Assembly: GCF_030378205.1 (NCBI RefSeq) | Contig: NZ_CP127385.1 | Location: forward strand, 4,194,001-4,258,000 | Direction: 5' to 3' | Length of the DNA stretch: 64,000 nucleotides | From: Bradyrhizobium sp. NP1 | GTDB lineage: Bacteria > Pseudomonadota > Alphaproteobacteria > Rhizobiales > Xanthobacteraceae | Shown here: one piece after another, positions 1 through 64,000 of the stretch | Position numbering within the stretch: position 1 is the first letter of the stretch | Layout of the letters: each line of letters starts with the position of its first letter | The notes under the pieces: model-generated | What the model saw: only the letters and a program-made list of their open reading frames with translations | The model's database searches: none | What the model was told of the DNA's origin: nothing | Made by a program: the position numbers and the translations under genes

Positions 1-58
1 TCGATCGCCGCCACTGTTTCGTCCGTCGACGGGCGGCGGGCGATCCGAAGCCGGCATG
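1..58 (-). CDS. Possible 5' end of a gene running off the left edge
   Basis: On the minus strand an ATG at 58-56 follows a CGAGGA ribosome-binding-like sequence about nine bases upstream, and the frame stays open to the window edge (19 codons, beginning MPASDRPPPVDG). The piece is too short to name a family. It would be divergent from the peroxiredoxin gene at 263. The support is only the start signal and the open frame, so it may be chance. Confidence 0.3.
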
Positions 59-262
59 ACGGCCAATCCTCGATTTACCCCGTTGCTCATCGCAAGGCCC
101 AACGGGCACATTCAACAAGCGGTCGGGAGGTGCGTCGAATTCCTCTAAACCATACTCTGCGGCCGTTGGGCTTGCCCAGCCGCGGGGCGCGAATCCCGCA
201 AGCCGGACCACCCTTGCAATAGCCTAATGATTGATCCGCCGAAAGCGACGAAAGGAAGGCGT

Positions 263-961
263 ATGTCCAAGAAAACGCGCAAGAAATCCCCAAAAACATC
301 CTCCGCGGGCCGAACGCCTGCGCGATCGCCGAAGCGGGCCAAGGCAAAGGCCGTAAAAACCACGGCCCGGGCGTCGGCCGGGCCAGCCAAGAGCGCACGT
401 GGCAAAGCCTCCCACAGGGCTGCGTCGAAAGCGTTAAGGGTGGCTGCGGCGGCAAGCCGCAAGAGTCCCGCCAAGACTCAGACGAAGCCCGCTCCTGTCG
501 GGCTTGCCGAGGGCACCAAAGCGCCGGCTTTCCGCCTCCCGCGCGATGGCGGCGGCACGGCTTCGCTGTCCGACTATGCCGGAAAGAAGCTGGTGCTGTT
601 CTTCTACCCGCGCGCCAACACGCCCGGATGCACCAGGGAGGCGATCGACTTCACCCGGCTGAAGGGCGCCTTCGCCGAAGCGGGAACCGAGGTGCTCGGC
701 ATTTCCGCCGATTCCCTGAAGGCCCAGGAATCATTTCGCGACAAGCACAAGCTCGCGGTGCCTCTGATCTCGGATGAGAAGCACGAAATGCTCGAGGCCT
801 ACGGCGCCTGGGGAGAAAAATCGCTGTACGGCCGGACTTTCCTCGGAATCATTCGCACCACCGTCCTGATCGGCGCCGACGGCCGGATCATCCGGGTCTG
901 GCGCAATGTCAGGGTCGACGGTCACGCCGACCAGGTGCTGGAGGCCGCGCGCGCTGCCTAG
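263..961 (+). CDS. Peroxiredoxin (PrxQ/BCP type) with basic histone-like N-terminal tail
   Basis: A thiol peroxidase of the AhpC/TSA superfamily, expected to reduce hydrogen peroxide and organic hydroperoxides. The catalytic domain starts near residue 78 and carries FFYPRANTPGCT with the peroxidatic Cys123. The resolving Cys found five residues later in E. coli BCP is replaced by Ile128, so this is a 1-Cys form. Residues 1-77 are almost only Lys, Arg, Ala, Ser, Thr and Pro, like the tail of histone H1 or HU-type fusions, and no hydrophobic signal is present. The start at 263 is chosen because AAAGGAAGG lies directly upstream at 251-259; an in-frame ATG at 227 lacks such a site. The tail suggests nucleic-acid binding, which is inference. 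The enzyme class is secure. Confidence 0.93.
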   Translation: MSKKTRKKSPKTSSAGRTPARSPKRAKAKAVKTTARASAGPAKSARGKASHRAASKALRVAAAASRKSPAKTQTKPAPVGLAEGTKAPAFRLPRDGGGTASLSDYAGKKLVLFFYPRANTPGCTREAIDFTRLKGAFAEAGTEVLGISADSLKAQESFRDKHKLAVPLISDEKHEMLEAYGAWGEKSLYGRTFLGIIRTTVLIGADGRIIRVWRNVRVDGHADQVLEAARAA

Positions 962-1062
962 GGCATGATGCGGAAAAGTGGATACCGGTTTTCCGAAAAC
1001 GTCATGCCGAGTCAAAATGCTAAAGCGCGATCAAGCTTTAATCTAAAGCCATCGCGCTTTAG
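962..1062. repeat. Dispersed palindromic repeat, family 1 (copy 1)
   Basis: Contains GCATGATGCGGAAAAGTG, then GGTTTTCCGAAAA and TCATGC, forming an imperfect hairpin, followed by a second hairpin with CTAAAGCGCGAT and ATCGCGCTTTAG arms. Closely similar copies lie at 43596-43696 and 51018-51074. It directly follows the peroxiredoxin stop codon. Confidence 0.85.
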
Positions 1063-1092
1063 GGCCCCATTTCCGGAAAATTAACCATGAAT

Positions 1093-1120
1093 GGCTCAAA
1101 TCGGCTGTACCATTTGAGCC
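1093..1120. promoter_or_regulatory. Perfect 9-bp inverted repeat before the M23 peptidase gene
   Basis: GGCTCAAAT at 1093-1101 and ATTTGAGCC at 1112-1120 are separated by ten bases. It lies 37 bases ahead of the M23 peptidase start, so it could be a leader hairpin or an operator. Function is not known. Confidence 0.4.
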
Positions 1121-1156
1121 GTACGGAACTCGTCTCCGACCGGCGCGGGAGTGCCG

Positions 1157-2512
1157 ATGTCGAACCGTTCCGGTCAACACGCCGAGTATCACCAGCGCCA
1201 CCCGCATGACCACGGCCGGCCGTTCCGCCCTCGGACGGCCGAGCCGCGCGGTTCAGCTTCGCGCGCGGCCGACGCGCAGGACGGCTACACCATCGCACAT
1301 GCCGGAAAGCAGGTGCGGATCGGCCCGGTGCTGTTCTGGATCGTGGTCGGCACGGTGACGCTGCTCGGAATGTGGTCGGCGGCGACCGCGACCTATTTCG
1401 CCTTCCGCGACGACGTGCTGACGCGCCTGATCGCGCGCCAGGCCGAGATGCAATACGCCTATGAGGACCGCATCGCCGAGCTGCGCGCCAAGGTCGACCG
1501 CACCACGAGCCGCCAACTGCTCGACCAGGAGCAGTTCGACCAGAAGCTCGATCAGATCATGCGTCGCCAGACGGCGCTGGAATCGCGCGCCACCGCGCTT
1601 GGCGCCATGCCCGACGTCACCGGCTCGATCAAGATGCCCTCGCGTGGCGCCGCCGCCGAGCCGACGACAACCACGCCGAAGCCGTCGCCGATCAACGACA
1701 CCGTGATCTTCGTGGCCCCGCCCGATCGCGAGGCCCGCCTGGAATCGCGGGCGCCGATCGTGGCGCAGCCCGCGCCGAACCGCTTTGCCAAGAATCAGGG
1801 CGTCGACAGCGCGCTGGTCCGCCTGCAGAACTCGCTCGATCAGGTCGAGAGCCGCCAGATGGCGGCGCTGAACGCCGCCGAGGACAGCATGGAATCGCGC
1901 GTGCGGCGCATGCGAGGCGTCATCAGCGACCTCGGCCTCGACCTCGCGCAACTGGAAGCCGCGACGCCGCGCGCACCGATGGGCGGCCCGTTCGTTCCGG
2001 TCAAGCTCGGCCCCGACGCCGGCGCGTTCGAGCGCCAGCTCTACCGCATCAACCTCACGCGCGCCCAGGTGGACCGGCTGAACCGCACGCTGGCGCTGGT
2101 GCCCTACCGCAAGCCCGTGGTCGGCGAAGTCGAATTCACGAGCGGCTTCGGCGTGCGCAGCGATCCGTTCCTCGGCCGCCCCGCGATGCATACCGGCCTC
2201 GATTTCCGAGCCGCCACCGGCGATCCCGTGCGCGCCACCGCCAACGGCAAGGTGGTGTCCTCAGGCTGGGCCGGCGGCTATGGCCGCATGGTCGAGGTCG
2301 ATCATGGCAACGGCCTCTCGACGCGTTACGGCCATCTCTCCGAGATCAACGTCAAGGTTGGCGACATCGTGAAGATCGGCCAGGTGATCGGCGAGGTCGG
2401 CTCGACCGGCCGCTCGACCGGCCCGCATCTGCATTACGAGACGCGGATCGACGGCGAAGCGGTCGACCCGCAGAAATTCCTGCGCGCCGGCGTGCGGTTG
2501 AGCTCGGGCTAG
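1157..2512 (+). CDS. M23 family metallopeptidase, membrane anchored
   Basis: A LytM/Gly-Gly endopeptidase-like cell-wall protein of 451 residues. A cytoplasmic Pro/Arg-rich N-terminus is followed by one transmembrane segment at about residues 58-82, then a long coiled-coil and Pro/Thr-rich spacer, then a C-terminal M23 domain at about residues 315-445. The zinc-binding motifs are visible: HTGLDF for HxxxD and HLHYE for HxH. ATG 1157 is preferred over GTG 1151 because GGGAG sits five bases upstream. It could be a peptidoglycan hydrolase or a regulator of amidases, as for EnvC/NlpD relatives. Its stop codon overlaps the convergent solute-binding protein gene by three bases. Confidence 0.93.
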   Translation: MSNRSGQHAEYHQRHPHDHGRPFRPRTAEPRGSASRAADAQDGYTIAHAGKQVRIGPVLFWIVVGTVTLLGMWSAATATYFAFRDDVLTRLIARQAEMQYAYEDRIAELRAKVDRTTSRQLLDQEQFDQKLDQIMRRQTALESRATALGAMPDVTGSIKMPSRGAAAEPTTTTPKPSPINDTVIFVAPPDREARLESRAPIVAQPAPNRFAKNQGVDSALVRLQNSLDQVESRQMAALNAAEDSMESRVRRMRGVISDLGLDLAQLEAATPRAPMGGPFVPVKLGPDAGAFERQLYRINLTRAQVDRLNRTLALVPYRKPVVGEVEFTSGFGVRSDPFLGRPAMHTGLDFRAATGDPVRATANGKVVSSGWAGGYGRMVEVDHGNGLSTRYGHLSEINVKVGDIVKIGQVIGEVGSTGRSTGPHLHYETRIDGEAVDPQKFLRAGVRLSSG

Positions 2513-3741
2513 TTGCCGATCTGGTGCCCGACCTCGCCGGTGATGACGTCGCCGAATAATTCCCAGGTCTCGCCATTGAAGCGCATCAGCTGCATCTGCT
2601 CGATCGGGAAATAATCATCGGGCGAGGTGTTGATGGTGATCCCCGGCAGCAGCATGTCGCTGGTGAAATCCTTCAGGTTGGCGGCCTGCTTCATGACGTT
2701 CTCGCGGGTGAGGTTGTCGCCGCACTGTTTCAGCACCTGCACCATCGCCTGCGATTCCACGTAGGCATAGGCGTTGTTGGCGTTGCTCTTGTCGCCGTCG
2801 GGATAATATTTGTCCATGAAGGCGCGCCACTTGTTCACGCCGGGATCGTCGTTCCAGCGCGGATCGGTCGGGTCCTTGAAGTAGGCCGTCGAGATGATGT
2901 CCTTGGCATTGTTCAGTCCGGCAGGCTTGAGCACGGACGCCACTGAGGTTGCGGTGTTAGCGAGGAAGAATTTCGGCTTCCAGCCGAGCTCGCCCACTTT
3001 CCGGATCGCCTGCGCCGATCCCTTCGGCGCCGCCCAGGAGAAGAAGATGTCGGCGCCGGAATCATGCAGCGCCACGATCTGGGAATCGATCGAGGGATCG
3101 CTCACCTCGTAGGACTTGTCGGCGATGATCATGCCGACCTTGTCGCCGAGCCCGTCGCGCAGCCCCTTCACCTGGTCCTTGCCGGCATCGTCGTTCTGCC
3201 AGAACACCGCGATCTTGCTGTCCGGGAAATGCTCCAGGATGTACTTCGCGTAGATCCGCCCCTCGCTCTGGTAATTGGGCTGAAAGCCCATGGTCCAGGG
3301 GAAATTCCGGGGATCGCCGAATTTGGTCGCGCCTGACGCCACGAAGAGCTGCGGCACCCGCTTGGCGTTCATGTATTTCATGATCGCGGAATTGGAGGGT
3401 GTGCCGAGCGGCTGGAAGATCAGGAGCACCTCGTCGCTCTCGACGAGCTTGCGCGCCTGCTCGATCGCCTTCGGGGGCGAATAGGCGTCGTCATAGGAGA
3501 TGAAGTTGACCTTGCGGCCGTTGATGCCGCCTTCGGCGTTGATCATGGCGAAGAAAGCCGCCTCGGTCTTGCCGATCACGCCATAGGACGAGGCCGGCCC
3601 GCTATAGGGCATGATGTTGCCGATCCTGATCTCGGTATCGCTGGCGCCCGGGTCGTATTGCTTTTGCGCCGCGGCCGGCGTCATCAGCGCCGCAGCGGCG
3701 AGCGCGGTCAAGGCCATCCAGCATGAGGTGCGAGCCAGCAT
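2509..3741 (-). CDS. ABC transporter substrate-binding protein (branched-chain amino acid/amide family)
   Basis: A periplasmic type I solute-binding protein of the LivK/HAAT family, 410 residues. A Sec signal peptide occupies about residues 1-25, ending in PAAAQ. The mature part begins with IRIGNIMPYSGPASSYGV, typical of the family. The start at 3741 is chosen because GGGAGAGGAACG lies immediately upstream; an upstream in-frame start at 3786 would add 15 residues in front of the signal peptide. No cognate permease or ATPase gene is adjacent, so it is an orphan binding protein here and its ligand cannot be told. It ends tail-to-tail with the M23 peptidase. Confidence 0.93.
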   Translation of the reverse strand: MLARTSCWMALTALAAAALMTPAAAQKQYDPGASDTEIRIGNIMPYSGPASSYGVIGKTEAAFFAMINAEGGINGRKVNFISYDDAYSPPKAIEQARKLVESDEVLLIFQPLGTPSNSAIMKYMNAKRVPQLFVASGATKFGDPRNFPWTMGFQPNYQSEGRIYAKYILEHFPDSKIAVFWQNDDAGKDQVKGLRDGLGDKVGMIIADKSYEVSDPSIDSQIVALHDSGADIFFSWAAPKGSAQAIRKVGELGWKPKFFLANTATSVASVLKPAGLNNAKDIISTAYFKDPTDPRWNDDPGVNKWRAFMDKYYPDGDKSNANNAYAYVESQAMVQVLKQCGDNLTRENVMKQAANLKDFTSDMLLPGITINTSPDDYFPIEQMQLMRFNGETWELFGDVITGEVGHQIGN

Positions 3742-3855
3742 CGTTCCTCTCCCAGTACTTTTGTTGTTTTGCCGGAAGTGTCGCAACTGGCGCGGAGGCT
3801 GGCAAGCCCGGTGTTTTTCGCACGGTGCCGCCGGATCAACGCAGTTCCGCCGGGA

Positions 3856-4776
3856 TCAGCGGCGCAGGAGCGCGAGCACGCGACCGTCGATCAGGAGTAG
3901 CGCGCTCGCGATCACGGCGGCGCCTATGATCTCGCGCGCGGCGATCGGCTCGCCGAGCGCCAGCGAGCCAAGCAGGAGCGCGGTTATCGGGATCAGCAGC
4001 GTCACCAGCATGACGTTGGTGGCCCCGGAACGGCGCAGGATCTGGAAGAAGACGAGATAGGCGAGCGCGGTCGACAACGTTGCCAGCCCGATCACCGCGA
4101 GCCACGTCGTGGCGCCCGGCATCGGCAGCCGCCAGGGCTGCTCGATGACGCCCGCGACCGGGATCATCATCACGGCCGAGGCCATCATCTGGAAGGTCGC
4201 GGTCGCAAGCGGCGGCGATGTCGCAAGATGCCGGCGCGCATAGAGCGCGGCGAGCCCATAGCTTGCCGCCGCGGCGAGGCAAAGCAGGATGCCGAGGCTT
4301 TGCCGGCTCTCAAAACCGAGGGCGTCACCGTGCAGGATGATCACTCCGATCAGGCCAATGACGATCCCGGCTGCGCGGCGCCCGTTCAGCCTCTCCTCGC
4401 CGGCGATCGCCATCACCGCCAGCGTGAACAGCGGCGTGGTCGCGTTGAGGATGGAGGCAAGCCCGCTGGTGACGATGGTCTGCCCGGTCACGATCAGCGA
4501 GAACGGCAGCACGTTGTTGAGAAGCGCGATGGCGAAGAATGGCCGCCAGGCCGGCCAGGACCGCGGCAGGCGGAGGCGATAGAGCGGCAACAGCGGCGCG
4601 AGCAGGAGCGCCGCAAGCACCACGCGCAGCAGCACCACCGTCAAGGGCGGCAGCTCCCGCACGATCACACCGTTGAAGAAGAACGAGCCGCCCCACAATA
4701 CCGAGAGTACGGCAAGCAGCGACCAGTCGCGGGCGTCGATCGCGCCGTCCTTGTCCAGGGTAACGGCTGTCGTCAT
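3856..4776 (-). CDS. EamA/DMT family permease
   Basis: An inner-membrane protein of 306 residues with two EamA repeats of about five helices each. The first repeat starts with WSLLAVLSVLWGGSFFFNG and the second lies after residue 155. The drug/metabolite transporter superfamily exports amino acids or metabolites, but the substrate cannot be inferred. ATG 4776 follows a GGCGGG sequence and removes 12 polar residues from the longest frame. It lies downstream of the dehydrogenase gene in the same direction with about 50 bases between, so co-transcription is possible. Confidence 0.9.
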   Translation of the reverse strand: MTTAVTLDKDGAIDARDWSLLAVLSVLWGGSFFFNGVIVRELPPLTVVLLRVVLAALLLAPLLPLYRLRLPRSWPAWRPFFAIALLNNVLPFSLIVTGQTIVTSGLASILNATTPLFTLAVMAIAGEERLNGRRAAGIVIGLIGVIILHGDALGFESRQSLGILLCLAAAASYGLAALYARRHLATSPPLATATFQMMASAVMMIPVAGVIEQPWRLPMPGATTWLAVIGLATLSTALAYLVFFQILRRSGATNVMLVTLLIPITALLLGSLALGEPIAAREIIGAAVIASALLLIDGRVLALLRR

Positions 4777-4827
4777 CCCGCCATGGTCGCATCGGCCAGG
4801 CGGATCGCCCACCCGATTTCCGTTTGC

Positions 4828-5700
4828 CTATTTCGGCCGCGACACGATCTCGATCATCTTGCCTTCGTCGTCGTCGGGGGCGTGCGCCTTGGCCCGCTCG
4901 TAGGCAGCAACCGCGGCGCGGCCCATCAGCGGCTCGCTCGACAGCAGGCTCTCGGCAAGCGCGACGGCGTAGGCGGCATCCTTGTGGCGCAGCGCGGCGG
5001 TGAAATTGGCCCCCGCAAAATTGCGCGCCGCCATTCGCCTGGAATGGCGGATCACCTGCGGGCTTGCGGCGACGCCGGTCTCGATCGCCTCCACGACCTG
5101 CTTCATGTCGAGGCCCGCCTGTTCGGCGATCGCAAGCCCTTCGGCAACGCCAGCGATCTGGATCGCGCCCATCAGATTGTTGATCAGCTTGTAGATCGTG
5201 CCGTTGCCGACGCCGCCGAAATGCCTGATCGTGCTGGCAAGCGGCGCGAGATAGGGCTGCGCGCGGTCGAGATCGGCCGCATCGGCGCCGACCAGGAGCG
5301 TCAGCTTGCCGGCGGCCGCGGCGTCCGGCAGGCCGGTGACGGGGCTGTCGATATAGATCAGGCCGCGGCCCTCGAATTCGCGCGCCATGTCGAGCGCGTG
5401 GGCGTGCGAGACCGTCGAGCATTCGATCGCGAGCGTGCCGGCTTTCATGCTGTTCGCCGCGCCGTCCTTGCCGAGCCAGACCCGGCGCGACGCCTCGTCG
5501 TCGGCGACCATGGTGACGACGGCATCCGCATCGATGGCGGCATCCTCCGGCGAGGTCGCCCAATGCGCGCCGCGTGCAATCAGGTCTTCCGCCTTGGACC
5601 TGCTCCGATTCCACAGCGCAACGGTAAATCCGGCATCGATGTAGCGGCGCGCCATGCCGTGGCCCATGCGGCCGAGCCCGATGAACGCGATGCGCGTCAT
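4828..5700 (-). CDS. NAD(P)-dependent beta-hydroxyacid dehydrogenase (3-hydroxyisobutyrate dehydrogenase-like)
   Basis: A cytoplasmic dehydrogenase of 290 residues. The N-terminal Rossmann motif IAFIGLGRMGHGMARR is followed by the catalytic-region signature DSPVTGLPDAAAAG and the family Lys motif GNGTIYKLINNLMG. Substrates in this family include 3-hydroxyisobutyrate, tartronate semialdehyde and succinic semialdehyde, and I cannot choose among them. Its ATG overlaps the TGA of prfB by one base (TGATG), so translation is probably coupled to release factor 2. The longer open frame to 5880 is a shadow of prfB. Confidence 0.93.
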   Translation of the reverse strand: MTRIAFIGLGRMGHGMARRYIDAGFTVALWNRSRSKAEDLIARGAHWATSPEDAAIDADAVVTMVADDEASRRVWLGKDGAANSMKAGTLAIECSTVSHAHALDMAREFEGRGLIYIDSPVTGLPDAAAAGKLTLLVGADAADLDRAQPYLAPLASTIRHFGGVGNGTIYKLINNLMGAIQIAGVAEGLAIAEQAGLDMKQVVEAIETGVAASPQVIRHSRRMAARNFAGANFTAALRHKDAAYAVALAESLLSSEPLMGRAAVAAYERAKAHAPDDDEGKMIEIVSRPK

Positions 5701-6828
5701 CACTCGACATCCTCGACCGCGCCGGGCGTGCCGAAGGCGCGCTGCGCCAATGTCGCAGCCATGAACTCGTCGAGGTCGCCGTCGAGCACGCCTGACGTGT
5801 CGGATGTCTGCACGCCGGTGCGCAGGTCCTTCACCATCTGATAGGGCTGCAGCACGTAGGAGCGGATCTGGTGGCCCCAACCGATATCGGTCTTGGCGGC
5901 CTGGTCGGCGGCGGCCTTCTCCTCGCGCTTCTTCAGCTCAATTTCGTACAGACGTGCGCGCAGCATGTCCCAGGCCTGCGCCCGGTTCTTATGCTGCGAG
6001 CGGCCAGCCTGGCAGACCACCGCAATGCCGGTCGGGATATGGGTGAGCCGCACCGCCGACTCCGTCTTGTTGACGTGCTGGCCGCCGGCCCCGCCCGAGC
6101 GCATGGTATCGGTGCGCACGTCGGATTCCTTGATGTCGATCTTGATGCTGTCGTCGATGACCGGAAAGATCGCGACCGAGGAAAATGAGGTGTGCCGCCG
6201 CGCGTTGGAATCGAACGGCGATATCCGTACCAGGCGGTGCACGCCGGCTTCCGTCTTCAGCCAGCCATAGGCGTTATGGCCCGAGATCTGGATGGTGGCG
6301 GATTTGATGCCGGCCTCTTCACCCTGGGATTCCTCGAGAAACTCAACCTTGAAGCCGTGCTTCTCCGCCCAGCGCGTATACATGCGGAGCAGCATCTCGG
6401 CCCAGTCCTGGCTTTCGGTGCCGCCGGCGCCGGCATGCACTTCGAGATAGGAATCCAGCCGATCGGCCTCGCCCGACAACAGCGCCTCGAGCTCGCGCCG
6501 CGCCACTTCCTTCTTCAGGTTCTTCAGCGCGGTTTCGGCCTCCGCGACGACGCCCTCGTCGTTCTCGGCCTCGCCGAGCTCGATCATGCCGACATTGTCC
6601 TCGAGCTCACGCTCGACCTTGCCGATGCCGGCCAGCGCGTCCTCCAGCGAGGTGCGCTCCTGCATCAGCTTCTGGGCCTTCTGCGGATCGTTCCAGAGAT
6701 TGGGATCTTCGGCGAGCTTGTTCAGCTCGGCGAGGCGCGCCGTCGATTTCTCGACGTCAAAGATGCCTCCTCAGCAGCCCGACTGACTGCTTGATCTCTT
6801 CAACTAGGCGTTCGACTTCGGCGCGCAT
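5700..6828 (-). CDS. prfB: Peptide chain release factor 2, programmed +1 frameshift
   Basis: Release factor 2 reads UAA and UGA stops. The SPF anticodon-like motif (VRISPFDS) and the GGQ peptidyl-hydrolysis motif ([11 protein letters not shown]) are both present. The gene starts at ATG 6828 and its first frame ends after 23 codons at TGA 6759-6757. The bases before it are AGGAGG (6771-6766), CAT, CTT, TGA, C: the classic RF2 recoding site with an internal Shine-Dalgarno and a slippery CUU. A +1 shift on CUU gives [15 protein letters not shown] and joins the main frame, for 375 residues in total. RF2 shortage therefore favours its own synthesis. A caller that ignores the shift starts at 6665 and loses about 54 residues. 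Confidence 0.96.
6757..6771 (-). promoter_or_regulatory. RF2 +1 recoding signal
   Basis: Read on the minus strand this is AGGAGGCATCTTTGA followed by C. The internal Shine-Dalgarno ends three bases before the slippery CTT codon, and the in-frame TGA is in a C context, which is a poor terminator. It matches the conserved autoregulatory recoding site of bacterial prfB. Confidence 0.94.
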
Positions 6829-6926
6829 GGTCTCGTCTTGGCTGGCTTGCGATGATGAAGGCGGATGTAGCGGCGCGCGGGCAAAAGCGCAATCGCCCCA
6901 CCGCCGCCTTGAGGCTTTTCCGTCAA

Positions 6927-9404
6927 CTAATACAGGCTGCCGGTGCCCGGCCGCATGATCGAGCCGGCATCGGGCGTCACGCCCTGCGGCATAAGGGTGC
7001 GGCCGTCAGCGTCGGCCACGTAGCTGCTATCCGGCGGCGCCGTGCCCGGCTTGAAGGCTTCCATGATCGTCCGCCCGGTATCTCCGGGACCGACGCGCAT
7101 GCCGGACTTGGCATCGACGCGGATCAGCTTGATCCCGGCAGGAATCTTGAAGGGGACCGGCGGTTTGTCGGCGAGCGCCAGTTTCAGGAAGTCGCGCGCG
7201 ATCGGCGCGGCGAGATGGCCGCCGGTCGCGGCATTGCCACGGCCGAGCGGGCGCGGCTTGTCATAGCCGAGATAGATGCCGACCACGATGTCGGGCGAGA
7301 AGCCGATGAACCAGGCGTCCTTTGCCTCGTTGGTGGTGCCGGTCTTGCCGGCGATCGGCTTGCCAACCTCCTTGACCGCGGTCGCAGTGCCCGCCTGCAC
7401 CACACCTTCCAGCATCGAGGTCATCTGGTAGGCGGTCATGGCGTCGAGCACCTGCTCGCGCCGGTCGACGAGCTGCGGCTCGGTCTGGTTCTTCCAGCCG
7501 CCGGGCGCGTCGCAGCCGCGGCATTCGCGCGCGTCGTGCTTGAAGATGGTGTGGCCGTAGCGGTCCTGGATGCGGTCGATCAGGGTCGGCTTCACGCGCC
7601 GTCCGCCATTGGCGATCATGGAATAGGCGGTGACCATACGCATGACAGTGGTTTCGCCGGCGCCGAGCGCATAGGAGAGATAGTTCGGCAATTCGTCATA
7701 GACGCCGAAGCGCTTGGCGTATTCGCCGATCAGGGGCATGCCGATGTCCTGCGCGAGCCGCACGGTCACGGTATTGAGCGACAGCCGCAGCGCGTTCCGC
7801 AGGGTGGTAGGACCCTGGTACTTGCCGGACGAGAAGTTTTCCGGGCGCCAGACGCCCCCGCCCTGCCCCTGGTCGATTTCGATCGGGGCGTCGACGACCT
7901 GAGTCGACGGCGTATAGCCGTTGTCGAGCGCGGCCGAGTAGACGATCGGCTTGAACGACGAGCCGGGCTGCCGGTAGGCCTGGGTTGCCCGGTTGAACTG
8001 GCTCTGGTCGAAGGAGAAGCCGCCGACCATTGCGAGCACGCGGCCGGTCCAGGGGTCCATCACCACCATCGCGCCGGACACTTCGGGCAACTGCCTCAAG
8101 CGGTACTGGCCTTCGACCGGGCTGCCGTCCTTGAACAGCGGGTCGGCATAGATCACGTCGCCAGGCGAGAGCACCTGCGAGACCGCGGTCGGCGCGCGGC
8201 CCTTGGATTTGGCCCACTTCACGCCTTCGAGCGCGATCAGGCCGGTCTGCCGCTCCTTGCTGACGGCGCCGCCGAGCTCGCGGCCGGGCTGGAAGCCGAT
8301 GCGGGCGGACTGGTCGCTGGTCTCCAGCACCACGGCCATTCGCCATGGCGAGATGTCGGACAGCGACTTGACGTCGGCGAGCTTGACACCCCAATCGCCG
8401 GAAATGTCGAGCTTGCTGACCGGACCGCGCCAGCCCTGCCCTTCGTCATAATTGACGATACCGGCCGCCATGGTCTTGCGCGCCATCACCTGGACCTTCG
8501 GATCGAGCGTGGCGCGGACCGAGAGGCCGCCTTCGTAGAGCTTCTTCTCGCCATAGCGCTCGAACAGGTCGCGGCGCACTTCCTCGGCGAAATATTCGCC
8601 GGCGAAGGTGTGCGCGCCGTTGGCGCGGTTGGTGACGTTGAGCCCTTCCTTGCGCGCCTTGTCGGCGTCGGCCTGCTTGATCCAGCCGTTTTCGAGGAGG
8701 CGGTCGATCACGTAGTTGCGGCGCTCGATGGCGCGGTCGCGGTTGCGCACCGGGTGCAGCGCCGCCGGCGCCTTCGGCAGCGAGGCGAGATAGGAGGCCT
8801 CGGCGATGGTGAGCTCATTCACCGACTTGTCGAAATAGACCAGCGAGGCCGCCGCGATGCCGTAGGCGCCAAGCCCGAGATAGATTTCGTTCAGATAGAG
8901 CTCGAGGATCTTGTCCTTGGAATAGGCGCGCTCGATGCGCATCGCCAGCAGCGCTTCCTTGATCTTGCGGCTGAACGACACCTCGTTGGTGAGCAGGAAG
9001 TTCTTCGCGACCTGCTGGGTGATGGTGGAGGCGCCCTGCGGGCGGCGGTTGGAACCGTAGTTCTGCACATAGAGCAGCGCGGCGCGCGCCATGCCCGAAT
9101 AGTCGATACCGCCATGCTCGTAGAAATTCTTGTCTTCGGCGGCGAGAAACGCGTTGATCACGAGCTTGGGCACCGCCTGGATCGGCAGATAGAGCCGCCG
9201 CTCCTTGGAATATTCGCCGAGCAGCGAGCCGTCGGAGGCGTGCACGCGCGTCATGACCGGCGGCTCGTAGTCCTGGAGCTGCGAGTAGTCGGGCAGGTCC
9301 TTGGAGAAATGCCAGATCGCGCCGGCGACCGCGGCGACGCCCACCAAGAACACCACGGTTCCCGCGGCAAACAGGAAACCCATGAACCGCACGAGCAAGC
9401 GCAT
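6927..9404 (-). CDS. mrcA: Penicillin-binding protein 1A (class A, bifunctional)
   Basis: A bifunctional glycosyltransferase/transpeptidase of 825 residues that polymerises and cross-links peptidoglycan in the periplasm. The membrane anchor is at about residues 5-30. The GT51 domain carries EDKNFYEHGGIDY with the catalytic Glu, and the transpeptidase domain has SSFK (SxxK), SLN and KTGTT motifs in order. An OB-like insert lies between the domains. It is downstream of amiC and upstream of prfB on the same strand, an order well conserved in Alphaproteobacteria. Confidence 0.96.
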   Translation of the reverse strand: MRLLVRFMGFLFAAGTVVFLVGVAAVAGAIWHFSKDLPDYSQLQDYEPPVMTRVHASDGSLLGEYSKERRLYLPIQAVPKLVINAFLAAEDKNFYEHGGIDYSGMARAALLYVQNYGSNRRPQGASTITQQVAKNFLLTNEVSFSRKIKEALLAMRIERAYSKDKILELYLNEIYLGLGAYGIAAASLVYFDKSVNELTIAEASYLASLPKAPAALHPVRNRDRAIERRNYVIDRLLENGWIKQADADKARKEGLNVTNRANGAHTFAGEYFAEEVRRDLFERYGEKKLYEGGLSVRATLDPKVQVMARKTMAAGIVNYDEGQGWRGPVSKLDISGDWGVKLADVKSLSDISPWRMAVVLETSDQSARIGFQPGRELGGAVSKERQTGLIALEGVKWAKSKGRAPTAVSQVLSPGDVIYADPLFKDGSPVEGQYRLRQLPEVSGAMVVMDPWTGRVLAMVGGFSFDQSQFNRATQAYRQPGSSFKPIVYSAALDNGYTPSTQVVDAPIEIDQGQGGGVWRPENFSSGKYQGPTTLRNALRLSLNTVTVRLAQDIGMPLIGEYAKRFGVYDELPNYLSYALGAGETTVMRMVTAYSMIANGGRRVKPTLIDRIQDRYGHTIFKHDARECRGCDAPGGWKNQTEPQLVDRREQVLDAMTAYQMTSMLEGVVQAGTATAVKEVGKPIAGKTGTTNEAKDAWFIGFSPDIVVGIYLGYDKPRPLGRGNAATGGHLAAPIARDFLKLALADKPPVPFKIPAGIKLIRVDAKSGMRVGPGDTGRTIMEAFKPGTAPPDSSYVADADGRTLMPQGVTPDAGSIMRPGTGSLY

Positions 9405-9591
9405 TACCGAAGTTCCGTTCCTACCCTTAGCACCGCTGTCCTGCGGCCCCTCAGCTCAAACCAGCCCCGGCGAACCTGACGGACCACGCGATATGAGCCT
9501 GCAATATCCTGGCTTTAAGCCGAATCCTCAACGATTCCGAACAGCTTGCGCCTCCTTATAGGGCTGCCGCTGTGGCCAAACTAGGGCTTCC

Positions 9592-10863
9592 TCATTTGTC
9601 CGGCGAGGCGGTCGCCAGCCGCTTCGCCAGGAAAGTGTCGATCGCCTGCGCCATCGAAGCTGCGGTCTTGGCCCGCCAATTGTCCGAAACCAGATGTTCG
9701 AGGTCGCCCTTGTTCGAGACATAGCCGAGTTCGACCAGAACTGAAGGCACGTCGGGCGCCTTCAGCACCCGGAAGCCGGCGGACTTCAAGGGGTGCTTGT
9801 GCATCCGCGCCGCAATCTTCATCTCGTTCATCAATAGCCGCGCGAACCGGTTTGAAAAGGTGCGGGTTTCACGCTGGGCCAAATCGATCAGGATGTCCGC
9901 GACCTCGGTCGGCTCCTCGGTGAGGTTGACGCCGCCGATCGCATCCGCCCGGTTCTCGGTCTCCGCGAGGCGCTCGGCTTCCACGTCGGATGCCTTGTCG
10001 GACAGCGTATAGATCGTGGCGCCCTGCGCATCGCCCTCCCGGCGCGGCAGCGCATCGGCATGGATCGAGACGAACAGCGCCGCAGACTGGGCGCGCGCGA
10101 TCTTCACCCGATCGTTCAGGGGAATGAAGGTGTCGTCGCTGCGGGTCATCACCACGCGATATTTGCCGCTCTTCTCCAGGCGTTCGCGCAGCGCGAGGCC
10201 GAAATTGAGCACCAGGGTCTTTTCCGTCTCGCCGTTCGACTGCGTGCCGTTGTCGAGTCCACCATGGCCGGGATCGATCACGATCACCGGCCGTGGATCC
10301 GCCAGCTGCGCGGCTGGCGCGGCAGCGGCGGGCGTGGCGCCGGCCTTGGCGTCAGCGATCGCGGGCCGCAGCTCGGGCTTTGCTTCGCCCGAGCCCTGAT
10401 TGAACGTCGCCTGGTCGACGGCCTCGAACTCGAGCACGAGCCGCGGCGGCTGCCCATTGGCGGCTTCAAGCATGGTGGAACTGGCGATCCTGGCAGGCCC
10501 CGTCAGGTCGAACACGATCCGGGAACCGCCCGGCATCACCAGCCCGTAGCGGAACGCCTTGATCAGCCCCCGCCCAGTCGTGCCGATTCCCGTCGGCAGT
10601 CGGAAATCGATCTGGGGGATGTCGACCACGACCCGGTAGGGATCGCCGAGGGTGAAGGCGCGGAACTGGACCGCCTGGTCGAGGTCCAGGATGAATCGGG
10701 TCTGACTGGCATCACCCGCCAGCCGTGCTTCGGAGGCGACAGGAAAGTGCGCGATCGGGGCCGTCTGCGCCTGCGCGGGACCGAAAACACCACCGCATAC
10801 CAATGCTGCGGCGCACAAGAGCGCACAGCCCAGCAAGACAGGTTGAATTGCGCGGCTTGCCAA
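9592..10863 (-). CDS. amiC: N-acetylmuramoyl-L-alanine amidase (AmiC type)
   Basis: A zinc amidase that cleaves the stem peptide from glycan strands and helps separate daughter cells. A signal peptide is followed by an AMIN domain (about residues 40-140) and an Amidase_3 domain from about residue 190 with VIDPGHGG, the Glu of GETEKT and VSIHADA. The start is uncertain. A longer frame begins at TTG 10941, but its first 25 codons lie inside a dispersed palindromic repeat (10878-10953). TTG 10863 is just outside the repeat and has GGGAGG ten bases upstream, so I prefer it. The gene is followed by mrcA. Confidence 0.93.
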   Translation of the reverse strand: MASRAIQPVLLGCALLCAAALVCGGVFGPAQAQTAPIAHFPVASEARLAGDASQTRFILDLDQAVQFRAFTLGDPYRVVVDIPQIDFRLPTGIGTTGRGLIKAFRYGLVMPGGSRIVFDLTGPARIASSTMLEAANGQPPRLVLEFEAVDQATFNQGSGEAKPELRPAIADAKAGATPAAAAPAAQLADPRPVIVIDPGHGGLDNGTQSNGETEKTLVLNFGLALRERLEKSGKYRVVMTRSDDTFIPLNDRVKIARAQSAALFVSIHADALPRREGDAQGATIYTLSDKASDVEAERLAETENRADAIGGVNLTEEPTEVADILIDLAQRETRTFSNRFARLLMNEMKIAARMHKHPLKSAGFRVLKAPDVPSVLVELGYVSNKGDLEHLVSDNWRAKTAASMAQAIDTFLAKRLATASPDK

Positions 10864-10877
10864 CGAATCCCGGCCTC

Positions 10878-10953
10878 CCAGCGGTCCGATTCTGACATTC
10901 GCTCCCCACCGGGGAGGCACGTTTGCGAATGTCGGAATCAAAAGACCACCAGC
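10878..10953. repeat. Palindromic repeat, family 2 module A (amiC copy)
   Basis: Arms read on the minus strand as GCTGGTGGTCTTTTGATTCC and, returning, GATTCTGACATTCGC before GGACCGC. The first arm has three extra T bases, the same bulge seen in copies at 23853-23930, 40675-40752 and 40765-40839. It overlaps the upstream candidate starts of amiC. Confidence 0.85.
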
Positions 10954-10968
10954 AAATCATTGATGCTA

Positions 10969-11027
10969 ATGGAGCTTTGACGTTCGCACTAAGGGCGGCA
11001 AACGGGTGGCAGACGTCAAATCCGCAC
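10969..11027. repeat. Palindromic repeat, family 2 module B (amiC copy)
   Basis: Contains TTTGACGTTCGCAC and GCAGACGTCAAATCCGC as imperfect inverted arms. Related sequences are at 23774-23828, 26996-27047 and 41008-41070. It adjoins module A, and the pair reads in the opposite orientation to the copy before the histidine kinase gene at 23.9 kb. Confidence 0.75.
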
Positions 11028-11685
11028 CATTGGCGGCCCCTTCTACCGCATTAGAACCGCAGGGTTAACCGGTGCTTACCGGGGTTGCCAAAAATAAGCA
11101 CAGGAAAAAGCGCCAGTGTTGCAGCACGGCGACGCTTCCCTTGCACGGGCCGGCCAATCCACGTATGTACGGGGTGCTGACGGCTAGTTACTCCGGTTGT
11201 GTCGCATTCAGCTTCCCGGTGCAGCGCCGGAACCCCTGATGAGGGCAGTTCCAGCGTCTTTCCGCCCCAGGCCAGCGCCGTGCGCGGCCCGTGAGGCGGT
11301 TCAGAGCCCGAGCGGCGTCCGATCCCAGGCCTTTCGTACCGGGGACGGCTTTGACAGGCGACACGGCTTCCTAAAGGCCGAGACTGACAGGCCCGAATGT
11401 CGTCAGCGCCAGACCCGGCGGCCGTTACCTGCCGCCGACGTATTCAGACGGGCCGACGCTCGATGCGCCAGACTGAGTTGCCGACCAGGATTCCCGGACC
11501 ATTCGCGACGCTGCGGAGCCAAGGCTCTGCGCGCCGCGCTGCTCCGTCGGGATCGTGCTCGGCGCGGCGCCGCGGCTTGCGTTTTGGCCTTCCCCTCACC
11601 CCCGAATCAGGTGGACCGTCGCGTCCCCCGGCGGCGCGATGCGCGCTCATAGCCGCAAGCGACCGCCGCCTCCAAGAGTTCCAAA
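11028..11685 (+). promoter_or_regulatory. Long untranslated region ahead of rne
   Basis: About 660 bases without a convincing gene separate the repeat from the RNase E start. The open frames here have no recognisable protein features. RNase E genes usually carry a long 5' leader through which the enzyme controls its own mRNA, so this is probably the rne promoter and leader. That role is inferred from position only. No strong ribosome-binding site precedes ATG 11686 (only AAGAG). Confidence 0.4.
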
Positions 11686-14600
11686 ATGCCCAACAAGATG
11701 TTGATCGATGCCACCCACCCGGAAGAGACCCGGGTCGTCGTGGTCCGCGGCAATCGCGTCGAAGAGTTTGATTTCGAGACCGCCCAGCGCAAGCAGCTTC
11801 GCGGCAATATCTACCTCGCCAAGGTCACGCGCGTCGAACCGTCGCTGCAGGCCGCCTTCATCGAATACGGCGGCAACCGTCACGGCTTCCTCGCCTTCAG
11901 CGAAATCCATCCCGACTACTACCAGATCCCGGTCGCCGACCGTCAGGCGCTGATCGAGGCCGACGAGCGCGCCCATCGCGAGGCCGAGGAAGAGAGCGAG
12001 AACCGCGCCAGCCGCCGCCGCTCGCGCCACCGCAACTCGCGCCGCCGCGACCGCGGCGAACGCATCCAGAGCGAAATCGTCGACGGCTCGCCCGCGCGGG
12101 CGCAGCCCTACGAGGACCGCGCCCCGGCGTACGCCGAGCATGCGGCCGAAGGCGAACATCACGACCACGATACGGGTGATCATGACGCCCATGACCATGA
12201 CGCCCATGACCACGACACCCACGACCACGAGGGCCACGCGCACGAGGCCCATGCCTATGACGACGCGCACCACGACGACGACCATCACGACCATGATCAC
12301 CATGAATCCGAGGCCATAGCGCCTGCGGCGGCGCATGCCGAGACGCCGGCGGGCGCCGCGGTGGAAGCCTCGGTCGCCCCGACGTCGGAACCGGCGCGCG
12401 GCGATCGTGAAGCCGCCCATGCCGATGAAGGCGGCCACGACGAGCAGAGCGAGGCGGAACAGGCCGAGGAAAACGCGGTTCACGCCGAGGACAGTCAGGC
12501 CGCATCCGTTGCCGAAGCGCCGGCCGCAGCCGAAGGCGAACTGCTGCTTCCCGTGCCCGCGGGCGAGGAAGCGCACGAGGAGGACGACGAGGAGGAAGAA
12601 GAGGAACTCGTCGAATCCGTCGGTGGCGACGACGTGCTGGAGGAGGTGCCGGAGCGTCCCTTCCGTCCGCGCCGCCAGTACAAGATCCAGGAAGTCATCA
12701 AGCGCCGGCAGGTGATGCTGGTGCAGGTGGTCAAGGAAGAGCGCGGCAACAAGGGCGCGGCGCTCACCACCTACCTGTCGCTCGCCGGCCGCTATGCGGT
12801 GTTGATGCCGAACACCGCGCGTGGCGGCGGCATCAGCCGCAAGATCACTTCCGCCCAGGACCGTTCGCGGCTGAAGGAAGTGGTGCAGGAACTCGACGTG
12901 CCCGAGGGCATGGGCATCATCCTGCGCACCGCCGGCGCCGCGCGCACCAAGCCGGAGATCAAGCGCGACTTCGAATACCTGATCCGGATGTGGGAGACGG
13001 TGCGCGACCTCACGCTGAAGTCGCAGGCGCCGACCCTGGTCTACGAGGAAGGCTCGCTGATCAAGCGGTCGCTGCGCGACCTCTACAACAAGGAGATCGA
13101 CGAGATCCTGGTCGCAGGCGAGGCCGGCTATCGCGAAGCGCGCGACTTCATGAAGATGCTGATGCCCTCGAATGTCCGCGCGGTGAAGCTCTACCGCGAC
13201 CAGCAGCCGCTGTTCTCGCGGATGGGCGTCGAAAGCCAGCTCGACGCGATGTTCTCGCCGACCGTGCAGCTGCGGTCCGGCGGCTACATCGTGATCAACC
13301 AGACCGAGGCGCTGGTCTCGATCGACGTCAACTCCGGCCGCTCGACCCGCGAGCATCATATCGAGGACACCGCGCTCAAGACCAATCTCGAGGCGGCGGA
13401 GGAAGTCGCCCGCCAGCTTCGGCTGCGCGACCTTGCCGGCCTGATCGTGATCGACTTCATCGACATGGACGAGAAGCGCAACAACCGCTCGGTCGAACGC
13501 AAGCTCTCGGATTGCCTGCGGCAGGATCGCGCGCGCATCCAGGTCGGACGCATCTCGCATTTCGGCCTGCTCGAGATGTCGCGCCAGCGCATCCGCGCAT
13601 CCGTGCTGGAAAGCTCGACCGAGCCCTGCCCGCAATGCGGCGGCACCGGCCACGTGCGCTCGGTTTCCTCGGTCGCGCTGCAATTGCTGCGCGGTATCGA
13701 GGAAGTCCTGATGAAAGGCGCGACCCACAATCTGGTGGTCCGCACCCGCACCGACGTCGCGCTCTATGTGCTGAACCACAAGCGCGGTCATCTGCGCGAC
13801 CTCGAAAACACCTTCAAGGTCACCATCTCGATCGTCGCCGACCCCTCCGTGAGCGGGCAGCAGTCCTATGTGATCGATCGCGGCGAGCAGGTGCATACGC
13901 TGGAGGCGGCCAAGGCGCTCCTGGCAGCGCAGGCGGCTGCCGCGCCACCGCCGATGGAAGAGGCCTTCGACGACGAGGAAGCCTTCGACTTCGAGGACGA
14001 AGCCGAAGTCGAGACCGAGGAGACCGAAGGCCTGGTCGCCGAGCAGATGTCGGAAGCTGGCGATAATGACGGCGGCGACGGCCATCGTCGCAGGCGGCGC
14101 CGACGCCGGCGCGGCCGCGGCGGCGCCGAAGGGCGCGAGGCGACCCAGCCCCGCGACGACGATGCCATGCGACTTGAGTCCGATGTCGGCGCGGAAGCGG
14201 CCGGCGAGGACGGCGAGTCCGAGGAGGACGAAGGCGACGAGCAGCCGGGTTTGGCGCGCGGCGACGCGCAGCAGGGCGACCGACGGTCGCGCCGGCGCGG
14301 CCGGCGTGGTGGCAGGCGGCGGCGCGTTGGCGGAATGGATGAGGGGCTGGCCGGATCGATCGCCGACGAGCTCGCGCCGCCTCCGGCGCCCGAGGCCACC
14401 GATGCGGTTGCCGATTTCGACGGCGGCTCCGGCGAGCCTTCGCCATCAATCGCCCAGCCTGAGCCCGTCGCCCATGCCGCGGCGCTGGAGCAGGCCGAGC
14501 CTGCCGCTGCGGAGGCGCCGCAGACGCAGGAGGAAGAGCAATCGGCCCAAGACGAGAGGGCCGCGCGGCGCCGCTCCACCGTGCGCGAGAAGGTGAGCTT

Positions 14601-14775
14601 CTTCTCCAGTGCGCCATCGGAACCGGCAACTGTGCAGCCCGTCCACAGCGCGGCCGAGGCCCCTGCCCCGACGGCCGAGCCGGAGGCGCCAGCCGCCGCA
14701 CCGGAGCCGGAAAGCGCGCCGCAAACGCGCCGCGCCGGATGGTGGTCGCGTCGCTTCGGCGGCGGCGGCGAGTAA
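11686..14775 (+). CDS. rne: Ribonuclease E/G with His/Asp-rich insert
   Basis: The main mRNA-decay and rRNA-processing endonuclease, 1029 residues. The N-terminal S1 domain (MLIDATHPEETRVVVV) is split by a long acidic insert at about residues 100-310, and the insert contains a run of HD, HDA and HDHD repeats at about 155-210. The catalytic DNase I-like part follows, with SIDVNSG and VIDFIDM supplying the metal-binding Asp residues and CPQCGGTG as the Zn-link. The C-terminal half is disordered, with Arg-rich RNA-binding patches near residues 800 and 865 and Ala/Pro/Glu-rich stretches, as in degradosome scaffolds. The His-rich stretch is unusual and could bind metal. A strong terminator follows at once. 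Confidence 0.96.
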   Translation: MPNKMLIDATHPEETRVVVVRGNRVEEFDFETAQRKQLRGNIYLAKVTRVEPSLQAAFIEYGGNRHGFLAFSEIHPDYYQIPVADRQALIEADERAHREAEEESENRASRRRSRHRNSRRRDRGERIQSEIVDGSPARAQPYEDRAPAYAEHAAEGEHHDHDTGDHDAHDHDAHDHDTHDHEGHAHEAHAYDDAHHDDDHHDHDHHESEAIAPAAAHAETPAGAAVEASVAPTSEPARGDREAAHADEGGHDEQSEAEQAEENAVHAEDSQAASVAEAPAAAEGELLLPVPAGEEAHEEDDEEEEEELVESVGGDDVLEEVPERPFRPRRQYKIQEVIKRRQVMLVQVVKEERGNKGAALTTYLSLAGRYAVLMPNTARGGGISRKITSAQDRSRLKEVVQELDVPEGMGIILRTAGAARTKPEIKRDFEYLIRMWETVRDLTLKSQAPTLVYEEGSLIKRSLRDLYNKEIDEILVAGEAGYREARDFMKMLMPSNVRAVKLYRDQQPLFSRMGVESQLDAMFSPTVQLRSGGYIVINQTEALVSIDVNSGRSTREHHIEDTALKTNLEAAEEVARQLRLRDLAGLIVIDFIDMDEKRNNRSVERKLSDCLRQDRARIQVGRISHFGLLEMSRQRIRASVLESSTEPCPQCGGTGHVRSVSSVALQLLRGIEEVLMKGATHNLVVRTRTDVALYVLNHKRGHLRDLENTFKVTISIVADPSVSGQQSYVIDRGEQVHTLEAAKALLAAQAAAAPPPMEEAFDDEEAFDFEDEAEVETEETEGLVAEQMSEAGDNDGGDGHRRRRRRRRRGRGGAEGREATQPRDDDAMRLESDVGAEAAGEDGESEEDEGDEQPGLARGDAQQGDRRSRRRGRRGGRRRRVGGMDEGLAGSIADELAPPPAPEATDAVADFDGGSGEPSPSIAQPEPVAHAAALEQAEPAAAEAPQTQEEEQSAQDERAARRRSTVREKVSFFSSAPSEPATVQPVHSAAEAPAPTAEPEAPAAAPEPESAPQTRRAGWWSRRFGGGGE

Positions 14776-14791
14776 CAGGATCTGCAAAGAG

Positions 14792-14831
14792 AAAACCGCC
14801 CGGCCGACACCGCGCCGGGCGGTTTTGTTTT
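14792..14831 (+). terminator. Rho-independent terminator of rne
   Basis: AAAACCGCCCGGC and GCCGGGCGGTTTT form a 13-bp stem with a short loop, followed by TGTTTT. It ends 12 bases before the convergent dctA stop and probably works in both directions. Confidence 0.9.
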
Positions 14832-14842
14832 GGACGACCGGC

Positions 14843-16168
14843 CTATCCTGTCGTGACAGCGGTCTCGAGGTCGGAGGTGTCGACCTGCTTGTTGAGATTG
14901 GCGTGCAGCCGCTCGCGATCGAGTTCGCCCTCCCACCAGGACACGAACACCGTCGCAATGCCGTTGCCGGTGATGTTGGTGAGCGCGCGCACCTCGCTCA
15001 TGAACTTGTCGATCGAGAACACGATCGCCATACCCGGCACCAGCACCGGATTGACCACCGACAGCGTCGCGGCGAGCGTGATGAAGCCGGCGCCGGTGAC
15101 GCCGCTCGCGCCCTTCGAGGTCAGCATCGCCACGATCAGGATGGTCAGTTGCTGGCTGAAGGTGAGATCGACGCCGAGCGCCTGCGCGATGAACAGGGTC
15201 GCCAGCGTCATGTAGATGTTGGTGCCGTCGAGATTGAAGGAATAGCCGGTCGGCACCACGAGGCCGACCACCGGCTTGGAGCAGCCGAGCCGTTCGAGCT
15301 TTTCCATCAATTGCGGCAGTGCGCTTTCGGACGAGCTCGTGCCGAGCACGAGCAGCAGCTCGTCCTTGATGTAGGCGATGAACTTGAAGATGCTGAAGCC
15401 GACGAAGCGCGCGATCAGCCCGAGCACGACCACCACGAACAGCGCCGCGGTCGTGTAGAACAGGAGGATCAGGCCGACCAGGTTGCCGAGCGCACTGGGT
15501 CCGAACTTGCCGATGGTGTAGGCCATCGCGCCGAACGCGCCGAGCGGGGCCGCCTTCATGACGATGCCGATGACGCCGAACACCGCATGCGCGGTGTCGT
15601 CGATGATGTCGCGCAGCCGCGCCGCGCGCTCGCCCATCGCCATCAGCGCGAAGCCGAACAGAATTGCGAACAACAGCACCTGCAGGATGTCGCCGCGCGC
15701 CAGCGCCCCGACCACGCTGTCGGGAATGATGTTGAGAACGAAATCGACGGATTTCTGGGCTTCCGCCTGTTTGACGTAGCTGGCGACGGCGGCAGCGTCG
15801 GGCTTGGCGGCAAGGCCGTGGCCGATCTGGATGAGATTGCCCATCACGAGCCCGATCACCAGCGCGAAGGTGGAGACCACCTCGAAATAGACCAGCGCCT
15901 TGATGCCGACGCGGCCGACCTTGCTGGCGTCCTGGATATGGGCGATGCCGGAAACCACGGTGCAGAAGATGATCGGCGCGATCACCATCTTGATCAGCTT
16001 GATGAAGCCGTCGCCGAGCGCCTTGATCCAGTCGTTGGTGGCAAGCCCCGGCCACAGCCAGCCGACGATCACGCCGAGCACGATCGCGATCAGCACCTGA
16101 ACATAAAGCACCCTGTACCACGGTTTTGCCGCACCAGCCGGCGCGCTGCCCGCGACCGTTGTCGCCAT
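14843..16168 (-). CDS. dctA: C4-dicarboxylate transporter DctA
   Basis: A proton- or sodium-coupled symporter of the DAACS (glutamate/aspartate/dicarboxylate) family in the inner membrane, 441 residues with eight helices and two hairpins. Family signatures include [14 protein letters not shown], the serine-rich hairpin [17 protein letters not shown], and [20 protein letters not shown]. In rhizobia DctA feeds succinate, malate and fumarate to free-living cells and bacteroids. ATG 16168 is preceded by GAGGGGGAATT. No dctBD two-component genes are adjacent. Confidence 0.94.
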
Positions 16169-16304
16169 GACCGAATTCCCCCTCTGTTATTTCTGGATCG
16201 ACCCCGCTCCAGCCGGTGGCGATCCTTTTTCACCGCTCTAGCCAAGATCAATTGGGCAAGCGGTGTCAATGGCGGCCCGCGCCCGGCGGCAGCAGGCGGC
16301 CGGT

Positions 16305-17492
16305 TTATCCAAGCCAGCGTTTGATGCGCGCGACCGCCTCGCGCATCTCGTCGGCCGATCGCGCGTAGCTGAAGCGGATGAAGGCGCGGCCATGGATGGG
16401 GTCGAAATCGAGGCCGGGAGTTGCCGCCACATGGGCCTTTTCCAGCATCTGCTTGGCGAATTCGAAACTGTCGGCGGTAAAATCGGAGACGTCGGCATAG
16501 AGGTAGAACGCGCCGTCGGCCGGCAGGAACCTGGCGAGCCCGGCCTTGGGCAGGCCCTCGATCAGGATGCGCCGGTTCTCGAGATAGCCGCGCTTGATCG
16601 CCTCCATCTCCTCGCGGCCTTCGAAGGCGGCTTCGGCGGCGACCTGCGACAGCGTCGGCACCGAGATCGAGAGATTCTGCTGCAGCCGCTCGATCGGCCG
16701 CACCAGGGCCTGTGGCACCACCATCCAGCCGACGCGCCAGCCTGTCATGCAGAAATATTTCGAGAACGAGTTGATGACGAGCGCATGCCCGGAAAGCGCC
16801 GCGGCCGTCACCGCGGGGAACGCATAATCGAGACCGTGATAGATCTCGTCGGAAATGAAGCGGATGCCTGCTTCCTGTGCCGCCGTCATCAGGCTCGACA
16901 GCGCCTCGCGCGACATCATGGTGCCGGTCGGATTGGCGGGGCTTCCGACCAGAACCCCCTTGAGCGGCTTTTGCCGGTGCGCGGCGAGCAGAGCCTCCCC
17001 CGTCAGCGCATGCCGCGTCTCGCTTGTGGTCTCGATCAGGACCGGCTCGCAGCCGAGCGCGGTCAGGATGTGACGGTACGGCGGATAGCCGGGCACCGTC
17101 ACCGCGACGCGATCACCGGGCTCGAACATCGCGAGGAAGGCGAGGATGAAGCCGCCGGAGGAGCCGGTGGTCACCACGACGCGCTCGGCGTCGAGCGCAA
17201 GGCCGTAGACCTCCCGGTAGTGCCGGGCGATCCGCTCGCGCAGCGAGGGGATGCCGAGCGCGCTCGTATAGTCGATGCGCGCCGCCTCGAGCGCCGCATG
17301 CGCGGCGGCAATCGCGCGGCGCGGCGCCGGCGCGGCCGGCTGGCCGACCTCCATGTGGATAACCTGCCCGCCGGCTGCCTCGATGCGGGCGGCGGCCGCC
17401 ATCACGTCCATCACCATGAACGGCGGAACATTGCTGCGGGCGGACGCCGTCACAAGCTGGTGGACGGTCTCGCTTGGTGTCGCTTCGCGCAT
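16305..17492 (-). CDS. Class I/II pyridoxal-phosphate aminotransferase
   Basis: A fold-type I aminotransferase of 395 residues. It shows the PLP site NSFSKYFCMTGWRVGW with the Schiff-base Lys, the aromatic stacking region TTGSSGGFI, and the NPTG motif SPANPTGTMMS. The closest well-known groups are aspartate/aromatic or alanine aminotransferases. The substrate cannot be fixed from the sequence. It diverges from the M48 peptidase gene across about 165 bases. Confidence 0.93.
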   Translation of the reverse strand: MREATPSETVHQLVTASARSNVPPFMVMDVMAAAARIEAAGGQVIHMEVGQPAAPAPRRAIAAAHAALEAARIDYTSALGIPSLRERIARHYREVYGLALDAERVVVTTGSSGGFILAFLAMFEPGDRVAVTVPGYPPYRHILTALGCEPVLIETTSETRHALTGEALLAAHRQKPLKGVLVGSPANPTGTMMSREALSSLMTAAQEAGIRFISDEIYHGLDYAFPAVTAAALSGHALVINSFSKYFCMTGWRVGWMVVPQALVRPIERLQQNLSISVPTLSQVAAEAAFEGREEMEAIKRGYLENRRILIEGLPKAGLARFLPADGAFYLYADVSDFTADSFEFAKQMLEKAHVAATPGLDFDPIHGRAFIRFSYARSADEMREAVARIKRWLG

Positions 17493-17656
17493 CGATCTCT
17501 GCTATCCCGTCCGGCGCCTGATGTCCGGAGAAATGAGGGCATTGGTGCCCCAGACTGGCCGCATTCGGCGGCTTGTTAGGGCCCAACTCCAGCCCGTTGT
17601 AGGGCATAACCCGGCCCGCCGCCGATCGTCAAAGACCGTCGCAAAAAGACTGCTCC

Positions 17657-19063
17657 ATGCTGCTCCGCTTCGCGTTTCGCAGGAAGACCACCGGCCTGAC
17701 CGCCCTTCTGGTGGCGGCGTCGCTTGCCCTGGTGCCGGTCGCCCCGGCCCTGGCGCAGGAGAACAGGGGGCCGCCGGTGCTGCGCGACACCGAAGCCGAA
17801 GCCCTGCTGCGCGAATATACCAGGCCGATCCTGCGCGCGGCCGGCCTCGAGAAGCAGAACATCCAGATCGTCATCATCAACGACAGCTCCTTCAACGCCT
17901 TCGTCGCCGATGGCCGCCGCATCTTCGTCAATTACGGCGCGATCATGCAGTCGGAGACGCCGAACCAGCTCATCGGCGTGCTGGCGCACGAGACCGGGCA
18001 CCTGGCCGGCGGCCACCTCGCCAAGCTGCGCGAGCAGCTTGCGAACGCGCAGACCCAGATGATCATCGCCATGCTGCTCGGCGCCGGCGCGATCGCGGCG
18101 GGCGCGCGCAGCGGCGCCAACAATGGCCTCGCCAACGCCGGCGCGGCTGCGATCGCCGGTCCCCAGGAGATGATTCGCCGCTCGCTGTTGTCGTATCAGC
18201 GGCAGCAGGAAGAGAACGCCGACCGCGCCGGAGTGAAGTTCCTGACCGCCAGCGGCCAGTCCCCCAAGGGCATGTACGACACCTTCCGCCGCTTCACCAA
18301 TGACAGCCTGTTCGCCGCGCGCGGCGCCGATCCCTATCTGCAATCGCACCCGATGCCGGCCGATCGCGTCGCCGCGCTCGAGGGGCTCGCGCGCTCCAGC
18401 CCCTATTGGGACAAGAAGGACGATCCGTCGCTGCAACAGCGCCATGACATGATGCGCGCCAAGATCTCCGCGTTCATGGAGCGGCAGGACACGGTCTATC
18501 GCCGCTACCCGCTCTCCAACGACAGCCTGCCGGCGCGCTACGCGCGCGCGATCACCACCTATCTGCATGGCGACATGCGCAACGCGCTCGCCCAGATCGA
18601 CGCCCTGATCGCCAAAGAGCCGAACAACCCCTATTTCTACGAGCTGCGCGGCCAGGCGCTGCTGGAAGCCGGCAGGCCCGCCGAGGCGATCCCGGCGCTG
18701 CACAAGGCCATGCAACTCTCCAACAACGCGCCGCTGATCGAGATGCTGCTCGGCCAGGCGCTCGTTGCCACCGACAACAAGGCCTATACCGACGAAGCGA
18801 TCCGCATCCTGCGCGCCGCCGTGGCGCGCGAGACCGAGGCGCCGCTCGGTTACACCCAGCTCGCGATGGCCTATGGCAAGAAGGGCGACTATGCGGAGGC
18901 CGACCTCGCTTCGGCCCAGGCCGCCTTCCTGCGCGGCGACAACAAGACCGCCCGCGACCTTGCGTCGCGTGCCAAGACCCGCTTCGCCATCGGCAGCCCC
19001 GGCTGGGTCAAAGCTGACGATATTGTGAGCGCGAAAATGCCCGCTGGGCAGAAGAGTAACTAG
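17657..19063 (+). CDS. M48 family periplasmic metallopeptidase with TPR repeats (BepA-like)
   Basis: A secreted zinc peptidase of 468 residues. A signal peptide ends near residue 34 (ALAQ). The M48 domain contains the HExxH motif in LAHETGHLAGGHLAK and the third ligand Glu in EENADRAG. The C-terminal half holds TPR-like helices from about residue 290. This architecture matches BepA/YfgC, an outer-membrane protein quality-control protease. The next gene, for a DsbA-like thiol protein, starts 83 bases downstream on the same strand, so an envelope-maintenance operon is likely. Confidence 0.94.
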   Translation: MLLRFAFRRKTTGLTALLVAASLALVPVAPALAQENRGPPVLRDTEAEALLREYTRPILRAAGLEKQNIQIVIINDSSFNAFVADGRRIFVNYGAIMQSETPNQLIGVLAHETGHLAGGHLAKLREQLANAQTQMIIAMLLGAGAIAAGARSGANNGLANAGAAAIAGPQEMIRRSLLSYQRQQEENADRAGVKFLTASGQSPKGMYDTFRRFTNDSLFAARGADPYLQSHPMPADRVAALEGLARSSPYWDKKDDPSLQQRHDMMRAKISAFMERQDTVYRRYPLSNDSLPARYARAITTYLHGDMRNALAQIDALIAKEPNNPYFYELRGQALLEAGRPAEAIPALHKAMQLSNNAPLIEMLLGQALVATDNKAYTDEAIRILRAAVARETEAPLGYTQLAMAYGKKGDYAEADLASAQAAFLRGDNKTARDLASRAKTRFAIGSPGWVKADDIVSAKMPAGQKSN

Positions 19064-19146
19064 CCAAAAGCAACTAGGATCAACCCCGCGTCGACCCCGA
19101 TCAGGGCGACTATCGCACGAACCGGCCTTTGCCAAAGGAATAGCCA

Positions 19147-19911
19147 ATGCTTTCGTTCCGCATGCTCGCCCCCGCCTTGATCGCGCTCGCTCTCTGCGGC
19201 ACGGGCCCTGCCTCGGCGCAAAGCTTCACCGATACCCAGCGCGGCGACATCGAGGTGATCGTCAGGAACTACCTGATCGCCCATCCCGAGGTGCTCGAAG
19301 AGGCGATGAACGAATTGAGCAAGCGCCAGGCCGCCGCGGAAGCCGCCAAGCACGAGGCCGCCATCACGCAGAACGCCGACACGATCTTCAATTCGCCGCG
19401 CGGCGTCACGCTCGGCAACAAGGACGGCGATGTCACCTTCGTCGAGTTCTTCGACTACAATTGCGGCTACTGCAAGCGGGCGATGACCGACATGCTCGAC
19501 CTCATGAAGAGCGATCCGAAGCTGAAGGTCGTGCTCAAGGAATTCCCGGTGCTGAGCCAGGGCTCGATCGAGGCGGCGCAGGTCGCGGTTGCCGCGCGCA
19601 TGCAGGATGCGAGCGGCAAGAAATATCTCGACTTCCACCAGAAACTGCTCGGCGGCCGCGGCCAGGCCGACAAGGCGCGCGCGCTCGCAGCCGCCAAGGA
19701 TGCCGGCTTCGACATGGCGCGGATCGAGAAGGACATGGCAAGCCCCGAAGCCAAGGCGACCATCGAGGAGAATTTCAAGCTCGCGGAATCGATGGGCATG
19801 AACGGCACGCCGAGCTACGTGATCGGCAAGCAGGTGGTGGTCGGTGCGATCGGGCTCGACGGGCTGAAGGAGAAGATCAGCGCCGCCCGTTGCGGCAAGG
19901 CGACCTGCTGA
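19147..19911 (+). CDS. DsbA family periplasmic thiol-disulfide protein
   Basis: A thioredoxin-fold protein of 254 residues with a signal peptide (about 1-23, ending SASAQ). An N-terminal helical extension (about 35-80) precedes the thioredoxin domain. The active site is FFDYNCGYCKRAM (CGYC) and the cis-Pro loop is MNGTPSYVIG. The helical N-terminal extension resembles Com1/ScsC-type proteins more than classical DsbA, so it may be an isomerase or oligomeric. AAGGAATAGCC precedes the ATG. Confidence 0.94.
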   Translation: MLSFRMLAPALIALALCGTGPASAQSFTDTQRGDIEVIVRNYLIAHPEVLEEAMNELSKRQAAAEAAKHEAAITQNADTIFNSPRGVTLGNKDGDVTFVEFFDYNCGYCKRAMTDMLDLMKSDPKLKVVLKEFPVLSQGSIEAAQVAVAARMQDASGKKYLDFHQKLLGGRGQADKARALAAAKDAGFDMARIEKDMASPEAKATIEENFKLAESMGMNGTPSYVIGKQVVVGAIGLDGLKEKISAARCGKATC

Positions 19912-19943
19912 CCGCCGATCCGACGAACCGCAGACGGTTTTGT

Positions 19944-19973
19944 GCAAGGCCGGCGTTCGCGCCGGCCTTTTGC
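19944..19973 (+). terminator. Rho-independent terminator after the DsbA-like gene
   Basis: GCAAGGCCGGCG and CGCCGGCCTTTTGC pair around a short TTCG-type loop with a T-rich 3' side. It ends the M48/DsbA transcription unit. Confidence 0.85.
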
Positions 19974-20115
19974 ATTTGCGTGCGGCGCTCTGCCGCGGGT
20001 TTCGCTTTTATCGCCCGTTCAGAAAACAAACCCCGCGGAACCCGTGAAACGCAGGAACCTCTGACATCACGTTTCGTTGTCGCGCCGGGCAATGCAACAC
20101 GTGAGGAGATTATTC

Positions 20116-20952
20116 ATGAGGAATCGATTCTTGGTTTCGGCTGCTGCGGCGGCGCTGATCGCCGGCGCCGGTTTTGCGCATGCGCAGGGAACTGGCATGA
20201 GCAAGGAGTCCGGCGGCGCGAGCGGTGGTGCGACTACGCAGCACAGCGCGCCTTCCACCGGCAACTCCGCTGCGCCGTCGAACCGTGACGCGGCAGAACC
20301 GTCGGGCGGGATGAAGTCGTCGCAGACCGAGCAGAAGTCGCCGGCCGGCGACAAGGCCGCTCAGACCGAGCAGAAGTCGGGCACCGCCAAGGGCCAGCGC
20401 GCCGAAGAGAACACGCCCGGCCAGAAGTCGAAGAGCATGAGCTCGGAGAACGAGAAGGGCGCGTCCAAGGACATGAAGGCGGAAGGCCGCGAGGGCAAGG
20501 CGGAAGGCCGCGAGGGCCGTGACCGCGACCAGAACGCCGCCCAGAACCGCGAGGGCCGCGACCGCGATCAGAACGCGCAGAACCGCGAGGGCCGTGACCA
20601 CGACCGCACGAATGCTCAGGGCACAACCGACCGCGATCGCATGAACGCGCAGGGCGAGCGGTCGCAGACCACGACCGGTCAGGCCGGCGCGGGCGCCAAG
20701 CTCTCCACGGAGCAACGCACCAAGATCACGACGGTGATCCGCGGCCAGCACGTTGCGCCGGTGACCAACGTCAACTTCTCGATCGCCGTGGGCACCCGCG
20801 TGCCGCGCGAGGGCGTGACGTTCCACGCGCTGCCGACCGAGGTCGTCTCGGTCTATCCGGAATGGCGCGGCTATGAGTTCTTCCTGGTGCGCGACCAGAT
20901 CGTGGTCGTGGACCCCAGGACCCTCGAGATCGTGGCCGTCCTGGACGCCTGA
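20116..20952 (+). CDS. DUF1236 domain protein with charged repeats
   Basis: A secreted protein of 278 residues. A signal peptide spans about residues 1-24 (GAGFAHAQ). Residues 25-195 are low-complexity, rich in Gly, Lys, Asp, Arg and Gln, and include near-tandem repeats of the form REGRDRDQNAQN. The C-terminal 75 residues (IRGQHVAPVTNVNFSIAVG through the end) form the DUF1236 domain, common in Bradyrhizobium. Molecular function is unknown. ATG 20116 is preferred over 20077 because GAGGAGAT lies just upstream and the signal peptide then sits at the N-terminus. Confidence 0.9.
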   Translation: MRNRFLVSAAAAALIAGAGFAHAQGTGMSKESGGASGGATTQHSAPSTGNSAAPSNRDAAEPSGGMKSSQTEQKSPAGDKAAQTEQKSGTAKGQRAEENTPGQKSKSMSSENEKGASKDMKAEGREGKAEGREGRDRDQNAAQNREGRDRDQNAQNREGRDHDRTNAQGTTDRDRMNAQGERSQTTTGQAGAGAKLSTEQRTKITTVIRGQHVAPVTNVNFSIAVGTRVPREGVTFHALPTEVVSVYPEWRGYEFFLVRDQIVVVDPRTLEIVAVLDA

Positions 20953-20973
20953 GGCTTCTAGTGTCACGAGGCG

Positions 20974-21000
20974 AAAGGGCGGGCCTTGGCCCGCCCTTTT
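20974..21000 (+). terminator. Rho-independent terminator after the DUF1236 gene
   Basis: AAAGGGCGGGCC and GGCCCGCCCTTTT form a near-perfect stem with a very short loop and a T tail. Confidence 0.88.
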
Positions 21001-21187
21001 GTCGTCCCAGGCTTGCCCGCCAACCGCCTCTTTCAGCTTGGTTAACAGCCCCTATACGCCAGTTCTGCACAGGTTTTTCCGAGCCGGATGAGGGATTTGG
21101 GGGCCTTTCGGCCCAGTCTTGAGGCTTCCCCTTGCCGATGTTGTTACCTATAACCCCCGCCACCGCCGCCGCATTGCCGGGATTGGG

Positions 21188-21682
21188 ATGGCCAAAACCT
21201 CGACCGACAGAACCACAACCGACACGATCTACGTGCTCAACGGGCCCAACCTCAACTTGCTGGGAACCCGTGAACCGGAGACCTATGGTCATGCCACGCT
21301 GGCCGATGTCGAAAGGCTGTGCGCGGAAACTGCGGCCCAATTCGGCCTCAAGGCCGACTGCCGGCAATCCAACCGCGAGGGCGAATTGATCGATTTCGTC
21401 CACGAGGCCCACGCGCGCAAGGCCTGCGGCATCATCATCAATGCCGGCGGCTACTCGCACACCTCGATCGCGCTGCATGATGCGCTGGCGGCCGTGAAAA
21501 TCCCCACCGTCGAGGTGCACATCAGCAACATTCATGCCCGCGAGAGCTTCCGCCATCACTCCTTTACCGCGATGGCGGCGTTCGCCACCCTCGCCGGCTT
21601 CGGGATTGACGGCTACCGCCTCGCGATCAATGGTCTTGCCGCCCGCATCGGCCGCAAGGCAAGTACCAAGGCAAAAGCCTGA
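21188..21682 (+). CDS. aroQ: Type II 3-dehydroquinate dehydratase
   Basis: Catalyses the third step of the shikimate pathway. The 164-residue protein shows [17 protein letters not shown] with the catalytic Tyr, the substrate loop [17 protein letters not shown] and [17 protein letters not shown]. The start at ATG 21188 gives the usual family length; the longer frame from 21119 adds a non-homologous Arg-rich stretch. It is followed by accB after 36 bases, the usual aroQ-accB-accC order in Alphaproteobacteria. Confidence 0.96.
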
Positions 21683-21718
21683 CGCACCCGCCCCCTTAAG
21701 CTTTTCGGATCAGAGACC

Positions 21719-22195
21719 ATGGCGCGCCAGCCTGAAGACAAAGCAGCCGCAACCATTTCAAACAACGACAGCGCTCTCATTCGCGAGCTCGCGCTGCTGC
21801 TCGACGAGACGAGTCTGAGCGAGATCGAGATCGAACGCTCGGGGCTGCGCGTGCGCGTCGCGCGCAACCTAAGCGTCGCGGCCTCGGTGCCTGCCTTCGC
21901 GCCGGCGGTGGCGGTGGCTACGCCGGCCGGCGCGGCGGCGCCAGTCGATTTCTCCAAACATCCTGGCGTCGTGCCCTCGCCGATGGTCGGCACCGCCTAT
22001 TGGGCGCCGGAGCCGGGCGCGAAGCCATTCATCGAGGTCGGCGCCAAGGTTTCGGTGGGACAGACGCTGCTCATCATCGAAGCAATGAAGACCATGAACC
22101 AGATCCCCTCGCCGCGCGCCGGCACCGTGACGCAGATCCTTGTCGAGGACGGCCAGCCGGTCGAATTCGGCGAGCCGCTGGTGATTATCGAATAG
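21719..22195 (+). CDS. accB: Acetyl-CoA carboxylase biotin carboxyl carrier protein
   Basis: Carries the biotin that shuttles CO2 in the first step of fatty-acid synthesis. The 158-residue protein has an N-terminal helix region, an Ala/Val/Pro-rich linker at about 60-85, and a C-terminal biotinyl domain with [11 protein letters not shown], in which the Lys is biotinylated. It is expected to form a complex with AccC, encoded 78 bases downstream. Confidence 0.97.
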
Positions 22196-22196
22196 G

Positions 22197-22263
22197 AGCG
22201 TGAATAGCGAACAGGGGGACGCACGCTTTTCCATTCGTTTTTCACTATTCGCTATTCGCCTCT
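22197..22263. repeat. Inverted repeat between accB and accC
   Basis: GTGAATAGCGAAC and TTCACTATTCGCTATTCGCC are near-complementary arms around about 30 bases. The sequence is AT-richer than its surroundings. It sits between two genes of one operon, so it would be part of the mRNA. It resembles short dispersed repeats of rhizobial genomes, but only one copy is in this window. Confidence 0.6.
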
Positions 22264-22273
22264 TGGGACCCGC

Positions 22274-23626
<1,353 letters not shown>

Positions 23627-23773
23627 CCCTGCCCGATTTTTGACAATTTTCGGCTGTCCCGCGGGAACCGTTTGCCGGCTCGGTCGTTTTATTGGACCTG
23701 CCAATCTTCCGCTCGGGGGACTCGACAATTTCTTCACATCACACGCGAGGTGCTGGTGCCGCCCAGCGGCGCG

Positions 23774-23828
23774 GATTTGACGTTCGCTACCGATCTACCG
23801 CCCTTTCTCGATGCGAACGTCGGATCCA
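23774..23828. repeat. Palindromic repeat, family 2 module B (copy before kinase gene)
   Basis: GATTTGACGTTCGC and GCGAACGTCGGATCC form the arms. It is homologous, together with the adjacent module A, to the reverse complement of 10878-11027. Confidence 0.78.
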
Positions 23829-23852
23829 AAGCGCCATTGGCATCAATGTCTT

Positions 23853-23930
23853 GCTGGTGGTCCTTTAATTCCGACCTTCGCAAACGTGCCTTCTCAAGTG
23901 GGAAGCGAATTTCAGAATCGGACCACCAGC
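23853..23930. repeat. Palindromic repeat, family 2 module A (copy before kinase gene)
   Basis: Begins GCTGGTGGTCCTTTAATTCC and ends GAATCGGACCACCAGC. The first arm has a TTT bulge relative to the second. It overlaps the upstream candidate start (ATG 23811) frame of the histidine kinase gene. The whole 23627-23933 gap holds only these repeats and no gene. Confidence 0.87.
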
Positions 23931-23933
23931 CGG

Positions 23934-25448
23934 GTGTCGAGGCGCGCCATCGGCCAAGCCCTGCTGCTCGCGGCGGGGTTTCTGGTGCTGGTCGCGATCA
24001 GCACCGCCTCTGTGATCCTGGTCAACAAGTCGCGCGAGGACAATGCACTGGTCGTGCATACGATCGAGGTGGAAAACCAGACGAACACGCTGTTGCTCGA
24101 GGTTCGCCGCGCCGAGAGCGCCGCGCGCGGCTACCTGCTCACGTCGGCGCCGGAGTTCCTCGCCGACCACCAGGGCGCGGTCGGAGCGGTCATGCCGGCG
24201 CTCGACAAGCTCGGCCAGCTGACGGCGGACAATCCGGTGCAGGTCGCTTCCGTCGCGAAGATGCGCGCGGCCGTGAAGCTGCGGCTCGACCAGTTCGCGC
24301 AGGAGATGGACCTCGTCAAGCGCGGCGACCCGGCCAGCGCCACCGCGCTGGTGCGCGAGGCCGCGGCCAGCGACACCACGGCCGCGATCCGCGATGTCGC
24401 CGATGCCATGCACAGGGAGGAAGACCGGCTGTTCGCGCTGCGCGCCGTCAACGCCGACCGCAGCCAGCGCCTCGCCTCGATGGTGACGCTCGCCGGCTCC
24501 GGGCTCGTGGTCGCGCTCGCCGGCATCTCGGTCTTGCTGGTTCGCCGCTCGACGCGGGCGCGCGACGAGGCGGAAGCGAAACTGCGCGACGCCAATGTCA
24601 ACCTCGAAGTGACCGTCGACGAGCGTACCGCCGATCTGCGCGAAGCCAACGACGAGATCCAGCGCTTCGCCTATATCGTGAGCCACGACCTGCGCTCGCC
24701 GCTGGTCAACATCATGGGCTTCACCAGCGAGCTCGAGGAACTGCGCAACGACATCTTCCGGCGCATCGCCTCGCTCCGCCGCGTCGCTTCCGCCGCACCC
24801 GCGCCCGACATAGCGAGCGATGCCGCCGAGCCGGTGCTGGAGGGCGCCGACAAGCAGCTTTCCGACGATTTTTCGGAAGCGCTCGGCTTCATCAAGTCAT
24901 CGATCGGCAAGATGGACCGCCTGATCACGGCAATCCTCAACCTGACCCGCGAAGGCCGCCGGCAGTTCGAGCCGGTCAGGATCGACATGTGCGAACTGAT
25001 CGAGGCGATCGTCGCCACCCTCGCCCACCAGGCCACCGAGGCCAATGCCACGATCAAGATCGGCTCGCTGCCCGATATCGTCAGCGATCGCCTCGCACTG
25101 GAGCAGATCTTCTCCAACCTGATCGACAACGCCATCAAATACCTCAAGCCCGGAGGTCCCGGCGGGATCACGGTGCGCGGCCGCACCAAGCTCGGGTTTG
25201 CGATTTTCGAGGTCGCCGACAACGGCCGCGGCATCGATCCGAAGGATCATCAGCGCATTTTCGACCTTTTTCGCCGCGCCGGAACCCAGGACAAGCCCGG
25301 CCAGGGCATCGGATTGGCCCATGTCCGGGCCCTGGTGCGGCGGCTCGGGGGAACCATGTCGGTCTCCTCGGAACTCAATCAGGGCAGCACTTTCACCATC
25401 ACATTGCCGATACAATGGGCAGCCAGTAACCGGAACGAGAATTCATGA
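23934..25448 (+). CDS. CHASE3-domain sensor histidine kinase
   Basis: A membrane sensor kinase. Helix 1 is at about residues 8-28, a CHASE3-like helical periplasmic domain follows, helix 2 is near residue 185, then a coiled coil and a phosphoacceptor region FAYIVSHDLRSPLVNIMGF with the His. The ATPase domain shows DNAIKYLKP (N box), DNGRGI (G1) and GQGIGLAHVR (G2). The H-box type resembles phytochrome-like kinases that signal to Rcp1-type regulators. A longer frame from ATG 23811 has about 41 codons inside a repeat, so GTG 23934 is preferred. Its stop overlaps the next gene's ATG. Confidence 0.9.
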   Translation: MSRRAIGQALLLAAGFLVLVAISTASVILVNKSREDNALVVHTIEVENQTNTLLLEVRRAESAARGYLLTSAPEFLADHQGAVGAVMPALDKLGQLTADNPVQVASVAKMRAAVKLRLDQFAQEMDLVKRGDPASATALVREAAASDTTAAIRDVADAMHREEDRLFALRAVNADRSQRLASMVTLAGSGLVVALAGISVLLVRRSTRARDEAEAKLRDANVNLEVTVDERTADLREANDEIQRFAYIVSHDLRSPLVNIMGFTSELEELRNDIFRRIASLRRVASAAPAPDIASDAAEPVLEGADKQLSDDFSEALGFIKSSIGKMDRLITAILNLTREGRRQFEPVRIDMCELIEAIVATLAHQATEANATIKIGSLPDIVSDRLALEQIFSNLIDNAIKYLKPGGPGGITVRGRTKLGFAIFEVADNGRGIDPKDHQRIFDLFRRAGTQDKPGQGIGLAHVRALVRRLGGTMSVSSELNQGSTFTITLPIQWAASNRNENS

Positions 25449-25885
25449 ACAAGCCCGTCACCATTATCATGATCGAGGACGACGAAGGCCACGCCCGGCT
25501 GATCGAGCGGAACATTCGGCGATCCGGTGTCAACAATGAGATCATCCCGTTCAGTAACGGTACAGAAGCGGTCGAATATCTGTTCGGCAAGGACGGTTCG
25601 GGTACCGTCCGAAAGGACGACGCGCTGTTGATCCTGCTCGATTTGAACCTGCCCGACATGACCGGCATCGATATTCTGCGCCAGGTCAAGCAGAACGAAC
25701 ATCTGAAATGCACGCCCGTGGTGGTGCTGACCACCACCGACGACTCGCAGGAGATCAAGCGCTGCTACGAACTCGGCTGCAACGTCTACATCACCAAGCC
25801 CGTCAACTACGAGAGCTTTGCCAATGCCATCCGGCAGCTTGGCCTGTTCTTCTCCGTGATCCAGGTGCCCTCGGCCGCAACATGA
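25445..25885 (+). CDS. Single-domain response regulator (Rcp1-like)
   Basis: A receiver-only protein of 146 residues. The acidic pocket IEDDEGHA, the phosphoacceptor Asp in LILLDLNLPDMTG, the Thr in VVLTTTDDS and the Lys in YITKPVNY are all present. There is no output domain. The insertion between beta-3 and the acidic pocket matches Rcp1-type regulators that pair with phytochrome-class kinases. ATGA overlaps join it to the kinase before and the hybrid regulator after, so the three proteins are probably made in fixed ratio and act in one relay. Confidence 0.95.
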   Translation: MNKPVTIIMIEDDEGHARLIERNIRRSGVNNEIIPFSNGTEAVEYLFGKDGSGTVRKDDALLILLDLNLPDMTGIDILRQVKQNEHLKCTPVVVLTTTDDSQEIKRCYELGCNVYITKPVNYESFANAIRQLGLFFSVIQVPSAAT

Positions 25886-26973
25886 AATCCGCAACACCCA
25901 CGCTGCTCTACATCGATGACGACGACGTGCTGGCGCGTCTGGTCGAGCGCGGCCTGGCGCGGCTCGGCTTCAAGGTCGTGCATGCGGCAAGCGGAACGGA
26001 GGGCCTCGATCGCCTCGCGCAAGGCGGCATCGACGTCATCGCGCTCGACCAGTACATGCCGGGCTTCGACGGCCTCGATACGCTCGAGCGCATCCTGGCG
26101 ATCCCGAACGCGCCGCCGGTCGTGTTCGTGACCGCCTCGCAGGATTCGCAGATCGCGGTGACCGCGCTGAAGGCGGGCGCCGCCGACTATCTCGTCAAGG
26201 ACGTGCAGGGCGACTTCATTCCGCTGCTGCAGGTCGCCGTCGACAGCGCGCTGCGCCAGGCCGCGCTGCAGCGGGCGCGCGACGAGGCGGAAGCCGAAGT
26301 GCATGCCTCGCGCGACCGTTTTGCCGCGCTCGCGGCGGAGCGCGAGCTCCTGCTGCGCGAGGTCAACCATCGCGTCGGCAACTCACTGCAGATCATCGCC
26401 TCGCTGTTGCATCTGCAGGCAAGCTCGGCGACCCAGGACGACGTCAAGGCGGCGCTCACCAACGCGATGGGGCGCGTCGCGGCGGTGGCCCAGGTGCATC
26501 GCCGGCTCTATACCTCGCATGACCTCAAAAGCGTGCTGCTCAACCAGTATCTCGACGCGCTGCTCGAGGATCTGCGCCGTTCAGCCGAAGGCAACCGCAT
26601 GTCGCGCCTGACGCTGCGCGCCGAGCCGATCGAGATCGATCCGGACCGCGCGGTTGCGATCGGCATCATCGTCAACGAGCTCGTCATGAACGCGGTCAAG
26701 TACGCCTATCCCGACTGCGCCGGTCCGATTCACGTCGATCTCGCCGGCAAGGGCGGCGACATCGAGCTTTCGATCGCCGACGACGGCGTCGGCTACAACG
26801 CCAAATCCGATCCGCGCTCGACCGGCATGGGCCAGCGCATCGTCTCGGCGATGGCTGGCAAGCTCGGCGCCACCGTGGAACGCGATCCTGACCACGCCGG
26901 CACGCGCATCGTGCTGCGATTTGACCGCCAAGACCAGGCCGCAGTGAAACCTGCAAGCGCGGCGGCGAGCTAG
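25882..26973 (+). CDS. Receiver-HisKA_2 histidine kinase
   Basis: A soluble protein of 363 residues joining an N-terminal receiver domain (YIDDDDV; phosphoacceptor Asp in [12 protein letters not shown]; Lys in YLVKDVQ) to a HisKA_2 kinase. The phosphoacceptor His lies in [19 protein letters not shown], and the ATPase domain shows [18 protein letters not shown] and STGMGQRIV. Receiver-coupled HisKA_2 kinases act as phosphorylation-gated kinases. ATG 25882 overlaps the preceding stop; the longer frame from 25708 is a shadow. Confidence 0.94.
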
Positions 26974-26995
26974 CGGTTCGAGCCGGTGGACCTTT

Positions 26996-27047
26996 TGGAT
27001 TTGACGTTCGCTTGAATCGCGGCAAATCGGGAGCGAAACATCAAGTC
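26996..27047. repeat. Palindromic repeat, family 2 module B (copy before aat)
   Basis: GGATTTGACGTTCGCT and AGCGAAACATCAAGTCC form the imperfect arms. It provides an in-frame TTG at 27012 that lengthens the aat frame spuriously. No module A is adjacent here. Confidence 0.7.
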
Positions 27048-27092
27048 CGCTCCACTAGCCAGCGCGTTGCTTCGCCTGATATTGTCGCGCAC

Positions 27093-27773
27093 ATGACTTC
27101 GCGCGACTCCGCCTCGTCCGAAATCACGCCCGAAGTGCTGCTGCGCGCCTATGCCTGCGGCATCTTTCCGATGGCCGAAAGCGCCGACGATCCGACGCTG
27201 TTCTGGGTCGAACCGGAGATGCGCGGCGTGATTCCGCTCAACGGTTTTCGCATCGCTTCACGACTGGCGCGCACCGTGCGTTCCGATGTGTTCACCGTCA
27301 CGGTCGACAGCGCGTTCAAGGCCGTGATCGACGGCTGCGCGGAGCCGCAGCAAGGCCGCGAAGACACCTGGATCAACAAGCGCATCCGCGATCTCTACGG
27401 CCGGCTGTACGAGATCGGCCATTGCCACAGCGTCGAGGTCTGGCAGGGCGACGACATCGTCGGCGGGCTCTATGGCGTCAGCCTTGGCCGCGCCTTCTTC
27501 GGTGAGAGCATGTTCCATCGCGTCCGCGACGCGTCCAAGGTCGCGCTGGTGCACCTCGTGGCGCGGCTGATCGCCGGCGGCTTCGAGCTGCTCGACACGC
27601 AATATGTTACCGAGCATCTGAAGAGCTTTGGTGCGATCGAAATCCCGCGCCGCCGCTATACGGCGCTGCTCGACAAGGCGGTGTCAGGCGAGCCCGCGGA
27701 TTTCTCCAGGCTTGCGATCGACCGTCCGATCACGGGCACGGAGGCGCTCGCGATCATCGCGACGCGTGCATGA
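27093..27773 (+). CDS. aat: Leucyl/phenylalanyl-tRNA-protein transferase
   Basis: Transfers Leu or Phe to N-terminal Arg/Lys of proteins, marking them for ClpAP degradation by the N-end rule. The 226-residue protein contains [50 protein letters not shown] and [11 protein letters not shown], all family hallmarks. The start at ATG 27093 gives the usual length; the upstream TTG at 27012 is in a repeat. In many Alphaproteobacteria aat follows accC directly, whereas here a three-gene phosphorelay lies between. Confidence 0.95.
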
Positions 27774-27821
27774 TTGCGGCGTCAGGCGCTGGCGTGACGC
27801 TGCGTCTCGTCCGAACGCCTA

Positions 27822-28820
27822 CTAGCGGAAAATCCCGAACAGGCCGCCTGATTGCGGCGGCGGTGGTGGCGGAGGCGGCGGCTGTTGCTGCTGCACCTGC
27901 TGTTGCACCGGCGGCGGACGTGGCGCCGCCTGCCTCGGCGGCGGCGGACGCTTCTGCGCGGGCGGCGGCGCGGGCGCGGCCTTCGGCGGATCGGGCTGCG
28001 CGCTCACCACCGTCTGCTCCGGACTTTTGCAGTCGGTGAGCCAGATGTCGTAGATCGGGTGCTCGATGCCGTGCAGGCCGGGGCTGGCCGCGAACATCCA
28101 GCCGGAAAAGATCCGCTTCACCTCGCCCTGCAGCGTGATCTCGTCGACCTCGACAAAGGCGTCGGTATTGGCGGCTTCGGTGGCGGGGCGCGTGTAGCAG
28201 GCGTCGGTCCTGACCCGCAGCGCGCCGAACTGGACGGTCTCGCCGATATCCTCATCGAAATTGATGATCCGGCCGGTGATCTTGTCGAGGCCGGAGAAGC
28301 TCGCCTTCTTGTTGATGATCTTCTGCGCCGGCGGTTCGGTCACGACCTCGTCGCCCGGCTGCAGGCTGGCGGGCACCTGCGGCACGCCTTTCGGCTGCCG
28401 CTGCCCAGGCGGCAGTCCCGGCAGTGTCGGATTGGCCCCCGGAGGCTGCGCATTCTGGCCAGGCTCGGGCGGCGCGACGGCAATCGCGGGCGGCACGTTC
28501 TGTGGAACGGCCGTCGTCCCCGGCGGCGGCGGAAGCGGCTGAGACTGGAACGCACCCGGTCCTGGCGCCCCCTGCCCCGGCAAGGGGCGGTTCGGGGTCG
28601 GCAACAGCCGCCCTTGCGGCAAGGCCGGCACCTCCTCGTCATCATCGGCCGGCGGCGGCGGCTGATTGCCGCGGGGGATGTTGCCGGGCGGGCGCAGCGG
28701 CGGATCGGAGAAGATGTTGCCGATCTGCGCCTGGGCCGGCGGCACAGACAACAGTGCGCTGGCGGCGATCAGCGCCGCAAGACCGGTCAGGACGATGGGT
28801 CGGAACATGGTTTGCGGCAT
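27822..28820 (-). CDS. DUF2155 domain-containing secreted protein
   Basis: A periplasmic protein of 332 residues. The signal peptide is near the N-terminus (ALLSVPPAQAQ). A Pro/Gly/Gln-rich linker runs to about residue 160. The conserved DUF2155 domain (about residues 170-270) includes KKASFSGLDKITGRI, a Cys in DACYTRP, SGWMFAASPGLHGIEHPIYD and LTDCK. A poly-Pro and Gln tail follows. The function is unknown, but the family is very common in Alphaproteobacteria next to aat and the complex I accessory subunit. It converges on aat. ATG 28820 or 28808 could be the start. Confidence 0.9.
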   Translation of the reverse strand: MPQTMFRPIVLTGLAALIAASALLSVPPAQAQIGNIFSDPPLRPPGNIPRGNQPPPPADDDEEVPALPQGRLLPTPNRPLPGQGAPGPGAFQSQPLPPPPGTTAVPQNVPPAIAVAPPEPGQNAQPPGANPTLPGLPPGQRQPKGVPQVPASLQPGDEVVTEPPAQKIINKKASFSGLDKITGRIINFDEDIGETVQFGALRVRTDACYTRPATEAANTDAFVEVDEITLQGEVKRIFSGWMFAASPGLHGIEHPIYDIWLTDCKSPEQTVVSAQPDPPKAAPAPPPAQKRPPPPRQAAPRPPPVQQQVQQQQPPPPPPPPPQSGGLFGIFR

Positions 28821-29013
28821 CAAAAATCGAATCGGGGCGCACGTTATCCGCCGCGCGCATCGGACGGGTTAACACGCCGAATACGGCGGGGAAAGGGCGG
28901 CTGCCGACCCCTTCCCGGCCCGCCTTTCGTTTGAAATAGTCGCCGACCAGGGTCACGTCGGCAGGGCGCCGGCTCAAACCGCCGGCAGCGGCGGCTTACA
29001 TGGGGAAAATCGC

Positions 29014-29793
29014 ATGGCCGATCGCATTCGCCTGGACGGCAGGGTCGCCGTCGTGACGGGAGCCGCCGGCGTCATTGGAACCGCCACCCTGCAGCTCCTC
29101 GCTGAGCGCGGCGCGCGGATCGTCGCCGTCGACCGCCGCGAGGGCGACCTGAAAGCCGCGATCCGCGACCTGCCGGCCTCAGCGCAGGCGCTCGCGCTTG
29201 CCGCCGATGTCACTGACGAGGACGAGGTCGCAGGCAATGTCCGCGCCACAGTGGAGAAATTCGGTTCGATCGACGTCTTCTACAACAATGCCGGGATAGA
29301 AGGCGAGATCCGCTCGATCACCGACTATCCGCTCGAAACATTCCGCAAGGTGATCGACGTCAACGTGGTCGGCGTCTTCCTCGGCTTGAAGCACGTGCTG
29401 CCGGTCATGCTGAAGCAGAATCGCGGCAGCATCATCAACACCGCGTCGATCGCGGGCCTCGTCGGCTCGCCGCAGATCGCGGTCTACAGCGCGAGCAAGC
29501 ATGCGGTGATCGGGCTGACCAAAAGCGCGGCATGGGAATGCACGGGTACCGGCGTGCGCGTCAACTGCGTCTGTCCCGGCCTGATCGACAGCCGCATGCT
29601 CAGCGCCATCATCCAGGGCCGCAGCGGCGTCAACGCGCCCGCGCCCAACGACAAGCTCGTCGAGCGGATTCCGGCCCGCCGCCTCGGGCGGCCTGCCGAA
29701 GTCGCATCCATCGTCGCCTTCCTCGCCTCCGACGAGGCGAGCTACGTCACCGGCTCAGCCTACACCGTCGACGGCGGCCGCACCGCCGCCTAA
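29014..29793 (+). CDS. Short-chain dehydrogenase/reductase
   Basis: Classical SDR of 259 residues. The cofactor motif is VVTGAAGVIGTATLQLLAE (TGxxxGxG). The adenine-binding NNAG appears as YNNAGIEGE, the catalytic Ser lies in IINTASIAGLVG, and Tyr/Lys in YSASKHAVIGL. The C-terminal GSAYTVDGGRTAA is typical. The substrate is not evident. It is followed after 38 bases by an alpha/beta hydrolase on the same strand. Confidence 0.95.
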   Translation: MADRIRLDGRVAVVTGAAGVIGTATLQLLAERGARIVAVDRREGDLKAAIRDLPASAQALALAADVTDEDEVAGNVRATVEKFGSIDVFYNNAGIEGEIRSITDYPLETFRKVIDVNVVGVFLGLKHVLPVMLKQNRGSIINTASIAGLVGSPQIAVYSASKHAVIGLTKSAAWECTGTGVRVNCVCPGLIDSRMLSAIIQGRSGVNAPAPNDKLVERIPARRLGRPAEVASIVAFLASDEASYVTGSAYTVDGGRTAA

Positions 29794-29831
29794 CCCATCA
29801 CCATTCCCGCAGCAAAGCAGGTTCGTTCAAC

Positions 29832-30776
29832 ATGCCCGTCGTTCTCGATGCCGATGCCAGCGCCGTTTACAAGGCCTTCCAGGAAGCCGGCCGGCCGCCT
29901 TACGAGACGCTGACCGCGCCAGAAGCGCGCGCCTATTACCTCGCCGCGCGCCTCGTCACCAACCCCGAGCCGCCGGAGCTGAAATCGGTCGAGCCGCTTT
30001 CGATCCCCGCCGCGCATGGTGCGATCCCGGCGCGCCGCTATATCCCGAACAAGCTGCGCCAAACGAATGGGCTTGCGCCCTGTCTGGTATTCTTTCATGG
30101 CGGCGGCTGGGTGATCGGCGATCTCGAGACCCATGACGTGGCCTGCCGCAAGCTCGCCGATGAAGCGGAGATGATCGTCATCGCCGTCGACTACCGGCTT
30201 GCGCCCGAGCACAAATTCCCCGCCGCCGTCGACGATGCGATCACGGCGGTGAAATGGATCGCCGCCAATGCCTCCGCGCTCGGCATCGACGCGACGCGCC
30301 TTGTGGTGGGCGGCGACAGCGCCGGCGGCAACCTCGCTGCCGTGGTCGCGCTCGCCGCGCGCGACGGCGACGGCCCGAAGCTCGCGGGCCAGGTGCTGGT
30401 CTACCCAGCGACTGATTTTTCCCGAAAACATCCCTCGCACCGCGAGCCCGAGACCTCGGTGCTGCTCACTCACACCGTCGTTACCTGGTTCATGGGCCAC
30501 TATATCGGCAACGGCGACATCAACGACTGGCGCGCCTCGCCGGCGCGCGCGAAGACGCTGGCCGGCCTGCCGCCGGCCTATGTGCTCACCGCCGGCGCCG
30601 ATCCCCTGCGCGACGAGGGCGACGAGTACGCGAAGCGGCTGAAAGAGGCCGGCGTGAGCGTGACCTGGCGCAGCTTTCCCGGCCAGTTCCACGGCTTCTT
30701 CACCATGGGCAAGCTGCTGCCGCAGGCCAATATCGCCGCAAGCGAGATCGCGACCTGGCTAAAGGAACTTGGCTAA
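29832..30776 (+). CDS. Alpha/beta hydrolase (HSL-like esterase)
   Basis: A hormone-sensitive-lipase family esterase of 314 residues. The oxyanion motif is FFHGGGWVIGD, the nucleophile Ser is in GGDSAGGNLAA, the Asp is in LTAGADPLRDEG and the His is in FPGQFHGFF. No signal peptide is seen, so it should be cytoplasmic. A 14-base tandem repeat (GGCTAAAGGAACTT, 30757-30784) spans the stop codon. Confidence 0.95.
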   Translation: MPVVLDADASAVYKAFQEAGRPPYETLTAPEARAYYLAARLVTNPEPPELKSVEPLSIPAAHGAIPARRYIPNKLRQTNGLAPCLVFFHGGGWVIGDLETHDVACRKLADEAEMIVIAVDYRLAPEHKFPAAVDDAITAVKWIAANASALGIDATRLVVGGDSAGGNLAAVVALAARDGDGPKLAGQVLVYPATDFSRKHPSHREPETSVLLTHTVVTWFMGHYIGNGDINDWRASPARAKTLAGLPPAYVLTAGADPLRDEGDEYAKRLKEAGVSVTWRSFPGQFHGFFTMGKLLPQANIAASEIATWLKELG

Positions 30777-30917
30777 AGGAACTTGGCTGAAGGCGCTGGG
30801 CTGAAAGGGCTGCGTCGTCAGCTTTGCGGCGATTGACCGCCTTGCGTCCGCCGCGCGCCCGCGATAGCCGCGGCGGCTGGGACAAGCAATCCGCCGTCGA
30901 TGCGGTGAACAGAGGTC

Positions 30918-32138
30918 ATGTTGGCTCCGATCCTGATCTACGGCATACCGTTCGAGTTCGTCCTTTTCGCGCTGACGCTGGCGGGCATCGCGCTATTCCA
31001 CCATCACACGCTGCCGATCGCACTCGCCGGCCTTGCGGCGGTCGTCGCCTACAAGCTCGCCTTCACCGGCTTCAAGTTCGGCCCCGGCGTCGGCGGCCTG
31101 GCGGAGCTGATGCGGCATGAATGGGTCACGCTCGCGAATCTCTTTCTGCTGCTGATGGGCTTTGCGCTGCTGTCGCGCCATTTCGAGGAGAGCCGGATTC
31201 CCGACGAAATGCCGGCGTTGCTGCCGCACGACTGGAAGGGCGGCACGCTGCTGTTGTGCATCGTGTTCGTGCTGTCGGGCTTTCTCGACAACATCGCAGC
31301 CGCCCTGATCGGCGGAACGGCGGCGCGCCACGTGTTTCGCGGCAAGGTCCATGTCGGCTATCTCGCGGCGATTGTGGCCGCGGCCAATGCCGGGGGCGCC
31401 GGCAGCGTGGTCGGCGACACCACCACCACCATGATGTGGATCGACGGGGTCAGCCCGCTCACCGTGCTCGACGCCTATGTCGGCGCGGTCGCCGCATTGC
31501 TGGTGTTTGCCATCCCTGCTTCGATCCTGCAGCAGCGTTTTTCGCCGATCGTCGGCAAGCCGCCAAGCGGGCTGAAAATCGATCGGGCGCGGGTCGTCAT
31601 CGTCGCCATTGTGCTGCTCGCGGCGATGTCCGCGAACGTGACCGCCAATGTCTATTTCCCGATCGTGCAGGACCACCTCCCCGTGCTTGGGCTCGCGGTG
31701 TGGATCGCGCTGCTTGTCACGGCAGTGCTGCGGCGGCCGGACTGGTCGGTGCTGCCCGAGAGCTTCAAGGGCACCATCTTCCTGCTCGCATTGGTGCTGG
31801 CCGCCTCCATGATGCCGGTCGACAAGCTGCCGGCCGCCAGCGCCTCGACCGCGTTCGGGCTCGGCATCGTCTCCGCGGTGTTCGACAACATTCCGCTCAC
31901 CGCGCTCGCGCTGAAGCAGGGCGGCTATGATTGGGGATTTCTCGCCTATGCCGTCGGATTCGGCGGCTCGATGGTCTGGTTCGGCTCTTCCGCCGGCGTT
32001 GCGCTGTCAAACATGTATCCCGAGGCGAAGTCGGTGGGACTTTGGCTCAGAGGCGGCTGGCCGATCGTCATCGCCTATGTCGTCGGCTTCGTCGCGATGC
32101 TCGCGCTGGTCGGATGGCATCCCGACGCGCCGCATTAG
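30918..32138 (+). CDS. NhaD/arsenite permease-type ion transporter
   Basis: An inner-membrane protein of 406 residues with about eleven helices, of the ion transporter superfamily that includes NhaD Na+/H+ antiporters, ArsB and citrate carriers. The segment SGFLDNIAAALIGG and the motif GGAGSVVGDTTTTMMWI resemble the NhaD signature (a Gly-rich stretch followed by GDxTT). A second conserved half has AVFDNIPLTALALKQGG. I infer cation antiport, but substrate assignment is not secure. Confidence 0.88.
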   Translation: MLAPILIYGIPFEFVLFALTLAGIALFHHHTLPIALAGLAAVVAYKLAFTGFKFGPGVGGLAELMRHEWVTLANLFLLLMGFALLSRHFEESRIPDEMPALLPHDWKGGTLLLCIVFVLSGFLDNIAAALIGGTAARHVFRGKVHVGYLAAIVAAANAGGAGSVVGDTTTTMMWIDGVSPLTVLDAYVGAVAALLVFAIPASILQQRFSPIVGKPPSGLKIDRARVVIVAIVLLAAMSANVTANVYFPIVQDHLPVLGLAVWIALLVTAVLRRPDWSVLPESFKGTIFLLALVLAASMMPVDKLPAASASTAFGLGIVSAVFDNIPLTALALKQGGYDWGFLAYAVGFGGSMVWFGSSAGVALSNMYPEAKSVGLWLRGGWPIVIAYVVGFVAMLALVGWHPDAPH

Positions 32139-32447
32139 TCCAATGGGCCATTGCCGGATCGAGCTGCGCCCTTGAGCTCCTCGACAGGCCATCGCGTGCG
32201 CATCGAGATCGCCTGCATAAGGCGACCGTAAAAGCGTGCCAGGAACCGCGGTCGCGCCCGGGAATATTCACAAGCAACGGGTGATCTGAAAGGAGGTGGT
32301 GGACCAACGTCGCGTGCGACACCACTGGCTCCGCATCATTGCGGGCGAATGAAGGTTGTCGTGCATCCGATGCGTATCATGAAAACGTGATCGCATTGGC
32401 GGCAATACGCGAGTCGTCGAACTTCGCGAGATCAGGAGCCGTCCCCG
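32139..32447. other. Gap with no recognisable gene
   Basis: About 310 bases between the antiporter and a 59-codon gene. It has a strong Shine-Dalgarno-like AAAGGAGGTGG at 32289-32299, but no start codon at proper spacing and no useful open frame. I see no RNA gene or repeat. Confidence 0.4.
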
Positions 32448-32627
32448 GTGCATCGCGTCATCCATCTCATCGCGCGACTGCTCTGGATCACCATGCAGGA
32501 AACACTCGATCCGTTGTCCGGCAGGGTGCTCGATCTGGCCGTAAGGATCGGCGTTGCGTTCATTGTCATCGCGATAGCCTACATCGTCGTGAGGCATATG
32601 CCGGGAGTCCATCTTTCAGGTGTTTGA
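32448..32627 (+). CDS. Small predicted membrane protein (59 residues)
   Basis: A short frame starting at GTG 32448, with AGGAG about ten bases upstream. The product starts MHRVIHLIARLLWITMQE, then has one clear transmembrane helix at about residues 31-48 (LAVRIGVAFIVIAIAYIVV) and a short tail. I do not recognise the family. Support comes from the ribosome-binding site and the helix, not from homology. Confidence 0.55.
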   Translation: MHRVIHLIARLLWITMQETLDPLSGRVLDLAVRIGVAFIVIAIAYIVVRHMPGVHLSGV

Positions 32628-32665
32628 GAACCGGCGCATGACGACGGCTTGAGCCTCGTCCCGCT

Positions 32666-32745
32666 TCAGTCCGCGCGGCGCGGCGCCTGCGGGGCTGGCC
32701 GACGGCGGGCGCGCCGCATCCGCTTCGGATCGCGAAAGCCTGCCT
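32666..32745 (-). pseudogene. Remnant of a GlxA/AraC-type regulator C-terminus
   Basis: Read on the minus strand this gives GFRDPKRMRRA and then, after a short deletion, PAPQAPRRAD and a stop. It aligns base for base with the 3' end of the intact glxA-like gene at 37269-37350, including GCGCGCCGCATCCGCT and GGATCGCGAAAGC. Nothing upstream continues the frame. It is a broken copy of a related gene and, with the intact gene, brackets the efflux operon. Confidence 0.65.
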
Positions 32746-32909
32746 TGCCGTGCAGATGGCTGCCTGACCAGCCTTTCTAAAACGGAATTTAGTGGTGTCG
32801 GCGGATGGAGCCCCCTACGTCAGCGTCATGCATTCGGCGCGCTGCGGCGTCACATAAATTTTCCGGCTCCAAGTAGCTTCTGCCTATCGGGGAAGAGTTA
32901 GCAGATCCG

Positions 32910-34460
32910 ATGGATATCAAGCCCCTCTTTGGCCTCGGCGGTGTGCTCATCGCTGCTACGATGTCCCAATTCAACGATCAAGTAACAGCTATCGCGCTCA
33001 CCGACGTCAGCGGTGCGCTTGGGATCAGCCACGATTCCCAAACCTGGATCGAGAGCCTGTATGTGTCGGCAGAAATCATCGGCATGGCGACCTCGCCCTG
33101 GCTGCTGACGACTTTCACCTTGAGGCGTTGGACGCTGTTTGCAGTCGCGCTGTGCGGAGCCTCGAGCGTGCTGATCCCGTTCAGCCCGAACATCGAGGCG
33201 ATCTACGCCTTGCGGCTGCTGCAGGGGCTCGCGGGCGGCCTGATCATCCCGCTGCTGATGGCGACGGCTTTGCGTGTTCTCACCCCGAACATCCGGCTTT
33301 ACGGCCTCGCCGTCTACGCGTTGACTGCGACCTTCACGCCTGCGCTGGCCTCGACGGTGGCCGCGTTTTGGACGGATAGCGTGGATTGGCGTTTCGTGTT
33401 CCTGCAAACGATCCCGCTCTGCTCTCTGGCGGGCGTTCTCGTGTGGTACTGCCTGCCTCAGGATCAGCCGAGATACGAACGCTTCAGAATGCTGGACTGG
33501 CGCGGCCTGCTGCTTCTGGTGATCGGGACCGGCGCCTTGAGCACCATGCTGTATCAGGGCGACCGGCTGGACTGGTTCAACTCACGGCTGATCTGCGTCC
33601 TCGCCCTGGTGAGTGGCATCGCCATCCCGTTGCTGCTGGTCAATGAATGGTTCCACCCTTTGCCGCTTCTCAAGCTGCAGATGCTCGGCCGGCGCAACTT
33701 CGCTTACGGCGCGCTCGGCTTGTTCACCTTTCTGGTTATCGGCCAATCGGCTTCCACTGTGCCCTTGCGATATCTGCAGGAAGTGCAGGGTTACCGGCCG
33801 CTGCAATCCAACCTGATCACGCTGGAGATTGCGACGCTGCAACTCGCGATGCTGCCTGCCATGGCGCTGCTGTTGGATTACAAGCGGGTCGATTCGCGCG
33901 TCGTCAGCTTGCTGGGGCTGGGATTGATCCTGGCATCCTGCATCGGCTCGTCCTTTCTGACGATTTATTGGAACCGGGATCAATTCTATTTTTGGCAGCT
34001 GCTCCAGGCGGTCGGTCAACCGATGGTGGTCATGCCGCTGCTGATGATGGCCACCAATACCGTTGCCAGCCCGGCAGAAGGCCCTTTCGCGTCCGCGCTG
34101 GTTAACACACCGCGCGCCCTCGCCGAGGCAGCGAGCGTCTGGTTCCTGGCGTTGATCGATCGCTGGCGCAACGCGTTGCATTCCGACCGCATCATCGACG
34201 AGGCTGGCCAGGACCGCTGGCGGGTGATCCAGGGCAACGGCGTGCTGCCCCAGTATCCACCTCCGTTGATGCCAAACGGTCAGCCCCGCGTGCTGAACAG
34301 CCTGGAAGCCTTCAGCCACGCCGTCGAGCAGCAGGTAACGATCTTATCGACGAGCGACACCTTCCTCATCCTCGGAGCCCTGACCGTGTTCTTGATGGTC
34401 GTGGTGATGACCCTGCCTGCCCGCACCATCCCGCCGCGCATCCTCTTTGCAAAGCACTAG
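32910..34460 (+). CDS. MFS multidrug transporter, DHA2 family (EmrB-like)
   Basis: An inner-membrane proton-driven exporter of 516 residues with about 14 helices. The N-terminus has SQFNDQVTAIALTDVSGALG and an A-motif-like region. RLLQGLAGGLIIPLLM matches the antiporter C motif region of DHA2 members. It leads a three-gene unit with an HlyD-type adaptor and a NodT-type outer-membrane factor, so together they should form an EmrAB-TolC-like tripartite pump. Substrates are probably hydrophobic drugs, phenolics or flavonoids, but nothing in the sequence fixes this. Confidence 0.93.
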   Translation: MDIKPLFGLGGVLIAATMSQFNDQVTAIALTDVSGALGISHDSQTWIESLYVSAEIIGMATSPWLLTTFTLRRWTLFAVALCGASSVLIPFSPNIEAIYALRLLQGLAGGLIIPLLMATALRVLTPNIRLYGLAVYALTATFTPALASTVAAFWTDSVDWRFVFLQTIPLCSLAGVLVWYCLPQDQPRYERFRMLDWRGLLLLVIGTGALSTMLYQGDRLDWFNSRLICVLALVSGIAIPLLLVNEWFHPLPLLKLQMLGRRNFAYGALGLFTFLVIGQSASTVPLRYLQEVQGYRPLQSNLITLEIATLQLAMLPAMALLLDYKRVDSRVVSLLGLGLILASCIGSSFLTIYWNRDQFYFWQLLQAVGQPMVVMPLLMMATNTVASPAEGPFASALVNTPRALAEAASVWFLALIDRWRNALHSDRIIDEAGQDRWRVIQGNGVLPQYPPPLMPNGQPRVLNSLEAFSHAVEQQVTILSTSDTFLILGALTVFLMVVVMTLPARTIPPRILFAKH

Positions 34461-34469
34461 GAAACGCGC

Positions 34470-35699
34470 ATGGCCGACGACGTAGCCGAACTCGAGACGC
34501 GCCCCGCCGAGCCGAAGCGGAACGAAAAGCCGAAGCCGGCTTCAGCGCGCGAGAACGACGATCAAACCCAACCGAAGAATGAAAATTCGAAGGAACGGGA
34601 GGTGCAGGAAGCCGACAAGCTTCCCAGGCCTCTGCCGCGCTGGCCTCTCGCTCTGGCCGGACTGGTCGTCGTGATCTTTGCCGCGACGGTGCTGTACATC
34701 ATTTTCCGGCCACGTCCGGACGTATGGACCGACGATGCTTATGTGATGGTTCATTACGCCACGATCGCACCGCGCATCTCCGGTCAGGTCGCCACAGTGC
34801 CGGTTGACGACAACGACGTCGTCAAATCAGGACAAGTGCTCGCGACGCTCGACCCGCGCGACAATGAAACCGCGCTCGCTTCCGCCGAGGCGGCAGTCGC
34901 GCGCGACAGATCCCAATTGGAAGAAATCTCCGCGACCGTGTCGCGCCAGCCGTCGATCATCAAAGAACAGCAAGCCGCCGTTGCATCGGCGCGCGCCAAG
35001 CTCACCTTCGCTCAGGACAATGCACGGCGCTACGGCAATCTCGCCGTGACGGGAGCCGGCACCATGCAGGAACACCAGCAGGCGGACAGCGCGCTTCAGG
35101 AGGCCCAGGCCTCGCTTGACGGCGCCGAGGCCTCGCTCGACGCGGCGCGCCGGCAATTGGACGTGCTCGAGGCCCAGCGATCTGCGACGGAAGCAGCGGT
35201 GAAGGCCGATGAGGCTCGACTTGAACAAGCCAAGCTGAACTTGTCTTATACGCAGATTCGAGCGCCGATCGACGGGATGGCAGGTGAGCGATCCGTACAG
35301 GTCGGGAACTATGTCGGCGCGGGCACGACGCTGATGACGGTTGTGCCTCTCGACCAGGCCTACATCGAAGCGAACTATCGCGAAGTGGATCTGCTGCATG
35401 TCCGCAGCGGCCAGCCGGTCACGATCCATCTGGACGCCTATGACGTCGACCTCCGGGGCAAAGTGGACAGCGTCCCTCCGGCTTCCGGCGCGGCCTTTGC
35501 GCCCATCGCGCCCAACAATGCCACCGGCAACTTCACCAAGATCGTGCAACGGCTGCCGGTCAAGATCGTGGTGACGCCCGGGCAGCCTTTGGCTAAGCTT
35601 CTGCGCGTTGGCCTGTCGGTCGAGACCACCATTCATACGGGACTGGAGGACGTCGTGGATGAGCAGCGCAGATCAAACGACCGCGTGACCGGGCATTGA
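34470..35699 (+). CDS. HlyD family periplasmic adaptor (EmrA-like)
   Basis: A membrane-fusion protein of 409 residues. A highly charged cytoplasmic N-terminus (1-55) precedes one transmembrane helix (about 57-78). The first biotinyl-lipoyl half motif is YATIAPRISGQVATVPVDDN, then long coiled-coil hairpin helices (about 130-260) and the second half motif YTQIRAPIDGMAGERSVQ. A beta-barrel domain follows. It starts ten bases after the MFS stop with AGGAAACGC as ribosome-binding site and is followed at once by the outer-membrane gene. Confidence 0.95.
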   Translation: MADDVAELETRPAEPKRNEKPKPASARENDDQTQPKNENSKEREVQEADKLPRPLPRWPLALAGLVVVIFAATVLYIIFRPRPDVWTDDAYVMVHYATIAPRISGQVATVPVDDNDVVKSGQVLATLDPRDNETALASAEAAVARDRSQLEEISATVSRQPSIIKEQQAAVASARAKLTFAQDNARRYGNLAVTGAGTMQEHQQADSALQEAQASLDGAEASLDAARRQLDVLEAQRSATEAAVKADEARLEQAKLNLSYTQIRAPIDGMAGERSVQVGNYVGAGTTLMTVVPLDQAYIEANYREVDLLHVRSGQPVTIHLDAYDVDLRGKVDSVPPASGAAFAPIAPNNATGNFTKIVQRLPVKIVVTPGQPLAKLLRVGLSVETTIHTGLEDVVDEQRRSNDRVTGH

Positions 35700-37196
35700 T
35701 TGGTGCGTGCCTTACCTCTTGCGGCGCGCCTCTCCGGTCCGATGTTGGGCATCGGTCTGGCCGGCTGCATCGTTGGGCCGGACTACCAGCGGCCGGAGAT
35801 TGCTGCGGCGCCAGCGCGGACGCCGCTAGAGACCGCGGAGGTGCCCAGCCGAACCGTCGAGGGCAAGATCGATCCGGCATGGTGGAAGAGCTTCCGCGAC
35901 CCCGAGCTTTCCTCGCTCGTCGAACGGCTGGCGCTGCAAAACCTTGATCTCAAGACCGCGGCGGAACGCGTGGTCCAGAGCGTGGCGCAGCGCCAAGTCG
36001 CGGTTTCACAGGGACTGCCGCACGTCGAAGGGCAGTCCTTGACGACTTATAATCGGCAGAGCCCGAACGGCCCGCTCTCTCTGCTCACGCCTGCGCCCGG
36101 CGCGCCTTTGGAATACGCCCTGTTCCGAGATGGCTTGACGTCATCATGGCAACTCGACCTGTTCGGCCGCGTTCGGCGAGCCGTGGAAGCAGCCGACGCC
36201 AACACCCTGGCGGCCGTGGAGAACCGGCACGGCGTCGCGCTCGCGGCGCTCACCGAACTGGCGCAAAGCTACGTGCAATTGCGCGGAACGCAGAACCGGC
36301 TTGAGATCGCGAAACGCAACCTCCGTCTGGCCGATGAGAACGTCGAGCTTGTGAACACGCGTTTCGGTAGCGGAGTCGCCACCACGCTCGACCTGTCGCA
36401 AGCCCGGGCTCAACGGGCCACCATCGCCGCGAGCCTGCCGCCGTTGCGGATCCAGGAGGCGGAGCTCATCAATGCCATCGGACTGCTGTTGGGCGACGCT
36501 CCCCGCGCGCTCGAGGCCGAGTTGCGCCGCTCCCGGATGCTGCCGCGCCCGCCGCGCAGGGTTCCGGTGGGCTTGCCCGGGACGCTCGTGCGCCGCCGCC
36601 CGGACGTACGCGAAGCCGAGGCGCGCCTGCATGAAGCCACGGCACAGACCGGCGTCGCGGTGGCGAGCTTCTACCCCGACGTGACATTGAACGGCGCGCT
36701 CAATGCGGAAAGCTTGCACCTGAGCAATCTGTTCACCCCGGCGTCGGCCGCATTCGCGGTGGGGCCGTCGATCTCCATTCCGATCTTCGAAGGCGGGCGG
36801 TTGCGGGGCGTCCTGACGCTCCGCGAATCGCAACAACGGGAAGCGGCCATCTTCTTTCAGAAAACGGTGTTGCGGGCCTGGAAGGAGGTCGATGATGCCC
36901 TGACGGCCTATCGCGAAGCGCAACTGCGGCGCGCCGAGATTGCCCGGTCGGTCACGGAAAATCAGGCCGCCCTGCAAGCCGCCAGGCAACGCTACTCGGA
37001 GGGCGCGATCGACTTCCTGAATATCATCGCGACACTGGCCCAGCTGCTGCAGAGTGAAAACGATCTTGCCGACAGCGATACGCAGATCGCGATTGATCTC
37101 GTCAATCTCTATCGCACCCTCGGCGGAGGATGGGAGGTCGCAGATGTCGCCTATGATAAAGACGGCGTGCTGCGACAGGAAATCAGAGCGCCATAG
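35700..37196 (+). CDS. Outer-membrane efflux lipoprotein (NodT family)
   Basis: A TolC-like outer-membrane channel of 497-498 residues. A lipoprotein signal with the lipobox GLAGC gives acylation at about Cys22, followed by IVGPDYQRPE, the usual start of NodT/RND outer-membrane lipoproteins. Two OEP repeats follow, with GTLVRRRPDVREAEARL as a diagnostic motif. The start is TTG 35700 or GTG 35703 directly after the adaptor stop. It completes the tripartite pump. Confidence 0.94.
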   Translation: MVRALPLAARLSGPMLGIGLAGCIVGPDYQRPEIAAAPARTPLETAEVPSRTVEGKIDPAWWKSFRDPELSSLVERLALQNLDLKTAAERVVQSVAQRQVAVSQGLPHVEGQSLTTYNRQSPNGPLSLLTPAPGAPLEYALFRDGLTSSWQLDLFGRVRRAVEAADANTLAAVENRHGVALAALTELAQSYVQLRGTQNRLEIAKRNLRLADENVELVNTRFGSGVATTLDLSQARAQRATIAASLPPLRIQEAELINAIGLLLGDAPRALEAELRRSRMLPRPPRRVPVGLPGTLVRRRPDVREAEARLHEATAQTGVAVASFYPDVTLNGALNAESLHLSNLFTPASAAFAVGPSISIPIFEGGRLRGVLTLRESQQREAAIFFQKTVLRAWKEVDDALTAYREAQLRRAEIARSVTENQAALQAARQRYSEGAIDFLNIIATLAQLLQSENDLADSDTQIAIDLVNLYRTLGGGWEVADVAYDKDGVLRQEIRAP

Positions 37197-37268
37197 AACG
37201 CTGCTACCGGATCGCTGTCATCGGCGGATATGAGCGCTTCGTGAGTCCACGCCCTCGAGCGAAACCGC

Positions 37269-38219
37269 TCACCCCGCCCGCGCCGCGCGGCGCAGCGCCT
37301 GCGGCGGCTGCCCGAAGGCGCGGATGAAGGCGCGCCGCATCCGCTCCGGATCGCGAAAGCCCGTCGCCTCCGCCACGCGCTCGATCGCTTCGCCGGACGC
37401 CTGCACGCGGGCGCGGGCCACCTCGACGCGCAGCCGCTCGATGGCCTTCGACGGCGTCGTGCCGGTCTCGGCGGTGAAGGCGCGGGCGAAGTGCCGCGCG
37501 CTCATGCCGGCACGCTCGGCCAGCTGGTCGACCGAAAGCTTTTCGTCGAGATGCTCGCGCGCCCAGCTCAGCAGCCCTCCGAAGCGCCCGTTCGGCGTCT
37601 TCAATTCCAGCAGCGAGGAGAATTGCGACTGGCCGCCGCTGCGGCGATGATAGAGCACGAGCTGGCGCGCGGTCTTTTGCGCGATCTCGTCGCCGAAATC
37701 CTCCGCCACCATGGCAAGCGCAAGATCGATGCCGGCGGTGATGCCGGCCGAGGTCCAGATGTTGCCGTCGCGGACGAATATCTGGTCGGCTTCGAGCTTC
37801 ACCTTCGGATAGGCTGACAGGAAATGCCGCGTACGTCCCCAATGCGTGGTGGCGCGCCGGCCATCGAGCAGGCCGGCTTCCGCGAGAATGTAGGCGCCGG
37901 AGCAGACGCTGGCCACGCGCACGCCGCGCCGCTCGGCCGCGCGCACGAAGGCGATCGTGGTGGCGGAGCGCGCCGCCGTGCGCACGCCCTCCCCGCCGAC
38001 CACGATCAGCGTGGTCAGCGCCGAAGCCGGCCGCAGGCCCCGCGCCAGCATCTCCACTCCCGAGGAGCTGCGCACCAGGCCAGCATTTTCAGCCACCACA
38101 CGGATGGCGGGCGCGGCCTGGCCCGCGAAGCGGCCGGCGATCTCGAACACCGAGATCGGCCCGGCTGCGTCCAGGACCTGGAAATCGGGAAACACCAGGA
38201 TGCCGATCATCGCGCTCAC
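37269..38219 (-). CDS. GlxA family transcriptional regulator (DJ-1/PfpI plus AraC HTH)
   Basis: A regulator of 316 residues. The N-terminal DJ-1/PfpI-like domain (about 1-190) includes VASVCSGAYILAEAGLLDG with the elbow Cys, and the C-terminal AraC/XylS double HTH (about 220-310) has MSARHFARAFTAETGTTP and ATGFRDPERMRRAFIRAFG. Its gene is divergent from a DJ-1/PfpI protein gene across about 110 bases that contain a perfect inverted repeat, a probable operator. A broken copy of its 3' end lies on the far side of the efflux operon. Confidence 0.94.
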   Translation of the reverse strand: MSAMIGILVFPDFQVLDAAGPISVFEIAGRFAGQAAPAIRVVAENAGLVRSSSGVEMLARGLRPASALTTLIVVGGEGVRTAARSATTIAFVRAAERRGVRVASVCSGAYILAEAGLLDGRRATTHWGRTRHFLSAYPKVKLEADQIFVRDGNIWTSAGITAGIDLALAMVAEDFGDEIAQKTARQLVLYHRRSGGQSQFSSLLELKTPNGRFGGLLSWAREHLDEKLSVDQLAERAGMSARHFARAFTAETGTTPSKAIERLRVEVARARVQASGEAIERVAEATGFRDPERMRRAFIRAFGQPPQALRRAARAG

Positions 38220-38234
38220 GCCTTGAAGCGATAA

Positions 38235-38276
38235 GTCCGAAATGTCCAGAAACGAGGGAAATATGCCATTTCGGAC
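38235..38276. promoter_or_regulatory. Probable operator between the GlxA-type regulator and DJ-1 genes
   Basis: GTCCGAAATG (38235-38244) and CATTTCGGAC (38267-38276) are perfect inverted repeats with a centre-to-centre distance of 32 bases, about three helical turns. It lies in the divergent promoter region, as expected for a dimeric AraC-type regulator controlling itself and the neighbour. Confidence 0.65.
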
Positions 38277-38329
38277 AATAACCCACCATGCGAGGATGAT
38301 CAGGTCAAGCGCATTTGAAAGGCTCTCTC

Positions 38330-39016
38330 ATGTCGACGCCGCTTCAGATCGGTTTCGTGATCTTTCCCCGCGTGACCCAGCTCGACCTCACCGGTCCGGT
38401 GCAGGTGTTCTCCAGCGTGCCGGGCGCGCAGGTGCACCTGATCTGGAAACGCATCGAGCCCGTGCCCAGCGATTCCGTGCTGACGCTGACGCCGACCACG
38501 ACTTTTGCCGAGTGCCCGCAACTCGATGTGATCTGCGTGCCGGGCGGGCTCGGCACCGACGACCTGGTCAATGACGAGGAGGTGCTGGCCTTCCTGCGCC
38601 GTCAGGCGGCGCGCGCGCAATACGTCACGTCGGTCTGCACCGGCTCGCTGGTGCTCGGCGCCGCCGGGCTGCTGCGGGGCTATCGCGCCGCGACGCACTG
38701 GACCGCGATGGATTTCCTCACCGCCTTCGGCGCGATCCCGACCCCGACACGGGTCTGCATCGACCGCAACCGCATCACCGGCGGCGGCGTCACCGCCGGC
38801 ATCGATTTCGCGCTGACGCTGGTGTCGCTGATGCTCGACCGCCGCACCGCCGAGGCGATCCAGCTCCGGATCGAATACAACCCGGCGCCACCCTTCACAT
38901 CCGGCTCGCCCGATACCGCGCCGGCCGAGCTCGTCGCGATGATCAGGGAGCGGATCGCGCCAGCGCAGGCACGGCGCGCGGAGAAGATGCAGCAGGCCGC
39001 GGCGCGGCTGGCATAG
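38330..39016 (+). CDS. DJ-1/PfpI family protein (isonitrile hydratase-like)
   Basis: A cytoplasmic glutamine-amidotransferase-like fold protein of 228 residues. The nucleophile elbow is VTSVCTGSLVLGAAGLL with the Cys, followed by GYRAATHW and GGGVTAGIDFALTL, as in cyclohexyl-isocyanide hydratase (InhA) and related enzymes. Isonitrile hydration is the best-known activity but is not proven here. ATG 38330 has GAAAGG upstream. The divergent GlxA-type regulator is probably its controller. Confidence 0.9.
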   Translation: MSTPLQIGFVIFPRVTQLDLTGPVQVFSSVPGAQVHLIWKRIEPVPSDSVLTLTPTTTFAECPQLDVICVPGGLGTDDLVNDEEVLAFLRRQAARAQYVTSVCTGSLVLGAAGLLRGYRAATHWTAMDFLTAFGAIPTPTRVCIDRNRITGGGVTAGIDFALTLVSLMLDRRTAEAIQLRIEYNPAPPFTSGSPDTAPAELVAMIRERIAPAQARRAEKMQQAAARLA

Positions 39017-39033
39017 CCGCGGATCGCAAACAG

Positions 39034-39066
39034 AAAAAGGCCGCCCGGTTTCCCAGGCGGCCTTTC
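39034..39066 (+). terminator. Rho-independent terminator after the DJ-1 gene
   Basis: AAGGCCGCC and GGCGGCCTTTC pair around CGGTTTCCCA, with a T-rich end. The following 39067-39319 holds no recognisable gene. Confidence 0.8.
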
Positions 39067-39319
39067 CGTCTCACGGCAGCCACACATTAGCGGGCGATTT
39101 CAGGACCGCTGCACCGGGGGCCTATCTCCCGGCCGCATCCTACTCGGTGGCCGCTGCATATCGGGACAGTCGCGATTCTGTTGCCCGACCCGACGCGATG
39201 GTTTCCCATCTCCGTAAGATGACCCTATTGAGCCTCACGCGCGGGTCGAGCGCAAGCAGGCGCGCAACCGATGTCCCCGCAGTTCACGCTGTTCACAGCC
39301 GCGCTTCGCCGCGCGGGCT

Positions 39320-39730
39320 TCAGCTTCCCGGCGTCCAGGGTTGGTAGTCGCCGGTCGCCTTCGGCCGCCGGCCGCTCGCCAGCGTCGAGCCGGAGGGCCG
39401 ATAGGCCTGCGGCGTTCCCGTCATGTTGGGAACGTGGGACTTTTCCCATTCCCGCGGCACGTAGTTCTCCGCGGTGGGCGGCACGTCGACGGTGTGGTGA
39501 ATCCACCCGTGCCACGCGGGGGGAATGCGGCTCGCCTCGGCATAGCCATTATAGATCACCCAGCGGCGCTCGAAGTGCAGCGTGGGGTCAATCTTGCCGC
39601 CACGCGTCCGGTAGTAGCGGTTGCCCTGCTCGTCCTGGCCGACCAGCTCGCCGAACCGCCAGGTCCACAATTGGGTCCCGAAGGTCTGGCTGTTCCACCA
39701 TGTGAAGAGCTTGAGGAAAAACTGTTTCAT
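39320..39730 (-). CDS. NADH:ubiquinone oxidoreductase 17.2 kDa subunit (NDUFA12 family)
   Basis: A complex I accessory subunit of 136 residues. It shows FFTWW-type N-terminus (FLKLFTWWNSQTFGTQLWTW), GELVGQDEQGNRYYR, RRWVIYNGYAEASRIPP, WHGWIHH and PRxWEKSHVPNMTGT with YRPSGSTLASGRR, all typical of NDUFA12. The start at ATG 39730 gives the usual length; the longer frame adds unrelated residues. In Alphaproteobacteria it usually sits near the DUF2155 gene, which is here about 10.5 kb away. Confidence 0.95.
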   Translation of the reverse strand: MKQFFLKLFTWWNSQTFGTQLWTWRFGELVGQDEQGNRYYRTRGGKIDPTLHFERRWVIYNGYAEASRIPPAWHGWIHHTVDVPPTAENYVPREWEKSHVPNMTGTPQAYRPSGSTLASGRRPKATGDYQPWTPGS

Positions 39731-39912
39731 GCGGCGGCTTGACCTCTGATTTGCGACCCCTGATGCCATCGGCGGCTCAAATTGTCCAGTAACGAGGCTA
39801 TCGCCGGCCAAACCGGGCCGCACAGCCGATCACGATGGTTTCGGGGTCCATCCCGGGAACGTCCGCATGACCAGCGGGTTTAACCCCTATCTCGCAGATG
39901 GAGTCCAGAACA

Positions 39913-40551
39913 ATGACCAGCAAGACGTTTTTAAGTACCGTTGCCGCACTCGCGTTGCTTGTGCCCGTGATGGCATCGACCGCCAGCTATGCCCAGGCCG
40001 ATCGGGTCGGCGGCGGTAGGGGCGCCGTGTCCGCAGGCGCTCACGCCGGCGGCGGTGCCGGGATGCGCGCTGGCGGTGGTGGTGGCATGCGCGCCGGCGG
40101 CGGCGGTGGTGGCATGCGCGTCGGTACTGCGCCCACGATGGGCGGCGGCGCACCGGCGGCTCGCTTCGCGGCCGGCCCGGTTGACGCACGTCCGGGCGGC
40201 GCGGCATGGAGCGGCGGTGGCCGCACCTGGAGCGGCGGACGTACCGCCTGGAACGGCGGCGGCGGCTATCGCCATAATCGCGGCTGGTGGCCTGGCGCCG
40301 TTGCGGCAGGCGCGGTCGCCGGCGCTGCGATCGCGGCGGGCGACTCCTACGCCTATTATGGCGGCCCCGACTACTACGATGACAATGGCGGCGTAGCCTA
40401 TTACGACGGCGGCTATGTCGATGACGGCGCGGTCGCCGTGGTCGGCGGCGGCGGCGCTGACCCTGCCTATTGCGCGCAGCGTTATCGCTCCTACGATCCG
40501 GCCTCCGGCACCTATCTCGGCTATGACGGGATGCGGCATCCCTGCCCGTAG
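39913..40551 (+). CDS. BA14K family secreted protein, Gly-rich
   Basis: A secreted protein of 212 residues. The signal peptide ends near residue 27 (ASYAQ). A very Gly-rich stretch (about 30-120) contains MRAGGGGG-type repeats, followed by a hydrophobic segment WWPGAVAAGAVAGAAIAAG, an acidic Tyr/Asp/Gly-rich part and the BA14K C-terminal motif YCAQRYRSYDPASGTYLGYD. BA14K proteins are membrane or envelope proteins of unclear function, described as lectin-like and immunoreactive in Brucella. The start at 39913 puts the signal at the N-terminus. Confidence 0.88.
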   Translation: MTSKTFLSTVAALALLVPVMASTASYAQADRVGGGRGAVSAGAHAGGGAGMRAGGGGGMRAGGGGGGMRVGTAPTMGGGAPAARFAAGPVDARPGGAAWSGGGRTWSGGRTAWNGGGGYRHNRGWWPGAVAAGAVAGAAIAAGDSYAYYGGPDYYDDNGGVAYYDGGYVDDGAVAVVGGGGADPAYCAQRYRSYDPASGTYLGYDGMRHPCP

Positions 40552-40571
40552 CATCAGCTACACCTGACAGA

Positions 40572-40604
40572 GCAGGCGGCGCGAGGCTCGCGCCGCCTGC
40601 TTTG
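40572..40604 (+). terminator. Rho-independent terminator after the BA14K gene
   Basis: GCAGGCGGCGCGAG and CTCGCGCCGCCTGC form a near-perfect stem followed by TTTGC. The T tail is short. Confidence 0.75.
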
Positions 40605-40674
40605 CGTGACATGTCCGCACACAATGCCGCGGGACGCTTCCAAGCCCGCGCCGGCCAAATGGTTCCGAGACTGT

Positions 40675-40752
40675 CTAGTGTGGCGGTTCAGAAGTCCGCA
40701 TCATTATCGCCGCAAGTTCGTCGTGCGGACTTCTGAACCAAAGCCACACTAG
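40675..40752. repeat. Long palindrome, family 2 module A (array copy 1)
   Basis: Bounded by CTAGTGTGGC and GCCACACTAG. The 26-bp arms pair exactly except for one TTT bulge in the right arm, and a 23-base loop separates them. Confidence 0.92.
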
Positions 40753-40764
40753 ATCAATAAGTTG

Positions 40765-40839
40765 CTAGTGTCCCTTCGATTCCGAAGTTCGCAAACGAGG
40801 GGCCGCAGAACGATGCGAACTTCGGAATCGGGACACTAG
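40765..40839. repeat. Long palindrome, family 2 module A (array copy 2)
   Basis: Bounded by CTAGTGTCCC and GGGACACTAG. The arms pair exactly except for a TTC bulge in the left arm. Compared with copy 1 several arm bases have changed in both arms together, so pairing is kept. Confidence 0.92.
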
Positions 40840-40967
40840 CCGGATTCCGGCGCGCAACAGCGCCCGGATCGCTGTGCGGCGGCCTCCCGCCGAGACCGAA
40901 CACAGAACGAGTGTTCCAACCCCAACACTCGCTCCCTCCTTTGTGAGGGATTTTTGCGCGTGCCGAA

Positions 40968-41070
40968 ATCAAATGACCACTAGCAAAATCCGGCATTCTG
41001 GTGGAGCCTCGCATTTGACATTCGCTTCGCGGTAGCTCGCGGCTAGGTGGGGCGGACGTCAGATTTGCTC
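40968..41070. repeat. Family 2 half-module A plus module B (before hybrid kinase gene)
   Basis: CCGAAATCAAATGACCACTAGC at 40964-40985 is one arm of module A with no partner nearby. GCATTTGACATTCGC and GGACGTCAGATTTGC at 41008-41070 are module B arms. The 40552-41086 gap holds these repeats, the array and a small GAGTGTT/AACACTC hairpin, and no gene. Confidence 0.7.
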
Positions 41071-41086
41071 TATCTGCCGGAAAGCA

Positions 41087-43336
41087 ATGCCCTCGCAGCG
41101 TGTTCTCCTCGGAATTGGCCTCGCCGTTCTTCTCATCATCAGTGCCGCCTCGATCGGTCTCGATGTGAAATCGCGTTCCGACGCCGAGCGGGTGAACCAC
41201 ACCCTCGGGGTACAGAAGAAAATTTCCGACCTCAGGCTTCTGGTCCGCCTCGCCGAAAGCGTCGGGCGCGGCTTCGTGCTTGCCAGCGACCCGAACTTCA
41301 TCCGCGAATACCGCGAAGCCGTCGATCGGATCGCGCCAGCCTTCGCCGAGCTGAAGGAGCTGACGAAGGACAATCCGGCGCAGATCGACGTGCTCGATGC
41401 CACCGAGCCGCTGGTGCGCCGCAGGCTCGCGGTGACCGACGAGCTGGTGCGCCTGCAATCGGCCAACGACAAGGCTGGCATCGACGCGCTTTTGGGTCGG
41501 CGCGAGGGCCGCTCGCTGATGGAGACGGTGAACGCCAATTTCGATCGCCTGAGCGCCGAGGAAGAGCGGCTGCTCGCGATCCGCGCCGCCCGTTCGCAGC
41601 AAAGCGGCCAGATCCTGCTGGCGATCGACCTCTGCGGCGCGGCGCTGATCGTGCTGCTGGCGGGACTATTGATCCGCGGGGCGGGCCGCGAGCGGCGCCA
41701 GCTCACGACCTCGCTCAGCGCCTCGCAGGCTGCCAACGAGGCGCTCGAGGCGGCGGTTGCCGAGCGCACCGCGCATCTGGTGGCCGCCCACGAGGAACTG
41801 CGCAGCTCGATCGCCGTCCTGCAGAGCACATTCACCAGCATGGCCGAAGCGGTGCTCGTCATCGACACCACGGGCGAGGTGCTGCTCTCCAATCCGGCCG
41901 CCGAGCGCATGCTGCGCTACAGGTCCGGCATGAACGTGTCGAACCTGCAGTCGCTCAGCACGGTTTTTCGCAGCGATGGCTCGACCCCGATCACGCCGAA
42001 CGAGATGCCCTCGGCGCGCGCGCTGCGCGGCGAGGAGTTCAACGAGATGGAGATACTGGTGCGGCCCGCCAGCGGCCGTGACCCGGTGCATCTGGTGATC
42101 AGCGGCCGGCCCCTGCGCGATGCCGCGGGGACGGTCGCAGGCGCCGCGCTGGTCTATCACGACTCCACCGCCTCGCGCGAAACCGAGCGCAAGCTGCAAC
42201 AGGCGCAGAAGCTCGACGCGATCGGCAAGCTGACCGGCGGCGTGGCGCATGACTTCAACAACATGCTGACCGTCATCACCGGCACGTCGGAGACGCTGGT
42301 CGACGGCCTCAAGGACCGCCCCGACCTGCTGGCGGTCGCCAGACTGATCGACGACGCGGCCCAGCGCAGCGCCGATCTCGTCAAGCACCTGCTCGCCTTC
42401 GCCCGCAAGCAGCCGTTGCAGCCGCGCGACATCGACGTCAACGAGACGGTTGCGGATATCGCGAAACTCCTGCGCCCGACGCTCGGCCAGCAGATCGAGA
42501 TCAGGACCGCGCTGGCGAAGCAGGAACTGGCCGCCCATATCGATCCGTCGCAGCTCGCCAATTCCATCCTCAACATGGCGATCAACGCGCGCGACGCGAT
42601 GCCGAACGGCGGCAAGCTGCTGCTGGAGACCGAAAGCGTCGTGCTCGACGAGGCCTACGCGCAGGCCAATCCGGACGTCCGTCCCGGTCCTTACGTGATG
42701 CTCGCGGTCAGCGACACCGGCAGCGGCATGCCACAGGTCGTGCTGGAGAAAGCCTTCGATCCGTTCTTCACCACCAAGGAAGCCGGCAAGGGAAGCGGCC
42801 TCGGCCTCTCCATGGTCTATGGCTTCGTGAAGCAGTCGGATGGGCACATCAAGATCTACAGCGAGCCGGGCCACGGCACCACGATCCGGCTCTATCTGCC
42901 GCCGGCGCACGCGCGGCCCGAGCACGTGCCCCTCGCCGCAGCGCCGGTCACCGGCGGCAGCGAGACCATCCTGGTGGTCGAGGACGATGCGATGGTGCGC
43001 AATTTCGTCGCCGCCCAGCTGCAAAGCCTCGGCTACAAGACCATCGCCGCCGCCGACGGCCGCTCGGCGCTGGCGCTCCTCGACAAAGGCGAGCGGTTCG
43101 ATCTCCTGTTCACCGACGTGATCATGCCGGGCGGCATGAGCGGACGCGACCTCGCGCAGACCGTAACAACGCTGCGGCCGGGCACCGCCGTGCTCTACAC
43201 CTCAGGCTATACCGACAACGCCATCGTGCATCACGGCCGCCTCGACGAAGGCGTGCTGCTGCTCGCAAAACCCTATCGCAAGCCGGAGCTGGCGCGCATG
43301 GTGCGCCTGGCGCTGCAAGCGGGACGAACGGCGTGA
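41087..43336 (+). CDS. Hybrid sensor histidine kinase (CHASE3-PAS-HisKA-HATPase-receiver)
   Basis: A membrane sensor of 749 residues. Helix 1 is at about 7-25, a CHASE3-like domain spans about 35-175, helix 2 is at about 180-203, then a coiled coil and a PAS domain (about 245-360). The phosphoacceptor is in [18 protein letters not shown], and the ATPase shows [21 protein letters not shown] and [12 protein letters not shown]. The C-terminal receiver has [20 protein letters not shown] and the Lys in [10 protein letters not shown]. No partner regulator is adjacent. It is preceded by family 2 repeats, like the CHASE3 kinase gene at 23.9 kb. Confidence 0.95.
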
Positions 43337-43402
43337 CATGACCTCGACGCCAGGCTGTCGAAGCGGACGCAAATCGGCGCGTGCGTGCGCGATCGTCTGA
43401 GC

Positions 43403-43531
43403 TTACCCGAATGATCTCGCGACATTGGAAAGCACAGTCACGGTCGCCCGCGTCAAGCGAGCATCGTTGTATTGCTCATCCAGGAAATGAAGCACAAGGA
43501 GAGCAACCGCAAGGCGGATCATGACTCTCAT
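43403..43531 (-). CDS. Small hydrophobic protein (42 residues)
   Basis: A 42-codon frame on the minus strand. The N-terminal helix MIRLAVALLVLHFLD is followed by EQYNDARLTRATVTV and a tail ending ARSFG. It looks like a family of very short single-helix proteins with a DEQ(Y/F)-D-R-T pattern that I recall from Bradyrhizobium genomes, but I cannot name it. Either of two ATGs (43531 or 43522) could be used. The ribosome-binding site is weak. Confidence 0.6.
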   Translation of the reverse strand: MRVMIRLAVALLVLHFLDEQYNDARLTRATVTVLSNVARSFG

Positions 43532-43595
43532 GTCTGATACTCTAGCGAAACGGGATTGACCTTTCCTTTTGGTCCCTGCCGGCGCGCCGGCCTAC

Positions 43596-43696
43596 AGCAT
43601 GATCCGGAAAAGTGTGGAGCGGTTTTCCGAAAAGATCATGCTCAATCAAAAATCTAAAGCGCGATGGCGATCCAACCTGATCCCCCTGCGCTTTAG
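43596..43696. repeat. Dispersed palindromic repeat, family 1 (copy 2)
   Basis: AGCATGATCCGGAAAAGTGT ... GGTTTTCCGAAAAGATCATG forms a hairpin, followed by TCTAAAGCGCGATGG and CTGCGCTTTAG. Nearly identical in its first half to 51018-51074 and homologous throughout to 962-1062. Confidence 0.9.
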
Positions 43697-43707
43697 CTTG
43701 TCTCGGC

Positions 43708-44007
43708 CTAACTTGTCCTGGCCCGCGTCTGCCCCGGTTGCAGGAACGCGACGCCCATCTGGTCGCCGTTCAGCCACACCAGCTGGCAGCGGCGGTAGGC
43801 GAGGCCCGTCGAGGACAGCGCCAGAAAAAACTCGTTGACGGGCAAGCCCTGAACGGTGCCGTCGATGGTCAGCTTGGCGCCGGTTTGCGACACGTCCTCC
43901 ATGATGCAGGTGCGCTGCCACGTTCCGTCGATCGCCATCATGCGGCACGTGACGCCGCGCTCAAACCTGACGCGATTGGTGCGTCGCTTTTCCCCAGAAG
44001 ATCCCAT
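43708..44007 (-). CDS. PilZ domain protein
   Basis: A single PilZ domain of 99 residues. The c-di-GMP-binding motifs are visible: RRTNRVRFERGVTC (RxxxR) and DVSQTGAKL (DxSxxG). Such stand-alone PilZ proteins act as c-di-GMP receivers for motility, polysaccharide or other outputs by protein contact. No diguanylate cyclase gene is in the window. It lies downstream of the ABC transporter gene on the same strand after about 170 bases, so it may be a separate unit. Confidence 0.92.
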   Translation of the reverse strand: MGSSGEKRRTNRVRFERGVTCRMMAIDGTWQRTCIMEDVSQTGAKLTIDGTVQGLPVNEFFLALSSTGLAYRRCQLVWLNGDQMGVAFLQPGQTRARTS

Positions 44008-44180
44008 GAGCTATCCGTCGCGGCGACGTGAAAGCGCGCCGTGCTTGAAATCAATGCACGACTACTGAAATTGCCACACCAATGTACCTCGGCAGCATTT
44101 AAGTTTGTGTTACTGGCCACGCGGCGCCGAGGGCCTGCTGACGTCGTCCCGGAGAGGGGCGGCACGGCACCCCGCTATGC

Positions 44181-45860
44181 TCAGATCGCGATGGAGCGAT
44201 CGTAGAGGTCGCGCAGCGCCTCGTCATGCGTTGCCGACAGGACCGCGGCCCTCGGCAGGCGATGGCGGATCATGCGGTGCAACGCGCGCGCGCCTTGCTC
44301 GTCGATGGCCGAGGTCGCCTCGTCGAGCAGCAGCAGATCCGGCGCGACAAGCAGGACCCTTGCCAGCGACAGGCGCTGCTTCTCGCCTTCGGAAAGCACC
44401 TTGTCCCACGCATCGGCCACGTCGAGACAGGGCTTCAGCCGCGACAGCCCGACCGCATCGAGAGCCTCGTGCAGATGCTTGTCGCCGACCGCGCCGGCAG
44501 GCGCGGGATAGCTGAGCGCGCGGCGCAGCGAGCCAAGCGGAATATAGGGTCGTTGCGGCAGGGCGAGCAGATGATCGCTCGCATGCGCCACCGTTCCGCT
44601 GGCGCGCGGCCAGATACCTGCCAGACGGCGCAGCAGGCTCGTCTTGCCGGCGCCGGAAGCGCCGGTCAGCAGCACCGCCTCGCCGGCAGCCAGCGCAAGC
44701 TCCTTGAGGCCGGCAATCGGCCGGCCGGCCTGATCGTTGACGGCGAGATCCCTGACCAGCAGGGCCTCCTTCGCTGGCGGAGACGCCGGCTGACCGGACC
44801 GTTCGGCCGCGGCGATCGCACGCTCGAATTGCGACAGGCGCTGAACCGTCGCTGCCAGTTCGGCGATTTTCAGGTAGGAGCTGATGAAATAGGAAAAGGC
44901 ATCGCGGACCTCGTTGAAGGCGGAGCCCGACTGCATCAGCGCGCCGAGCTGCATGCTGCCGGCAAAGAACAGCGGCGACGCCACCAGGTAGGGAAAGTAG
45001 AGCGAGAAGTGTCGATAGGTCGTCGCGAACAGCAGAACGAATTGCTGCCAGCGCATCAGCCGGTGCCAGTTCTGCGCAATCTCCGAAAACAGCGCCAGCA
45101 ATTGGTGCCGTTCGGAGGCCTCGCCCCGCAGCAGCGCGACGGCTTCCGAATTCTCCCGGACGCGCACCAGCGCAAAGCGAAAATCGGCCTCCCGCCGTTG
45201 CTGCTCGAAATCGGTCGGAATGAGGCGCCGGCCGATCCAGTGCGTGACGATGCTGCCGACCAGCGCGTAGAGCAGCGCGGCCCAAACCAGATAGCCCGGG
45301 ACGGCGTATGCGTTTCCGAACAGCTGCAAGGGCACGAGGTTCGAAAGTGTCCACAGCACCGCAACGAAGGAGAACAGCCTCGCGATCGCGCCGATCAGAC
45401 CGACGGCAAGCGAGAGTGCATCGTCGATGAATTGCCTGACGTCTTCGGCGATGCGCTGGTCGGGATTGTCGACATCACCGCCTGCGATCATCGCCCGGTA
45501 GTGCACCGGCCCGTTTAGCCACCTCTCGAGATAATGCGTCGTGAGCCAGCGGCGCCAGCGAATGGTCAGCCATTGCGTCAGATAGCGCTGGTACACGGTG
45601 GCCAGCACGAAGAACACGCCGATGCCGCAATAGACGCCGAACTGGGTCATGAAGCCGGCCCAGTCCCTGTCCTGCAGCGTCTGGAAGAAGGCGTTGCGCC
45701 AATAGTTGGTCGCAACGGCCGTGCCGACCAGGACGAGCTGGACGGCGATTGCGCCCGCCAGCAATGCGGTCGCGCTCCGGCGCTCCTCGGACCGGAAATA
45801 GGCGGCCGCGATGCGGGCGGCATCCCGAAAGGAACTCTGCAACGAAGGGATATCGTTCAA
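44181..45860 (-). CDS. ABC transporter permease-ATPase fusion (SbmA/BacA-like, Rv1819c/YddA type)
   Basis: A fused half-transporter of about 559 residues. The N-terminal SbmA/BacA-like membrane domain has about six helices (YWRNAFFQTLQDRDW, NPDQRIAEDVRQFIDDAL are family signatures). The ATPase domain has Walker A GASGAGKTSLLRRL, signature LSEGEKQRLSLARVLL and Walker B DLLLLDEATSAID. Relatives import B12 and peptides (Rv1819c of M. tuberculosis) or confer peptide resistance (BclA of Bradyrhizobium). TTG 45860 overlaps the FhuF stop (TTGA), so coupled translation is likely; an upstream frame to 45911 would overlap FhuF by 55 bases. Last gene of a riboswitch-controlled operon. Confidence 0.9.
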   Translation of the reverse strand: MNDIPSLQSSFRDAARIAAAYFRSEERRSATALLAGAIAVQLVLVGTAVATNYWRNAFFQTLQDRDWAGFMTQFGVYCGIGVFFVLATVYQRYLTQWLTIRWRRWLTTHYLERWLNGPVHYRAMIAGGDVDNPDQRIAEDVRQFIDDALSLAVGLIGAIARLFSFVAVLWTLSNLVPLQLFGNAYAVPGYLVWAALLYALVGSIVTHWIGRRLIPTDFEQQRREADFRFALVRVRENSEAVALLRGEASERHQLLALFSEIAQNWHRLMRWQQFVLLFATTYRHFSLYFPYLVASPLFFAGSMQLGALMQSGSAFNEVRDAFSYFISSYLKIAELAATVQRLSQFERAIAAAERSGQPASPPAKEALLVRDLAVNDQAGRPIAGLKELALAAGEAVLLTGASGAGKTSLLRRLAGIWPRASGTVAHASDHLLALPQRPYIPLGSLRRALSYPAPAGAVGDKHLHEALDAVGLSRLKPCLDVADAWDKVLSEGEKQRLSLARVLLVAPDLLLLDEATSAIDEQGARALHRMIRHRLPRAAVLSATHDEALRDLYDRSIAI

Positions 45861-46615
45861 GGGATCGTTCTTTCCTGGCGAGAAGGAGCGCGTGCTTCCT
45901 CGATGGGACACGCCTTGCAGAAGCGGCGATCGGGCAGGAGATATTGCAGGCAGCAGACGCGCCGCCGGCGAACGGCCGCCCCGCCCTGCTCCGATGCGTA
46001 GTGGACCGCATCGAACAGGGGATTGGGCTCGCCGGGCCAGTCGGGCTCATCCAGGATGCGCTGCGCCTGCGCGAGCCGCTCCGATGGTCCCGACACCGCC
46101 TCGATCCGGCGCAGCATCGCTTCGAAGGTGTTGCCGACATTGCTCCAGAACACGCGGCGGGTGACGTCGGTCCGCGCGCACCACATCTCGATCAACGGCG
46201 CGAAATGGTCGAAGACGAGCGGCTTGAGGCGACGGAAGGGATCGGCGAGGCCCCATGTGTCCGTCGTCTCGCTGATCCTTATCGCGTCGATGCGCCCGTC
46301 CTCGGCGAGGATGAAGCGCGTTGCCGCGAGATCCACGCCGACGGACTGTCCGAGCAGGATATCGGCGAGCAGCACCGGCGGGATGAAGGCGTTGAGATAC
46401 CATTTCATCCAGATCGAGTGGACGGCGCGCGGATCGAAGGCGTCAAACCGGCGTGCAAAGCGATCCTCGATCGCCTTGCGCATCGCGGTATCCAGAAGCT
46501 CGTCCGCCCCGACGGACCGGCGCTGATCCCGCTGCCCGACGAGGCGGCCGCCGAACGCGGCATAGCCGCCGACGGCAAGCCGGTCGATCGCGTCGCAAAC
46601 CTCGTCCGGCGTCAC
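45857..46615 (-). CDS. FhuF-like 2Fe-2S siderophore-iron reductase
   Basis: A 252-residue protein of the FhuF/IucA-type reductase family. The C-terminal 2Fe-2S ligands are in CCLQYLLPDRRFCKACP, Cys221, 222, 233 and 236 (CC-x10-C-x2-C), exactly the FhuF pattern. FhuF reduces ferric iron bound to hydroxamate siderophores in the cytoplasm. Here it lies between a TonB receptor and an ABC transporter gene downstream of a cobalamin riboswitch, so it might reduce the cobalt of an imported corrinoid instead; this is inference. The start is GTG 46615 with GTGAGGAAC upstream, 21 bases after the receptor stop. Confidence 0.9.
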   Translation of the reverse strand: MTPDEVCDAIDRLAVGGYAAFGGRLVGQRDQRRSVGADELLDTAMRKAIEDRFARRFDAFDPRAVHSIWMKWYLNAFIPPVLLADILLGQSVGVDLAATRFILAEDGRIDAIRISETTDTWGLADPFRRLKPLVFDHFAPLIEMWCARTDVTRRVFWSNVGNTFEAMLRRIEAVSGPSERLAQAQRILDEPDWPGEPNPLFDAVHYASEQGGAAVRRRRVCCLQYLLPDRRFCKACPIEEARAPSRQERTIP

Positions 46616-46636
46616 GCGTTCCTCACCCTGCCAACA

Positions 46637-48958
46637 TCACCAGCGGGCCCGCAGCGTCCCGATGATGTTGCGGCCGGGACCGTAGTAGCAGTTGAACTGA
46701 TCGTCGCAGGAGCCGACGTAGCGGGTATCCATGAGGTTCTTGACGTTCAGCGCCACATCCCATTTCGCCAGCGTCGGCGACAGCGCGCCCAGCTCGTAGC
46801 GCGCCGTGAGGTCGTACAGGGTGAACGACGGCACAGGCAGGGTGTTGAGCGCATCGACCGCCTGATCGCCGACGAAGCGCACGCCGCCGCCCAGCGTCAC
46901 CCCGCGCATAACGCCTTCGGCGAAGCGGTAGGTGGTCCACAGCGACGCCTGGTTCATGGGAATGCCGACCGGATGCTTGCCCACGCCGCCGATGGTGTTG
47001 GTCGCGATTACCTTCGCATCGAGATAGGTATAGGCCGCGCTGACGTTGAAGCCATAGAGCCGCGTCGTCTTCAGCTCGACCTCGCCGCCCTGGCTCCGTA
47101 CGGAGCTCGTCTGCACCGCAAAGCCGGGATGCGAGAGGTCGTTCGTCAGCACGTCGTACTGCGTGATGTCGAAAACGGCCGCGGTCAGCAGCAGGTCGAG
47201 GCCGGGCGGCATGTACTTGATACCGACCTCCTTCTGGTCGCCGGTTACGGGAATGAAGGCACGACCGAAAAAGTCCGTTCCAGAGGTCGGCGTAAAGGTC
47301 TGCGAATAGCTCGCATAGGGCGCAACGCCGTTGCTGAAATTGTAGATCAGGCCGCCGTTGTAGGTGAGGCCATGATCGGGCTGCAGCGTCCATGGCGGGT
47401 TGGAGAGCACGCCGGTCGTCGTGTTGAGCGTGCGCGTCTTCTGGTCCTGCTCAAGGTTGTCATAACGCACACCGGCGAGGACCGACAGGCGGCCGATCTC
47501 GGTGCGGTCCTGGATGTAAGTGCCGAACTGGCGCTGATCCTGGTAGCGGTTCGTGGTGATGATCGGGGTCGGCACCGGCGTTCCGTAGGCCGGGCTATAG
47601 AAATTGAAGTTGGTGGCGGCCGCCGTGCCCGTCCCCTGGTAGTTGGGCACGGCCGAATAATCGACGCCGAACAGCACGTGATGGCGCAACATCCCGTTAT
47701 CGAAATCCGCCTTGAGACGGTTGTCGATCTGATACATGTCGATCTGGAAGGTCTGGTTGGCGGCCATCCGCGCAGTGGTCGTGGTGCTTGCCGACGCCCT
47801 GCTCTGCACCTCGTTCAAATTGATGTCGATATTCTGGTAATAGAAGTTCTGCTGGAACGAGAAGACCTCGTTCATCTGGTGCTTGAACTCGTAGCCGATG
47901 CGGGCCTGCTGCACGGATGTGTCGTGAAAGCCGGGCTCGCCGAGGAAGAGATTGCGCGAGATGAACTGACCGGTCGGGCCCGGCACGACTGCCCCCTGAT
48001 AGGGCAGCGGCTGCAGCACGGTGACGTGGGGATCGTACTGATAGGCCGCGAGGATCGTCAGGCTGGTGTCCTCGTTGCGCCAGGTGAAGGACGGCGCGAA
48101 ATAGGCGCGCTCGTTCCGGGTGAAATCGATTTCGCCGTCGCCGAACCTGCCGACGCCGACCACGCGATAGAGCAGCGAACGATCCGACGTGACCGGACCG
48201 CCGACGTCGAACGCGCCTTCCATCGTGTTGCGCAGGCCGAACCGTAGCAGCGCCTCGCCGAACGCCTGGTCGGTGGGCCGCTTGCTGGTGATGTCCCAGA
48301 GGCCGCCGGGACTGCCCTGCCCGTACAGCGTCGCCGCCGGTCCCTTCAGCACGTCGATGCGCTCGAACCCATAAGGCTCCAGCCCGTAATTGTTGACGTT
48401 GAGCCTGAGCCCGTCGAGGAATTGCAGCGCCTGAAATCCCCGGATCGACACGAAGTCGCGCGTGAACTGGCCCTCGCGGAAATAGCTGCTGACGCCCGCG
48501 GTATATTGCAGCGCCTCGCGCACGCTCTGGGCGTCGCGGTCGGCGATCTCCTGTTGCGTCACCGTCGAGACCGAGCGCGGCAGCTGGAGAATGGGTGTTG
48601 CGACCTTGGCGCCGGCCGTGGTGGTTTGCGCGAAATAACCTTCAATGCCGTCACGTGGCAGGCTCGCGGCATTTTCGGCTGGCGCGATCGGCGCGGGATT
48701 GGCGTGCGAGCGTGCCGCCCTCGCCGTCCGCCGCGCCGCATTGCGCGGCCTTGCGCCGGGATCGGCCGCGGAACGCGGCGTGGCCTGCCCCGGCTGCACG
48801 ACAACAGGCGGCAGCGTCGGATCGGGCCGGGCCTGCTGAGCTTCGGCCGACCCGCCCGCCGCGATCGCGCCGATCAGTGCGACCGCAACCGCGGTCCCAA
48901 CCCGTGAAAAATCTCCACCCACACAACTTGAATGAATTCGCAACAAAACAACCCCCAT
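46637..48958 (-). CDS. TonB-dependent receptor (ferric siderophore class), B12-riboswitch controlled
   Basis: An outer-membrane TonB-dependent transporter of about 773 residues. A signal peptide (GTAVAVALIGAIAAGGSAEA) is followed by an unusual Ala/Arg/Pro-rich segment, then a plug domain with LPRSVSTVTQQEIADRDA, FVSIRGFQALQFLDGLRLN and YGFERIDVLKGPAATLYGQG, then a 22-strand barrel ending in an aromatic residue (RARW). The class is that of ferrichrome or ferric-hydroxamate receptors (FhuA/FegA), but the leader carries a cobalamin riboswitch. The start is uncertain: ATG 48958, ATG 49003 and GTG 49024 are all in frame. First gene of the three-gene operon. Confidence 0.92.
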   Translation of the reverse strand: MGVVLLRIHSSCVGGDFSRVGTAVAVALIGAIAAGGSAEAQQARPDPTLPPVVVQPGQATPRSAADPGARPRNAARRTARAARSHANPAPIAPAENAASLPRDGIEGYFAQTTTAGAKVATPILQLPRSVSTVTQQEIADRDAQSVREALQYTAGVSSYFREGQFTRDFVSIRGFQALQFLDGLRLNVNNYGLEPYGFERIDVLKGPAATLYGQGSPGGLWDITSKRPTDQAFGEALLRFGLRNTMEGAFDVGGPVTSDRSLLYRVVGVGRFGDGEIDFTRNERAYFAPSFTWRNEDTSLTILAAYQYDPHVTVLQPLPYQGAVVPGPTGQFISRNLFLGEPGFHDTSVQQARIGYEFKHQMNEVFSFQQNFYYQNIDINLNEVQSRASASTTTTARMAANQTFQIDMYQIDNRLKADFDNGMLRHHVLFGVDYSAVPNYQGTGTAAATNFNFYSPAYGTPVPTPIITTNRYQDQRQFGTYIQDRTEIGRLSVLAGVRYDNLEQDQKTRTLNTTTGVLSNPPWTLQPDHGLTYNGGLIYNFSNGVAPYASYSQTFTPTSGTDFFGRAFIPVTGDQKEVGIKYMPPGLDLLLTAAVFDITQYDVLTNDLSHPGFAVQTSSVRSQGGEVELKTTRLYGFNVSAAYTYLDAKVIATNTIGGVGKHPVGIPMNQASLWTTYRFAEGVMRGVTLGGGVRFVGDQAVDALNTLPVPSFTLYDLTARYELGALSPTLAKWDVALNVKNLMDTRYVGSCDDQFNCYYGPGRNIIGTLRARW

Positions 48959-49184
48959 CGCGCGAATGACGGTGAACACGCACGCCCCTATGGGCGCGCG
49001 CATCACCGCGCACGACGCCGGCACGGCCTACGGCAGCTCTTTCAATGGCAAAACCGAACGGACCCCACGGCAACGTGACACGTCACCGCGACAAACCCTC
49101 CACGAGAGCGCCCGAAGGTCTCTCAAGCTGAAGAGTTTCGCTTCGGCTCACCCCGTCCGATGCGTCTCGCCCGTGACCACGACT

Positions 49185-49357
49185 GACGGCAGGTCTCCTG
49201 GCTCGCGGGTCACCGCCTCGTGGTCGCCTTCCCAGATCCAAGGGGATCCAGTGGCCAATGACACGAGGCTCGCCGCTTACAGTTGCGGGGGCAGCTGCGG
49301 CGTTGGGAAAATTCCCGCACCGCATTCCCTTTTCATCTCGAAAAAACGAGAACCGTC
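49185..49357 (-). ncRNA. Cobalamin riboswitch
   Basis: Read on the minus strand, the core elements occur in order: AAAAGGGAATGCGGTG, CTGCCCCCGCAACTGTAAGC, GCCACTGG, TGGGAAGGC and the B12 box GAGCCAGGAGACCTGCCG. Closing P0 arms GACGG (49357-49353) and CCGTC (49189-49185) pair. About 225 bases then lead to the receptor start, containing several possible hairpins that could be the expression platform. It should bind adenosyl- or other cobalamins and repress the receptor-FhuF-ABC operon. Confidence 0.96.
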
Positions 49358-49456
49358 GAGGATCACCCTAGGTTTGCGAAGCGCTCACTGTCAAGCAGCG
49401 CGACAGTCGCGCTTGTGCGCAGCACCTGGTGCTGTGGCGAAATGTCCCGTCGCCCG

Positions 49457-50974
49457 CTACTCCTTGGATGCGCTGGCTTCCTTCGGCGCCGCTGCCGCCT
49501 TCGCCTGCTCGGCATGCACGAGGTTTTCGCCGGCGACCTCGTTCTTGGCGTCGGCCAGCGTCGCGGCGCGAAACTCGGCGATGGCCTCGTCGAGCTTGCC
49601 CTCGTCGCGAAAGACCAGGCCGAGATTGTTGTGCGCCCAGCTATAGGTGGGATCGATCGAGATCGCCTCGCGGTATTCCGCGATCGCCGGATTGACGTCG
49701 CCGCCGGCACCGGCCTTGTCCTTGAGCACGTCGCCGACGCTGACATGCAGCGTCGCGACCTGCCTCTTGTCCTTGGTGCTTTCGAGCGCGGCGCGGTATT
49801 CGGCCAGCGCGCCGTCGAGATCGCGCTGCCTGCGTAGCGCCGCGGCGAGATTCCAGTGGGCGTGGACATATTTCGGATCGAGCAGCAGCGCCTTGTGGTA
49901 TTCGGCGATCGCGGCGACAACCTCGTTGCGGCGCGCCAGCGCAATGCCAAGATTGTTGTAGGGCAGCGGATAGCGCGGATCGACCGCGATGGCCTGGCGA
50001 TAGGCGTCGACGGCGCCGTCAAGGTTGCCGTGGGGGCCCGCCTTCTCGGCGAGCGCGACGCCGATATTGTTGTAGGCGGTGGCCGAGCGCGGATTGATGC
50101 CCAGCACGCGGCGGAACTGCACCATGGCGTCGTCGAACCGGCCCTGGCGCTGCAAGGCGAGGCCCAGCTGGTTGTGCGGCTGCGGATTGCTCCAGTTCAG
50201 GCTGATCGCCTTGCGGTACATGCCTTCGGCCTGCGCGAACTCGCCGCGATCGAGCAGGTCGTTGCCCTTGAGCATGTAGGCCCATTGCACGTTGACGTCG
50301 TTTTCCTCGAAGCGGGCGATGATGTCGTCGGCCCTCATCAGGCTCTGCTGCCGGTGATCGCGGAACAGCACGACCGCGTTCACGGAGGGCTTGATCGTTT
50401 CCATGATGGCGGGCGCGGCCTTCATCATCAGTTCGTCCGGATTGTCGGACTCGAATCCGCTGGAGAACACCTGCCTGCCGTCGACCCGCACGCGCAGTGC
50501 GTATTTTTCACGGAAAACCAGCTCGCCCGAGATCGCAGCGCCATTGCGGTAATGCAGCACGCTGCGGATCGAGGACACGATGGCGTTGAGCGACAGCCCG
50601 ATGGTCGGCACGACGAAATCGGGCATCTCGTCGCGCGCATAGATGTTGAGGTCGAGGTTGGAGTTGAAGTTCGCCTTGTCGGAGAGCGCGATGCTGTTGT
50701 TGACGCTGCCATAGCCGTTGATCGCGTCGCGCAGGCGGTGGCTCGCCACTTCCGGCGTGTAGCCGGCCTCCGCCAGCGCGGCAGGCACCGAGATCGGCTC
50801 GATGGTGACGACGTCGCGGGCAAGATCCCGCACGATCAGCCCGCAGATCACGGCGGCAACCGCGATCCAGGTCAGCGCCAGCAGGTTGCTGATCGTGGCA
50901 AATTGCGCGATCCAGCCGAGCATCGCGACGAAGCGCGACATGAAATTCGACCACCGGGAAGCTGCTTCCGCCAT
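49457..50974 (-). CDS. TPR-repeat membrane protein
   Basis: A 505-residue protein. One transmembrane helix lies at about residues 30-50 (LLALTWIAVAAVICGLIV), followed by an uncharacterised domain (about 60-225) and about seven tetratricopeptide repeats (about 230-480), for example PQPHNQLGLALQRQGRFDDA and YAHNNLGLVF-like units, ending in Ala/Lys-rich residues. TPRs mediate protein contacts; no catalytic motif is visible. GGAG lies nine bases before ATG 50974. It is upstream of the riboswitch operon on the same strand, with its own end before the riboswitch. Confidence 0.9.
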   Translation of the reverse strand: MAEAASRWSNFMSRFVAMLGWIAQFATISNLLALTWIAVAAVICGLIVRDLARDVVTIEPISVPAALAEAGYTPEVASHRLRDAINGYGSVNNSIALSDKANFNSNLDLNIYARDEMPDFVVPTIGLSLNAIVSSIRSVLHYRNGAAISGELVFREKYALRVRVDGRQVFSSGFESDNPDELMMKAAPAIMETIKPSVNAVVLFRDHRQQSLMRADDIIARFEENDVNVQWAYMLKGNDLLDRGEFAQAEGMYRKAISLNWSNPQPHNQLGLALQRQGRFDDAMVQFRRVLGINPRSATAYNNIGVALAEKAGPHGNLDGAVDAYRQAIAVDPRYPLPYNNLGIALARRNEVVAAIAEYHKALLLDPKYVHAHWNLAAALRRQRDLDGALAEYRAALESTKDKRQVATLHVSVGDVLKDKAGAGGDVNPAIAEYREAISIDPTYSWAHNNLGLVFRDEGKLDEAIAEFRAATLADAKNEVAGENLVHAEQAKAAAAPKEASASKE

Positions 50975-51017
50975 CGCCGGTCTCCGCCGGTTGCAACGGG
51001 TTTATACTGCAATCCTA

Positions 51018-51074
51018 GAGCATGATCCGGAAAGTGTGCAGCGGTTTTCCGAAAAGATCATGCTCAATCAAAAA
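51018..51074. repeat. Dispersed palindromic repeat, family 1 (copy 3)
   Basis: GAGCATGATCCGGAAAGTGT, GCGGTTTTCCGAAAAGATCA and TGCTC form the hairpin. It lacks the second hairpin found in the other two copies. Confidence 0.9.
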
Positions 51075-51170
51075 TGCTCGGCGCCGCTGCGCGAGCTTAC
51101 GGTAGCAGACACCCCTTGCGTGTGAAGCAGCCCACATCACCGCCGCGGAATTGAGCGGGAACCTCGGCCC

Positions 51171-52070
51171 TCAGCGGATCGCGAGCGCGACGCCGGCGAG
51201 CGTGAAGACCAGCGCGGCGATCTGGACCACGCCCAGCGGCTCGTGCAGCGTGACCGCGGAGGCCACGACGCCGATCACCGGCACCGCCATGGTGCCGATC
51301 GCGGCCACCGATGCCGGCAGCCGGGCGAGCGCCGCAAACCAGCTCACAAAGCAGATGCAGAACTGCACCACGACGGCATAGATCAGGAGCACCCAGCCGA
51401 GCGGGGTCACCGCGTTCCACTGCGGGTGCTCGATGATCGGCCCGATGATCGCAACCGGCAGGCAGCCGAGCCCGACCTGCCAGGCGGCGGCGGGAAGCGG
51501 CGACAGCTTGATCGGCAGCTTCTTGGAAAGCACCGTGCCGAACGCAAAGCCGATCGCCCCGCAAAGGGCCAGGATCGTGCCGGGCAGTTTCGCCTGGTTG
51601 GCCGAGATGCCGCTGCCGCCCATGATGACGGCAAGCCCGGTGAGGGCCATCAGGAGCGCGATGGTGCGCGCGAGCGTCGGCCGCTCGCCCAGCACAGGCC
51701 AGGCGATCAGCGCCGCCCAGACCGGCATGGTGTAGGCGATCAGCGCGGCCTCGCTCGCCGGCAGCCAGAGCAGCGCGAGCCCCACCAGCACCATCCAGGC
51801 GGTGACATTGAGGAGGGCCGCCAGCAGCAGCCGCGGCCAGACCTCGGCCGGCACCTTCAGGCTCTCGCCGCGCACGAGTGCCAGCAGCGCAAGCAGTGCG
51901 GCACCCGCAGCGCCCGTCCCGCCGCGCAGCGTCAGCGGCGGCACCTCGCCGATCAGAAACTTGGTGACGGGCCAGTTCAAGCCCCAGCCGATCGAGGTGA
52001 TGGCGAGGAAGATCAGGCCGGCGGGCGCAAGCCGCGCCCGCTGCGACGGTGCCTTTGATGATTCTGTCAT
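51171..52070 (-). CDS. EamA/DMT family permease
   Basis: An inner-membrane protein of 299 residues with ten predicted helices and two EamA repeats. WGLNWPVTKFLIGEVPPLTLRG is the typical first-helix and loop motif, and the second repeat starts near residue 150 (LALCGAIGFAFGTVLSKKL). It is not closely similar to the DMT permease at 3856-4776. The substrate is unknown. ATG 52070 is chosen because the upstream frame adds 20 non-membrane residues. Confidence 0.9.
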   Translation of the reverse strand: MTESSKAPSQRARLAPAGLIFLAITSIGWGLNWPVTKFLIGEVPPLTLRGGTGAAGAALLALLALVRGESLKVPAEVWPRLLLAALLNVTAWMVLVGLALLWLPASEAALIAYTMPVWAALIAWPVLGERPTLARTIALLMALTGLAVIMGGSGISANQAKLPGTILALCGAIGFAFGTVLSKKLPIKLSPLPAAAWQVGLGCLPVAIIGPIIEHPQWNAVTPLGWVLLIYAVVVQFCICFVSWFAALARLPASVAAIGTMAVPVIGVVASAVTLHEPLGVVQIAALVFTLAGVALAIR

Positions 52071-52146
52071 GAAGCCGGCAGTCGGGGTGGAATCAGGGGC
52101 ACATTGCCGGGTCGTGGCGGCCTGCACCACGCACGCACCGGTATAG

Positions 52147-52883
52147 CAGCCCCCAGCATGCCCGTAGGCCTACGTGAGTCTCCCCGGCGCAAGGCGGAAA
52201 CGGCGAATAAAAGCTGGCCTGTGAACAGCGGGGCGAAGCTCTGATCCACACCGCCGCGCGAATTTTTTCCGCTTCCGAATCTCTGAGGACTCACTGATAC
52301 TTGAGCCCATCACAGGCGCGGCATTGCCCCCTGTTATCCCACCCTTTCCACCATATTTAGTGTTTGATTCAGAAACTCGTACTAGTTCTTGACGGGCGTA
52401 ACGGAGATGTCCTAGCTTTCCCTCTGTTCGGCGCGAGTGTGTTTGGGTCCCGCCGGTCGCTCCCAAAAGGGTTCCAGATTAACCACTCCGCTGGCCGGAC
52501 AAGGCCTCGGGTGAAGGGCGTGTCTGCCCAAAATCCAGGGATTTTCGGGGCGCCAAAATGGGCCGAACGGCCCGCTCGGGGAAGGGCCGGAACCGGCCCG
52601 ACTTCGTGTGTCGCGTGACGCGTTGGGGCGTTGAACGCATGGCCTGATTTGCCCGCGAGGAAACTTGGGGCGCGTGGCGATCAGGGCGTGCCGGACCGAA
52701 GGGCGATGCCTGCATCGCCCTCACGTCCAGAGAAACAGGGCCGGAACCACCGGCTTTTGGAACCGCGGAGGCTTCGAAGCCGCTTGAGGGCGCCTGCCCT
52801 TTTGGGTTCGAGGGTTTCGCTCAAGGGAACAACAGCCGGGGCGCGGGTAGGCGTTCTGGCCAAAAAAGAGACGGGGCACGACT
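52147..52883 (+). promoter_or_regulatory. Long leader/promoter region of nrdJ with a probable NrdR box
   Basis: About 740 bases without a convincing gene. CCACCATATTTAGTGT at 52348-52363 matches the NrdR box consensus at 13 of 16 positions. A weaker palindrome, AACT-N6-AGTT, is at 52374-52387, but its spacing of about 25 bases is not the usual 31-32. Further on there are hairpins such as GGCGATGCCTGCATCGCC (about 52702) and GGGCGCCTGCCCTTTT (about 52790), the latter terminator-like. I see no cobalamin riboswitch here. Confidence 0.5.
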
Positions 52884-55800
52884 ATGCGAATCGAACGACG
52901 CCACACCAAAGCCGGCCAATCACCCTATGCCGGCATCGATTTCAGATTGACGACATCGGAGATCCGCAACCCCGACGGCTCGGTGGTGTTTCGCGCTGAA
53001 AACGTCGAGATCCCCGAGGTCTGGTCGCAGGTCGCCTCCGACGTGCTGGCCCAGAAATACTTCCGCAAAGCCGGCGTCGCCGCCAGGCTGAAGAAAGTCG
53101 AGGAGGAGACGGTCCCCTCCTTCCTGTGGCGCGCGGTGCCGGACGCCGAGGCGCTGAGCCTGCTGCCCGAGAAGGAACGCTATGTCGGCGAGACCTCGGC
53201 CAAGCAGGTGTTCGATCGCCTTGCCGGCTGCTGGACCTATTGGGGCTGGAAGGGCGGCTATTTCTCTTCGGAAGAAGACGCGCAGGCCTTCTTCGACGAG
53301 CTGCGCTACATGCTGGCGAAGCAAATGGTGGCGCCGAACTCGCCGCAATGGTTCAACACCGGGCTGCACTGGGCCTATGGCGTCGACGGCCCCGGCCAGG
53401 GCCACTATTACGTCGACTGGAAGACCGGCAAGCTGACGAAATCCAAGTCGGCCTATGAGCATCCGCAGCCGCACGCCTGCTTCATCCAGGGCATCGAGGA
53501 CGACCTCGTCAACGAGGGCGGCATCATGGACCTCTGGGTGCGCGAGGCGCGCCTGTTCAAATATGGCTCCGGCACCGGCTCGAACTTCTCGCGCCTGCGC
53601 GGCGAAGGCGAGCGCCTGTCCGGCGGTGGCCGCTCGTCGGGCCTGATGAGCTTCCTCAAGATCGGCGACCGCGCCGCCGGCGCGATCAAGTCGGGCGGCA
53701 CCACGCGCCGCGCCGCCAAGATGGTCGTGGTCGACGTCGATCACCCCGACATCGAGACCTATATCGACTGGAAGGTGAAGGAGGAGCAGAAGGTCGCAGC
53801 GCTCGTGACCGGCTCCAAGATCAACCAGAAGCACCTCAAGGCCGTGATGAAGGCCTGCGTCAACTGCGAGGGTTCTGGCGACGACTGCTTCGATCCCGAG
53901 AAGAACCCGGCGCTCCGCCGCGAGATCAAGCTGGCGCGCCGCTCGCTGGTGCCCGACAACTACATCAAGCGGGTGATCCAGTTCGCCAAGCAGGGCTACA
54001 AGGACATCCAGTTCGACATCTACGACACCGACTGGGATTCGGAAGCCTACCTCACGGTGTCAGGCCAGAACTCCAACAACTCGGTCTCGCTGAAGGACGA
54101 CTTCCTGCGCGCGGTGGAGACCGACGGCGAGTGGAGCCTGATCGGCCGCACCACCAAGAAGGTGACGAAGACGCTGAAGGCCCGCGACCTCTGGGAGAAG
54201 ATCGGCTACGCCGCCTGGGCGTCCGCCGATCCGGGCCTGCACTTCAACACCACGATGAACGACTGGCACACCTGCAAGGCGTCCGGCGACATCCGCGCGT
54301 CCAATCCGTGCTCGGAATACATGTTCCTGGACGACACGGCGTGCAATCTGGCCTCTGCCAACCTGCTGACCTTCTACGACACCACGACCAAGCACTTCGA
54401 CGTGGAGTCCTACGAGCATCTCTGCCGGCTGTGGACGCTGGTGCTCGAGATCTCCGTGATGATGGCGCAGTTCCCCTCCAAGGCGATCGCCGAGCTCTCC
54501 TACGAGTTCCGCACGCTGGGGCTCGGCTTTGCCAATATCGGCGGCCTCTTGATGACCATGGGGCTTCCTTACGACAGCAAGGAAGGCCGCGCGCTCTGCG
54601 GCACGCTGACCTCGATCATGACCGGCATCGCCTACAAGACCTCGGCCGAGATGGCGGCTGAACTGGGCACCTTCCCCGGCTACAAGAAGAACGCGGCGCA
54701 CATGCTGCGGGTGATCCGCAACCACCGCCGCGCCGCGCACGGCCAGGCCTCCGGCTACGAGGCGCTGTCCGTCAACCCGGTGCCGCTCGACCACGCCTCC
54801 TGCCCGCAACCCGCCCTCGTCGCGCATGCGACCAAGGCCTGGGACGAGGCGCTGGAGCTTGGCGAGAAGAACGGCTACCGCAACGCGCAGACCACGGTGG
54901 TCGCGCCGACCGGCACGATCGGGCTCGTGATGGACTGCGACACCACGGGCATCGAGCCGGACTTCGCGCTGGTGAAGTTCAAGAAGCTCGCCGGCGGCGG
55001 CTACTTCAAGATCATCAACCGCGCGGTCCCCGAGGCGCTGCGCGCGCTCGGCTATCGCGAGAGCGAGATCGCGGAGATCGAGGCCTATGCCGTCGGCCAC
55101 GGTTCGCTCTCCAACGCGCCGGCCGTCAACGCCTCCACCTTGAAAGCAAAGGGCTTCACCGATGAGGCCATCGCGAAGGTGGAAAAGGCGCTGCCGACCG
55201 CCTTCGACATCAAGTTCGCCTTCAACAAGTGGACTTTCGGCGAGGACTTCATCCGCGACCAGCTCGGCATCGGCGCGGAAGCCATTGCCGCGCCGAACTT
55301 CGACCTGCTCGCGGCGGTCGGCTTCACCAAGCGCGAGATCGAGGCGGCCAACGTCCACATCTGCGGCGCCATGACGGTGGAAGGCGCGCCGCATCTTAGG
55401 CCTGAGCACTATCCGGTGTTCGACTGCGCCAACCCCTGCGGCAAGATCGGCAAGCGCTATCTGTCGGTGGAAAGCCACATCCGCATGATGGCGGCGTCGC
55501 AGCCCTTCATCTCGGGCGCGATCTCGAAGACCATCAACATGCCGAACGACGCCACGGTCGAGGACTGCAAGTCCGCCTACCTCTTGTCCTGGAAGCTGGC
55601 GCTGAAGGCCAACGCGCTCTACCGCGACGGCTCGAAGCTCTCGCAGCCGCTCAACTCGCAGCTCATCGCCGACGATGAGGACGAGGACGATGCGGTCGAG
55701 CAACTCTACGACAAGCCGATGGCTGCGCGGGCGACGCAGGTCTCCGAGAAGATCGTGGAGAAGCTCGTCGAGCGCATCATCGTGATGCGCGAGCGCGAGA

Positions 55801-56657
55801 AGATGCCGGATCGCCGCAAGGGCTACACCCAGAAGGCCGTGGTCGGCGGACACAAGGTCTACTTGCGCACCGGCGAATATGACGACGGCCGCCTCGGCGA
55901 GATCTTCATCGACATGCACAAGGAAGGCGCCGCACTTCGCTCCTTCATCAACAACTTCGCGATCGCGGTCTCGCTCGGCCTGCAATACGGCGTGCCGCTC
56001 GATGAATATGTCGACGCCTTCACCTTCACCCGCTTCGAGCCGGCGGGCCCGGTGCAGGGTAACGACAGCATCAAGTACGCGACCTCGATCCTGGACTATG
56101 TGTTCCGCGAGCTCGCGGTGAGCTACCTGTCGCGCTTCGACCTCGCCCATGTCGATCCGACCGAGAGTAGCTTCGACGCGCTCGGCAAGGGCGTCGAGGA
56201 AGGCAAGGAGCCGGACGACACGCATGGCAGCCACCAGGCCATCAAGTACCTGTCGAAGGGCCTGACGCGCTCGCGCACCGACAACCTCGTGGTCATGCGC
56301 GGCGGCTCGGCGGCGGTCTCCTCCGGCTCGGACTCCGCGCCCGCGGGCGGCTCGCGCGTCACCGCGCTGTCGCAGCACGGGGCCACCAACCGCGCCGGCG
56401 ATGCGGCCGAGGGCGCGGTTGCGCTCAAGCAGGAGTCGAGCCACGACCTCTCGCCGACCGAGAAGCTCGAGGCGCTGCAATGGAGCAAGGCGGGCGCCGC
56501 CGCAGCCGCCGCGCCCTCCAAGGCCGAGCGCCGGGCTGAGGCGAAAGCCAAAGGCTACGAAGGCGAGATGTGCTCCGAGTGCGGCAACTTCACCTTGGTG
56601 CGCAACGGCACCTGCATGAAGTGCGATACGTGCGGGTCGACGACGGGGTGTTCGTGA
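52884..56657 (+). CDS. nrdJ: Adenosylcobalamin-dependent ribonucleotide reductase (class II)
   Basis: Makes deoxyribonucleotides without oxygen using an adenosylcobalamin-derived thiyl radical. The 1257-residue protein has the N-terminal [18 protein letters not shown], the catalytic region [20 protein letters not shown] with the essential Cys and Glu, the substrate-phosphate motif [18 protein letters not shown], and a C-terminal zinc/redox region with [18 protein letters not shown] and the terminal Cys pair. Length matches the large alphaproteobacterial form. It is the main RNR of Bradyrhizobium-type bacteria, which makes B12 supply essential. A hairpin follows it. Confidence 0.97.
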
Positions 56658-56734
56658 GAGCAACCGCGTGGGGGCGTGGATCTAGCTCACACGAAAGAAA
56701 GCCCGCGACCTAAACCAAAATAAGACCGCGAGCA

Positions 56735-56764
56735 GCGAAACCCCACAGAAATGCGGGGTTTCGC
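56735..56764 (+). terminator. Hairpin after nrdJ
   Basis: GCGAAACCCC and GGGGTTTCGC pair around ACAGAAATGC. There is no T tail on the plus strand, so it may be a weak or Rho-assisted terminator. Confidence 0.6.
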
Positions 56765-56829
56765 TTACCGGCCGAGGCGGGATAGCAAAAAATGAACCGC
56801 AGGGGGTCTATTTTGAAACGGGGCAATTG

Positions 56830-57612
56830 ATGTCGACTGACGACTATCTAGTTGATCCTTTGCGGGATCCTGAAGTGCGCGGGCACGCTAAGACCCTTCG
56901 CCGCTCCTTGGGCTGGGGCGACCTCGAGCGAGTTGACCCTCTCTTCCTCGAAACGGCGACCGAGATATGGACGGTCCGCGGGAAAAAGCCATTCAAGCTC
57001 GAAACCGTGTCGGACAACCAGCTGCCCGGCGATTCAGGACTTACGACGTATGACGGCACGCGCATCGTCGTAAAAATTCCGAGACGCATTCGGCACAGGG
57101 CGTTCATGGGCGATGGATACGCGAGATACACGATTGCCCATGAGCTTGGCCATTCGACGCTTCATCTGGACAAGCTGATGCAGGGAGCCGCCCTGCCCCG
57201 GCGTCAGGCTGGCAATGCAACCTCCTTATGGATACCGAAGTTCAAGTCCGCCGAACACCAGGCCATGGTCTTCGGAGCGGGATTCCTCATCAACGACGAA
57301 ACGGCCCGGCGGCTCGCCTCACCGGAAGAGGTGTCCGTGCAGGCTGGCGTCAGTCTGCAGGCCGCCCGCATCTATTTCGAGCAGGTGCAGGAAGAACTGG
57401 AGCGGCCCGCCGCTTCGAAACGGGTCCAGCGGATAGCCGACGAGGTGCGCGCGGCCCTTGCTCCGAAGACCGCATCGCCGGCGCCTTCCTTCCTGAGCGA
57501 ACCGTGCTCCTGCTGTGGGCAGCAAACGCTCTTCCCGGTGGGACACAAGTTCATGTGCGCGGCCTGCGATACCGTCTACGACCGCTTCCAGGACGGCGAT
57601 CAGGTGCAGTAG
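56830..57612 (+). CDS. ImmA/IrrE-type metallopeptidase with C-terminal zinc ribbon (CapP-like)
   Basis: A zinc peptidase of 260 residues. HELGH at residues 104-108 (YTIAHELGHSTLHLDKL) is the catalytic motif, with a downstream EHQAMVFGAGFLI that may give the third ligand. The C-terminal CSCCGQQTLFPVGHKFMCAAC forms a putative zinc ribbon. ImmA/IrrE enzymes cleave HTH repressors to switch on phage or stress genes, and CapP does so for CBASS. It lies 68 bases upstream of the CD-NTase gene on the same strand, but no CapH-type repressor gene is visible nearby. ATG 56830 follows GGGGCAATTG. Confidence 0.85.
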   Translation: MSTDDYLVDPLRDPEVRGHAKTLRRSLGWGDLERVDPLFLETATEIWTVRGKKPFKLETVSDNQLPGDSGLTTYDGTRIVVKIPRRIRHRAFMGDGYARYTIAHELGHSTLHLDKLMQGAALPRRQAGNATSLWIPKFKSAEHQAMVFGAGFLINDETARRLASPEEVSVQAGVSLQAARIYFEQVQEELERPAASKRVQRIADEVRAALAPKTASPAPSFLSEPCSCCGQQTLFPVGHKFMCAACDTVYDRFQDGDQVQ

Positions 57613-57680
57613 TCCGGCTATCACTATGATCGCCGGAACATTGCGGGAGGAACACAACTGAGCTGTAGAGGAACGTCAAT

Positions 57681-58961
57681 ATGAACTATTCCGATCGCTA
57701 TCTGCGTCAGATCGCGAGCTACTCGACGGTCGACGTGATGCTGGCCGACGTCGCGATCCGGATCCAGCTCAGCCCGACCGACTACCAGCTTGCCGTCGAC
57801 CACTACCACGCCATCAATGAATGGCTCGAGCGCGAGGACAGCCCCCTCTCGCGATTCGTCCGCGACTTCTATCCGCAAGGCGGCTTCGCGATCGGCGCGA
57901 CCGTCGCGCGCCACTCGAGCGATGACGAGTTCGACATCGACGTCATGGCCGACCTCGCCTTCCGAGCCGACGTCGATCCCGAAGACGCGCTCGCGACCCT
58001 GCACGTCGCGATCCGTGGCGAGCGTGGCTCGCGCTACTACCTCAAGACCGACCGGAAAACACGCTGCAGCACCGTCAGCTACGATGGCATGCATCTCGAC
58101 GTGACGCCCACGGTCCGCCTGACGGGCACCGCCGAGAAGACGGGGCTGATCTTTCACTCCAAGCCCGAGGATCCGTCCGAGCCGAAGATGTCGCTGTACG
58201 CCAACCCACACGGGTTCGCGCAGTGGTTCATCGCCCGGACCCCGCCGGACCAGGATTTCGGCACCTTCTTTGAACGGCGGTCGCTGGACTACGATCGCGA
58301 ACGCGCGATCCTGTCCAAGCGCGCGGACGCCGCACCTGTGCCGGAGCAGTGCCCTGCCTACCACAAGTCGCGCGCAGTCATCGCGTTGCAGTTGATCAAA
58401 CGCTGGCGCAATCTGGCGTATGATAGACGGCACAAGAGCCGGCGGCTGCCGCCGTCGGTGCTGCTTGCCTTCTACGTGGCCAGCCACGCCAACCAGATGA
58501 CGTCGCTCGCAGAAGAGCTCAGCTTCCAGGTCGAGAGCATGCTGGCCGTCGTCGGGCAGGAGCATGACCGGGGCGAGAAGGTCTTCGCCAGCAACCCGAT
58601 GTGCCGCGAGGACATCCTCACGGATCGCTGGCCTGCAGACCTGAACGACCAGGCGGTCTTCATCCGCGAACTCACCGACTTCGCCGTGAAGCTCCGGCGG
58701 CTGCGCGGCGACATCGCCCTTCCCGAGATGCAGCAGATCCTCGAAGATCTGTTCGGCGAGAAGCCCGCGCGGTCGGCGGTGAAGGACCACGTCCAGCGCG
58801 TCGGCAAGGACGTGGGCTCGACCGGTAGCCGCTTCATGCCCGGCAAAGCCGCGATCCCTGCCGCGGTGGCCGGCGGCACGTCGGCACCGAGCATCGCCAG
58901 ATCGGCACCGTCGCATAAGTTCTTCGGCGATCACCCTGATGACGTACCGAAGCGTCGATGA
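57681..58961 (+). CDS. CBASS cGAS/DncV-like nucleotidyltransferase (CD-NTase)
   Basis: Synthesises a cyclic oligonucleotide second messenger after phage sensing. The 426-residue protein shows the polymerase-beta active site FYPQGGFAIGATV followed by DDEFDIDV, with metal-binding Asp85 and Asp87 and the third acidic residue Asp140 in GMHLDVTPTV. The C-terminal helical domain and a Gly/Ala/Ser-rich tail follow. The clade, and so the signal molecule, is not clear to me. The tail end overlaps the E2 gene by 23 bases, so the two are translationally linked. The order nucleotidyltransferase-E2-patatin identifies a short type II CBASS. Confidence 0.93.
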   Translation: MNYSDRYLRQIASYSTVDVMLADVAIRIQLSPTDYQLAVDHYHAINEWLEREDSPLSRFVRDFYPQGGFAIGATVARHSSDDEFDIDVMADLAFRADVDPEDALATLHVAIRGERGSRYYLKTDRKTRCSTVSYDGMHLDVTPTVRLTGTAEKTGLIFHSKPEDPSEPKMSLYANPHGFAQWFIARTPPDQDFGTFFERRSLDYDRERAILSKRADAAPVPEQCPAYHKSRAVIALQLIKRWRNLAYDRRHKSRRLPPSVLLAFYVASHANQMTSLAEELSFQVESMLAVVGQEHDRGEKVFASNPMCREDILTDRWPADLNDQAVFIRELTDFAVKLRRLRGDIALPEMQQILEDLFGEKPARSAVKDHVQRVGKDVGSTGSRFMPGKAAIPAAVAGGTSAPSIARSAPSHKFFGDHPDDVPKRR

Positions 58962-59664
58962 GCAGGACGCCGAGATCCGGCGCCTCTTTCCCGACTTCCG
59001 GCTGACGGCTCACGCCGACTGGATCGCTGTGTGGGAAGGGTCGCTAAGACCGGCGTCGAAAACCTACACGATCCGGATCGTCTACTTCAGGCGCAAGTTT
59101 TTCGACGGATGGTTCCTTTTCAATTCCTATGTGACCGTCCATGTCGTCGATCCGCTAATCCGCAAGATCATGTTGAGCGGCGATGATCTACCGCACATTT
59201 ATTGGAACAATCACGCTCCGGAGTGGCCTGCGCTATGCCTCTGGGATCCAGATGAGATGTTCTGGAATCCCGAGATGTCGATCGCGACAACGATCGTCCC
59301 GTGGACGTCGGAATGGTTGCTGTTCTTCGAATACTGGCAGATTTCCGGCGAATTCCTAGGGGCCGGCCGGCACCCGCCGAGGAGACGCAACGAATGCCCG
59401 AACCCGCCCGAGACTTCAGACCCGGAGACCCGCGCTCGAAGGGAGCAATTCCGCAACGACGAATTCCACAGGATTGGCCGAAAGACCGGCGTTTTCGGAT
59501 CCTATCTCTCGATGGGGGCGGTATTAAGGGACTGTTCCCGGCAACTGTTCTCGCCGAGATCGAACGGCGTTATCTCGGTGGCGGCTCTATCGCCGGCTAT
59601 TTCGATCTGGTCGCCGGCACCTCCACCGGTGGCATACTCGCCCTCGGTCTCGGAGCCGGCCTGA
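58939..59664 (+). CDS. E2-like conjugation protein of CBASS (Cap2 E2-only type), stop codon displaced
   Basis: The first ~147 residues form an E2 (ubiquitin-conjugating) fold of the CBASS short Cap2 type: HIYWNNHAPEWPALCLWDPD with the candidate catalytic Cys100, TTIVPWTSEWLLFFEYW and a C-terminal GEFLGAGRHPP. In CBASS the E2 joins the nucleotidyltransferase C-terminus to a target to prime it. The frame lacks a stop after this domain and runs to 59664, adding about 94 residues with no family resemblance that overlap the patatin gene by 271 bases. A lost stop codon or a sequencing error is possible. There is no E1 or JAB gene. Confidence 0.85.
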   Translation: MTYRSVDEQDAEIRRLFPDFRLTAHADWIAVWEGSLRPASKTYTIRIVYFRRKFFDGWFLFNSYVTVHVVDPLIRKIMLSGDDLPHIYWNNHAPEWPALCLWDPDEMFWNPEMSIATTIVPWTSEWLLFFEYWQISGEFLGAGRHPPRRRNECPNPPETSDPETRARREQFRNDEFHRIGRKTGVFGSYLSMGAVLRDCSRQLFSPRSNGVISVAALSPAISIWSPAPPPVAYSPSVSEPA

Positions 59665-60458
59665 CGGCGGCAGAGATGGCCGACCTCTACTTGACGCGCG
59701 GCCCCGAGGTCTTTCCGCAGCCGTCGAACGCCGCTTGGGGCCACATCCGGTCGTGGTGGAGAGGGAAGCGCAACTACGTCCTGTACAACTACGAACGCGA
59801 ACCGCTGGAGGCCCTTCTGACTGATGCGCTCGGCAGCAAACTCCTTGGCGACTCCAAGTTGCGATTATGCATACCCGCGTTCGAGGGCAAGCACAGCGAG
59901 GTGTTCGTCTTCAAGACGCCTCACCATCGCGACTACAAGTTCGACCGCCTGGAGCCAATGGTCAAAACAGCGTTGGCGACGGCCGCGGCGCCGACCTACT
60001 TCCGACCTCTCGAGCACAACGGCTACATGCTGGTGGACGGGGGCGTCTGGGCCAACAACCCGGTCATGCTGGCGGTCATTGAGGCCTTGATCTGCTTCGA
60101 CGTCGATCGGGACCAGATCGACGTGTTGAGTCTCGGCTGCGGCGACGACCCGTACGTCGTCTCCCGGCTACAGTCAGCGCTCGGCGGAAAGTTGACCTGG
60201 TACGACGTGATCTTCGCCGCGATGCGCCTGCAGTCGCTGTCGGCAACCAACCAGGCGCGCTTGCTGCTCGGGCCGCCGGCGGTAAGGCGTATCGACCCGC
60301 CCGCGAACCCGAGACCCATTATGCTCGACGACTACCGCAGGTCGAAGGACGAGCTCGTTCCGGCGGCCCGGAACGTGGTCGACGAACATGGAGCGCAGAT
60401 CGCCGCCGCCTTCCTCGCGAGCCCGGCAGACCGCTTCGTGCCGGCACCTCTGGAGTGA
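59394..60458 (+). CDS. capV: Patatin-like phospholipase, CBASS effector (CapV)
   Basis: A membrane-attacking effector of 354 residues. The oxyanion motif is LSLDGGGIKGLFP, the nucleophile is Ser77 in GTSTGG, and the catalytic Asp is Asp215 in LVDGGVWANNP. Activated by the cyclic nucleotide it should degrade the inner membrane and stop phage growth by killing the cell. ATG 59394 has GAGGAGACG upstream. The active-site code is overlapped on another frame by the E2 tail. It ends six bases before the convergent HEPN-like gene. Confidence 0.93.
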   Translation: MPEPARDFRPGDPRSKGAIPQRRIPQDWPKDRRFRILSLDGGGIKGLFPATVLAEIERRYLGGGSIAGYFDLVAGTSTGGILALGLGAGLTAAEMADLYLTRGPEVFPQPSNAAWGHIRSWWRGKRNYVLYNYEREPLEALLTDALGSKLLGDSKLRLCIPAFEGKHSEVFVFKTPHHRDYKFDRLEPMVKTALATAAAPTYFRPLEHNGYMLVDGGVWANNPVMLAVIEALICFDVDRDQIDVLSLGCGDDPYVVSRLQSALGGKLTWYDVIFAAMRLQSLSATNQARLLLGPPAVRRIDPPANPRPIMLDDYRRSKDELVPAARNVVDEHGAQIAAAFLASPADRFVPAPLE

Positions 60459-60464
60459 TCCGAC

Positions 60465-61289
60465 CTAGGCCAGCTCCTTGCGCAGTCGCCTGACCTGGTC
60501 GGCGTAGGGCACGAATAACTGCAGGTTGACGTAGATCTGCTCGCGCGAGGGCGGCCGCGCCCCGGAAGGATGTCCGGCTTCGTTGCGGGCGATCCGGATG
60601 ATCGATTGGACGGCGTTGAGATTGATGTCGATATCCTCCGTTGCCGCGGTTGAAAGCGTCTTCAGGTGGGGCGCAAGCCCCTTACGGAACGCCTCTATCT
60701 TCGCGCGGATGAAGCGTTCCTTCTTCGCCTGATCGAATGACTTGCCGATAGTGCCGTTCGCGTTCGCCACGTCGATGAGGCGAAGAAATTCCGCCTCGGC
60801 GGCCACCCCAAGCATCACCGTCGCGGCGAGGAAGCATCCCGAATAGAACGCAGCGACCGCCTCTTCGAGATACATCTTCGCCGCCGGTAGGAGATCCGGA
60901 ACGGCTTTGGAGATCATGGCGATGTACGAACCGGTGTCGTGAAATCTGAACGGTTGCCGCGCGTCCTCCGACTCCCCGAAGCGGCTGAGACGAAACCACG
61001 GCCATTGCGGGTTGTTGTCGTCCAGACCGAGCGTGACAACGCCCTGTCGGAACAGATCCCAAAAGATTTCGAGGATAGTGTCCCGATCCCTTGGATGGAG
61101 CCCCGCCGACGCGCCCTGATAGGCGAAGCCCGTACCGAGGTTGGCATTCGATCCTTCTCGCGCATTGATTGCCCGCGCGGTGTGCTCGACTAGCGTCATG
61201 TACTGGTTGTTGCCCGAAATGCGCTGGTGAAGGACGTCCACGACGACGTCGCGTAGTTCCTCATACGAATGCTGTTTGGCGTTCGACAT
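60465..61289 (-). CDS. HEPN-like protein beside CBASS
   Basis: An all-helical protein of 274 residues. The C-terminal half (about 125-274) looks like a HEPN domain: FYSGCFLAATVMLGVAAEAE as the helix pair, and the RNEAGH (R235-x4-H240) motif, the RNase-type signature of many toxins and defence proteins. The N-terminal half (HQRISGNNQYMTLVEHTARA...) is unrecognised and could sense ligand or protein. ATG 61289 is preferred because GGAGG lies upstream. It converges on capV and is transcribed away from the other minus-strand small genes, possibly with a 26-codon frame ahead of it. Confidence 0.7.
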   Translation of the reverse strand: MSNAKQHSYEELRDVVVDVLHQRISGNNQYMTLVEHTARAINAREGSNANLGTGFAYQGASAGLHPRDRDTILEIFWDLFRQGVVTLGLDDNNPQWPWFRLSRFGESEDARQPFRFHDTGSYIAMISKAVPDLLPAAKMYLEEAVAAFYSGCFLAATVMLGVAAEAEFLRLIDVANANGTIGKSFDQAKKERFIRAKIEAFRKGLAPHLKTLSTAATEDIDINLNAVQSIIRIARNEAGHPSGARPPSREQIYVNLQLFVPYADQVRRLRKELA

Positions 61290-61311
61290 TGAGCCCCGCG
61301 CCTCCATTGCA

Positions 61312-61392
61312 TCAACAAGTTCCGTCGGTGGAGCGAGCCGCTAGACCCGCATATGCTTCGGCAAGAAGACCCATAAATTGCTCGGCAGTCAT
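61312..61392 (-). CDS. 26-codon frame ahead of the HEPN-like gene
   Basis: ATG 61392 has AAGGGG six bases upstream and encodes MTAEQFMGLLAEAYAGLAAR before a stop at 61312-61314. The HEPN-like gene starts 22 bases further on. It could be a leader peptide or a tiny antitoxin-like helix; no homology is seen. Confidence 0.3.
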   Translation of the reverse strand: MTAEQFMGLLAEAYAGLAARSTDGTC

Positions 61393-61435
61393 CCGCGCCC
61401 CTTCATCATGGACCGCCGGAGACGGCGCCCAGCGT

Positions 61436-61837
61436 TCACGCCTTTTTCTGTATCAGCGGCGTCTTGATGTAGCCGGCCTGGATTGCCCAATCACTGAACT
61501 TCTGAAAGTCGGGGTGGATCTCTTCGTACGTCGCGACGAACTTCTGTATAGCCCGCGAAATGGCGACCACGACCTCGAGTTCGTCGATCGTCATCTTGTC
61601 GGGCCCCGTGGCATGCTTCAGCCAATTGCGGAAAAGGTTGAGCTCCTTCCCGCTGAACTTGCCCTTCAACACGTTGAACAGATGCATCAGGGGATTTTCC
61701 GGCAAAATGCTTTCACCTGCGCCGGCGAGCGTCATCGCGCATTCGTACTGTTTCAGCTCGAAGTGTCCGATCGCGGCGCGGATCTGTCGAAGCGAAGCCC
61801 ATTTCTTGTTCGTCTCCACTTTCGGTGCATCCGCCAT
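61436..61837 (-). CDS. Conserved-looking helical protein of unknown function
   Basis: A 133-residue, probably all-helical soluble protein. It begins MADAPKVETNKKWASLRQIR and continues with AAIGHFELKQYECAMTLAGAGE. A second half has NWLKHATGPDKMTIDELE and a terminal FSDWAIQAGYI. The pattern (a helix of the form R-A-I-x-H-F, ECAMTLAGAG, then WLKHA) resembles small proteins of unknown function in accessory regions, but I cannot name the family. GTGAGG precedes the ATG. It shares orientation with the HEPN-like gene. Confidence 0.75.
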   Translation of the reverse strand: MADAPKVETNKKWASLRQIRAAIGHFELKQYECAMTLAGAGESILPENPLMHLFNVLKGKFSGKELNLFRNWLKHATGPDKMTIDELEVVVAISRAIQKFVATYEEIHPDFQKFSDWAIQAGYIKTPLIQKKA

Positions 61838-61950
61838 CGTACCTCACCGTCCACGACTTCGCGGGCCTGCCGGCTTACGCGGGCATTCCCTAAGGAAACT
61901 GAGCTCAAAGACTATTCGGAGCCCCGTACGAACCCGCTATGCGAAGGAAA

Positions 61951-62109
61951 CTACTTACCCCCTGGTCGCTTCACGCCCTGTTTTTTGGCTGCCGCGGCGT
62001 CGGCCAGTACCCGGCCGCCGATGCCGCTGCCCTTCCTCAAGGCCTTGCCGGCCTGAGAATCCGTCTTCTTAGACGGCGGAATGATGCGCTCCTTGCCACT
62101 CTTCGCCAT
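61951..62109 (-). CDS. Small basic protein (52 residues)
   Basis: A 52-codon gene with an excellent GGAGGGG ribosome-binding site five bases before ATG 62109. The product begins MAKSGKERIIPPSKK and ends AAKKQGVKRPGGK, so it is Lys/Gly-rich and likely disordered or nucleic-acid binding. I do not recognise the family. The gene is upstream of the 133-residue gene on the same strand. Confidence 0.7.
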   Translation of the reverse strand: MAKSGKERIIPPSKKTDSQAGKALRKGSGIGGRVLADAAAAKKQGVKRPGGK

Positions 62110-62439
62110 ATACCCCTCCAGCCCGCATGAACGGGTTGATGGCTATCATACTTGCAACCAAAGAGAAAGTCGGGCCGCCGGTCATCAACTGCACGCTTCT
62201 CGGGCTCGAGCCGCACTAAGATCGATACGGTAGCTCTTCCCGTGCCGACGGAGCATTGCGACGGTAGGCTACCGCTCCACCTGAAGTCGCCCGCAGCGGC
62301 AGGCAAAGTGCGTCCCCTACAAGTAGGTCTCCCGATCGAGCAAAGTAGGATGCAGGACCCACGGCCCTACTCCCGGGTTGAGCCGCTAACGATCGAGAAC
62401 TCGAAGCTGGCACCGCGTGTGGCGCCGAAGAGTAACAGG
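62110..62439. other. Divergent gap with no recognisable gene
   Basis: About 330 bases between the divergent small basic protein gene and the P-loop kinase gene. The frame upstream of ATG 62440 is open from 62152 but has no ribosome-binding site and no recognisable domain. I find no tRNA or direct repeat that would mark an integration site. Confidence 0.4.
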
Positions 62440-63015
62440 ATGGGCATCAGAAACTATTTGATCGAAGGCGTGTCTGGCACCGGCAAAACCACGGTGGCTG
62501 AAGAACTGCAGCGGCGCGGTTACCACGTCCTCCACGGTGACCGGGAGTTGGCCTATCAGGGCGATCCAAAGACGGGGGAACCGGTGGATGAACCTGCCCA
62601 CGAGAGCGAGATGGACAAGGTCGTCTGGCAGCAGGAGCATCACCTTTGGGACATAGACAAAGTCAAGTCCGTGATCGCTGATCACAGCAACGCAATCTCC
62701 TTCTTCTGCGGCGGCTCTAGAAATTTCGTCCGCTTCATTGATTTGCTTGATGGGGTTTTCGTTCTTGACGTCGATCTCGACACTTTGAAACGGCGGCTTG
62801 CCAGCAGACCCGATGATGAGTTTGGCGGAAGACCGGTCGAACAGGATCTGGTTGTACGATTGCATGCAACGAAAGAAGATATCCCGAAAGGTGACGTCGT
62901 AATCGACGCCACTGCGCCGCTTGAAAGCGTCGTGGATGAGATTTTGGAAAAGTGCAAACTGGATCACAGACGTGCGCCGCGGGAGACGAACTATGCCCGG
63001 TGCCGCAACGCGTAG
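62440..63015 (+). CDS. P-loop kinase/ATPase (AAA_18-like nucleoside kinase fold)
   Basis: A small P-loop protein of 191 residues. Walker A is EGVSGTGKTTVAEEL near the N-terminus, and GYHVLHGDRELAY follows as in adenylate-kinase-like and nucleoside/gluconate-type kinases. The later VFVLDVDLDTLKRRLASR is a possible LID/Arg-rich motif. Substrate is unknown, but it may phosphorylate a nucleotide or small molecule. ATG 62440 is preferred; its stop TAG (63013-63015) lies inside a dispersed repeat. Confidence 0.75.
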   Translation: MGIRNYLIEGVSGTGKTTVAEELQRRGYHVLHGDRELAYQGDPKTGEPVDEPAHESEMDKVVWQQEHHLWDIDKVKSVIADHSNAISFFCGGSRNFVRFIDLLDGVFVLDVDLDTLKRRLASRPDDEFGGRPVEQDLVVRLHATKEDIPKGDVVIDATAPLESVVDEILEKCKLDHRRAPRETNYARCRNA

Positions 63016-63092
63016 GATGGGTTGAGCGGAGCGACACCCATCGTTCGATCCGGTGAACGCGGATGGGTATCGCTGCGCTCCGCCCATCCTAC
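63011..63092. repeat. Long palindromic repeat (family 3)
   Basis: CGTAGGATGGGT at the left and CGCCCATCCTACG at the right, with GAGCGGAGCG and CGCTGCGCTCCG as inner arms and CACCCATC/GATGGGT around the centre. It resembles a palindrome common in Bradyrhizobium genomes. It also supplies the kinase stop codon. Confidence 0.85.
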
Positions 63093-63137
63093 GTCTGACC
63101 AAGTCTGCCCGGCGGATTCAGTACTGGAAGGATCGTC

Positions 63138-63311
63138 ATGAACGGAAATCGATACTACGGGGTCCGGGTCGAGGGCGCGAAATACGGCGTGGGCTTCGGC
63201 TCGGCGCTCGCCATCGCGATCTCCTATACCAACAACCACTCGATCCTCTGGGCGATCATCCATGGCATCCTGGGCTGGCTCTACGTGATCTATATCGCGC
63301 TGTTTGGGTGA
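63138..63311 (+). CDS. Small membrane protein (57 residues)
   Basis: A 57-codon gene with GGAAGGA before ATG 63138. The product starts MNGNRYYGVRVEGAKYGVGF, then has hydrophobic stretches SALAIAISYTNNHSILWAII and GILGWLYVIYIALFG, so two membrane segments are likely. It resembles a widespread family of very small inner-membrane proteins with an NNHSILWA motif. Role unknown. Confidence 0.75.
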   Translation: MNGNRYYGVRVEGAKYGVGFGSALAIAISYTNNHSILWAIIHGILGWLYVIYIALFG

Positions 63312-63599
63312 CCCCGTTTCCACGAGCTGGATCGACGCGACCGCACGGCGCATCCCTCCGCCGCGGCACCATCCATTTCATTCTCGACACAAAAATTGAT
63401 TGGATAACTCCAAAAAGAGGCTTGATTGGCCGCTTGCCTAGCTGCGCGAGCCGTTCACGGATCGGCACCTGTTGGCAAATGCTGTTCGGAAAAGCGCCTT
63501 TGCGTCAGACCGATAGGCTGATGTCAAGAGGTTGTCGGAAGTCCTGAGTGGCCCGTCTTGATGATCATTGATTGCGCCAAGCGGCTCTGGAGTGTTCGA
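63312..63599. other. Gap with no recognisable gene
   Basis: About 290 bases, AT-richer around 63390-63420. Open frames present on both strands lack a recognisable protein. No RNA gene or repeat is seen. Confidence 0.4.
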
Positions 63600-64000
63600 A
63601 TGACGAGATTGTTTCAGCCGGTCGCCCTGGGCGCCTGCCTTGCCATGCTCTCATCGATTGACCTGGCGACGGCGCAGGCGAAACAGCAATGCAGCGCCGC
63701 GATGCCATCCGATCCGCACGGGCGCTGGTGGTCCTACCGTCTGATCGACGGCCGCAAATGCTGGTACGAAGGCAAGCCGAACCTCTCCAAATCACTGCTG
63801 GAGTGGCCGGAGGAGACGCCTGCGCCACCGGCTCCGCGTGAGGAAGCCGCAAGCGCTTTCGCAAGGAAGCCCGGCAATCTGCTCAACGCCCAGGCCTTGG
63901 CACAGGAAGGTGTCGATACGTTCGAGGCGCGCTGGAGCGCCCGGGTCCGCTTCATGGAATCGACTCCCCCGGCGTCCAGGCCGCCGACGCAGGGCACGCT
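63600..64000 (+). CDS. Secreted Trp/Cys-containing protein, cut by the window edge
   Basis: The frame from ATG 63600 (GGAG about ten bases upstream) stays open for 133 codons to the right edge. A signal peptide occupies about residues 1-26 (ending ATAQA), then CSAAMPSDPHGRWWSYRLID and GRKCWYEGKP, a Cys/Trp motif seen in small secreted proteins of Bradyrhizobium. A Pro/Ala/Glu-rich part follows. The C-terminus is missing. Function unknown. Confidence 0.7.
   Translation, partial: MTRLFQPVALGACLAMLSSIDLATAQAKQQCSAAMPSDPHGRWWSYRLIDGRKCWYEGKPNLSKSLLEWPEETPAPPAPREEAASAFARKPGNLLNAQALAQEGVDTFEARWSARVRFMESTPPASRPPTQGT

What the first reader, a model, noticed from the sequence alone, without database searches (positions are those of the whole stretch)
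44181..49357. Cobalamin-riboswitch operon coding for a siderophore-type receptor, a FhuF-like reductase and an Rv1819c-type ABC transporter
The riboswitch core is unmistakable on the minus strand, and the three genes below it are 21 bases apart or overlapping, so they form one unit. The receptor and FhuF belong to families that handle ferric siderophores, and the ABC protein is of the SbmA/BacA type whose relative Rv1819c takes up B12. The classical BtuCDF route is absent here. I infer a self-contained pathway: outer-membrane capture, then uptake across the inner membrane by a fused ABC protein, then reduction of the metal centre. The substrate could be cobalamin, a corrinoid precursor or a siderophore-like cobalt carrier. 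I know of no described system with this set of three.
Basis: partly seen in the sequence, partly recalled or inferred. Interest (0 to 1): 0.88.

Follow-up and report, generated by a model that had tools for sequence, protein, structure and literature searches.

The report
B12-switched receptor, reductase and transporter operon
A vitamin-B12-sensing RNA controls three genes that look like a rebuilt iron-siderophore uptake route (outer-membrane receptor, iron-sulphur reductase, ABC transporter); the same set recurs in distant relatives, so it is probably a separate way of taking up B12 or a cobalt compound.

Summary
A strong cobalamin riboswitch (RF00174, 137 bits) precedes a siderophore-type TonB receptor, a FhuF-type [2Fe-2S] reductase and a BacA/BclA-superfamily ABC transporter; the genes are 21 nt apart, then overlap. 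It is a conserved but rare unit (5 of 248 family genomes). All 11 loci found with the triple carry the riboswitch in front; two lie in another family at 45-47% (receptor), 34-35% (FhuF) and 45-46% (ABC) identity. None of 17 other FhuF loci examined has the riboswitch or an ABC of this clade. The operon ABCs group apart from BclA-like proteins; the nearest solved chain is Rv1819c, a known cobalamin importer. The receptor groups with FhuA-type receptors, not BtuB. The genome's one FecCD permease sits with a heme-type ATPase, and its only class I/II ribonucleotide reductase is B12-dependent NrdJ, 3.5 kb away. However, 5 of 9 close relatives also have riboswitch-linked BtuC-like permeases, so the unit does not simply replace Btu. 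Most likely it is a B12-repressed, reduction-coupled corrinoid uptake route; a cobalt-metallophore route is the main rival. The substrate is untested. Listings of nine open-paper searches showed no description.

The parts
49171..49372 (-). Cobalamin riboswitch aptamer (RF00174)
   Evidence: 137.1 bits, E 2.1e-34, full-length model; 1 of 2 in the 7.7-Mb genome
49075..49086 (-). Core GTGACGTGTCAC of a conserved post-aptamer element, possibly part of the expression platform
   Evidence: Core (up to 1 mismatch) in 32 of 35 receptor-led cobalamin leaders and 0 of 57 others; chance about 0.1% per leader by base shuffling; position
46637..48958 (-). TonB-dependent receptor, FhuA/FoxA type (ORF open from 49024; ATG at 48958 precedes what reads as a signal peptide)
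   Evidence: PF00593, PF07715, TIGR01783; alignment of 8 operon receptors
45857..46615 (-). FhuF-type [2Fe-2S] siderophore-iron reductase homologue
   Evidence: TIGR03951 146.5 bits; Cys motif; model matches E. coli FhuF 7qp5, TM 0.76
44181..45860 (-). ABC transporter, fused membrane and ATPase parts, BacA/BclA superfamily (likely TTG start overlapping the FhuF stop)
   Evidence: PF06472, PF05992, PF00005; best solved relative Rv1819c 6tqe; own clade

Best explanation
A B12-repressed uptake operon. SHOWN: riboswitch, gene order, protein families, co-inheritance. INFERRED: when cellular B12 is low, the riboswitch lets the operon be made. The FhuA-type receptor takes a corrinoid (cobalamin or a relative) across the outer membrane by TonB. 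The BacA/BclA-superfamily ABC carries it across the inner membrane without a binding protein. FhuF then passes one electron to the corrinoid's Co(III), giving the Co(II) form that adenosyltransferase uses. Reduction would also trap the cargo inside, which matters if the transporter is bidirectional, as purified mycobacterial BacA is.
For: Riboswitch plus triple in all 11 loci found. In 248 family genomes the 5 with a close FhuF are exactly the 5 with an operon-type ABC, adjacent each time: ABC 937-986 bits against 736 for the next. Pairwise identities of the three proteins correlate at 0.81-0.92 over 9 of the 11 loci. Other riboswitch-led genes in these genomes, named from one representative per cluster, are MetE, NrdAB, NrdD, cob genes, CobT, CbiM, NicO and BtuB/C/D-like genes; in 3 genomes the operon lies beside riboswitch-led nrdAB and metE. 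Nearest solved ABC is Rv1819c; a cobalamin transporter of lysosomes, ABCD4, also ranks high. Mycobacterial BacA alone imports cobalamin in liposomes and also runs in reverse (PMC10960864, passages). The genome's one FecCD permease goes with a heme-type ATPase. Its only PF02867 ribonucleotide reductase is B12-dependent NrdJ. No CobH or CobK was found in 3 of 11 operon genomes, which therefore probably cannot make the corrin ring. E. coli FhuF has a potential of about -0.36 V at pH 7.4 (PMC8068687, passages), low enough for Co(III) to Co(II) of cobalamin by the potentials I recall.
Against: The receptor is a siderophore type and scores 41.7 against the B12-receptor cut-off of 599.7. FhuF is, as far as I recall, known only for ferric siderophores. 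The window's genome holds CobH and CobK, so B12 uptake is probably not obligatory. Five of 9 close operon genomes already have riboswitch-linked BtuC-like permeases, and the window's own FecCD permease is nearest BtuC, under the cut-off, so another corrinoid route is not excluded. The unit is rare: own plus 4 of 248 family genomes, none of 16 sampled same-genus genomes, own plus 2 of 397 in the order sample. BacA transports many unrelated compounds. The three genomes without CobH and CobK keep riboswitch-led CobN, so cobalt may still be wanted there. No ligand evidence of any kind.
Confidence: 0.48

Rival explanations
1. Cobalt-metallophore route. The receptor and ABC bring in a Co(III)-siderophore complex and FhuF reduces the inert Co(III) to free Co(II) for B12 synthesis; hence the B12 control.
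For: All three parts resemble siderophore uptake; the operon receptors group with FhuA-type receptors found in the same stretches as ordinary FhuF genes. Cobalamin riboswitches also lead cobalt-transport-type genes here (CbiM, NicO). Eight of 11 operon genomes hold CobH and CobK. The three that do not still keep CobN.
Against: The window's genome already has a CbiM gene (PF01891, 58.3 bits) in its cob cluster. Three operon genomes show no CobH or CobK, so probably need less cobalt. Metallophore-synthesis genes were not looked for.
Confidence: 0.26
2. Ferric-siderophore uptake under B12 control: when B12 is short, cells switch to iron-dependent NrdAB and need more iron.
For: Receptor and FhuF families; operon beside riboswitch-led nrdAB in 3 genomes.
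Against: The window's genome has NrdJ as its only PF02867 ribonucleotide reductase, so no NrdAB to feed. No Irr-box-like site (recalled consensus) with under 5 mismatches upstream of 8 of the 9 close operon loci; but only 2 of 8 ordinary FhuF-locus receptors had one at 2 mismatches, so this test is weak. None of 17 ordinary FhuF loci examined has the riboswitch.
Confidence: 0.13
3. The ABC imports or exports a peptide or antibiotic (BclA-like role) and is co-regulated for other reasons.
For: BclA and BacA of rhizobia import antimicrobial peptides (PMC12003926, passages); operon ABC is about 45% identical to the genome's BclA-like paralogue.
Against: Separate well-supported clade with a fixed place behind a B12 riboswitch, receptor and FhuF; the window's genome has two other members of the superfamily.
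Confidence: 0.06

Closest known systems
Rv1819c / mycobacterial BacA (6TQE; PMC10960864)
   Same: Exporter-type fold with fused ATPase, SbmA/BacA-like membrane part; known to import cobalamin without a binding protein; nearest solved relative
   Different: Passages seen mention no riboswitch-led receptor and reductase; the operon ABCs form a clade of their own, though no mycobacterial row was in the trees
Bradyrhizobium BclA
   Same: Same superfamily, about 45% identity; the genome has a BclA-like paralogue (L004)
   Different: Operon ABCs lie in another clade (100/98); none of 11 next-best family ABC loci fetched has a riboswitch in its stretch
E. coli FhuA-FhuF ferric-hydroxamate uptake
   Same: FhuA-type receptor and FhuF reductase; FhuF model fits 7qp5 at TM 0.76
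   Different: FhuBCD replaced by one BacA-superfamily ABC; control by a cobalamin riboswitch
BtuB-BtuCDF
   Same: Cobalamin riboswitch control; TonB receptor plus ABC transporter
   Different: Receptor not BtuB type, no FecCD permease or binding protein in the locus, extra reductase
IrtAB mycobactin importer (recalled; 9g2x is rank 36)
   Same: Exporter-fold ABC used for import, with reduction of the metal
   Different: Reductase is fused and flavin-type there (recalled); here a separate [2Fe-2S] FhuF

Membership tests
Cobalamin riboswitch RF00174 | Covariance-model score above gathering cut-off | tested here: met
   137.1 against 31.5 bits, full model
Cobalamin riboswitch RF00174 | Expression responds to B12 | not testable with these tools
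   No expression data
TonB-dependent siderophore receptor (TIGR01783) | Score above curated cut-off | tested here: met
   354.9 against 223.5
BtuB vitamin B12 receptor (TIGR01779) | Score above curated cut-off | tested here: not met
   41.7 against 599.7; separate clade from BtuB-like rows. The BtuB-like rows themselves score 257.6 and 292.9, also under that cut-off
FhuF siderophore-iron reductase (TIGR03951) | Score above cut-off and C-C-x10-C-x2-C cluster motif | tested here: met
   146.5 against 63.85; motif in 9 of 9 operon FhuFs checked, of 11 loci
E. coli-type FhuF (PRK10647) | Score above curated cut-off | tested here: not met
   70.9 against 300
FhuF siderophore-iron reductase (TIGR03951) | Reduces ferric siderophores | not testable with these tools
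   No assay
BacA/BclA/Rv1819c ABC superfamily | PF06472/PF05992 membrane part fused to PF00005 ATPase | tested here: met
   188.0, 143.5 and 63.4 bits, all above cut-off
SbmA (PRK11098) | Score above curated cut-off | tested here: not met
   121.8 against 492
BclA proper | Falls inside the BclA-like clade | tested here: not met
   All 12 rows labelled BclA-like lie on the other side of a supported branch; no experimentally studied BclA sequence was in the tree
BtuCDF | FecCD-type permease with binding protein in the locus | tested here: not met
   None in the operon; the genome's one FecCD permease is at 1027182-1028153 with a heme-type ATPase

The most novel reading that the evidence does not exclude
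A reduction-coupled corrinoid importer made from siderophore parts: FhuF acts on cob(III)alamin or a relative as it arrives, so that reduction drives net uptake through a bidirectional BacA-type transporter. The riboswitch-led TonB + PepSY_TM module in many of the same genomes would be a second design of the same principle.
Probability: 0.3. Interest if true: 0.87.

Novelty: new variant of a known kind. Interest (0 to 1): 0.68.

Why it matters
To my knowledge it is open how Gram-negative bacteria without BtuCDF take up B12, and cobalamin import by a BacA-type ABC has been shown in mycobacteria. A riboswitch-defined unit outside mycobacteria gives a cultivable, gene-removable test of whether BacA-superfamily transporters serve B12, and could give FhuF a substrate other than ferric siderophores.

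Tried and rejected
Considered and set aside: (1) chance grouping: the riboswitch stands before the triple in all 11 loci found. (2) Patchwork of unrelated genes: the identities of the three proteins rise and fall together (9 of 11 loci; B. stylosanthis and B. manausense left out because genes are split there). (3) Simple replacement of BtuCDF: 5 of 9 close operon genomes have both. (4) Iron control: a scan for an Irr-box-like site (recalled consensus) was too weak to decide. (5) Link to the 'Bradyrhizobium homologous clade' of unknown function in PMC12003926 (passages): those sequences were not at hand; that paper puts it with ExsE, and the operon ABC is nearer the BclA-like paralogue than L006, so probably not the same. 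(6) A conserved short leader peptide MTCH in the post-aptamer element: open in the leaders shown, but only one base varies, so coding is not shown. (7) No residue-level comparison of the receptor's ligand site with BtuB or FhuA was made. (8) The ABC model is of middling quality (mean pLDDT 76; TM 0.53, rmsd 18.6 to 6tqe), so only the fold is taken from it.

Limits: the 248, 337 and 397 genomes are samples drawn by the tool. A2 held operon proteins of the family, so the gap is partly by construction; the FhuF search was separate. Cluster names in the riboswitch survey rest on one representative each; the BtuB-, BtuC- and BtuD-like representatives are under their curated cut-offs. In the receptor tree L036 gave no long ORF and is missing. 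NrdD-type (class III) reductases were not searched in the window's genome. Mended on checking: the naming of the FecCD cluster (one search added), which lowered the best explanation from 0.50 to 0.48 and raised the cobalt and iron rivals by 0.01 each.
Full report
WHAT IS THERE. The window lies in a 7.71-Mb single-contig genome of the Bradyrhizobium kind, judged from its protein relatives. On the minus strand a full cobalamin riboswitch (RF00174, 137.1 bits, cut-off 31.5) spans 49171-49372. Below it follow a TonB receptor (46637 to 48958 or 49024), FhuF (45857-46615) and a fused ABC protein (44181 to 45860 or 45911). Twenty-one bases separate receptor and FhuF; FhuF and ABC most likely overlap by 4 nt (TTGA). 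The receptor is of the siderophore subfamily (TIGR01783, 354.9 against 223.5) and far from the B12-receptor model (41.7 against 599.7); FhuF passes TIGR03951 and keeps the four cluster cysteines. The ABC has PF06472, PF05992 and PF00005. By sequence the nearest solved chains are, for the receptor, an enantio-pyochelin receptor (3qlb), FoxA, CntO and FhuA; for the ABC Rv1819c (6tqe, E 2.8e-126), then a chain named ABC transporter D family member 1, then lysosomal ABCD4; for FhuF E. coli FhuF 7qp5. Models agree in fold: ABC to 6tqe at TM 0.53, rmsd 18.6 (mean pLDDT 76), FhuF to 7qp5 at TM 0.76 (mean pLDDT 91).

IT IS A CONSERVED BUT RARE UNIT. A FhuF profile found matches in 21 of 248 genomes of the family; only 5, own included, were close (over 370 bits), and none of 16 other same-genus genomes had one. 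An operon-ABC profile over the same 248 gave exactly those 5 genomes at 937-986 bits, next best 736, with the two genes adjacent each time (the profile held operon members, so part of the gap is by construction). All nine loci have the riboswitch and the order receptor-FhuF-ABC; in two of them single genes are split between frames. An order-wide FhuF search (397 genomes, 40 with a match) turned up two genomes of another family in which receptor (45-47% identity), FhuF (34-35%) and ABC (45-46%) stand in the same order, again behind a cobalamin riboswitch (124.9 and 119.3 bits). That makes 11 of the 11 triples found. In contrast, 11 FhuF loci of the family (of the 16 other genomes with a match) and 6 of the order (of the 37 others), fetched at 12-14 kb, have no cobalamin riboswitch and no ABC of this kind; one has a weak 29% hit. 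In the protein database 14 of 52 operon-type ABC clusters share their exact longest-contig length with a FhuF hit, against 0 of 68 other ABC hits (only the listed 120 of each search). Pairwise identities of the three proteins over 9 of the 11 loci correlate at 0.81-0.92 (relatedness alone would also give some correlation). In trees the operon ABCs, including the two from the other family, group together with five database rows (100/98) away from 12 BclA-like rows, and nine operon receptors form one clade (SH-aLRT 100) among FhuA-type receptors found in the same stretches as ordinary FhuF genes, away from BtuB-like rows (quick tree).

GENOMIC SETTING. The genome has one FecCD permease. The ATPase beside it passes the heme model (301.9 against 261), while the permease's nearest model is BtuC but under its cut-off (282.2 against 461). 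I read it as a heme transporter; a B12 role is not excluded. The genome's second riboswitch leads a cobW-cobN cluster; CobH and CobK are present and a CbiM gene lies in the same cluster. The only PF02867 ribonucleotide reductase is NrdJ at 52884-56657 (2366 bits against 1737 for the B12-dependent model), 3.5 kb from the riboswitch; class III enzymes were not searched. I surveyed cobalamin riboswitches in 16 genomes, 9 with the operon and 7 without: 94 matches, of which 92 leaders were examined (left out were G156:C45:133358 and the weak G024:C1:1545417). First genes downstream, named from one representative per cluster, include MetE, NrdA, NrdD, CobW, CobT, CbiM, NicO, BtuB-like and BtuC-like genes and three other receptor groups. 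The operon sits in islands with riboswitch-led nrdAB and metE in three genomes (B. manausense C16, B. stylosanthis C1, R. palustris XCP C3). Five of the nine close operon genomes also have riboswitch-linked BtuC-like permeases (G156, G181, G198, G045, G249); four do not, and none of any kind was found in B. manausense. No CobH or CobK was found in three of 11 operon genomes (G198, G045, G249); all known corrin-ring routes need CobH (recalled). They keep riboswitch-led CobN; CobW, CobN and CobO were confirmed by Pfam in G045. Completeness is given as 100% for G198 (a MAG with 4% contamination) and 99% for G045; none is given for G249, also a MAG.

HOW IT MOST LIKELY WORKS. Control by B12, and the company of other B12-scarcity genes, point to a corrinoid or cobalt cargo. 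The ABC's nearest structurally studied relative imports cobalamin alone and in both directions, with import Km 3.9 and export Km 40 micromolar for the M. marinum-type protein called BacAMm (PMC10960864, passages seen; the species reading is mine). E. coli FhuF has a potential near -0.36 V at pH 7.4 (PMC8068687, passages seen). By potentials I recall, that suffices for Co(III) to Co(II) in cobalamin but not for Co(I). Reduction after entry would pull the equilibrium inward and feed adenosyltransferase. This step is inference. The persistence of the operon in three genomes without CobH and CobK favours a corrinoid over cobalt for synthesis; retained CobN keeps the cobalt reading alive. The presence of BtuC-like permeases in five genomes suggests the operon serves another corrinoid, another affinity range, or another substrate.

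COMPARISON AND NOVELTY. It works like a siderophore route (FhuA, FhuF) with the inner-membrane step taken by a BacA-superfamily transporter and with B12 control. It is not BtuBCDF and not BclA by the tests listed. Nine searches of open papers listed none that by title or abstract describes this set; most lists were capped (for example 15 of 69, 10 of 39). The one paper holding both 'cobalamin riboswitch' and 'FhuF' uses them in unrelated places. PMC2667541 (passages seen) treats BtuFCD as the only known B12 transporter of its time. Subscription papers, among them early surveys of B12 regulons that I recall, were not searchable, so prior mention cannot be excluded. Several JGI rows already call such ABCs 'vitamin B12/bleomycin/antimicrobial peptide transport system'.

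A SECOND RESULT. About 70-83 nt after the aptamer, leaders of receptor units carry a near-invariant GTGACGTGYCAC (up to one mismatch allowed): operon 8 of 9, other receptor groups 10 of 10, 7 of 7, 5 of 5 and 2 of 2, one BtuB-like group 0 of 2, and 0 of 57 leaders of non-receptor genes. The two distant operons have it with one mismatch each. With the B12 box at a set distance it is found in 6 of 337 genomes of the class, own included, with no hit for the reversed control. Of the five loci fetched outside the window's family all have RF00174, and 4 of the 5 show a TonB-receptor match downstream in the 3.1-kb stretch. It can fold as a hairpin in one group (consensus -17.1 kcal/mol), less clearly in the others (-11.1, and -5.6 in the operon group). 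It may be a receptor-specific expression platform; its role is open.

Noticed in passing
window 49075-49086 (-) and 31 other cobalamin leaders: Near-invariant GTGACGTGYCAC 70-83 nt after the aptamer, in receptor-led units only (32 of 35, 0 of 57 non-receptor leaders); possible receptor-specific expression platform or leader peptide MTCH
   Followed up: partly
L107, L108, L111, L117, L118, L126, L129, L155, L156, L160, L162, L163: A second riboswitch-led module, FhuA-like TonB receptor plus a PepSY_TM protein of about 480 aa, in 11 of 16 genomes surveyed (6 of the 9 operon genomes); again a receptor paired with a possible reductase
   Followed up: partly
G251:C16, G248:C1, G181:C3: Islands of three to four cobalamin riboswitches: operon with nrdAB, metE, and in one case nrdD or another TonB receptor
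   Followed up: partly
window 52884-56657 (+): nrdJ, the genome's only PF02867 ribonucleotide reductase, close to the operon
   Followed up: yes
G198, G045, G249: No CobH and no CobK found, yet riboswitch-led CobN clusters retained (CobW-CobN-CobO confirmed in G045); use of CobN without ring synthesis is unexplained
   Followed up: no
L003 (G000:C1:1027182-1028153): The genome's one FecCD permease is nearest a BtuC model (under cut-off) while its ATPase passes a heme model; substrate uncertain
   Followed up: partly
L033 11703-12467 (-): 254-aa protein without Pfam match behind a second cobalamin riboswitch beside the operon in R. infernalis; my guess is a B12-binding photosynthesis regulator
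   Followed up: no
L047 5612-7976 and 8705-10407; L053 8001-8781: Receptor and ABC in B. stylosanthis and FhuF in B. manausense are split between frames; sequencing error or decay not told apart
   Followed up: no
L050 1844-4869 (-): TonB receptor and DUF4198 protein divergent from the operon in B. diversitatis
   Followed up: no
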